Source: Richelia sp. SL_2_1
Lineage (GTDB): Bacteria; Cyanobacteriota; Cyanobacteriia; Cyanobacteriales; Nostocaceae
Assembly: GCA_012033205.1 (NCBI GenBank)
Contig: JAAUSO010000069.1
Span: forward strand, 1-33,715
Direction of reading: 5' to 3'
Length of the DNA: 33,715 nt
Each line of letters starts with the position of its first letter. Position 1 is the stretch's first letter. Below are positions 1 through 33,715 of the stretch, in pieces. Both the position numbers and the translations under genes were made by a program. The notes under the pieces are model-generated. The model searched no databases. It was not told the origin of the DNA and worked only from the letters and a program-made list of their open reading frames with translations.

Positions 1-88
1 AACTCCTAACTCCTAACTCCTAACTCCTAACTCCTAACTCCTAACTCCTAACTCCTAACTCCTAACTCCTAACTCCTAACTCCTAACT
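1..88. repeat. Heptanucleotide tandem repeat (AACTCCT)n
   Basis: About 12.5 perfect copies of the 7-bp unit AACTCCT, continuing off the left edge of the window. It belongs to the short tandemly repeated repetitive (STRR) class common in heterocystous cyanobacteria. It ends 7 bp from the mreD stop codon. Read in the mreD sense it is AGGAGTT, which presents TAG in every frame. Confidence 0.95.
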
Positions 89-95
89 TACTATA

Positions 96-842
96 TCAAG
101 TCGATTGTTCGGCTAACTTCAACTGTTGCCACCAACGATTTAAGGGATAATAAACCACAGGAGCCCAAAGACTGCTAAGAATAGCAGAAGCAAGAGTTAC
201 TTTTTGGTAATATGCCCAAATCACATCTGAGTGAGCAGTACCGTGGGCAATAATCTGCAAGGCGAAAATCGTATCCGATAAAATAGCCATCAAGAAGACA
301 ATTAAGGCAATAGAAATAAAATCTTCTTGTATAAAACGTTGTTTCTGAAACAAACCAATGAGAAAACCGACAACACCCAAACTTAAAGCATGAGTTGGCT
401 GAGGTGAAGTCATTGCATCTTGAAGCAACCCTAAAACGATACCAGCAAAAGCACCTTGAAAAGCCGAACGCTTGACACTCCAAGCCACAACCCAAATTAA
501 CAGCCAGTTAGCCGTAATTCCCACCAATTCCATACCGGGAAAGCGATTTGGTAACAGAAATAAACATAATAATACAGACCCACTAATTACCGTCCAATCT
601 GCAATTTGGCGTAAATTGGGATGCCAACGAGAAAGAGGTTTAATGGGCTTATTGGGTTTTTTGCGTCGGGATGGGGGTTGTCCAGAAGTTTGCTTATTTC
701 TAGTCCGAAATGAAGGTTGAGCAGAATTGTGCTTCCTCCTAGTCCGAAATGAAGGTTGAGCAGAATTGTGCTTCCTCCTAGCCCGAAATGAAGGTTGCCC
801 AGAAGTTTGCTTGTTCCTCACCCGAAGTTTGGGAATATTCAT
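96..842 (-). CDS. mreD: MreD, rod-shape-determining membrane protein with repeat-expanded N-terminus
   Basis: Third gene of a minus-strand mreB-mreC-mreD cluster, starting 23 bp after mreC. MreD is the polytopic inner-membrane partner of MreB and MreC in the elongation machinery. The 248-aa product is long for the family, which is usually about 160-190 aa. The excess is a basic N-terminal tail: residues 10-61 are four 13-residue repeats, of which units 2 and 3 are identical (RKHNSAQPSFRTR) and units 1 and 4 share NKQTSGQP. Hydrophobic segments start near residue 85 and continue to about 235 (for example ADWTVISGSVLLCLFLLP and ANWLLIWVVAW). The ATG at 842 is preceded by an AAGG-type ribosome site. 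No internal ATG lies before residue 104, so the tail appears to be translated, although a non-ATG start after the repeats cannot be excluded. The identification rests on hydrophobic pattern, remembered homologues and gene order. Confidence 0.9.
   Translation of the reverse strand: MNIPKLRVRNKQTSGQPSFRARRKHNSAQPSFRTRRKHNSAQPSFRTRNKQTSGQPPSRRKKPNKPIKPLSRWHPNLRQIADWTVISGSVLLCLFLLPNRFPGMELVGITANWLLIWVVAWSVKRSAFQGAFAGIVLGLLQDAMTSPQPTHALSLGVVGFLIGLFQKQRFIQEDFISIALIVFLMAILSDTIFALQIIAHGTAHSDVIWAYYQKVTLASAILSSLWAPVVYYPLNRWWQQLKLAEQST
680..826 (-). repeat. 39-bp in-frame minisatellite inside mreD
   Basis: Three full 39-bp units (680-718, 719-757, 758-796) and a partial fourth (797-826) encode 13-residue repeats in the N-terminal tail of MreD. 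The two middle units are nearly identical at DNA level, which suggests recent expansion by slippage or unequal recombination. The unit length keeps the reading frame, unlike the 7-bp repeats outside genes. Confidence 0.9.
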
Positions 843-865
843 TGAACTGTAGCCTTGCTGTGAAA

Positions 866-1657
866 TTATTTCTGTGTATCTTTGTTTTCGGGTGCTGGCA
901 CGACGGGTGGTTTAGGATTAACTGTTACCCAGTCAAGAGAACGAATTGGAGGGAAAAGCTCGACTGTGGCAACTGACGCGGGAAGTCTTTTTAAATCTAA
1001 TGATTTTATTTTGCCTATAGGTACACCGGAAGGAAATTTAGAACTATAAGTTGATGTCGAAACTACATCCCCCGGTTTCACATTTGGTACTTTTTCATAA
1101 AATTCTAATACCGCATCAGCAGAACCATCTCCTTGTAAAATACCTTTGGCTCCAGTACGGCTGACATTTACACCTACTTGTGAAGTCATATCGCTAATTA
1201 ACAAAACGCGGCTAGTGTTGGAAGTTACGTTATCGATCAAACCAACCAAACCACCTTCAGCCTTAACCACATAACCTTCCTGAATTCCTGCAAGGCTACC
1301 GCGATTCAAACTTACCTGTTGCCACCAATTGTCTGCACTACGTCCAACCACGCGAGCTGGAATTGTAGGTATATCTTTTGGTTCTTTTTCTACATATTTT
1401 AATAAAGCCTTGAGATTTTGATTCTGGCTTTCTAATTCAGTTATTTTAGCTTGTAATTCTTGGACTTTAGCGTCTTTGAGATATTGTTGTTGATTCGGCT
1501 CGCTTTGAAACACTTCAAGGGGACGAGTAATACCGTTGTACAACTCAGCCAAAAGTTCACCTTGAGTTTGGCGGACTATCAAAACACCACCAACCACTAA
1601 CACTAATAACCCTAACTGTAACCCTTTACGCTCCCACCGGCGACGTGCAGTAAACAT
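866..1657 (-). CDS. mreC: MreC, rod-shape-determining protein
   Basis: 263-aa bitopic protein. A short cytoplasmic basic N-terminus is followed by a membrane anchor near residues 14-30 (LGLLVLVVGGVLIVR). A coiled-coil stretch at about residues 55-90 (AKVQELQAKITELESQNQNL) precedes the periplasmic double beta-barrel domain, which includes RVVGRSADNWWQQVSLNRG and GLVGLIDNVTSNTSRVLLI. MreC scaffolds MreB and the elongation synthases at the cell wall. The ATG at 1657 lies 115 bp after the mreB stop, and mreD follows 23 bp after its own stop, so the three genes are probably co-transcribed. The length is close to the cyanobacterial norm and nothing appears damaged. Confidence 0.95.
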   Translation of the reverse strand: MFTARRRWERKGLQLGLLVLVVGGVLIVRQTQGELLAELYNGITRPLEVFQSEPNQQQYLKDAKVQELQAKITELESQNQNLKALLKYVEKEPKDIPTIPARVVGRSADNWWQQVSLNRGSLAGIQEGYVVKAEGGLVGLIDNVTSNTSRVLLISDMTSQVGVNVSRTGAKGILQGDGSADAVLEFYEKVPNVKPGDVVSTSTYSSKFPSGVPIGKIKSLDLKRLPASVATVELFPPIRSLDWVTVNPKPPVVPAPENKDTQK

Positions 1658-1772
1658 ATAAACCGACCTATAGCAGAAAATTTACTTAATAAATACTTAA
1701 CTTAAGTTAATAAGAAGATATCGGATTCTCTATAGAATCCAATACCTGATCGAACAAAGCGAATCTACAAAT

Positions 1773-2816
1773 CTACATATTGCGAGAACGAGCGCTGAAT
1801 ACCCGTTCTAACTGTTTGAAATTTTCTAACACCCGACCAGTACCCAATACTACACAGCTTAGAGGGTCGGCAGCAACGTGTGTTACAATACCTGTCTCAT
1901 GACTGATTAAAGTATCTATACCCTTGAGCAAAGCACCACCACCAGCAAGCATAATGCCCCGATCAATAATATCTGCTGCTAGTTCGGGTGGTGTACGTTC
2001 TAGCGTCCGCTTCACTGCTTCAATAATAACTGAAAGCGGTTCGGACATACTTTCACGAATTTCTGGCCCCTTAATTGTAACAGTTCTGGGCAGACCAGAA
2101 AGTAAATGTAAACCTCGAACTTCCATGATCGCTTCTTCATCATCATGAGTCGGATAGGCAGAACCAATACGAATCTTGATATCTTCTGCTGTACGTTCCC
2201 CAATCACCAAGTTATGAACTTTCTTCATATACTGGATAATTGATTCAGTTAATTCATCCCCAGCAATACGTACTGATTCACTCAGCACCGTACCTTGAAG
2301 ACTCAGTACTGCAACTTCAGTGGTACCACCACCAATATCAATAATCAAGTTACCAGTAGGATCAGCTACTGGCAGCCCTGCCCCAATCGCTGCTGCGACA
2401 GGTTCATCGATTAAATAAACCTCTCTAGCCCCTGCTTGAGTTGCAGCATCCATCACAGCCCTTCTTTCAACACCAGTCACACCACTAGGGATACCAATGA
2501 CAATCCTGGGTAAAACCAGAGATTTGCCGCCGTTAACTCGGTTAATAAAATGCTTCAACATCAACTCAGCAGTATCAAAGTCAGCAATTACACCATCGCG
2601 TAAAGGACGCAAGGCAATCACATTTCCAGGAGTTCTACCGAGCATTTTCTTCGCATCTTCTCCGACAGCCAGCGCAACCTTTTCGTTTTTGTCAATAGCA
2701 ACAACTGAAGGTTCTTGGAGTACAATACCTTTGCCAGACACATAAACGAGAGTGTTGGCAGTACCCAGGTCGATACCCATATCCCGCGACAAGGAAAACT
2801 TACTGAAAAGACCCAC
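1773..2816 (-). CDS. mreB: MreB, actin-like cell-shape protein
   Basis: 347-aa bacterial actin that polymerises under the membrane and directs elongation. The phosphate-1 loop DMGIDLGTANT is at residues 12-22. The phosphate-2 motif IIDIGGGTTEVAVLSL lies near the middle, and the adenosine motif GIMLAGGGALLKG lies near the C-terminus. The sequence is very close to other cyanobacterial MreB proteins as remembered. Translation starts at GTG 2816 with a purine-rich AGGGGG about 11 nt upstream. The ATG at codon 12 would cut off the conserved GLFSKFSLSRD start, so the GTG is preferred. It heads the mreBCD cluster and is divergent from ssb. Confidence 0.98.
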   Translation of the reverse strand: MGLFSKFSLSRDMGIDLGTANTLVYVSGKGIVLQEPSVVAIDKNEKVALAVGEDAKKMLGRTPGNVIALRPLRDGVIADFDTAELMLKHFINRVNGGKSLVLPRIVIGIPSGVTGVERRAVMDAATQAGAREVYLIDEPVAAAIGAGLPVADPTGNLIIDIGGGTTEVAVLSLQGTVLSESVRIAGDELTESIIQYMKKVHNLVIGERTAEDIKIRIGSAYPTHDDEEAIMEVRGLHLLSGLPRTVTIKGPEIRESMSEPLSVIIEAVKRTLERTPPELAADIIDRGIMLAGGGALLKGIDTLISHETGIVTHVAADPLSCVVLGTGRVLENFKQLERVFSARSRNM

Positions 2817-3149
2817 GCGTTTTTACGCCCCCTATTCTCGTTACTTTTTACAACGTCCGAAATACCCAATCGTGCTGGATTCTATTATTTTTTTTGACTT
2901 GAGTCTAGTAAAGCAGATTAACTTTTTATATATCTTTTACCAATCTTTACTATTCCCCAACCCCTTTGAGTTTTATATTCTTTGTTTGAGTAAACCTATC
3001 AGTATGCTTTCGCAATTTAGGTATAGTTATTTTTATCATCTATTTAATGATTTTTATTGTTAATTATTTAACACTATCTCAAATGTGTCCTAATCCGTTA
3101 TTATGGATATTACAATCTAAAAGTACACTAGTACTAAAAGCTGAAGCCT
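2817..3149. other. Divergent intergenic region mreB / ssb
   Basis: 333 bp of AT-rich DNA between two outward-facing genes, so it must carry the promoters of both mreBCD (minus) and ssb (plus). A TATTAT hexamer near 3098 is a possible ssb -10 box. No small gene, RNA or strong terminator was recognised. Confidence 0.5.
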
Positions 3150-3509
3150 ATGAGTATTAATGTAGTTCACCTCGTCGGTCGTGTGGGTACCGACCCCGAC
3201 ATGAAGTATTTTGAGTCTGGTACTGTTAAGTGTAGATTAACACTAGCAGTCAATCGTCGGAAAAAAGACAGTGAACCGGACTGGTTCAACCTCGAATTGT
3301 GGGGAAAAACAGCAGAGGTTGCCAATAGTTACGTGCGTAAAGGTAAACAAATTGCCGTTAAAGGTTCCTTGAAATTGGATAGTTGGAACGATCGCACTAC
3401 CGGCGCACTTCGTTCTACACCAGTTATTATCGTGGACGACCTACAGATGTTAGGCTCTAGGCGAGATACTGAATCTGAAATGATGAATAATAATCCGGAA
3501 CATTTTTAG
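3150..3509 (+). CDS. ssb: Single-stranded DNA-binding protein, short form without acidic tail
   Basis: 119-aa single OB-fold SSB. The conserved start MSINVVHLVGRVGTDPDMKY is followed by VKCRLTLAVNR, WFNLELWGKTAEVANSYVRKG and VKGSLKLDSW, which cover the whole OB domain. The protein ends soon after the fold (MLGSRRDTESEMMNNNPEHF). It therefore lacks both the glycine- or proline-rich linker and the acidic DDDIPF-type tip that recruits partner proteins in most bacterial SSBs. A tail-less SSB at this locus beside mreB is known from Anabaena (alr0088, from memory), so this is probably a lineage trait and not a truncation. A heptad repeat starts directly after the stop codon. Confidence 0.95.
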   Translation: MSINVVHLVGRVGTDPDMKYFESGTVKCRLTLAVNRRKKDSEPDWFNLELWGKTAEVANSYVRKGKQIAVKGSLKLDSWNDRTTGALRSTPVIIVDDLQMLGSRRDTESEMMNNNPEHF

Positions 3510-3590
3510 TTAGTTGATAGTTGACAGTTGACAGTTGATGGTTGACCACTAACCACTATCCACTAACCACTAACCACTAACTAATAACTA
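3510..3590. repeat. Heptanucleotide repeats (GACAGTT and AACCACT families)
   Basis: Runs of GACAGTT-like units (about 3515-3545) and AACCACT units (about 3544-3580) fill the gap between the convergent ssb and SIMPL-domain genes. The right end contains the TAG stop of the SIMPL gene at 3581-3583. In each gene's sense direction the units supply TGA or TAG in several frames. Confidence 0.85.
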
Positions 3591-4336
3591 ATTCGTAATG
3601 TCACAGATGCTCCCACTTCTTGTTCACCGCCAACAATAGGAGTGGGTGCAGCTTCAGCCATTGCTGCTGTGGGAACTGCATTGCGATACATAATTGGTTC
3701 CGGAGTCGAAGCATTACCCACTTGAATATGAACTACCTCCTTGGGTGTAAAACCCAAGCTTGAGAAGACGGCATTAGCTTGTTTTTGAGCGTCTTGAGTT
3801 GCTTCTTTGAGTGCTTGTTCACGTGCTTGAGTTATTGCTTGTTCAGTAGCGACAAATCTGACGCTATTAATTTGTGTTGCACCGGCTTTTATCGCTTCAT
3901 CCAATAATTTACCAGCTTTTTCCGTGGAAATGCGGAAACTCACAGTATTAATAGCTTCGTAACCTTCAGTTTGTCGTACATTATCCTTGTAGCTATATAC
4001 TGGGTTAAGTTGGATGCCGGTGGTTTCTAATTTCTCTACATTCTCGGACTTGAGTAACGCTACTACTGCATTAGACTTGCGAGCCGCTTCTTGCTGTACA
4101 ACATTCGCTGTTTTTCCTTGAACCTGCACTCCCAAACTGACTTGGGACAAAGTTGTCGGAATTGTTTCTAACCCTTGTCCTGTTACTGTTAATGTTCGTA
4201 ACATTATTTTCTCTTCTGTCAAACCAGGTTGAATGGAAGCAATGCTAACAAACAATACCATGGGCAGGATTTTGCATATGTTTGATAAATTTTTGTAAAC
4301 CTGGGATTTATATCCAAATGTTTTGACTGTATTCAT
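3581..4336 (-). CDS. Exported SIMPL-domain (DUF541) protein
   Basis: 251 aa with an N-terminal hydrophobic signal or anchor at about residues 22-38 (ILPMVLFVSIASIQPG). The SIMPL/DUF541 fold follows: LRTLTVTGQGLETIPTTLSQ is the usual opening, and the central helical part resembles GATQINSVRFVATEQAITQAREQALKEA. This is the pattern of the family, whose members are periplasmic or outer-membrane-associated and whose biochemical role is poorly known. A good ribosome site (TAAGGAGT, 4346-4353) precedes the ATG. It is convergent with ssb. The last codons lie in a heptad-repeat region. No specific function is claimed. Confidence 0.88.
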   Translation of the reverse strand: MNTVKTFGYKSQVYKNLSNICKILPMVLFVSIASIQPGLTEEKIMLRTLTVTGQGLETIPTTLSQVSLGVQVQGKTANVVQQEAARKSNAVVALLKSENVEKLETTGIQLNPVYSYKDNVRQTEGYEAINTVSFRISTEKAGKLLDEAIKAGATQINSVRFVATEQAITQAREQALKEATQDAQKQANAVFSSLGFTPKEVVHIQVGNASTPEPIMYRNAVPTAAMAEAAPTPIVGGEQEVGASVTLRISY

Positions 4337-4525
4337 AATATTTTCACTCCTTACTAAATTATGATATGAATGATATTCATATAGGGAGTATTTACTGAGT
4401 TTGAATGTTCCTGTTTTTCAAAAGACCTGGAAAAAATCAAATCTTAGCCTCCGTAGAAAAGATTTATTATTTGATTTGATTACAAACGATGAATAAATAT
4501 ATATATAAATCAATAAATAATAAAT

Positions 4526-4936
4526 ATGAATTGGCTATTAAAAACTGAACCGCTGGAGTATTCCTATACCGATTTATCAAAAGAAAATGTTGCAGTATGG
4601 GATGGAGTCAAAAATGCTCTTGCTCTAAAAAATATGCGGACAATGCGAACTGGAGAAAAAGTATTTATTTATCATACTGGTAAAGAACGCAGCATTGTCG
4701 GAGTTGCAGAAGTTTTAAGTGAAGCATATCCCGATCCAAAATTAGATGATGTTAAAAGATTAGTAATAGATATACGAGCAGTGCAGAAATTACCCCAACC
4801 GATTACCCTTAATCAAATCAAGCAGGACGAATTTTTCCTAGGTTTTGATTTATTACGTCTGCCAAGATTATCAATAGTTCCAGTGTTACCCGAACATTGG
4901 CAACGCTTGCTAAAGTTAGCATCTGGCTTACCTTAA
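4526..4936 (+). CDS. EVE-domain protein
   Basis: 136-aa protein covering a single EVE domain (PUA-like superfamily, thymocyte nuclear protein 1 group). The hallmark start is MNWLLKTEPLEYSYTDL, followed by VAVWDGVKNALALKNMRTMR, then GEKVFIYHTGKERSIVGVAEV, and FLGFDLLRLPRLSIVPV near the end. EVE domains bind modified bases in nucleic acids, and bacterial stand-alone members are often associated with restriction or RNA metabolism. Nothing here points to a defence island, because the neighbours are housekeeping genes. The start is clear because the first residues are conserved, although no strong Shine-Dalgarno is present. Confidence 0.93.
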   Translation: MNWLLKTEPLEYSYTDLSKENVAVWDGVKNALALKNMRTMRTGEKVFIYHTGKERSIVGVAEVLSEAYPDPKLDDVKRLVIDIRAVQKLPQPITLNQIKQDEFFLGFDLLRLPRLSIVPVLPEHWQRLLKLASGLP

Positions 4937-5055
4937 AGCTTTATTTGTGGCAACTTTCCTGATTAATGTTGCGATCGCAAGTAAAGTTATCACAGGTTTG
5001 GGCGTTTTCAATCAACTCCAAATCAATCGTTTTCGTTAAACGGTGTAGGATTAAT

Positions 5056-5166
5056 GTTTATCAGCATTGATTCGAGGCTGGATTGCTGTTCAAACCGTGT
5101 TTAAGGAGCAATCCGGGTGATGGTTATTCTTACCATCTTTTTGCTTTTCCTTACGGTTTGCTGATA
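5056..5166 (+). ncRNA. Candidate structured RNA with possible pseudoknot
   Basis: Three sets of perfectly complementary 8-mers lie within 110 nt: TATCAGCA (5059-5066) with TGCTGATA (5159-5166); GGATTGCT (5080-5087) with AGCAATCC (5107-5114); and CAAACCGT (5091-5098), in the loop of the second stem, with ACGGTTTG (5153-5160). The third pairing would close a pseudoknot or compete with the first. A hairpin with a U-tract (5119-5150) is embedded. No known RNA family was recognised and expression is unknown. Confidence 0.35.
5119..5150 (+). terminator. Terminator-like hairpin after the EVE gene
   Basis: GATGGT (5119-5124) pairs with ACCATC (5132-5137) and is followed by TTTTTGCTTTT. It could end transcription from the EVE gene or from the structured element that surrounds it. 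The stem is only 6 bp. Confidence 0.45.
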
Positions 5167-5483
5167 CTCAACAAGTAACTACAAGCATAGCAACAAATGC
5201 GGCTAAAACCTTCACCATTAAATAACTGTAAATCCAATAGCCTAAAATCGTGAAAAATCGCAGCAAGGTCTCATTAATTACTGGTAAATCAAGAATTTTC
5301 ACTTCAGTAATCAAACAAAATCTAGTTATAAAAGTATCGATGTTCGAGAATTTATGATACCAAAGGAAACTTATATCTGAAAATATCCGTCCCTTTTAAT
5401 TGTAATTTTTTAGGAGTTTTTGAGATTTATTCGGCACTGCTACTTGAGTAATTTTTCAAGTCATGCATCTCACCATATTATTT

Positions 5484-5541
5484 TAAACCGACAATTAAGC
5501 AGACAATAAACCGATAATAAACCGACAATAAACCGATAAAA
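5484..5541. repeat. Short 11-bp tandem repeat (ATAAACCGACA type)
   Basis: About four to five imperfect copies of an 11-bp AATAAACCGAC/T unit in the long amiC1 upstream region. This is a local slippage-type array and differs from the 7-bp repeats elsewhere. Confidence 0.7.
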
Positions 5542-5915
5542 TTACGGGCGTGCATTAATTACCGCTTCATTGAAAAATTTCATAAATTTCTTTACCCTGC
5601 ATAGTTTTTCTGGCTGGGATTGACTGCGATCGTTAATTCTGGTTATCTCTTTGTGGGTGGAATCTTCAAAGCGAGAGCAACGTAGGTTTTTGTTGCCACA
5701 ACGGCATCAAAGAAGAATTTCTTATGTTAGAATTCTTTGCCAACAGCTAACCACGTTCTTTTTGAAGAAGCATTTTCCACGGTGGACTTATAGCAGTATA
5801 AAGACGGATTATCCCGACAAGCACCACTGGTAACATTCTTTAATGACGGTTTGAGCGGTTATATTCCCAGCTAAATTTGAAACCTTTATATACTTACCGC
5901 TCTCGTAAATGCGAC

Positions 5916-5923
5916 TTAGGAGA
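5916..5923 (+). promoter_or_regulatory. amiC1 ribosome binding site that fixes a GTG start
   Basis: TTAGGAGA lies 6 nt before GTG 5930. An ATG at 5909 in the same frame would place this site inside the gene. The paralogue amiC2 has the same TTAGGAGA followed by GTG, which supports GTG 5930 as the true start. Confidence 0.8.
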
Positions 5924-5929
5924 AACACT

Positions 5930-7825
5930 GTGAAACTACACTGGTTAATACCTGGGACTTTTTTAACTGTCTCCCTGTTATCTTCCCCTGCAAATGCAGC
6001 GAAACTACAATCTTGGAATTTTGACGCTAATCAAAATCAGCTAGAATTTAATACTGATGCTGCGGTACAACCAAAAGCTCAACTAATTTTTAATCCCACT
6101 CGTGTAGTAATTGATTTACCTGGAGTCAAATTCGGTAGTCCGCAATTGAAAAAACCGATCGGTGGTGCTATTAATACCGTTCGTATCGGTCAATTAGATC
6201 CGGAAACTACCCGGATGGTGGTTGAATTAAGTCCCGGCTATACTTTAGATCCAAATCAAATCAAATTTGAAGGAGTAAGTCCCAGTCGTTGGAGAGTAAA
6301 ATTACCATCGCCAGAACTTGAAAAAACAGATTCTGACGAAAGAAATATTTACAGTGTAGTGCGAACCAATAATACTGCACCCAGTAATACATCTAACAGC
6401 AATCAAACGGTAATTCAAACTGGTCAAAAAATTGCTCAAGGAATTGCTCAAATTGAAAGAGTACTTCCAACTGGTGATGGCTTTTTTGTGCGTACCAGTG
6501 GTGGTAAAGCAACGTCTTCAAGAGTTAACCGCAACGGTCAAGAATTGATCAATGTAGATATTTCTGGTGCGACATTATCGTCTAGCTTACCGGGAAACGA
6601 GTTCCCAATGAATCGCTTTGGTGTCAAAGGAATTGAATTTAAGCAGTTAGATTCAACAACCACTCGGATTGTTTTACGGGTAGATAAAAATAGCCCGGAT
6701 TGGCGAGCTACAATCAGCAGCTTTGGTGGGATAGTCTTACTGCCTAATGGTAAAGTTAGCGAATCTTCCCCAAATAGTAATCCCAATCCCCCAGTTAATC
6801 GACCATTACCTTCTCCCTCGCCACCACCAACTATCACAACACAAAATTCTCTCGCTGAAATTGAAGCCGTAGAATTAGATGACAATGGTAGGACATTAAC
6901 TGTTAAAGGCAACAAATCTTTATCTGGAAGCACTAGCCAATGGGACACTCAGAGTGCGATGTACCGTATTTTGATTCCTAATTCTCGGTTATCATCTTCT
7001 GTAAAAGGACCGCAATTTAAACCTAGTAGTCCGGTGTTGCGGGTACTTACGCGACAAGAAAACTCAAATACTGTTGCAATCTACATTTTACCAGCAGCAC
7101 AGGTCAGCTTCGGAAGACTTGATATCAGAGGAGACCGATTAAATTTAGATTTGCAGCGCAACAGTGCAACCAAACCCCCGGTTATTTTACCTCCGATTCC
7201 CAAACCAAATCCGGTAGCGGGTTCGCAACCAGTTACAACTCCTTCCAATCCCAAGCCAAGTCCAGCACCAAGACCAGCCCCTAGGGGACAGGTATTAGTT
7301 ATGATTGATCCAGGACATGGTGGTAAAGATCCTGGCGCAATTGGTATTGGTGGACTGCGAGAAAAAGATGTCATCTTACCCATCAGCCAAAAAGTAGCAG
7401 AAATATTGCGAAAAAATGGAGTCAATGCAGTACTGACTCGTAACACAGATTATTTTGTCAGCCTGCAAGGACGAGTAGATATGTCCGACAAGTCAAATGC
7501 AGATTTATTTGTCAGTATCCATGCTAATTCTATGGGTTTAAGTCGTCCCGATATTAACGGTTTAGAAGTTTATTATTATAACAGTGGTAAACAGTTTGCC
7601 GATACCGTCCGGAGAAGCATTACCCAAAACGTCACAATTAGAGACCGGGGAATCAGAAGTGCTAGATTTTACGTACTCCGTAAAACTTCGATGCCAGCAA
7701 TTCTCGTAGAAGTTGGTTACGTCACAGGTCGTGAAGATGCCGCCAATTTAAATCAAACTGCCTACCGCAATAAAATGGCAGAAGGTATCGCTGATGGTAT
7801 TCTTAAGTACCTGAAACGTAGGTAA
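5930..7825 (+). CDS. amiC1: AmiC1, AMIN-domain N-acetylmuramoyl-L-alanine amidase
   Basis: 631 aa from GTG 5930. The signal peptide MKLHWLIPGTFLTVSLLSS ends near Ala-Asn-Ala. A first AMIN domain (about 25-125) is followed by a second AMIN-like module (about 165-275), a Pro/Ser linker, a third AMIN-like segment (about 305-400), another proline-rich linker and a C-terminal Amidase_3 domain from about residue 455. Zinc ligands are visible: His in DPGHGG, Glu in LREKDV and His in SIHAN. The catalytic Glu is in ILVEVGYVTG. The short distance from SIHAN to that Glu leaves no room for the autoinhibitory helix of enterobacterial AmiC. Family knowledge: such amidases cleave the amide bond between MurNAc and the stem peptide and drill the nanopores in septal peptidoglycan of filamentous cyanobacteria. 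It is tandem with amiC2. Confidence 0.95.
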   Translation: MKLHWLIPGTFLTVSLLSSPANAAKLQSWNFDANQNQLEFNTDAAVQPKAQLIFNPTRVVIDLPGVKFGSPQLKKPIGGAINTVRIGQLDPETTRMVVELSPGYTLDPNQIKFEGVSPSRWRVKLPSPELEKTDSDERNIYSVVRTNNTAPSNTSNSNQTVIQTGQKIAQGIAQIERVLPTGDGFFVRTSGGKATSSRVNRNGQELINVDISGATLSSSLPGNEFPMNRFGVKGIEFKQLDSTTTRIVLRVDKNSPDWRATISSFGGIVLLPNGKVSESSPNSNPNPPVNRPLPSPSPPPTITTQNSLAEIEAVELDDNGRTLTVKGNKSLSGSTSQWDTQSAMYRILIPNSRLSSSVKGPQFKPSSPVLRVLTRQENSNTVAIYILPAAQVSFGRLDIRGDRLNLDLQRNSATKPPVILPPIPKPNPVAGSQPVTTPSNPKPSPAPRPAPRGQVLVMIDPGHGGKDPGAIGIGGLREKDVILPISQKVAEILRKNGVNAVLTRNTDYFVSLQGRVDMSDKSNADLFVSIHANSMGLSRPDINGLEVYYYNSGKQFADTVRRSITQNVTIRDRGIRSARFYVLRKTSMPAILVEVGYVTGREDAANLNQTAYRNKMAEGIADGILKYLKRR

Positions 7826-7846
7826 AAATAGATAAATTAGCCATAG

Positions 7847-7880
7847 TTAATGAGTAAATTTACTCAAATTTACCCATTAA
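7847..7880 (+). terminator. AT-rich hairpin just after amiC1
   Basis: A 15-bp stem with one mismatch (7847-7861 with 7866-7880) and a 4-nt loop lies 21 bp after the amiC1 stop. The stem is AT-rich and there is no true U-tract, so it may be a 3' stability element rather than a terminator. Confidence 0.5.
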
Positions 7881-7915
7881 ATATTATTATCCTAAATCTA
7901 AAAGAGCGGTTATAT

Positions 7916-7960
7916 GGGGAATTCTTGTTTGCTTTTGAGCGAAGAATTCCCCGATTTTAT
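7916..7960 (+). terminator. Intrinsic terminator of amiC1
   Basis: A perfect 11-bp stem, GGGGAATTCTT (7916-7926) with AAGAATTCCCC (7942-7952), has a 15-nt loop and is followed by GATTTTATTT. This is a strong candidate for ending amiC1 transcription, and it implies that amiC2 has its own promoter. Confidence 0.75.
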
Positions 7961-8012
7961 TTGGCAATCAGGATTATTGTTGCCACTGACATCTCTCAAA
8001 AGCAAGTAAAAT

Positions 8013-8079
8013 TAATGGGTAATGGGTAATGGGTGATGGGTGATGGGTAATGGGTAATGGGTGATGGGTAATGGGTAAT
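8013..8079. repeat. Heptanucleotide repeat (TAATGGG / TGATGGG)
   Basis: About nine copies of a 7-bp unit alternating between TAATGGG and TGATGGG. The same unit recurs after tsaD at 24922-24950, so this is a dispersed STRR family. Confidence 0.92.
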
Positions 8080-9001
8080 TAGCTTGCTTCTTACTCTTGA
8101 GTTCCTGCTCGGTACTCGGTGCCTGTTCTCTGAGTGAAATGCTATCTTGAAGGGATTTAGGCTATGTTGTCTAATTCGCCATTACATTATTATAAATATA
8201 CAAATGTGGCACAAATGTGAGTATACTATATTTTTAAATTTTATCTGTATCTATCATCTCATACTTGATGCTTTTACTCAATCTGAAAAAATCGAGATAT
8301 CAAACTAGTTTCTCAATCAGTGTATCCTCGTATCACATCAAAATGGAAAAAAATTAAATATAGTCAAGTCAAATACAACCGTTACTCAAAAATATATTTT
8401 CTTGTTGTTTTTCACATTTTCCAATTTGATTTTAATTAGCAAGATTATTTTTTGTAAATAGGAGAACATTTTCTTAAAAGAGCGTAAGTATAAATCAGAG
8501 CTATTTTAAATGATTCTAATCTGGCAAAATTGGGATTAAATGGGTATTTTAAGATAAAAGTCAAGCTCAGCCAAAACAAAACTCTCTGAAAATCGATTAG
8601 TTAAAATTCTGATTTAAATTCTGAGATGGAATATATCGCCTGCGCCAGAACTATTTTTTTTCCAGCACCACTACTCCCATTACCCAAATTACAAGCAATG
8701 CATCTAATTTTTAGTTGAATAAAATGTCACCGATTGGATTTTCCTGCTGAGTTAAACTACTTCTATCTCAATAATTCGTATAATCAAATGCTAAAAACCG
8801 GCAGAATGATGTCCTTAAAGCAAACAAGTAAAAAGCTTCATGCTAAAGTTAATACGATTAACAACGTTTTTATCCGAGATAAAATGCTTGTGGCAATGCC
8901 TACCGTTGCTTGTGAAAATTGAAAGCGGCGATGACTGCTTAGATATCGAGGTATAAAGTACCAACACTTTTACAAATTAATAGTTATCAATAAAATACGG
9001 A

Positions 9002-9009
9002 TTAGGAGA
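9002..9009 (+). promoter_or_regulatory. amiC2 ribosome binding site
   Basis: TTAGGAGA lies 7 nt before GTG 9017. It is the same sequence as at amiC1, inherited with the gene duplication. Confidence 0.8.
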
Positions 9010-9016
9010 AAAGGTT

Positions 9017-10894
9017 GTGAAAATACACTGGTTAGTATCTGGTACTACTTGTTTATCTGTACTAATGCTATCGTCGCCCGCTCATGGTGCAAAGCTGTCT
9101 TCTTGGCGTTTTAATGCCAATCAAAACCAACTAGAATTTCAAACTGATGGTGCAGTTCAACCCCAAGCACAACTAATTTTTAATCCCACTCGTTTGGTAA
9201 TTGATTTACCAGGAACGACATTTGGAAAACCCCAGTTAACCCAAACAGTTGGTGGTGCGATTCGTTCTATTCGTGTTGGACAATTTGACCCACAAACGGC
9301 TCGTTTAGTTGTGGAAATGAATCCGGGGTATACTCTTGATCCAAACCAAGTAAAATTTGTCGGTCTAAGCCCTACTAACTGGACAGTGCAGCTACCTTCA
9401 GCGAAAGTTCAAGCAAGTGCTGTTGCTCCTAGAAGCATTTTCAGCGTTACACCAACAATCAACACTCCACCATCCAACAGAATTGCTGCTAGCACTTCAA
9501 ATGCAGCCACAAAAATTGAAAGCTTGCAAGTTACCGGAGACGGATTTTTCCTGCGTACCAGCGGTGCTAAACCGAAAATCAAAAATCCGACTCGCGATCG
9601 AGATGAAATTAACATCGACATTTCAGATGCGGCTTTGTCACCAGCACTCCAACGAGAGATATCGGTGAACAAGCACGCTGTTAAGGGCATTGAATTTAGC
9701 GAAATCGATGGTAAATCACCTGGAGTTCGCATGACTTTACGGGTGGACAAAAAGAGCTCCGATTGGCGAGCTACAACTAGCGGTAACAATGGTTTAATCG
9801 TTCTACCCAATCGTTTAAGTTCAGCTATAAGTGGTAGTTCTAATAGTTCAAATAATTCTAATAGTTCTAATTCAAATCAAGTCAGTCAATCGGATTCTTT
9901 CCCCGTTCCACCAATTCCAACTACAAGGAATTCTATCGCAACAATTGAGTCTGTGGAACTAGCCCCGACTAGTACTCAATTACTAATTAGAGGAGATCAA
10001 AATTTATCTGCTGTTGGTGGTTGGGATAGACAAACCGGATTGTACCGGATCACCGTTGATAATGCAAAATTAGCTCCTAAAGTTAGAGGTCCACAATTTA
10101 CTGCCAGTAGTCCGGTTTTGCGAGTACGTCTACAGCAACTTCCAAATAACAAAGTTGCGATCTTTGTCCAGCCTGCATCTGGAGTACAAATTGGTGAACT
10201 CAATCAACTTAGCAATCAGCTGTTGTCGTTAGAATTACAACGTACTCGGCGAACTATCCCTCCCACTGGATCGACTGGTTTACCTCCCATATCTGAAACA
10301 ATTCCTCTACCGAATCGTCCAATCATTACTCTGCCACCAGAAAGTCCAAATAATAGTAGGGTTGTAGTCATGATTGACCCAGGACATGGTGGTAAAGACC
10401 CTGGTGCCATTGGTATCGGTGGGTTGCAAGAAAAGGACGTAATTTTACCTATTAGTTTAAAAGTTGCCGAAATTTTGCAGCAAAACGGTATTCAAGCAGT
10501 ACTGACTCGCAACACGGATTATTTTGTCAGTCTCCAAGGACGAGTCGATATGGCTGAACGAGCTAATGCTGGTTTATTTGTGAGTATTCACGCTAATTCT
10601 GTAGGCTTAAGTCGTCCTGATGTCAGCGGTTTAGAAGTTTACTATTATAGCAGTGGTCTCGGTCTTGCTCAAAATGTTCGTAGCAGTATATTAAATACTG
10701 TGAATGTTAGAGACCGAGGAGTACGAAAAGCTAGCTTTTACGTACTCAGAAAAAGTTCTATGCCTTCAATTCTTGTGGAAGTAGGTTATGTTACGGGACG
10801 AGATGATGCGGCAAAATTAGCTTCTCCTCAATATCGAGACGAAATGGCACAAGGTATTGCTAATGGGATTTTAAATCATATTAGGAGAAGGTAA
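9017..10894 (+). CDS. amiC2: AmiC2 (HcwA-type), AMIN-domain N-acetylmuramoyl-L-alanine amidase
   Basis: 625-aa paralogue of the upstream amiC1 with the same architecture. The signal peptide (MKIHWLVSGTTCLSVLMLSS, ending near AHGA) is followed by AMIN-like modules, a low-complexity linker and Amidase_3 from about residue 450. The same catalytic set is present: DPGHGG, LQEKDV, SIHAN and ILVEVGYVTG. The clearest difference is the linker near residues 270-295, which is Ser/Asn-rich here and Pro-rich in AmiC1. The gene starts at GTG. In Anabaena and Nostoc punctiforme the corresponding protein is needed for filament integrity, septal nanopores and cell-cell exchange, and hence for heterocyst formation (family knowledge). 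It is separated from amiC1 by 1.19 kb that includes a terminator, so the two are probably regulated independently. Confidence 0.95.
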   Translation: MKIHWLVSGTTCLSVLMLSSPAHGAKLSSWRFNANQNQLEFQTDGAVQPQAQLIFNPTRLVIDLPGTTFGKPQLTQTVGGAIRSIRVGQFDPQTARLVVEMNPGYTLDPNQVKFVGLSPTNWTVQLPSAKVQASAVAPRSIFSVTPTINTPPSNRIAASTSNAATKIESLQVTGDGFFLRTSGAKPKIKNPTRDRDEINIDISDAALSPALQREISVNKHAVKGIEFSEIDGKSPGVRMTLRVDKKSSDWRATTSGNNGLIVLPNRLSSAISGSSNSSNNSNSSNSNQVSQSDSFPVPPIPTTRNSIATIESVELAPTSTQLLIRGDQNLSAVGGWDRQTGLYRITVDNAKLAPKVRGPQFTASSPVLRVRLQQLPNNKVAIFVQPASGVQIGELNQLSNQLLSLELQRTRRTIPPTGSTGLPPISETIPLPNRPIITLPPESPNNSRVVVMIDPGHGGKDPGAIGIGGLQEKDVILPISLKVAEILQQNGIQAVLTRNTDYFVSLQGRVDMAERANAGLFVSIHANSVGLSRPDVSGLEVYYYSSGLGLAQNVRSSILNTVNVRDRGVRKASFYVLRKSSMPSILVEVGYVTGRDDAAKLASPQYRDEMAQGIANGILNHIRRR

Positions 10895-11279
10895 AGTTAT
10901 AATTATAACTCACTGTTTGCACCACTTGCAATAATTCCTAGACTGAACCTCAAAACCTGGTTCCCAGACTGAGCTTGGGAATCAGAAGAATGCTGTTCTT
11001 GAGTCCTGCGTGCATTCCGGTGAATTTTAAACTTTGCTTTGTTAAAAATTAAACTATAATTTATCGCTCTTCTTTAGTATATTTACCAGAATAGAGCCGT
11101 ATTTAATTAAAAAAATAGTATAAAGAAATACCTGTATTTTCTCAAAAAATATAGTAAAAATTTCTAAATAGAAAGTAAAGATGTAAAATTCTCTTTCATA
11201 TCGGATTTATCAGTTAAAACATTGAAGTTTTTTGTAAATCCTTTGTCCCAAATTCACAAAATATTATCAAAATCTGCCT
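10895..11279. other. Intergenic region amiC2 / murI
   Basis: 385 bp of mostly AT-rich DNA. A small palindrome at 10961-10981 (TTCCCAGA and CTTGGGAA arms) resembles a dispersed motif of Nostocales intergenic DNA. The rest presumably contains the murI promoter. No gene was seen. Confidence 0.55.
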
Positions 11280-12173
11280 GTGTTTTCATCTTCTATGTTT
11301 GAAGGTAATCTTTACCATCTATCCGAACCAGAAGCCCAACGCGCTCCTATCGGCATCTTTGATAGTGGTGTAGGTGGTTTAACGGTACTACGTCAACTTT
11401 ATCAACAACTACCCGGCGAATCAATTATTTATTTTGGGGATACAGCCAGACTTCCTTACGGGATTCGTAGTCAAGCAGAAATTATCCAGTTTACCCGTGA
11501 AATTATCTGCTGGATGGAAAATCAAGGGGTAAAAATGGTTGTCATGGCTTGCAGTACCAGTTCGGCTCTGGCATTAGAAACAGTACGTTGCGAATTTAAA
11601 GTACCGATTCTGGGACTAATTCTACCAGGTGCAGTTGCAGCAGTGAAAGCCGGAAAGCGTATCGGTGTTATTGCGACTCCAGCAACCGCTAAAAGCAATG
11701 CTTATAAAACAAGTATCCAAGAAATTAATCGTGATGCTCAAGTATGGCAAGTTGGTTGTCCGGAGTTTGTTCCTTTGATCGAACAAAACCGCATTGACGA
11801 TCCATACACTAGAGAAGTAGCACGTTCCTACCTCGAACCTTTATTAGAGCAGCAAATTGACACTTTAGTTTACGGTTGTACTCATTATCCTCACCTGGCG
11901 AAATTATTGCGATCGCTCGTTGGTGAATCGGTAACACTAGTAGACCCAGGAAAGAGTGTTGTTGAAGCTTGCGCTCAAGAGTTGGATTTACTCGGCTTAA
12001 GGAATACTTATCCACCGCTGGCAACCCGGTTTGCTGTCAGTGGAAATCCTCAGCAATTTGCTCAGTCTTCAATCCAGTGGCTCGGCTGTACTCCCATGGT
12101 TGAATTGGTAAACTTGGAGCATTCAAACTTTAACCATTCCCAGCAAGACCGTGACGGCATAATTACTTATTAG
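11280..12173 (+). CDS. murI: Glutamate racemase MurI
   Basis: 297 aa. The enzyme converts L-glutamate to D-glutamate for peptidoglycan. The N-terminal IGIFDSGVGGLTVLR holds the general-acid Asp and Ser. The first catalytic Cys (residue 91) sits in VVMACSTSSALA and the second (residue 200) in YGCTHYPHL. Length and domain order are normal. The first Cys motif reads ACST where the family has ACNT: codon 92 is AGT (Ser) instead of an Asn codon, a one-base difference at a substrate-contacting position. GTG 11280 is used because MFSSSMFEG resembles other cyanobacterial MurI starts; ATG 11295 is the alternative. It lies between amiC2 and sds as in related genomes, and a palindrome follows the stop. 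Confidence 0.94.
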   Translation: MFSSSMFEGNLYHLSEPEAQRAPIGIFDSGVGGLTVLRQLYQQLPGESIIYFGDTARLPYGIRSQAEIIQFTREIICWMENQGVKMVVMACSTSSALALETVRCEFKVPILGLILPGAVAAVKAGKRIGVIATPATAKSNAYKTSIQEINRDAQVWQVGCPEFVPLIEQNRIDDPYTREVARSYLEPLLEQQIDTLVYGCTHYPHLAKLLRSLVGESVTLVDPGKSVVEACAQELDLLGLRNTYPPLATRFAVSGNPQQFAQSSIQWLGCTPMVELVNLEHSNFNHSQQDRDGIITY

Positions 12174-12184
12174 TATAAAACGCA

Positions 12185-12212
12185 ATACAGCACACCACGT
12201 GGTATGCTGTAT
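12185..12212 (+). terminator. 28-bp near-perfect palindrome after murI
   Basis: ATACAGCACACC and GGTATGCTGTAT flank ACGT, with a single A-C mismatch in each arm pairing. It begins 12 bp after the murI stop. It lacks a U-tract, so it could be a 3' stabilising hairpin, a terminator or a protein-binding palindrome. Confidence 0.45.
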
Positions 12213-13546
12213 CACATAAAGTTAAAATTGGTTTATTCACTAACTTTATGGCTTTGAATATCATTTGCACGAAAGCCAATCAAACCTTATTCATGAGCGC
12301 GGTGTTACCAACATCTCAGAAGAATATTCTTCTTCAAATTCCGGAGAAACCTCTGCGATCGCAGTTTTTTTATTATTCTCTTAGCCAGCGCTAAGAATAT
12401 GTATACAGCAAACAAATAACCAGAAGCCACAACAAATATCATCATCATATTTCCCCCGACAAGTTTTTTTCTTCAATCCCATTCGTACAGCAAAAATAAA
12501 TTGAACATAAGTACAAAAATCGAAGCTAGATAGCTTTTTGCTAGAGCTTTTTTTGTCATTCAAAAATATCGGCAGAGTATGAATACTCTCCTATGTACTT
12601 ATACCTAATTAGCTTTTACAGACTATGCCAGCAGCAATCATCAAATTGCCACTATGCAACTACCTAGCCTGTATTACAACTGCGTTATGCAGTACTTCCT
12701 TCTCTATACAGAAGCTCTACCTTGCATACCCTAAAATGAGTCGTCAAGATTTACCAATATATAATTTTCGGATACCACATAACTATTATTGAGGAACTTA
12801 TTAATTCGTAGACTACGAACACGAATAATATCCTCTGTTCCACCTACGATTTTTCAACTCACTTCCATCAGTAAAAAAGTACAAATACGCAAAAAAAAGC
12901 GATTTACTTTTCCTGAGTGAATATTTTAAGTATTTGAAATCCCTATATATAAGAATAACACAAGAAATCTCACTTGTGAGGTAATAAGCTTGCCTAATTT
13001 GAATTTTTCGAGATAATATTGTTGATTTATGATGTATAGAGAATCAGTCCTGTTTTCAGCCTGTTATCAAAGATACTTGGGGCGATTTCCTAAAATATTA
13101 ATTTTTTGTTAATAAGAGCTATTCTCTGTAAAATTTACCAAAGTCACAACAATTTAATCGTATGAAACAAATATGATTTTCTCCGTGATTACACGGAGCT
13201 AGGCATTAGTGTAATTTATTGATTGTCTGCCAAATAAAAGATTTTAGTTAGGCATGGGAATGTCTCCGTATTGATAAAGATAAAAAAACACAAAAGGATT
13301 ACGTAAGACAAATCTGTTAAAATCCAGGTATTAGTGGAGCCGGGATGCAATTGCATTTCATAGTAATAACTTTATTTTAAGTATCAAAGATATTGTTGTG
13401 TGCGAGTCTCCAGTTATATACCGAGCAATATTGACCTTGGCATCAAACAAGAACATTTATAGAAAGCTTTGCTCTAGCACGGGGTTATCTTAAAATGAGT
13501 ACAGGATATGTAAACTTTCGTAACCAAAGTCAGAGTCCGCCCATTC
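12213..13546. other. Long gene-poor region murI / sds
   Basis: About 1.33 kb without a credible gene. Features seen are a 16-bp perfect palindrome (12318-12333), a HIP1-centred palindrome CTGCGATCGCAG (12353-12364) followed by seven T, a CTCCGTG/CACGGAG hairpin (13181-13198) and ATGCAATTGCAT (near 13343). The 60-codon minus ORF at 12381-12563 has no family resemblance. The sds promoter must lie near the right end. Confidence 0.5.
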
Positions 13547-14518
13547 ATGACCCCAGCCACCTCCTTGTTTTCCCCTGTGGAAGCAGACCTGCATATATTG
13601 GCAGATAACCTTAAACAGCTAGTTGGTAATGACCACCCCATCCTCAGTTTAGCCGCAGAACATCTGTTCGGAGCTGGGGGGAAGCGTATTAGACCTGCAA
13701 TTGTATTACTTGTATCAAGAGCAACAATGCAGGATTCGGAAATTACGCCTCGTCACCGACGCTTAGCTGAAATTACAGAAATGATTCATACAGCTTCTTT
13801 AGTCCATGATGATGTAGTGGATGAATCAGAAAAAAGACGTGGTGTTTCCACAGTTCATAGTATATTTGGCAATCGAGTTGCAATATTAGCCGGAGATTTT
13901 TTGTTTGCTCAAGCCTCTTGGTATTTAGCGAACTTAAACAATTTAGATGTGGTGAAATTGCTCTCAGAAGTAATTATGGACTTGGCAACTGGAGAGATTC
14001 AGCAAGGAATGAATCGTTTTCAAGCCGAGATTTCCATTGATACTTACCTCAAGAAAACTTACTATAAAACTGCGACATTATTCGCCAATAGTTCCAAAGC
14101 TGCTGGAATACTCAGCGAAGTATCTCCACAAACAGCCGAAAACTTGTATGAATATGGTCGTCATCTTGGTTTAGCGTTCCAAATTGTGGATGATATTTTC
14201 GACTTTACTAGTTCTACAGATATATTAGGAAAACCTGCTGGTTCCGACTTGAAAGACGGGCATTTGACAGCACCTGTAATATATGCTCTAGAAGAAAAAC
14301 CGGAACTAAAAACGCTGATTAAACAACAATTTAAACAAGCTGGAGATTTAGAACAAGCCCTTGCTTTAATAGAGCATAGTCAAGGAATTCAACGTTCCCG
14401 CGATTTAGCTGCTTACCATGCCAAACTGGGAGTCGAGCATATAAAACACTTGCCACATTCTCAAAGTCGCCAAACTTTGATTGATATGGCTGATTATGTG
14501 TTGAGTCGTCTTAATTGA
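13547..14518 (+). CDS. sds: Solanesyl (all-trans polyprenyl) diphosphate synthase
   Basis: 323-aa trans-prenyltransferase. It extends farnesyl or geranylgeranyl diphosphate with isopentenyl diphosphate to the long chain used for the plastoquinone side chain. The first Asp-rich motif DDVVD is at residues 88-92 (SLVHDDVVDESEKRRG). The second, DDIFD, is at 215-219 (FQIVDDIFDFTSSTDILGKP). GAGGKRIRP is near residue 43, and the GKPAGSDLKDGHLTAPVI segment follows the second motif. Small residues before the first motif fit long-chain products. The exact chain length cannot be read from sequence, but the cyanobacterial orthologue at this locus is annotated as solanesyl diphosphate synthase. Confidence 0.93.
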   Translation: MTPATSLFSPVEADLHILADNLKQLVGNDHPILSLAAEHLFGAGGKRIRPAIVLLVSRATMQDSEITPRHRRLAEITEMIHTASLVHDDVVDESEKRRGVSTVHSIFGNRVAILAGDFLFAQASWYLANLNNLDVVKLLSEVIMDLATGEIQQGMNRFQAEISIDTYLKKTYYKTATLFANSSKAAGILSEVSPQTAENLYEYGRHLGLAFQIVDDIFDFTSSTDILGKPAGSDLKDGHLTAPVIYALEEKPELKTLIKQQFKQAGDLEQALALIEHSQGIQRSRDLAAYHAKLGVEHIKHLPHSQSRQTLIDMADYVLSRLN

Positions 14519-14669
14519 GAGTTACGAGATATTATTTCAACATTCTTGGATAATAGGAAAGTAGTTATCAGTTATTGATTTGTAATAAATCCTTAACTTA
14601 TAACTTCTATCTCAGAGTCATATCTAAAGGTATATGTTTTAACGTTCTAATTCTCAATGTTCAACTTAT

Positions 14670-15143
14670 TTAAGCAATATCAGGAGGAATATCCGACCTA
14701 CGCCTATTTTGTTGTAATGACCTTTCAATAATACTTTGCACTTGCGATCGCTTAATTTCCATAGCATTAGCTGTAGTGCCGGGAGTATTGAAAAAAATGA
14801 TACTATCTACGGGTTCGAGAGCTAAAATCTGGAACAAAATTTCAATAACTCCCATCGGTGCAGCTATCATTTGAGGGTCAAGCCCAACACCAGAGGTAGT
14901 ACTGACATCTTGTAACGTAGGATAAGCATATATTATTTGTTTTTGCGATTGTGGATTAGTCCGATTACTCAATGTTGTTAAAACCCAGTCATGCTCAAGG
15001 TTTTGGACTATATAGTATTGACGGAAACGTAATTTTTGAGCAATTTTAATTAATTCCGGGGCAATTGCCGCAATCAGTTGAGTTGTAATACTATCTTGGG
15101 GTGCATTATCAATCAAAAGTTGAATTTGTGCTTGTAAATCCAT
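14670..15143 (-). CDS. Conserved cyanobacterial protein of unknown function
   Basis: 157 aa, apparently soluble, with no signal peptide or membrane segment. Features are an N-terminal helical part (MDLQAQIQLLIDNAPQDSIT), a central beta-rich portion (QYYIVQNLEHDWVLTTLSNR) and a hydrophobic segment near residue 100 (MGVIEILFQILALEPVDSII), followed by a basic, Gln/Arg-rich tail. I recall similar proteins at the same place in related Nostocales genomes (between sds and hetZ) but know no function for them. Base composition and codon use resemble the neighbours, and the gene has normal length for that group. It is convergent with sds and divergent from hetZ. Confidence 0.75.
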   Translation of the reverse strand: MDLQAQIQLLIDNAPQDSITTQLIAAIAPELIKIAQKLRFRQYYIVQNLEHDWVLTTLSNRTNPQSQKQIIYAYPTLQDVSTTSGVGLDPQMIAAPMGVIEILFQILALEPVDSIIFFNTPGTTANAMEIKRSQVQSIIERSLQQNRRRSDIPPDIA

Positions 15144-15410
15144 AATTACCTGTTAATAGTTCCTGGGCATTAGCTATAACTTCTATGAAATACCAAAAAT
15201 CTTCCCTTGATTTGGGAATAATATAACCAGACAAATTTCCAGACAAATTTCCAGACAAATTTATTTATGCAGGATAATGGGTGGTTGCGGTTGTGTTCGG
15301 ATGTCCGAAGTCAGCGTTACACCGGCATTCCCCGGTAAATCAACCAGCATTTCCACAAAATATAAGTTGTAATGTTTGTTTATATTAAGGTCTTTGAAAC
15401 AAATTAGACT
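15144..15410 (+). promoter_or_regulatory. hetZ upstream region with inverted repeats
   Basis: Divergent spacer between the unknown gene at 14670-15143 and hetZ. It contains a 12-bp triplicate (15227-15262), a TTCGGA-TG-TCCGAA palindrome (15296-15309) and ACCGG/CCGGT arms (15321-15336). hetZ transcription is activated by HetR in Anabaena (family knowledge). I do not see an exact match to the published HetR-site consensus, so the palindromes are only candidates. Confidence 0.4.
15227..15262. repeat. 12-bp perfect triplicate upstream of hetZ
   Basis: Three exact head-to-tail copies of CCAGACAAATTT (15227-15238, 15239-15250, 15251-15262), about 150-185 bp before the hetZ start. The 12-bp unit is close to one helical turn. 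Confidence 0.9.
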
Positions 15411-16600
15411 ATGAAATCAGTCGCGACCACAACTATTCAGGGAGAAAATTCTATCGGTGTGGAGGTGATATTTCAACTCCTATTCGGAGAACTTAAATCT
15501 TCGACTAAAGCTTCAGATTCTAATTGCCATGAAGTCGCAACCCGAATCGCAGCCGAAGTCCTACGAATTTGCCATGAAAGCAAACGTATCCAAGCTTCTG
15601 GGGACATCAAAAGTTCGGCGATCGCCCTAGCGAAACACCGGCTATCTCAGACATTAAGATACTACCAGTTAGGTTCCAATCGAGGTAGGGTAGAACTGCA
15701 CAGTACTCTGAGCGCAATTATTTATCGTTATATTAATCCGCCCAATAAACAACTGAGTTATCAAGGGCGGTTGGGTGTAATTGAAGATTTTCTGCAAAAT
15801 TTTTATTTGGAAGCACTGAATGCTTGCCGAAGAGAAAATAAACTCGAACCTACATATCGTCCCCAGACTCTTTTAGAATTAGCGGAGTACATGGCGTTTA
15901 CCGAACGCTATGCCAAAAGACGCATTCCTTTACCAGGAAGACAACAGCAGTTGATTATCCTGCGAGCGCAAACTTTTTCTCAACAACAGCCTCCAGAAAC
16001 CTGTGTTGATATAGAAAAAGCCGCAGAAGGTAGCAGCAATGATGGTGATGGTTCTTGGGAAGATCCAGCCGTACAACAATTAAGAACGGCAATGGCATCT
16101 CAAACCGAACCGGAACCCCCGGAAGAAACTTTACGTTCGGTAGTCATTAACGAGTTAATGAGTTATCTTGAGGAACGACAACAAGGAGACTGTGCTGATT
16201 ACTTTGCTCTACGCCTAAAAGATTTATCTGCTCAAGAAATTGAGGCAATTTTAGGTTTAACTGCTCGTCAGAGAGATTATTTACAGCAACGTTTCAAATA
16301 TCATCTAATTAGGTTTGCCTTGCTGCACCGTTGGGAATTGGTTCACGAATGGTTAGAAGCCGATTTGCGTAACAATTTAGGTTTGACGGAACAGCAATGG
16401 CAAGTTTACACACAACAACTTGACGATAAACAACGTTGTTTATTAGAACTAAAACAGCAAGGTCAAGCTGATGAAAGAATTGCCAAAACCTTGGGGTTGT
16501 CGATGGCGCAACTGCAAAAAGGTGGTTCAAAATTCTCGAACAAGCTTGGGAAATTCGTAACTCTTTTATGTCCGGATCAAGTGCATCTACTCATGAATAG
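15411..16600 (+). CDS. hetZ: HetZ, heterocyst differentiation regulator (C-terminus frameshifted)
   Basis: Early regulator of heterocyst differentiation. The N-terminal part (IGVEVIFQLLFGELK, GSNRGRVELHSTLSAIIYRY) and an HTH-like C-terminal half (LSAQEIEAILGLTARQRDY, LLHRWELVHEWLEA) match HetZ as I remember it. As sequenced the frame does not end at a HetZ stop. After LQK (codon 16518-16520) it continues as GGSKFSN and runs into the patU frame, giving one ORF to 17573. Adding one A to the five-A run at 16516-16520 restores QKRWFKILEQAWEIRNSF and then MSGSSASTHE, with a TAG at 16598-16600. This resembles the normal HetZ end and gives 396 aa. The stop then overlaps the patU ATG. Either this is a real one-base deletion that fuses HetZ to PatU or it is a sequence error. 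Confidence 0.87.
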
Positions 16601-17573
16601 TGACACAGAATCCTTACAAAACCAATTACTCGCTTGGTTGTTAGCAGATAATGCAGCAACCGAGGAGGATTTTTTGGTCGAATGTGAGGAAATTAACGGG
16701 GCTAAAACATACACAGAAAACACTGCTTCTACAAGCGGTGCTTCTGAGTCAGATTCGATGTCCTATCCTTTTTTTCAACTGGGAGAAATTCCTACTGTGC
16801 AAACACGTTTCCAAGCCGTTCTTAAGCGTCGGTTACAAAGTCAAGTCCAAGATAATCCACCGTTATTCCCCTGGGAAACACAATTAGTGGATTATCCCGA
16901 TTACATAGACAATTTATCTATGAACTGGGTTCCCGCTCATCCTTGGGCGGCACAACAGTCTAAACTCAGTTTGCCAATTGCGATACCGGAGAAAATTTTT
17001 CAGCAGTTATTGGCAAAGTGTCAAGAGTTGCTTTCGTTTCCAGTTCCATTGGGAGCCAAACTTGTGGGAGTGGTGGAAAGTTTATTCCCCAACGAACCGC
17101 AAATGCTCAACGATTTAGCCGGAATGGTACTCAGAAGTCCATATCGTTCTGCGGATACTTTAGAAAGGATGCCTTATGTCGAAGGCAACTACTCGGATTT
17201 GCAACCGCGTCAACAAATGGCATTATCATTGTTGGCTGCTAAACAATTGTTAGAAAATCTCACTTTATCTGTTGATGCCAGCGAAGAGTATGTCTCAAGG
17301 CAATGGCTAACCAACTTTGGTACCGTGACTTTGAGCGTAAAATACGACCAAGTTGCCCAAACACTGCGGGTTGAAGCTGAATTACCCCATCCCGGACAAG
17401 TGAAACTTGAAGGAGATAATTGTGTTCAGGTTGCAAAATCTTCAAATCAAGGAATTGTCAGCTTAGAACTGAATTCAGTTCAACAACAAGCAAATTATAC
17501 ATTGGCAGTTGAGCTAAATGACATGGATACTCAACCGCTGTACTTTACAATTGTGCCAACTTCTGCTTGTTAA
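16593..17573 (+). CDS. patU: PatU, heterocyst pattern protein
   Basis: 326 aa from ATG 16593 (MNSDTESLQNQLLAWLLADN), which overlaps the restored hetZ stop by 8 nt, the usual coupled arrangement. In Anabaena PCC 7120 the gene is split into patU5 and patU3; other filamentous cyanobacteria carry it whole, as here. The protein has an acidic and Ser/Thr-rich N-terminal third (GAKTYTENTASTSGASESDS), a middle with FPWETQLVDYPDY and HPWAAQQSKLSLP, a helical region (IFQQLLAKCQELLSFPVPLG) and a beta-rich C-terminus. It influences heterocyst spacing together with hetZ (family knowledge); its biochemical role is unknown. In the present sequence it is the C-terminal part of a 720-aa ORF starting at hetZ. 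Confidence 0.85.
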   Translation: MNSDTESLQNQLLAWLLADNAATEEDFLVECEEINGAKTYTENTASTSGASESDSMSYPFFQLGEIPTVQTRFQAVLKRRLQSQVQDNPPLFPWETQLVDYPDYIDNLSMNWVPAHPWAAQQSKLSLPIAIPEKIFQQLLAKCQELLSFPVPLGAKLVGVVESLFPNEPQMLNDLAGMVLRSPYRSADTLERMPYVEGNYSDLQPRQQMALSLLAAKQLLENLTLSVDASEEYVSRQWLTNFGTVTLSVKYDQVAQTLRVEAELPHPGQVKLEGDNCVQVAKSSNQGIVSLELNSVQQQANYTLAVELNDMDTQPLYFTIVPTSAC

Positions 17574-17818
17574 TTGATATCGACGGGGGTTTCTAGAATC
17601 AACTAGAAATTCGGTATTAATACGCAGAAAATTGAGCAAAAAGACGACAAATAGAAAGGGTTTAGGGGTAGTAGTGAAACTGAACCTTTATTTAATAAGC
17701 AGACAGTCTGAGGGTTTACAGCAGTTCTCATCGAAATCTTGGCAAATTTGATTGTTCGGTAAATGTAAATCAAACATACTGCTTTGAGTAATAATCAGGT
17801 TATGCGGCATTTTTACGG

Positions 17819-20129
17819 ATGAAGAATAGGTTTAGGGGTCTACACAATATAGGGTACTGGCGGCAAAAAATTTCCAATTCACCGCCGATAGAAATAGAAG
17901 ATTCAATTGTTTTCAGGGTGCTAGTTAGCGCTTTGGTAATCATCGGAATTGTCGCGACGGATATAGCTGCTGAAACAACTGGCAGTTTTTGGGCAGTTCC
18001 TTTAAGTTTAGTGGGCGGAGTTTGGAGTTATTACCGTCGTCGTCAACCCAATGTAGCGGTCAAATTCTGTATCGCTATCGGAATGTTATTAGCACTCGGT
18101 GCGTTTTTCGGGCGATTGGTAGGTGAACTCAATGATACCCGGCTAATTCTCGCAGAATTATTGATTCAACTCCAGGTGCTGCATAGTTTCGATATGCCTC
18201 GTCGTAAAGATTTGGGATATTCGATGATCATTGGGTTGATTTTAATCGGTGTAGCAGCAACCCTGAGTCAAACTTTAGCTTTTGCACCAGTGTTGCTGCT
18301 CTTTTTAGCTATCGTCTTACCGACTTTGGTATTAGATTATCGTTCGCGATTGGGTTTAGAACCCCTAACAATTAAAAAACAATCATCAAAAAATCAAGAT
18401 TCTGCGATTTTTAATTTCAAATTTTTAGTTATAATTTTTTAATCATAATAATTATAGGACTGAGCATTTTCGCCGTTTTACCGAGGTTTCCCGGTTATGG
18501 CTTGCGGACATTTCCGGTGAGTTCACCTATCGAGGTACAAGGCGATTTTACCGGACGCAAAATTGTCAATCCTGGTTATGTCCGTTCCGGTAATAATAAC
18601 GGCTCACAAGGTAGCAATGGCGACGGTACTTCTCAAGGCGCAAAGGGCGATCGCCAACAGGTTGATGACAGCTTTTATTACGGATTTAATACCAAAATTA
18701 ATCAGAATTTACGCGGAGAAATGAAACCCAAAGTTGTGATGCGGGTACGTTCTCAAGCAGAAGGTTTCTGGCGAGTTTTGGCATTTGATCGTTATACGGG
18801 TAAGGGATGGGAAATTTCTCGCAACGACAAAGTGAAGCGGTTGCAACGTTCTCCTTTCTCCTATCAAACTTTTCTGGAAACTCCTGTAATTATTGGTAAA
18901 ACCAAAGAAATAGTCCAAACTTACACGGTAGTGTCGGAATTACCTAACTTGATTCCGGCAATGACATATCCCAAAGAAATCTATTTTCCCACACCAATAA
19001 TAGCCGTCGATACAGAAGATGGTTTGCGATCGCCGGTTGGTTTATCCGAAGGTCTTACTTATACCGTACTATCTGAAGTCCCCTATCGCGATCGCACTAG
19101 GCTCGCAAAAACTGGAAGCCAATATCCAAATAGTATTACAAATTATTACCTCCAGGTTCCTCCTGAAATAGATGACAAAGTTAAACAACTTACCGAAGAA
19201 ATTTTAGCTGACTACAATCGTCAACAAATAGGTAAAACACAGAAGAGTCTTTCCTCACCTTATGAAATCGCTCTTTACCTAGCTCAATACTTGAAACAAA
19301 ACTACACAGTACCTCAAAATCCGTTTTCCATTCCATTATTAAATGATGATGATGACTTGGTAGAAGCTTTCCTATTTAAAAACAAAGGAGGACTACCAGA
19401 TCAATTTTCTACAGTTTTAACAGTAATGTTGCGTTCTATTGGGATTCCAGCGCGGTTAGTTGCAGGATTTGCCCCAGGAGATTTTAATCCATTTACAGGG
19501 ATGTACGTAGTCCGGAATACGGACGCTTACGCAATGACGGAAGTCTACTTCCCTAAATATGGTTGGTTTGCTTTCGATCCTATACCCAATCATCCTTAAT
19601 TCCTCCATCCATCGAAGAAACTCAAACTTTTTCCGTTTTAAAACAATTTTGGAATTGGATTGCAGGTTGGCTTCCTTCTCCAGTCACAGGATTGCTCAAT
19701 AATCTATTTGGCAAAATATTTAGCATTCTTGTAAAGCTTTTATCCTGGTTTTTATCGTTATTCTCCCAAGGTATTTTCGGGATATTAACTGGATTAAGTT
19801 TCTTAACGACAATTTCTTTGTTCAGTTGGTTGGGTTGGGATAAATGGCGCAAATGGCGCAAATGGCAATTTTTAGGTAAATTGCAGCCAATGGAAAGACT
19901 TTATCAACAAATGCTTGAGTGGACTGCCGAAAAAGGATTGACGAAACATCAAGCACAAACTCCTTTGGAATATGCCCAGATATTACAGCAGTATCATTCT
20001 CCCCAAATAGCTGAAGTCATAGAAGAAATTTCTCAAGCTTATGTGAGTTGGCGTTATGGGGATAATAACCCTAACTTAAACAATCTGCACCAAAAATGGC
20101 AGCAACTTAGAAACAGTTCAAAAAACTAA
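17819..20129 (+). pseudogene. TgpA-like membrane transglutaminase homologue (DUF3488/TGase-core/DUF4129), two frameshifts
   Basis: One gene read in three frames: 17819-18442 (five membrane segments and part of a sixth), 18502-19599 (periplasmic transglutaminase-like core) and 19563-20129 (last membrane segment and DUF4129-like tail). One T added to the six-T run at 18435-18440 joins parts 1 and 2 through a continuous sixth helix ending in AVLPRFPGYG. One T added near 19594-19596 joins DPIPNHP to LIPPSIEE. The repaired product is 770 aa. The catalytic triad looks lost independently of the frameshifts: the Cys position reads GGLPDQFST (Cys to Pro) and the His position reads DAYAMTEVYF (His to Tyr), while the Asp in FAFDP remains. 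I believe cyanobacterial relatives share this, so the intact protein would be a non-catalytic member. It follows patU by 245 bp. Substrate and role are unknown. Confidence 0.85.
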
Positions 20130-20636
20130 GCCTGTATTTGTTATTTCTAAAAAAAATATATATAGAAGAACATAATATTTTTTTTGGGAAACATTAGAAA
20201 GATTGATGATTAAAAATAACTAAACATAAGTAAACATTTATTTCTAATCTCGTAAATTAAACAATATTTGAATTATTGGATAAACTGCCAAAACAGAAGT
20301 AATTACATCTTTTCTGGCAGTGCTTTCTAAGAAATAGAAGTCGAATAGGGGTAGTGAAACTGGGGATGAAGAATCGGGCGATCTAGAAAAATTGAATTTT
20401 TCATGGAATCATATAATACCTTGTTTGGGAAATATTTCATCTATATCTTAAGGAGTATTTTTAATAAGAAAGGATAATGAATAACTGTAAAAACTAGAAG
20501 ATAAATAGAAACAAGAGCAGTTACAAACAAAATGCGTTGTTAGAGCGATTTTTTGGGGATAACATGGAAAAGAGTTGCTTTTAAAGACATGATTAATCTT
20601 GTCTGATGTTCACATACATTACATAGCAGTTTTTTT
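20130..20636. other. Intergenic region before the DUF370 gene
   Basis: 507 bp of AT-rich DNA with no recognisable gene. A short stretch at about 20347-20361 (GGGGTAGTGAAACTG) resembles one at 17667-17684 upstream of the transglutaminase homologue, possibly a dispersed motif. The promoter of the DUF370 gene should be near the right end. Confidence 0.45.
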
Positions 20637-20903
20637 ATGGACATTCAGTTAATCAACATCGGTTTCGGCAATATTGTTTCTGCCAACCGAGTAGTTGCAA
20701 TTGTCAGTCCAGAATCAGCCCCAATCAAGCGAATCATTACCGATGCGCGAGATCGAGGTCAGCTGATTGATGCAACTTACGGTCGTCGCACTAGGGCTGT
20801 AATTATAACTGATTCGAGTCACGTTATTCTTTCAGCTATCCAGCCGGAAACAGTAGCGAATCGTTTCGTTATTTCCCGCGAGCATCATGTTGTAGATAAT
20901 TAA
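20637..20903 (+). CDS. RemA-like DUF370 protein
   Basis: 88 aa. The whole length matches the RemA/DUF370 family: [32 protein letters not shown], then [41 protein letters not shown]. In Bacillus, RemA is a DNA-binding regulator of extracellular matrix genes, with the Arg-rich YGRRTR segment near the DNA-contacting loop. The cyanobacterial role is not established. The gene is widely linked to gmk, as it is here. Its stop codon TAA is directly followed by AGGAGC and an ATG at 20910 that opens a short leader ORF. No strong ribosome site precedes its own ATG. Confidence 0.92.
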
Positions 20904-20909
20904 AGGAGC

Positions 20910-20981
20910 ATGAGTTACAATTTCCGTAAAATTCAGGGGCAGGCTTTAAATTCAGTGAACTCATGTTGTATCCGATATTAA
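20910..20981 (+). CDS. Possible 23-aa leader peptide upstream of gmk
   Basis: A short ORF starts with ATG two bases after AAAGGAG (20902-20908), so the spacing is tight, and it begins 6 nt after the DUF370 stop. The peptide is MSYNFRKIQGQALNSVNSCC plus Ile-Arg-Tyr, with two consecutive Cys codons. Its end lies 10 nt before the distal arm of a terminator hairpin, which is the geometry of an attenuator. It matches no known family and could be a chance ORF. Confidence 0.25.
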   Translation: MSYNFRKIQGQALNSVNSCCIRY

Positions 20982-21007
20982 GGAATGACCAAGCCTGCCA
21001 ATTTTTT
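20938..21007 (+). terminator. Intrinsic terminator between the DUF370 gene and gmk
   Basis: GGCAGGCTT (20938-20946) pairs perfectly with AAGCCTGCC (20991-20999), followed by AATTTTTTAG. The loop is 44 nt. A second pair, CATGAGTT (20909-20916) with AACTCATG (20958-20965), interleaves with it, so the two stems are either a pseudoknot or mutually exclusive. Confidence 0.7.
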
Positions 21008-21008
21008 A

Positions 21009-21143
21009 GATCCGATATCGGGTCTGTATGACGAGCCGGTAAAACGTATAATTTTTTTGTACCATGTGAATTAAGCGATTTAAAAGTCGTTAAAATTACA
21101 AGTCACCTTAGCCAATAGTCATTTATTAAACTAACAAATGACT
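21009..21143 (+). promoter_or_regulatory. gmk leader: palindrome and hairpin
   Basis: GATCCGATATCGGGTC (21009-21024) is a 16-bp palindrome with one imperfect pair. Its ATCCGATAT half is also directly repeated at 20970-20978. A further hairpin, AGTCATTT with AAATGACT (21117-21124 with 21136-21143), lies 46 bp before gmk. Either an operator or an RNA structure is possible. Confidence 0.4.
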
Positions 21144-21189
21144 GCTGAGTAGTGAATAATGTATATAAATTGATTCACAGGGAAAGCGA

Positions 21190-21792
21190 ATGATGCAAGT
21201 GTTATCCACCCACAGTGGTGCTACTACTAAATTATTGTCTTCAGGAAAGCTGATTGTTTTAACAGGTCCTAGTGGTGTCGGTAAAGGCACTTTAATGCGA
21301 TTGCTTCTTTCGCGTCATCCCGAACTCAATTACTCAATATCTGCCACTACCCGTTCTCCTCGTCCGGGAGAAGTAGACGGCAAGGATTATTATTTTATTA
21401 GCCATACTAAATTTCAACAGTTGATTGAGGAAGACGAATTTCTGGAGTGGGCGGAATTTGCCACCAATTTATACGGTACCCCTCGTAAACCAGTAATTGA
21501 ACTCTTAGAGTCTGGTAGCTCTGTACTACTTGAGATTGAATTAGAAGGAGCAAGACAAATTCGTGCCAAATTTCCCGAAGTCTTGAGTATTTTTATACTT
21601 CCACCCAATTTTAATGAATTAGAGAAACGAATACGCGGTAGAAAAAAAGATTCTGAAGCGGCTATATCCCATCGTTTAAAGCGTGCTAAAGAAGAAATTG
21701 ATTCTGCTGGTGAATTCGATATTCAAATAGTGAATGACGATTTAGAAACTGCTGTTCATGAAATTGAAATGGCGATGTTTTCTGAGAGCTAA
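21190..21792 (+). CDS. gmk: Guanylate kinase
   Basis: 200 aa. It phosphorylates GMP to GDP with ATP in the cytoplasm. The P-loop GPSGVGKGT is at residues 26-34. The GMP-binding region follows: SISATTRSPRPGEVDGKDYYF, then EFLEWAEFATNLYGTP. The lid has IRGRKKDSEAAISHRL, and the C-terminal end reads FDIQIVNDDLETAVHEI. Length and motifs are typical. Two adjacent ATG codons (21190 and 21193) follow GGGAAAG; the first is used. The roughly 19-residue N-terminal extension before SGKLIVLTGPS is common in cyanobacteria. A strong terminator follows. The unusual leader upstream suggests its own control rather than simple co-transcription with the DUF370 gene. Confidence 0.96.
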   Translation: MMQVLSTHSGATTKLLSSGKLIVLTGPSGVGKGTLMRLLLSRHPELNYSISATTRSPRPGEVDGKDYYFISHTKFQQLIEEDEFLEWAEFATNLYGTPRKPVIELLESGSSVLLEIELEGARQIRAKFPEVLSIFILPPNFNELEKRIRGRKKDSEAAISHRLKRAKEEIDSAGEFDIQIVNDDLETAVHEIEMAMFSES

Positions 21793-21837
21793 CTATTTTG
21801 AATGACGCGAACTAATCGAAATTAGATGCTACAAAAC

Positions 21838-21890
21838 AAAGGACACTAACCAAGAGCATCAAAGTCTTTGTGTTGTGTCCTTTTGTTTTT
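21838..21890 (+). terminator. Terminator between convergent gmk and psaL, probably bidirectional
   Basis: AAAGGACAC (21838-21846) pairs with GTGTCCTTT (21875-21883), followed by TGTTTTT. An inner CAAAG/CTTTG stem is possible at 21860-21870. On the minus strand the same stem is followed by TTTGTTTTG, so it can also serve psaL. Confidence 0.8.
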
Positions 21891-21959
21891 GCGATCGCCA
21901 TTACCGTTAACGTGCCAATCGCGCTTTAATTAATGTTTGAAAAAAACATAAAACCGAAA

Positions 21960-22487
21960 TTAACCAGCTAAACCTTGGAGAAATGGCAGATTACTGGTCA
22001 AAAAGTATGCAGTTATGGCACCACCAATACCGCCAATTAAAAAAGCGCTGCCAAAATTGTTCCAACCTTCCGTAGTATTAAAAGCACTAGGTGGATTGGG
22101 AATAGTAACTGTAGCAACTGGTTTGGGTGGATTGCTATTAGCGTACAAAGATAAGCAAGCGGTGAGAATCACAACCAAGCCGATTGTGGAAAGTAATCCA
22201 GCCAAGTTAGCGGGTGGTGCATTACGCAGGGGTCCTAATTTAGCAAATGGACCAAATAAGAAGTAACCGTGTGCCATACCAACTTCTAATCCGCGTCTGA
22301 AAGGAGTTAAATCAGGACGATAAGCTGGTAAATTGCCGATAAACCACTTAATTAGCCCAGAAGAGTTAATTGGGGTTTCTAGATTGCCTAACTGGGGATT
22401 GCCTGCGGCTGCAAAAACAACTTCCCGATTTCTGGGGTCACTAGAATTATTTTTCGATGCATCTGCTGATTGCGCCATATTTGTCAT
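21960..22487 (-). CDS. psaL: Photosystem I subunit XI (PsaL)
   Basis: 175-aa membrane subunit of photosystem I at the monomer interface of the complex. Diagnostic segments are NPQLGNLETPINSSGLIKWF, FIGNLPAYRPDLTPFRRGLE, VGMAHGYFLFGPFAKLGPLR and a C-terminal helix GSAFLIGGIGGAITAYFLTS. ATG 22485-22487 is preceded by GAGAGGT at a fairly long spacing; a second ATG nine nt inside is the alternative. It lies downstream of psaF and psaJ on the same strand, 414 bp after psaJ and beyond a terminator, so it probably has its own promoter. No psaI is seen beside it. Family knowledge links a psaF/J/L arrangement to dimeric or tetrameric PSI in heterocystous cyanobacteria. Confidence 0.97.
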   Translation of the reverse strand: MTNMAQSADASKNNSSDPRNREVVFAAAGNPQLGNLETPINSSGLIKWFIGNLPAYRPDLTPFRRGLEVGMAHGYFLFGPFAKLGPLRNAPPANLAGLLSTIGLVVILTACLSLYANSNPPKPVATVTIPNPPSAFNTTEGWNNFGSAFLIGGIGGAITAYFLTSNLPFLQGLAG

Positions 22488-22611
22488 ATTTGATTTTTAC
22501 CTCTCGAACAAATTGGTACTTTTCTACATATTAATCATGTATCTTGACGAGCTTTTTAACAGTAATTTTTAGAAAAATTAATAAATATAAAATTAAATAT
22601 AAAATCAAAGA

Positions 22612-22660
22612 TAAAACCAAAGATAAAACTCGCTTCTGCCCGGTTAGCAAAAGCGAGTTT
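22612..22660 (-). terminator. Intrinsic terminator of psaF-psaJ
   Basis: On the minus strand a perfect 10-bp stem AAACTCGCTT/AAGCGAGTTT (arms at 22651-22660 and 22626-22635) with a 15-nt loop is followed by TTATCTTTGGTTTTATC. It lies about 240 bp after psaJ and separates it from psaL. Confidence 0.75.
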
Positions 22661-22696
22661 CACAACAAATTATTCCCACATAATCAATAGGAATTT

Positions 22697-22725
22697 ATCA
22701 GTTAACAGTTATCAGTTATCAGTTA
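22697..22725. repeat. Heptanucleotide repeat (CAGTTAT / CAGTTAA)
   Basis: Four degenerate copies of a 7-bp CAGTTAT-like unit in the psaJ-psaL spacer, another member of the STRR class. Confidence 0.75.
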
Positions 22726-22901
22726 AATTCCTGGGTCTAAATTCCTGAATTTAAGTCCCCGTTGATAAACTTCTACGTACTGATAACTGCTTAGGGTATG
22801 TCATAAAGGACACGTGTCACTGTTCACTGTTCAGGAATTTAATCGGCGTTGTAAGTTACAAGTGAACTCATAACTTGAAAAACAACGTTTTGTATACCCA
22901 A

Positions 22902-23033
22902 TTAAGGTAGTGGATGGAACAATAAATCGGGGAAAATGTAGTTGAATGTAATCAACAAAACTGCTGTAAATATTAACCAGCCAAACAGTAGGACTGGTGC
23001 GAGAGAAAGATACTTCAAGAAATCACTTTGCAT
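22902..23033 (-). CDS. psaJ: Photosystem I subunit IX (PsaJ)
   Basis: 43-aa single-helix protein. It starts [20 protein letters not shown] and ends with the family hallmark [14 protein letters not shown]. PsaJ is a small transmembrane subunit of photosystem I that packs against PsaF and helps hold it in place. ATG 23031-23033 follows GGGAG by about 10 nt. It lies 179 bp after psaF on the same strand, and the pair probably forms one transcript ending at the terminator near 22612-22660. The psaF-psaJ pair is conserved across cyanobacteria. Confidence 0.96.
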
Positions 23034-23212
23034 TAATCATTACTCCCAAATAATGAGAATTAGGTAGATAATTGGACGAGTAGATTTACGCCCTTGGATA
23101 ATTAAGAAGAGTTGTTTCAAAGACAGCCGGACAATAAATTATTGACGATAATTAGCTTGTCTTTTTGATAGCTGGTGGACTTATTGACAACTTTCTTAAT
23201 TAACAATTGCTA

Positions 23213-23707
23213 CTAACGTGGAGAAATTGGAATTTCTTCATCCTTAGCAGTCAATTCACCCGAACGCAACTCTTGGATTGCTGCTGCGGGCCAAGTAAAA
23301 CCAGAAAGCATTAGCGGTAATGCTCTGGGTAGATCGATAATAATTTCCTTCATCTCAGCATCTTTTTCTTCTCTGACGGCTATGAGGTAAGCACGACCTA
23401 CCCAACCAATCCAGCCAGCAATGTAAAGAAACAAAATACCAGGAATCAAGAAATCACCAGCATTGCTCAGACGACCATCAACAATCAAATGAGGTAGACC
23501 CTCTGGACCGCACAAGGCTTGAGAATAACGTTCAAAACGTTTTTCTCCGCTATTGGGGTCGGAGGTCGTGTTACGGGCATCCGCAGCACGTTGTTGAAAA
23601 GCGGGTGAGTCGCTGCATCGTACAAGGTCAGCGCCTACAGCGAAGGCTGGTGGGGCGAAATTAAACGCCAAACAAACAGCTAAAATTAGAGCAAACAAGC
23701 GTCTCAT
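23213..23707 (-). CDS. psaF: Photosystem I subunit III (PsaF), plastocyanin/cytochrome c6 docking side
   Basis: 164 aa with a cleavable signal peptide ([20 protein letters not shown], ending at AFA). The mature lumenal part [16 protein letters not shown] follows and includes the two conserved Cys (CSDS and [11 protein letters not shown]). Then come the hydrophobic segment [20 protein letters not shown] and the second membrane segment [17 protein letters not shown]. The ATG at 23705-23707 is preceded by AAAGGAAA at good spacing. PsaF lies on the lumenal side of photosystem I. It is divergent from tsaD and upstream of psaJ. Confidence 0.97.
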
Positions 23708-23883
23708 GAAATTGTTTCCTTTTATGACGAAACAAAAATTTTGTACAAACGAGCGGCTCGTACAAATTTAAATTTGTCTAACTAAGAAGCGATCATACTC
23801 TTGATGCGTAAACTGAGTAAAGTTGAAGTAAATAAAAGTTAAAGCTTCTACAACAAAATTTTTATATTAGATAACCTTGATCG
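23708..23883. promoter_or_regulatory. Divergent promoter region psaF / tsaD
   Basis: 176 bp between outward-facing genes. It contains a perfect 16-bp AT palindrome ACAAATTTAAATTTGT (23762-23777) and, next to it, ACGAG-CGG-CTCGT (23749-23761), an inverted repeat flanked by TTTGTAC and ACAAATTT. Either could be an operator for psaFJ, whose genes respond to light in cyanobacteria. No regulator can be named. Confidence 0.5.
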
Positions 23884-24921
23884 ATGACAACTGTTTTAGC
23901 CATAGAAACTAGCTGCGATGAAACTGCTGTCGCAATTGTTAATAATCGTGACGTTTGTAGCAATGTTGTAGCGTCGCAAATTTCAATCCATAAAAATTAT
24001 GGTGGAGTGGTACCAGAAGTAGCCTCACGCCTACATTTGGAGACCATCAATTCACTTATAGCCCTTGCTTTAGAACAAGCACAGTTAGATTGGAAAGCAA
24101 TTGACGGTGTAGCTGCGACTTGTGCGCCAGGATTGGTAGGAGCGCTGTTAGTAGGCTTAACTGCCGCGAAAACTCTATCTATGGTGCATTCCTTACCATT
24201 TTTAGGAATTCATCACCTTGAAGGTCATATTTATGCTAATTATCTGAGCGAACCCACTCTTGAAACTCCATTTTTAAGTTTGTTAGTTTCCGGTGGACAT
24301 ACAAGCTTAATTTACGTCAAAGATTGCGGAGTTTACGAAAACCTGGGAGCGACAAGGGATGATGCAGCAGGGGAAGCATTTGACAAAGTAGCGCGGTTGT
24401 TGAAGCTGGGATACCCCGGTGGACCAATCATTGATAAATTAGCTCAACAAGGTAATTCTAATGCCTTTAAATTACCAGAAGGAAGAGTTTCTTTACCCGA
24501 AGGAGGCTATCATCCCTATGATGCGAGTTTTAGCGGCTTAAAGACAGCAGTATCAAGATTGGTACAGCAGTTAGAGAAAGATCATCCTGTGATACCTGTA
24601 GCAGATGTAGCAGCCAGTTTTCAGGATACTGTAGCCAGAGCGTTGACCAAAAGAGCTATATCCTGTGCTTTAGATTATGGTTTGAATACTATCACCGTCG
24701 GTGGTGGAGTCGCAGCCAACAGTGGTTTGAGAAAGCATTTACTTGCAGCAGCAGAAGCTCATAACTTGCGAGTATTATTTCCGCCTTTAAAATATTGTAC
24801 CGATAACGCCGCGATGATAGCTTGTTGTGCCGCAGACCATCTTAATAGGGGACATATTTCTTCTTTAAATCTCGGTGTTGAGTCAAGGCTTTCGCTTAGT
24901 GAGGTGATGAAGTTGTATTAG
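23884..24921 (+). CDS. tsaD: tRNA N6-threonylcarbamoyladenosine transferase TsaD
   Basis: 345 aa, formerly called Gcp or YgjD. It transfers threonylcarbamoyl from the adenylate made by TsaC to A37 of ANN-decoding tRNAs. The ASKHA-fold opening [16 protein letters not shown] is at residues 4-19. Metal-binding His residues are in HHLEGH (110-115). [13 protein letters not shown] and [22 protein letters not shown] follow. The C-terminal part has [15 protein letters not shown] and [15 protein letters not shown]. Complete and typical. Its partner TsaC is encoded about 6 kb downstream in the same window. Heptad repeats begin directly after the stop. Confidence 0.97.
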
Positions 24922-25012
24922 TAATGGGTAATGGGTAATGGGTAATGGGTAATAAATTCTTACTTCTTACTCCTAACTCCTCATTCCTAACTCCTCATTC
25001 CTAACTCCTAAC
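24922..25012. repeat. Heptanucleotide repeats between tsaD and the hydrolase gene
   Basis: Four TAATGGG units (24922-24950) adjoin the tsaD stop. A second array of TAACTCC/TCATTCC units (about 24968-25012) follows and contains the TAG stop of the convergent hydrolase (25008-25010). The orientation is such that each gene meets stop codons in its sense direction. Confidence 0.9.
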
Positions 25013-25901
25013 TAATAATAGAGCGGATGTGATTGGCAACAGCATCTGGTTGTTCTAACATTGCTAAATGTCCGCAGTTGGGAATTTCGATTACGTTGTC
25101 GCCGCAATATTGAAATAAAGGGTGGAAACTGGCTAAGTGACGAACGTACTTTGGTTCCATGACTTTATCTTCGGCACCGGCTAAAAAATAAACTGGTTGG
25201 TTAAGTTGAGATACCAATTGGGGTAGATGATTTACTTCCTCTTCTGTGGTTGAATCGAGTAGCGCTCCCAAAGCGGCTTGAGGATCGGCGACTAAAAAAT
25301 CGATAATTCGCTGACGCACCCAATGACGTTCTAAGGGACGCGCAACAGAATTCCTCGCAAACAGCAACTCAATTAAAGGTACTTGAGATAACCATTTGGG
25401 ACGAACTTGTAAAAATCGCTGTCCTGCGGTGCGAAATTTTTCAAATGCTTCTTTGAGATAAATACCACCACCGGAATTGATGCAGATGACTCCTTTGACT
25501 TGTTGAGGCATTTGAGTCGCTGCCCATAAAGCAATGGTGCCACCAAAAGAATGACCAATCAACCAAGCATTATTTATGTTTAATTTTTGCAGCAGGACTA
25601 CTAAATCCTCCATATAAGCCGCTGGAGTATAAAGAGAATCAAAGGGATTAACGGCTGTCTTGCGTCCCGTACTAGTTAAATTTGAAGGATCGCGATCTGT
25701 TTTTTCTTGCAATTGAGATTCCCCAAAACCTCGCAAGTCGTATGAGAGGCATCTAAAATCTGCCTCTAAGCGCTTTATTGCAGGCTGCCAGTATCCACGG
25801 CTATTAAGCCAACCGTGAATAAACACTAAGGTGTAGGGACTTGGTTTAGGAAGGGTTAGCTCGTATGCGTGGGGAACGCCGAAAATTTCGATGGTTGCCA
25901 T
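25008..25901 (-). CDS. Alpha/beta-fold hydrolase
   Basis: 297 aa from ATG 25899-25901 (MATIEIFGVPHAYELTLP). The open frame extends 32 codons further upstream, but the extra residues look unconserved and the internal start matches homologues as I recall them. The alpha/beta-hydrolase fold has the oxyanion motif FIHGW, a nucleophile elbow GHSFGG with Ser 118, an acid in GAEDKVM and the catalytic His in CGHLAMLEQP. There is no signal peptide, so it is cytoplasmic. The substrate is unknown; the type resembles general esterases or lipases of the MhpC group. The stop codon lies in a heptad repeat. Convergent with tsaD. Confidence 0.88.
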   Translation of the reverse strand: MATIEIFGVPHAYELTLPKPSPYTLVFIHGWLNSRGYWQPAIKRLEADFRCLSYDLRGFGESQLQEKTDRDPSNLTSTGRKTAVNPFDSLYTPAAYMEDLVVLLQKLNINNAWLIGHSFGGTIALWAATQMPQQVKGVICINSGGGIYLKEAFEKFRTAGQRFLQVRPKWLSQVPLIELLFARNSVARPLERHWVRQRIIDFLVADPQAALGALLDSTTEEEVNHLPQLVSQLNQPVYFLAGAEDKVMEPKYVRHLASFHPLFQYCGDNVIEIPNCGHLAMLEQPDAVANHIRSIIS

Positions 25902-26080
25902 GAGAGCAGCACGTACCTTTAAGTAATGAAAGCGATAAAAGAGGCTTACAAGAAAGTCTTGATTTGAAATTCTCCGATAGATAGTGGGGGATTTCAAGAA
26001 TTACTTGTTGGTGTTCTTAATTAATTCTGGCAATTATTTAACCTCATGGCTGGGAATTAAGCGAATTTTTGTTTCTAGAT

Positions 26081-26800
26081 TCATCTACCGAGGAACCTTC
26101 CACGGACGCTTTCGGCAATTTTATGACCCAAATATTCCGGTATTAAGCTTTCGTTAGGTCCTAATAAATAAAGAATCAAACGGGTGCGTCCTCTCCAAAC
26201 TAGCAGGTTGGCATTGACAACAAGCAAGTCTTCGAGCCACATAGCGTACATAACTTTATAAAATAATCCGGGTTGGTTGTCAGCTTCAATAACCAAAGCT
26301 GGTAAATGAAACACTGGATCTACGTAAAATTCGGTTTCTACTTTTTCTAAGCCAGCATCGAGGTTAAATTCGACTGCGAGCATTTCTTCTACTTCAAAGC
26401 GTCCTCCTAAAGCTTCGCGAATTGCGCGACAGACGTTTTCTGCGGTTTTCTGCAACAGAGCTTTGCTATCACGAGATACAATTAGTTTAATAAAAACCAA
26501 CATTGGTGGCTTGATTTGACCGTACAAACTTAAACTGTGAATTGTCAGTCCGTAAGCTGCTAGAACCCCAAAAATATCGCTGAGCAGAAAAGACTGATTG
26601 CGATAGGCAAAATGCAAGGCGCTTTTACCAGCTTCGGGTTTTAGTTCGATGACAGCACGTCTGGTTTTATACAGCCGATAGGCTAGCCGCAAATTTTGCA
26701 GTTGAATTTCACTGCTCACAAATTGCTCGTAAAATTGGGGAAACGACTTATTAAACCGTTTGAGTAGTTCTAGTGTTGATGTTTTTAACCCAGAAGCCAT
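26081..26800 (-). CDS. ACT-domain-like protein
   Basis: 239 aa, soluble. Two segments look like ACT domains: one around residues 60-125 (HFAYRNQSFLLSDIFGVLAAYGLTIHSLSLYG) and one around 165-215 (LPALVIEADNQPGLFYKVM and LLVVNANLLVWRGRTRLILY). The second resembles the DNQPGL pattern of ACT repeats in GlnD-like proteins, but no nucleotidyltransferase or HD domain is present. ACT modules usually bind amino acids and regulate enzymes, so a sensing role is likely; the ligand and partner are unknown. It precedes the hydrolase gene on the same strand, 180 bp upstream of that gene's start. Conserved in cyanobacteria as far as I recall. Confidence 0.75.
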   Translation of the reverse strand: MASGLKTSTLELLKRFNKSFPQFYEQFVSSEIQLQNLRLAYRLYKTRRAVIELKPEAGKSALHFAYRNQSFLLSDIFGVLAAYGLTIHSLSLYGQIKPPMLVFIKLIVSRDSKALLQKTAENVCRAIREALGGRFEVEEMLAVEFNLDAGLEKVETEFYVDPVFHLPALVIEADNQPGLFYKVMYAMWLEDLLVVNANLLVWRGRTRLILYLLGPNESLIPEYLGHKIAESVRGRFLGR

Positions 26801-27203
26801 TTTTTAATCTAAGACTTGCTTGTTGTTGTAAAAATTAATGCTTTGGCTACACAAACCGGCACCCGCCGTAAGGTGGGTTTTAAATTAACTAGTCCACGCA
26901 GGTGGGCTTTGTTTGTGTAGTAGCGGTTTAAACCGCCGGATACTTTTCAAACATCCTCTTAGATATTAGGGTAGCTTTTAGTTAATTTTTACGCTTGTTC
27001 TGTCAACAAGATGCTAAAGTTGAAAATAATTGATGTTAAACACGCTTATTCTTGGCTAGCATCACCTATCAAAATCTCTGAAAACCAACTCTCCAGAGTT
27101 AGTGTAGAGCTTTGTAGACAGCTTGCTGTGATGCGTGTCGCTCAATATGCACGTAACCAAACGTGAAAACCGTCTTCAGTTATACTACCCGAACCAGGCT
27201 GGC
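26801..27203. other. Divergent spacer with dispersed repeat
   Basis: About 400 bp. It holds the promoter of the ACT-like gene (minus), a palindromic dispersed repeat (26841-26940) and the upstream region of the GNAT gene. An open frame from GTG 27135 runs into the GNAT start, but the extra residues do not look conserved. Confidence 0.5.
26841..26940. repeat. Palindromic interspersed repeat (Nostocales type)
   Basis: A 100-bp element with outer arms CTACACAAA (26848-26856) and TTTGTGTAG (26912-26920). Internal hairpins have CACCCGCC/GGTGGG arms, and a trailing GCGGTTTAAACCGC palindrome lies at 26923-26936. Sequences of the type CACGCAGGTGGGCTTTGTTT are, from memory, abundant between genes in Nostocales genomes. 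It is non-coding and probably a non-autonomous mobile or REP-like element. Confidence 0.7.
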
Positions 27204-27739
<536 letters not shown>

Positions 27740-27822
27740 TCCCATGTTCTTAGCTAAGAAATGCTTTTATTTTAAAGCTTATGCAAAGCTAAATAAATAA
27801 TAATTATATGGTGAAGCGAAAA

Positions 27823-27854
27823 TCCGCGCTATCAACAGGCGCGGACTATCTTTA
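27823..27854 (+). terminator. Candidate terminator after the GNAT gene
   Basis: TCCGCGC (27823-27829) pairs with GCGCGGA (27839-27845) across a 9-nt loop, followed by CTATCTTTA. The stem is GC-rich in an AT-rich context, but the U-tract is weak. Confidence 0.5.
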
Positions 27855-27962
27855 TAAGGCAATCAGCTAGGAGTGAATTTATTTAAATTTATTTGTCAAA
27901 AGTACATTAAATGTGATATTGTACGAATGTTGTCAGTTGTTTAGATTTAAACATTGATTTTA

Positions 27963-28036
27963 CGGGATGTAGCGCAGCTTGGTAGCGCGCCTGCTTTGGG
28001 AGCAGGATGTCGCAGGTTCGAATCCTGTCATCCCGA
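27963..28036 (+). tRNA. trnP-UGG: tRNA-Pro (anticodon UGG)
   Basis: 74-nt cloverleaf. Acceptor arms are CGGGATG (27963-27969) and CATCCCG (28029-28035), with discriminator A at 28036. The D-arm AGCGCAGCTTGGTAGCGC is present. The anticodon stem CCTGC/GCAGG encloses loop TTTGGGA, so the anticodon TGG is at 27997-27999. The T-arm has GCAGGTTCGAATCCTGT with an intact TTCGAAT loop. CCA is not encoded. No variable-arm expansion or intron. Confidence 0.97.
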
Positions 28037-28229
28037 TTAGAAAAGTATTTATTGCAAAGACTTTAGGACGATGATTATGTTCTGAAGTTTTTTATTTTTT
28101 ATGGTAACTATTAGAAAGTATTTAGAAGGTAAAAAATCAATAAATTAATATGATGTGCAGGTGATTCGTCGGGTTTTTATGTTAAGTCTCTGTTATGTAG
28201 TAAATTTCAGTTGAGTCCAACACGGTAAA

Positions 28230-28288
28230 ACCTCACCCCCTTCCCCTCTCCTTAAAAAGGAGAGGGGTGCCCGGAGGGCGGGTGAGGT
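28230..28288. repeat. Palindromic dispersed repeat (CCTCACCC...GGGTGAGG)
   Basis: Outer arms ACCTCACCC (28230-28238) and GGGTGAGGT (28280-28288) enclose a perfect 11-bp hairpin CCCCTCTCCTT-AAA-AAGGAGAGGGG (28243-28267). It is GC-rich within AT-rich DNA. This composite is a very common intergenic repeat in cyanobacterial and other genomes, probably REP- or MITE-like. Confidence 0.8.
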
Positions 28289-28636
28289 AAAATTTATATT
28301 GCACCCAAGTGAAAACCGCTATATAAGCCAATCATCATAAAAATCCGACGATTGATTATGGGATTATATTTATCGAACTCATGTTATTGTTTTTTAAGTA
28401 TAGTTTAAGTAATAAATATTCTATTTAATTTAGTATTAAAACGGATAATCATCGGGTTTATGTTTAAAAATAGATGCTTTTTGGGAATTAAGTATCTAAA
28501 ACAACGTTTTAAAAAACACTAATTTTTGAAAGATTTATATGGAACGATATTTTTTTGAATAGCGTCAACATTATTTAAGAAAAGCAATAAAATGACATCT
28601 AATGTGTTTGCAAGAGGAGATATTTTTTGCTTTGGC

Positions 28637-28699
28637 GTTTTTCAATATAGTCGCTCCATATAGGCATCTGAGCCTATATTCATTAAAATATTGAAAAAC
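28637..28699. repeat. Nested inverted repeat upstream of tic22
   Basis: Perfect 12-bp outer arms GTTTTTCAATAT (28637-28648) and ATATTGAAAAAC (28688-28699) surround a second hairpin with 8-bp arms ATATAGGC (28658-28665) and GCCTATAT (28672-28679). It could fold as a cruciform or a two-tier RNA hairpin about 135 bp before the tic22 start. Confidence 0.8.
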
Positions 28700-28833
28700 T
28701 TGACGCGAATGTAAATAAGGCAGTAAAAAAAAACTCTTGCAGAGACTATAACTGTAAAAAGTCGGTTTTACATTATTGATTCAAATGCCTAGAATTTCGA
28801 CTTGATTAAAGTACTGAAAGAACCGGAGAAAAC

Positions 28834-29643
28834 ATGAAATCATTAGTTCGCTGGGGAACAACATTAGGTTTAGTAGGGAGTACCTTGCTCGTAACTGCCA
28901 TCGCCGGAATTGCCCCAGTCATCGCATTGTCAGAACAACAAATCAAAAGTAAGCTTGATAATATACCAGTCTGGTTGATTACCAATCCTCAAGGCTTACC
29001 GTTAAGTCGTCCTCTATCGGAAGAAAATGGTAAACAAGCTGCTGGTTCAGTAACTGGTGTTTACATGAGTCAACAAGAAGCTCAAGCTTTTATCGCCGAA
29101 TTACGAAATGTAAAAGATAAAGATCCGAAAACTACTCAGATGGTGAAAAGCTTACAAGCTACTCCAGTACCTTTAGGAGTGATTTTTGAGCAAGTCCAAA
29201 AAACGAAAAACGAACCAAATCGCTTGTTATTCGCTTTTAAACCCATTGACAAGGAAGTTAAAGGAGCGATGGAATTATTGAAGAAAAACGGCGAACAGGT
29301 AAAACAATTTAGAAGTGTACCAGTTTTTATTGTCAGATTTGCACCAGATAAAAGCTACGTACCAATCAAACTCGGAGATCAAAAAGCAGAGCAGGAAGTA
29401 GTTCCTTTGTTCTTTAGTATGCAAGATGCTCAAAATCTACTCAATCAAGTACAGCCAAAATTCCCCAAGGCTGATATTCAGGTAGTAGATGTAGACGGAA
29501 TACTCAATACTTTACAAGAGAAAAACGACCCTTGGCTTGATAAAGTCGTGTTTTTCCCGAATCCAGAAGCTAGACAATATATTCAGAAACTTCCCCAGGA
29601 AAACCCACCTAAATCAACTCCAGCACCTGCGAAGAAAAAATAG
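28834..29643 (+). CDS. tic22: Tic22-like periplasmic protein
   Basis: 269 aa. The N-terminal signal or anchor (LVGSTLLVTAIAGIAPVIA) is followed by two repeated lobes typical of the Tic22 family: IPVWLITNPQGLPLSR with GVYMSQQEAQAFIAEL, and VPVFIVRFAPDKSYVPIKL with VVPLFFSMQDAQNLLNQVQ. The C-terminus is Pro/Lys-rich (PPKSTPAPAKKK). In Anabaena the homologue (anaTic22, alr0114 from memory) is periplasmic or thylakoid-associated and supports outer-membrane biogenesis together with Omp85; it is related to the chloroplast import factor. GGAGAA 7 nt upstream supports ATG 28834. prmC follows 25 bp downstream, so they probably share a transcript. Confidence 0.94.
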   Translation: MKSLVRWGTTLGLVGSTLLVTAIAGIAPVIALSEQQIKSKLDNIPVWLITNPQGLPLSRPLSEENGKQAAGSVTGVYMSQQEAQAFIAELRNVKDKDPKTTQMVKSLQATPVPLGVIFEQVQKTKNEPNRLLFAFKPIDKEVKGAMELLKKNGEQVKQFRSVPVFIVRFAPDKSYVPIKLGDQKAEQEVVPLFFSMQDAQNLLNQVQPKFPKADIQVVDVDGILNTLQEKNDPWLDKVVFFPNPEARQYIQKLPQENPPKSTPAPAKKK

Positions 29644-29668
29644 TACATTTACACTCCTCAATTGAGAC

Positions 29669-30571
29669 ATGGCGGATAAGCAGCTACAAATATCTGGTTT
29701 AGAACTTTCACAATGGCGAGATGCTGCGATATCGGCTGCTGTATCCGCTAATGTCTCGAAAACCGAGGTAGATTGGCTGTTACAGGAAATAGCTGGATTA
29801 GATAGTTTGTCGCTACGTCTAGGTTCTTTTAAAGACAGGTCTGTAATTCAGCTAAAATTACCTTTACAGGAATTATCAATACTGTGGCAACAAAGACTCA
29901 GCGAAAGTCTTCCAGTCCAGTACATTACAAAAGTAGTTTGTTGGCGACATTTTAATATTACAATTTCTCAGAGCGTTTTAATTCCCAGACCTGAAACCGA
30001 ATTATTAATTGACTTGGCGCTCGCTGCGACTGCTGACAAGCCAAGCATAGGTGAAGGGCATTGGGCAGACTTGGGTACTGGTAGTGGGATAATTGCTTTA
30101 GGATTGTGTAATGCTTTTAGTAATGCAAAAATCCATGCTGTCGATTTTTCATCCGAAGCCCTTGCCGTTGCTCGCTTAAACGCTGATAATTATGGTTTGA
30201 GCAATCGTATTGAATTCTATCAAGGTTCTTGGTGGGAGCCATTAGATTTTCTCAAAGGAAAGTTTAGCGGCATGGTATCCAATCCGCCTTATATTCCTAC
30301 CAGTACCTTACCCGAATTGCAGCCGGAAGTATTTAAACACGAACCACATCTGGCTTTAGATGGTGGTAATGATGGTTTAGAATGTATCCGTCATTTGATC
30401 GAAACTTCATCCGACTACTTAAAGCCTGGTGGAGTATGGTTAATTGAAATGATGATGGGGCAAGCTCCGCAAGTTACTCAAATGTTGCGCGATCGCGGTA
30501 CCTATAGCAAAATAGAAATTCATTGCGATTTAGCTGGAATTGAACGTTTTGCACTAGCTTATAGGAGTTAG
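29669..30571 (+). CDS. prmC: Peptide chain release factor N5-glutamine methyltransferase PrmC
   Basis: 300 aa. It methylates the Gln of the GGQ loop in release factors RF1 and RF2 using S-adenosylmethionine. An N-terminal helical domain (1-90) is followed by the Rossmann-like methyltransferase domain with DLGTGSG at 134-140, an acidic residue ending the second strand (HAVDFSSEALAVA) and the catalytic NPPYIP at 205-210. IPRPETELLIDL before the SAM site is also typical. The last codons Arg-Ser-stop are made of a heptad repeat (TAGGAGT) whose TAG ends the gene, so the natural C-terminus may have been replaced by the repeat. It starts 25 bp after tic22. Confidence 0.95.
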   Translation: MADKQLQISGLELSQWRDAAISAAVSANVSKTEVDWLLQEIAGLDSLSLRLGSFKDRSVIQLKLPLQELSILWQQRLSESLPVQYITKVVCWRHFNITISQSVLIPRPETELLIDLALAATADKPSIGEGHWADLGTGSGIIALGLCNAFSNAKIHAVDFSSEALAVARLNADNYGLSNRIEFYQGSWWEPLDFLKGKFSGMVSNPPYIPTSTLPELQPEVFKHEPHLALDGGNDGLECIRHLIETSSDYLKPGGVWLIEMMMGQAPQVTQMLRDRGTYSKIEIHCDLAGIERFALAYRS

Positions 30572-30680
30572 GAGTTAGGAGTTAGTTGACACCCCAACAG
30601 TTAACAGTTATTGATTACCAACCTTGAATCTTTGACTTTGAAACTTTGACCTTTGACATGCAGACCTTTAACCTTTAACC
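30562..30680. repeat. Heptanucleotide repeats after prmC
   Basis: TAGGAGT units (30562-30585) overlap the prmC stop codon at 30569-30571. They are followed by CTTTGAC/CTTTAAC-type units to about 30680, just before tsaC. Confidence 0.85.
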
Positions 30681-30697
30681 TAACTGATAATTGATAA

Positions 30698-31288
30698 ATG
30701 ACAAAGGTTTCTATTGCTGAGTTGGTAGCAGGAGCCAGGGCTGGTAAAGCAATCTGTTTTCCAACAGATACTGTTCCTGCATTAGCAACCTTACCTGAGA
30801 ATGCATCATTAATTTTTACATTAAAACAACGTGATGTAAATAAGCCGCTAATTCTTATGGGAAGTGATGCAGAGCAGTTGTGGAGTTTTGTGTACGGAAG
30901 TCAAGAAGAGTATGAAATTTGGCAAAACATTGCAGATAAATACTGGGGTGGAGCGCTGACTTTGGTCTTACCTGCATCGACGAAAGTACCGCAAGCGATG
31001 AATCCTAATGATCCTACTACGATTGGGGTTAGAGTTCCCCAAAATGATATTGCTCGCGCAATTTTAGCACAAACTGGTCCTTTGGCGACTACCAGCGCTA
31101 ATTTATCGGGACAACCTGCCTTACAGACTATGGATGAAATTGAGCTAGAGTTTCCCGATGTACTAACTTTGGCGACAACAGCATATGATAGTAAAACACC
31201 TGCCATGGGTATTCCTTCTACTGTTGCCAAGTGGAATGGGGGAAAATGGCAGATTTTGCGCCAAGGTGCGGTTAATTTAGAGATTTAA
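30698..31288 (+). CDS. tsaC: Threonylcarbamoyl-AMP synthase (TsaC/YrdC/Sua5 family)
   Basis: 196 aa, YrdC domain only, so of TsaC type without the Sua5 C-terminal domain. It makes L-threonylcarbamoyladenylate from threonine, bicarbonate and ATP, the substrate of TsaD for t6A. Motifs include AICFPTDTVPALATLP near the start, then FTLKQRDVNKPLILMGSDAE, YWGGALTLVLPAS, TIGVRVPQND and GPLATTSANLSGQPA, and the end is GIPSTVAKWNGGKWQILRQGAV. All are typical of the family. It follows the repeat array downstream of prmC. tsaD is also in this window. Confidence 0.94.
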   Translation: MTKVSIAELVAGARAGKAICFPTDTVPALATLPENASLIFTLKQRDVNKPLILMGSDAEQLWSFVYGSQEEYEIWQNIADKYWGGALTLVLPASTKVPQAMNPNDPTTIGVRVPQNDIARAILAQTGPLATTSANLSGQPALQTMDEIELEFPDVLTLATTAYDSKTPAMGIPSTVAKWNGGKWQILRQGAVNLEI

Positions 31289-31375
31289 TTAGATATTTAA
31301 ACTTTTATTGCATTTATGAAAAACTATTATCAAAAAATCTTTGAGATCAAGTTCATATAAAAATTTTGGGTATAC

Positions 31376-31437
31376 AAGTCGGGTTTTGATCAAAATTTGT
31401 ACAGGTTTTACTGCTATTTATCTTAAAAACCCGACTT
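31376..31437. repeat. Inverted repeat AAGTCGGGTTTT / AAAACCCGACTT
   Basis: Perfect 12-bp arms (31376-31387 and 31426-31437) are separated by 38 nt. The left arm runs into a TTTTGATCAAAA palindrome (31384-31395), and a degenerate third copy (GAAGTGGGGTTTTTA) lies at about 31478-31492. Motifs of this kind are scattered in Nostocales intergenic DNA. It could also act as a bidirectional terminator for tsaC. Confidence 0.7.
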
Positions 31438-31557
31438 CTGTGATTATCACTAAAACCTAAATTTTTCCTGCTTGTAAGAAGTGGGGTTTTTATGAGTGTT
31501 TTCTGGTGTTACCCATAGAAGGTAATCAATTAAGAAGTTAAAATTTACTAAAAAATT

Positions 31558-32481
31558 ATGAATTTGAATCACTGGGTATATTTTGGAGTTGGATTAGCAT
31601 TAGGAATAGGTATTTGCAGGTTATTGCTAGGCTCTAAAACTTCAAATAATTCATCTCTTAGCTTATCAAAACAAGAAAATAAACAAGATATTTCAGCCCT
31701 ATCTCAACGAATGAGGGAAGTGGAAATAGCTTACCATATGGCAAGAGAAATGAGTCAGTTTAAAGCTGGATTTTTAGCACGGACTACTCATGTATTGCGA
31801 TCGCCACTTAATGGTTTAATTGGCTTACATCAATTAATTTTATCGGATCTATGTGAAAATCCAGAGGAAGAGCGAGAATTTATCTCTCAAGCTCATGAAC
31901 GAGCTTTAAAGTTATTAAATCTAATTGATGAAATCCTGAATATTGCTAGAGCCGAACATGGCGATCGCAAATTAGAAATTCAGTCTTGCTCATTAAGTCA
32001 AATATTACAGGAAGTTCATGAATTAACTTATATGCTTGCTGAAAATCGTAATTATCCATTTGAGGTGTTAGAACCAACGGAGGATATTTATGTTTTAAGT
32101 GATCAGCGTTGGTTAAAACAAATATTAACAAGTTTGGTAGATAGTGCGATTTCTCAAATGGAAGAAGGTACGATAAATATTTCTGCTAAAGCTGATCGTG
32201 AGAAGAATCTGGCTTATATTTGGTTAGATGCACCAGAAGACGCGATTCCTTCAAGTGAACCGATAGATTTAATTGAGTCGGAAGATACTAAAAAAGTAGA
32301 CGAACAACAAAGTAAAATGCTTCAAGCAGGAATGAAGCTATTACTCAATCAAACTTTACTTGAAGTAATGGGAGGAAAAATCGAACCAGTCTTGTATCCC
32401 AAAACTAACAATAACGAAAATATGTCTCGGTTGCAAATTTCTATCCCTTTAGGGATTCCTCAAGCACAGTTGCAACACTAA
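31558..32481 (+). CDS. Histidine-kinase-like protein with degenerate catalytic domain
   Basis: 307 aa. A membrane segment at about residues 7-25 (VYFGVGLALGIGICRLLLG) and a coiled linker are followed by a HisKA-like dimerisation helix with the phospho-acceptor His at residue 78 in FLARTTHVLRSPLNGL. The residue after His is Val, where active kinases have Glu or Asp. The ATPase part keeps the N-box outline (DQRWLKQILTSLVDSAISQM), but the key Asn is Asp, and no DxGxG box is visible near YIWLDAPEDAIP. It may be phosphorylated in trans or act as a scaffold. By gene order after tic22, prmC and tsaC it corresponds, from memory, to Alr0117 of Anabaena, a sensor kinase involved in heterocyst development. 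Its 3' end overlaps the convergent GNAT gene by 41 bp. Confidence 0.82.
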   Translation: MNLNHWVYFGVGLALGIGICRLLLGSKTSNNSSLSLSKQENKQDISALSQRMREVEIAYHMAREMSQFKAGFLARTTHVLRSPLNGLIGLHQLILSDLCENPEEEREFISQAHERALKLLNLIDEILNIARAEHGDRKLEIQSCSLSQILQEVHELTYMLAENRNYPFEVLEPTEDIYVLSDQRWLKQILTSLVDSAISQMEEGTINISAKADREKNLAYIWLDAPEDAIPSSEPIDLIESEDTKKVDEQQSKMLQAGMKLLLNQTLLEVMGGKIEPVLYPKTNNNENMSRLQISIPLGIPQAQLQH

Positions 32482-32908
32482 GACTATTAATATTTGAGCG
32501 GTTGAATATCACCATTGTTGTAGAGGTATTCTGCTCAAAACCAATTTTTTCGTAAAATTTTTGTTGATGAGTAGTCATTAAATAGACGCGCTCAACACGA
32601 CTCATCCGGGGATGACTCAAAACGGTTTCTACTAATTTACTACCTAGTCCAGTTCCCCGGAAATCTGGGTGGATGACAACATCCCAAATCGTTGCACGAT
32701 AAACACCATCACTTGTTGCTCTAGCAAAACCGATTAATTGCTGTTTATTCCACACAGTAATTACTGGCTCGCTATTTTTGATCGCTTCCGCCAAATCTTC
32801 TGTATTACGCTCCTTAGCCCAAAAAGCCCCTAAAGCAAATAATTCTTGCAATTGCTTAATGTCTATTTCCGATTTTACAGCGCTAAATAAAATCTGAGAA
32901 TTATTCAT
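32441..32908 (-). CDS. GNAT-family N-acetyltransferase
   Basis: 155 aa. It is a single GNAT fold with the acetyl-CoA pyrophosphate loop HPDFRGTGLGSKLVE after ATIWDVVI. The Tyr of the C-terminal part is in QQKFYEKIGF. The segment [20 protein letters not shown] is close to the corresponding part of the frameshifted GNAT at 27204-27739, so the two are paralogues. The acceptor substrate is unknown. The last 41 bp overlap the 3' end of the kinase-like gene on the other strand, so the C-terminal residues of both are encoded by the same DNA. Confidence 0.88.
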   Translation of the reverse strand: MNNSQILFSAVKSEIDIKQLQELFALGAFWAKERNTEDLAEAIKNSEPVITVWNKQQLIGFARATSDGVYRATIWDVVIHPDFRGTGLGSKLVETVLSHPRMSRVERVYLMTTHQQKFYEKIGFEQNTSTTMVIFNRSNINSLSVATVLEESLKG

Positions 32909-32958
32909 ATACCGTACCCAGATAAAAGTGTGTTTTTGTAGTTATACCAATCTTGCTG

Positions 32959-33056
32959 GACTTACGCAAAAACCCCAATTCACCGGGGGCTGAGGGAATT
33001 TAAAAATCTCTAACATTATATTTAATTTAATAGTTTCCCTTGTTGTTGCGTAAGTC
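32959..33056. repeat. 98-bp element with 11-bp inverted ends
   Basis: Ends GACTTACGCAA (32959-32969) and TTGCGTAAGTC (33046-33056) are perfect inverted repeats. Internal AGGGAA/TTCCCT arms are also complementary. It has no coding capacity, so it resembles a miniature inverted-repeat element. It lies upstream of the GNAT gene at 32441-32908. Confidence 0.65.
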
Positions 33057-33145
33057 TTAATTGTATATCACAATACTTATCATTTATCTACAAAAGTATG
33101 GAAAAATTAACATTATGAAAATTACTAAAAAATAACTAAAAAAGC

Positions 33146-33538
33146 TTAGTTCTGACAAACCCATTTCCATAAAGGATGAGAAGGGCCTCGTTCGCGGATG
33201 CGATAAACCTGTTTTTCCAAACGCTGCTTTTCCGAAACGGGCATACCGACTAAGATATTACGACTTTGCCAAACTAAAACACTAAGAGTCATACCAATAC
33301 ATAAACTAAGTCCGATAGCAGCAAAAGGATGGAACAACAAAGCATATCGTACCGCGACCCAAGTAAAATACTCGCGTAAAAACTCAATTTCTTGACGTAA
33401 ATCCCACAAGCACAAAGGTGCTAATATCAGCCATAAAAATACTACCAACAACCAGCGACCATAAACCGTCAGCCGATGCAGTTTTTGTACCTGTCGAGCC
33501 AAAGATGAGTCAGATGATTGTTGTTCTACTTGAGCCAT
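33146..33538 (-). CDS. Conserved cyanobacterial membrane protein of unknown function
   Basis: 130 aa from ATG 33536-33538 (MAQVEQQSSDSSLARQVQKL); a TTG two codons upstream is less likely. A soluble N-terminus of about 28 residues is followed by a membrane helix (WLLVVFLWLILAPLCLWDL), an amphipathic stretch with EIEFLREYFTWVAVR and a second membrane helix (FAAIGLSLCIGMTLSVLVW). The cytoplasmic basic tail is EKQRLEKQVYRIRERGPSHP. I recognise the general pattern from cyanobacterial genomes but no function. The gene begins just inside a heptad-repeat array, so its promoter must lie within or beyond that array. Confidence 0.72.
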   Translation of the reverse strand: MAQVEQQSSDSSLARQVQKLHRLTVYGRWLLVVFLWLILAPLCLWDLRQEIEFLREYFTWVAVRYALLFHPFAAIGLSLCIGMTLSVLVWQSRNILVGMPVSEKQRLEKQVYRIRERGPSHPLWKWVCQN

Positions 33539-33554
33539 AAGCAAGGGATGGGGG

Positions 33555-33700
33555 GACAGTTGACAGTTGACAGTTGACAGTTGACAGTTGACAGTGGACA
33601 GTGGACAGTTGACCTTTGACCTCTAACCTTTGACCTCTAACCTTTGACCTCTAACCTTTGACCTCTAACCTTGACCTCTAACCTTTGACCTTGTTGACCT
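33555..33700. repeat. Heptanucleotide repeats (GACAGTT, then GACCTCT-AACCTTT)
   Basis: About eight GACAGTT/GGACAGT units are followed by a 14-bp alternation of GACCTCT and AACCTTT that nearly reaches the right edge. It lies immediately upstream of the start of the minus-strand membrane-protein gene. Confidence 0.92.
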
Positions 33701-33715
33701 TCTTAGACCGTTCGA

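Follow-up and report, generated by a model that had tools for sequence, protein, structure and literature searches.

Gene arrangement at the hetZ-patU locus

The window analyzed here is the whole stretch of 33,715 nucleotides from Richelia sp. SL_2_1 (contig JAAUSO010000069.1; genome G000). In the assembly letters, positions 15411-17573 of the forward strand form one open reading frame of 720 amino acids (ORF listing of the window), and the features at and within it are as follows:

15411-16520, + strand: hetZ minus its last codons (NCBIfam NF037963); the frame exits HetZ after LQK
16516-16520, + strand: run of five A with an apparent one-base dropout
16520-16600, + strand: displaced 3' end of hetZ, RWFKILEQAWEIRNSFMSGSSASTHE, with TAG at 16598-16600; the corresponding tail is in frame in relatives
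16571-16620, + strand: hetZ/patU junction block that opens with TCCGGA and whose DNA is conserved (96% mean column identity)
16593-17573, + strand: patU, its ATG overlapping the hetZ stop (ATGAATAG); called from the ORF and from homologues at hetZ loci, named by position and literature

The upstream part of the frame belongs to the HetZ family: in a profile search, the 369 residues before the break matched NCBIfam NF037963 (heterocyst_HetZ) over model positions 1-351 of 366, with an E-value of 1.2e-180 and 600.2 bits (cut-off 550). Residues 1-370 of HetZ are 99-100% identical to those of the two nearest relatives, G001 and G002. The assembly letters hold no complete in-frame HetZ C-terminal part, the tail being found in another frame. 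More specifically, the A-run stands in the context CTGC-AAAAA-GGTGG and the joined frame reads ...LQKGGSKFSNKLGKFVTLLCPDQVHLLMNSDTESLQ across the break, while the window letters spell the tail RWFKILEQAWEIRNSFMSGSSASTHE* in the other frame (codons AGG TGG TTC AAA ATT CTC GAA CAA GCT TGG GAA ATT CGT AAC TCT TTT ATG TCC GGA TCA AGT GCA TCT ACT CAT GAA TAG). This displaced tail is not a product of chance, because the corresponding tail closes HetZ in frame in the relatives; judged by comparison with these sequences, its out-of-frame position is very probably an artefact. The patU ATG (16593-16595) overlaps the hetZ TAG, the overlap amounting to 8 bases. The description of the locus given by a sequence-only reading is thus borne out, both for hetZ and patU being read as one 720-aa ORF and for a HetZ C-terminus lying in the other frame.

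The downstream part has a homologue at each of the 109 hetZ loci listed, with alignments longer than 250 amino acids and 49-99% identity. It is therefore the ORF directly 3' of hetZ that is conserved among filamentous cyanobacteria, at 109 of 109 loci listed. No Pfam or NCBIfam model was matched by this part at E ≤ 0.01, and the libraries possibly hold no PatU model; we name the gene patU by its position and by the literature (excerpts of PMC7377430). It is intact, with 98.8% identity over 326 amino acids to the nearest copy.

The hetZ-patU junction in related genomes

Two sets of loci were compared with the window, one of 30 hetZ loci kept from a search of 60 genomes and the other consisting of the best 80 of 545 confirmed stretches. 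Together they provide 109 loci, in which some genomes recur, and dropping 17 duplicates leaves 92 distinct sequences. The remaining hetZ-level rows of the 60-genome search gave 19 further, more distant loci. hetZ has its own stop at all 109 loci listed (92 distinct sequences; HetZ of 389-401 amino acids) and in all 19 further genomes (384-402 amino acids). For one hetZ of a more distant genome (L175, genome G037) a TAA is flagged inside the gene, and the own-stop call was taken from the 3' end only. None of the 128 hetZ loci listed, some genomes being counted twice, carries a HetZ-PatU fusion, so that no independent relative shows a natural one, nor is such a fusion the subject of any title or abstract opening among the papers listed for hetZ and frameshifts.

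The run at 16516-16520 has six A in all seven same-genus genomes listed (L004-L010) versus five in the window, and ATGAATAG, the overlap of hetZ stop and patU ATG, is present at 92 of the 92 distinct loci. The sequence-only reading was therefore right to place a one-base loss in this run, and right that one more A gives the classical arrangement with the hetZ stop over the patU ATG at 16593. It had also named beforehand what would speak against a real fusion, namely six A in close relatives together with an unmodified sequence from the same strain; of this, the part concerning the relatives is what we find.

Among the 92 distinct loci the A-run is not conserved, and at least 54 of them carry CAAAAACG at the site. 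This argues against another suggestion of the same reading, that slippage at the run yields both separate and fused products; such slippage could be of RNA polymerase or take the form of ribosomal frameshifting, and be either regulated or leaky. In its favor are the presence of AAAAAA in the genus (7/7 listed) and the patU frame of G001 and G002, which is open upstream of the ATG as part of a 367-aa ORF spanning the run, so that a +1 shift at the run would enter patU directly. The A AAA AAG heptamer is a motif for -1 frameshifting; here, however, CAA AAA AGG is out of phase with it and patU lies in the +1 frame. Six A is moreover a short run for polymerase slippage. With no fused locus among the 128 listed and with dropouts of the same kind in unrelated genes (see below), the suggestion is unsupported, and we regard it as barely conceivable.

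Within the aligned hetZ region no DNA is more conserved than the junction itself. The block at 16571-16620 averages 96% identity per column, versus 87% over all positions and 71% over hetZ third positions, and the eight highest-ranking 30-base windows begin at 16580-16589. All 92 distinct sequences contain the hexamer TCCGGA, as do 15 of the 19 further genomes (6/6 of the same family and 9/13 of other families); these counts, like those for the block, are inflated by kinship among the sequences. In the window the hexamer is read as the codons TCC GGA, even though TCC makes up 12% of Ser codons and GGA 20% of Gly codons in the hetZ body. The hexamer is not rare in itself, with 8 occurrences in the window for 4.5 expected. 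At three loci (L011, L086 and L100) HetZ ends sooner, and the part of the block that lies past its stop is still largely preserved. TCCGGA is the hexamer of the DIF1 motif of HetZ-dependent, heterocyst-specific promoters (excerpts of PMC6133370 and PMC7377430); DIF1 at -35 is insufficient alone for heterocyst specificity and the -10 region matters (excerpts of PMC6133370). The excerpted texts of PMC6133370, PMC7377430 and PMC10287535 hold no description of TCCGGA at the hetZ/patU junction, and the names hetZ and patU have 0 occurrences in the excerpts of the last. From its conservation, the block may be a candidate internal promoter or another DNA or RNA signal, or may be partly double coding; plain double coding can explain part of it if translation of patU begins at the GTG at 16581, upstream of the ATG. 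We find this block more interesting than the apparent fusion.

One-base deletions in the window and across the genome

The window, G001 and G002 were aligned together (pairwise identity 95.3-95.8%; the window is 95.4% identical to G001 and 95.8% to G002 over ~33 kb), and each isolated one-base gap was credited to the genome that deviates from the other two. Twelve deletions and two insertions are specific to the window; three deletions and three insertions are specific to G001 and four and four to G002, none of these in marked genes. Three of the 12 window deletions fall in marked genes, once in hetZ and twice in a TgpA-like gene, and nine were tallied as non-coding, a share above the expectation for purely random error. 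A fourth genic deletion, near 27320, breaks a GNAT gene and entered the non-coding tally because this gene is truncated in the window. The two further genes are:

17819-20129, + strand: TgpA/transglutaminase-like gene with two one-base deletions (18432 and 19596) absent from G001 and G002
27147-27736, + strand: GNAT acetyltransferase gene with GG reduced to G near 27320; Acetyltransf_1 in the intact G001 copy

The intact G001 copy of the TgpA-like gene carries TgpA_N, Transglut_core and DUF4129, and the alignment suggests that the breaks in the window copy are probably the same assembly artefact as in hetZ. At 18432, 19596 and 27320, three of the four genic dropouts, the run involved is just one to three bases long, and within the four, three cluster in 3.1 kb; another error source, local quality or a real local change may therefore contribute. 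The loss at 27320 directly adjoins GCGATCGC, which we take to be HIP1, and a T5 to T4 dropout in stretch L132 also abuts GCGATCGC; these two cases might reflect a methylation-linked base-calling error. Elsewhere in the window, 5909-7825 and 9017-10894 are neighboring related genes, presumably AMIN/N-acetylmuramoyl-L-alanine amidases, and each matches in parts the G001 counterpart of the other at 71-76% DNA identity.

For the genome at large, the sample comprised the window and 20 other stretches of G000 (about 261 kb). Counterparts were located by protein tags in 32 stretches of G001 and G002 (18 and 14), to which the hetZ contigs were added. For L124, L132, L135 and L136 the tags gave weak mapping or none; the L132 and L136 regions were included, and L124 and L135 excluded. 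ORFs of one genome were aligned to the DNA of another to score frame changes, and genes were counted only if aligned at ≥80% over 85% of their length. On this basis, 16 of 132 genes are frame-changed in G000 when G001 ORFs are used and 11 of 107 when G002 ORFs are used, three of each in the window. The controls gave 1/129 and 0/92 for G001 and 2/107 and 1/94 for G002, counts that are, if anything, too high, because the one change of G001 and one of the two of G002, scored with G000 ORFs, mirror the pgeF change of G000. Fisher's exact test for 16/132 (G000) versus 1/129 (G001) gives p = 1.8e-4.

Counted as isolated out-of-frame coding indels, G000 has 17 deletions and 1 insertion of one base relative to G001, together with 1 deletion of two bases and 1 insertion of four; relative to G002 it has 16 one-base deletions and 1 insertion. 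The hetZ deletion enters both comparisons twice, since the relatives have two overlapping ORFs across the site. Between G001 and G002 there are only one or two such indels. Runs of 6-8 A or T hold 12 of the 17 one-base deletions seen against G001 and 9 of the 16 seen against G002. Internal stops by substitution are found in 1/130 and 0/105 genes of G000 and in 0-1 of 94-131 in the controls, showing no nonsense excess. As far as these alignments tell, the G000 pattern is one of base under-calling and not of gene decay. Local decay alone was considered as an explanation and fails, because deletions of the same class occur on other contigs.

The frame-changed genes include two sigma factors, rsmG, hslO (whose change is not among the one-base deletions listed), pgeF and chlM. 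One frame-changed gene is integrase-like, with 88-89% identity, and may be truly broken; part of the frame changes in the sample could thus be genuine. In the sole chlM above the family cut-off in the genome, A7 is reduced to A6 (stretch L118, G000:C15, near 1416-1440). The frame shifts at about residue 206 of 228 and the profile match ends at position 195 of 218; because the change touches just the ~22 last residues, loss of chlM function is putative. Since about one in ten aligned genes changes frame in this assembly, its other 'pseudogenes' and split genes are to be distrusted.

Shortening also depends on run length. Among coding A/T runs of equal length in both relatives, 0/162, 2/42, 3/13 and 0/2 are one base shorter in G000 at lengths 5, 6, 7 and 8, compared with 0/38, 0/11 and 0/2 at lengths 6, 7 and 8 in each control. 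Over all aligned DNA, the runs one base shorter in G000 number 3/96, 5/36 and 4/10 at lengths 6, 7 and 8 versus G001, and 5/98, 4/39 and 7/12 versus G002. The control between G001 and G002 gave 0/65, 0/25 and 0/7 at these lengths in one direction, and runs of G001 against G002 gave 3/62, 0/24 and 0/7, with one run two bases shorter. The contraction rate at length 6 is thus a few per cent only, and because over all DNA it is no higher than in one control, the excess in G000 comes from runs of 7-8 and from coding DNA.

Origin of the joined frame

We conclude with high confidence, from comparison of the assembly with its relatives, that the 720-aa HetZ-PatU frame is spurious, created in the draft assembly by homopolymer under-calling, and that the organism would have an ordinary overlapping hetZ-patU pair. 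One A of AAAAAA at the hetZ end would have been dropped by the sequencing or consensus step, and without this A hetZ and patU read as one frame. The deletion would accordingly be technical and absent from the cell. In the organism hetZ very probably ends in RWFKILEQAWEIRNSFMSGSSASTHE and, as in the relatives, has a stop (TAG) that overlaps the patU ATG; HetZ and PatU would then be made as separate proteins, and the 8-base overlap suggests that translation of patU is probably coupled to that of hetZ. Recognizing this spares two pattern-formation genes from being annotated as a false gene fusion.

The sequence-only reading had instead considered a real HetZ-PatU fusion. In this case a true one-base deletion, possibly specific to the culture or the lineage, would leave the strain with a fused protein without the last HetZ helix and tail, and heterocyst formation would perhaps be altered. 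Cultured strains can lose heterocyst function. A true deletion would agree with a frame that runs open through patU without a stop and with the intactness of patU. Also in its favor, real one-base indels are seen outside coding DNA in each of the three genomes, and over all DNA the contraction of A/T runs of length 6 is about equal in G001 against G002 and in G000. Yet like deletions affect many unrelated genes, even the only chlM above the cut-off, with no excess of nonsense changes; HetZ before the break, nearly identical to its nearest relatives, shows no further sign of decay; and no listed locus is fused. A real fusion in a strain otherwise so near its relatives is less likely than an error, and the fusion claim is left unsupported; we think a true deletion quite unlikely.

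Were it real, the fusion would be consequential, because in two-hybrid assays HetZ without residues 289-401 no longer binds PatU3 and because hetZ and patU3 have opposite actions (excerpts of PMC7377430). A single polypeptide would then tether the activator HetZ to the inhibitor PatU, without the last part of the portion of HetZ linked to PatU binding, an outcome that we hold to be very unlikely. If true, nature would have tied a heterocyst activator to its own inhibitor, which would offer a natural test of the need for free HetZ and PatU in patterning.

The reading that we favor, under-calling of one A, can be set beside two known systems. Homopolymer indel errors are a known class of artefacts of draft genomes. 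Like these, the changes seen here are one-base deletions that are commoner in longer A/T runs, that affect unrelated genes and that come with no excess of nonsense changes; unlike these, several dropouts lie outside long runs, including three of the window's four genic ones. The gene order resembles the hetZ-patU pair known from filamentous cyanobacteria, such as Anabaena hetZ-patU5-patU3, in that HetZ is recognized by its family model, patU lies directly 3' of it and the hetZ stop overlaps the patU ATG. It differs in that here a missing A joins both frames, in the assembly letters only, whereas in Anabaena 7120 it is patU that is split, into two pieces (excerpts of PMC7377430).
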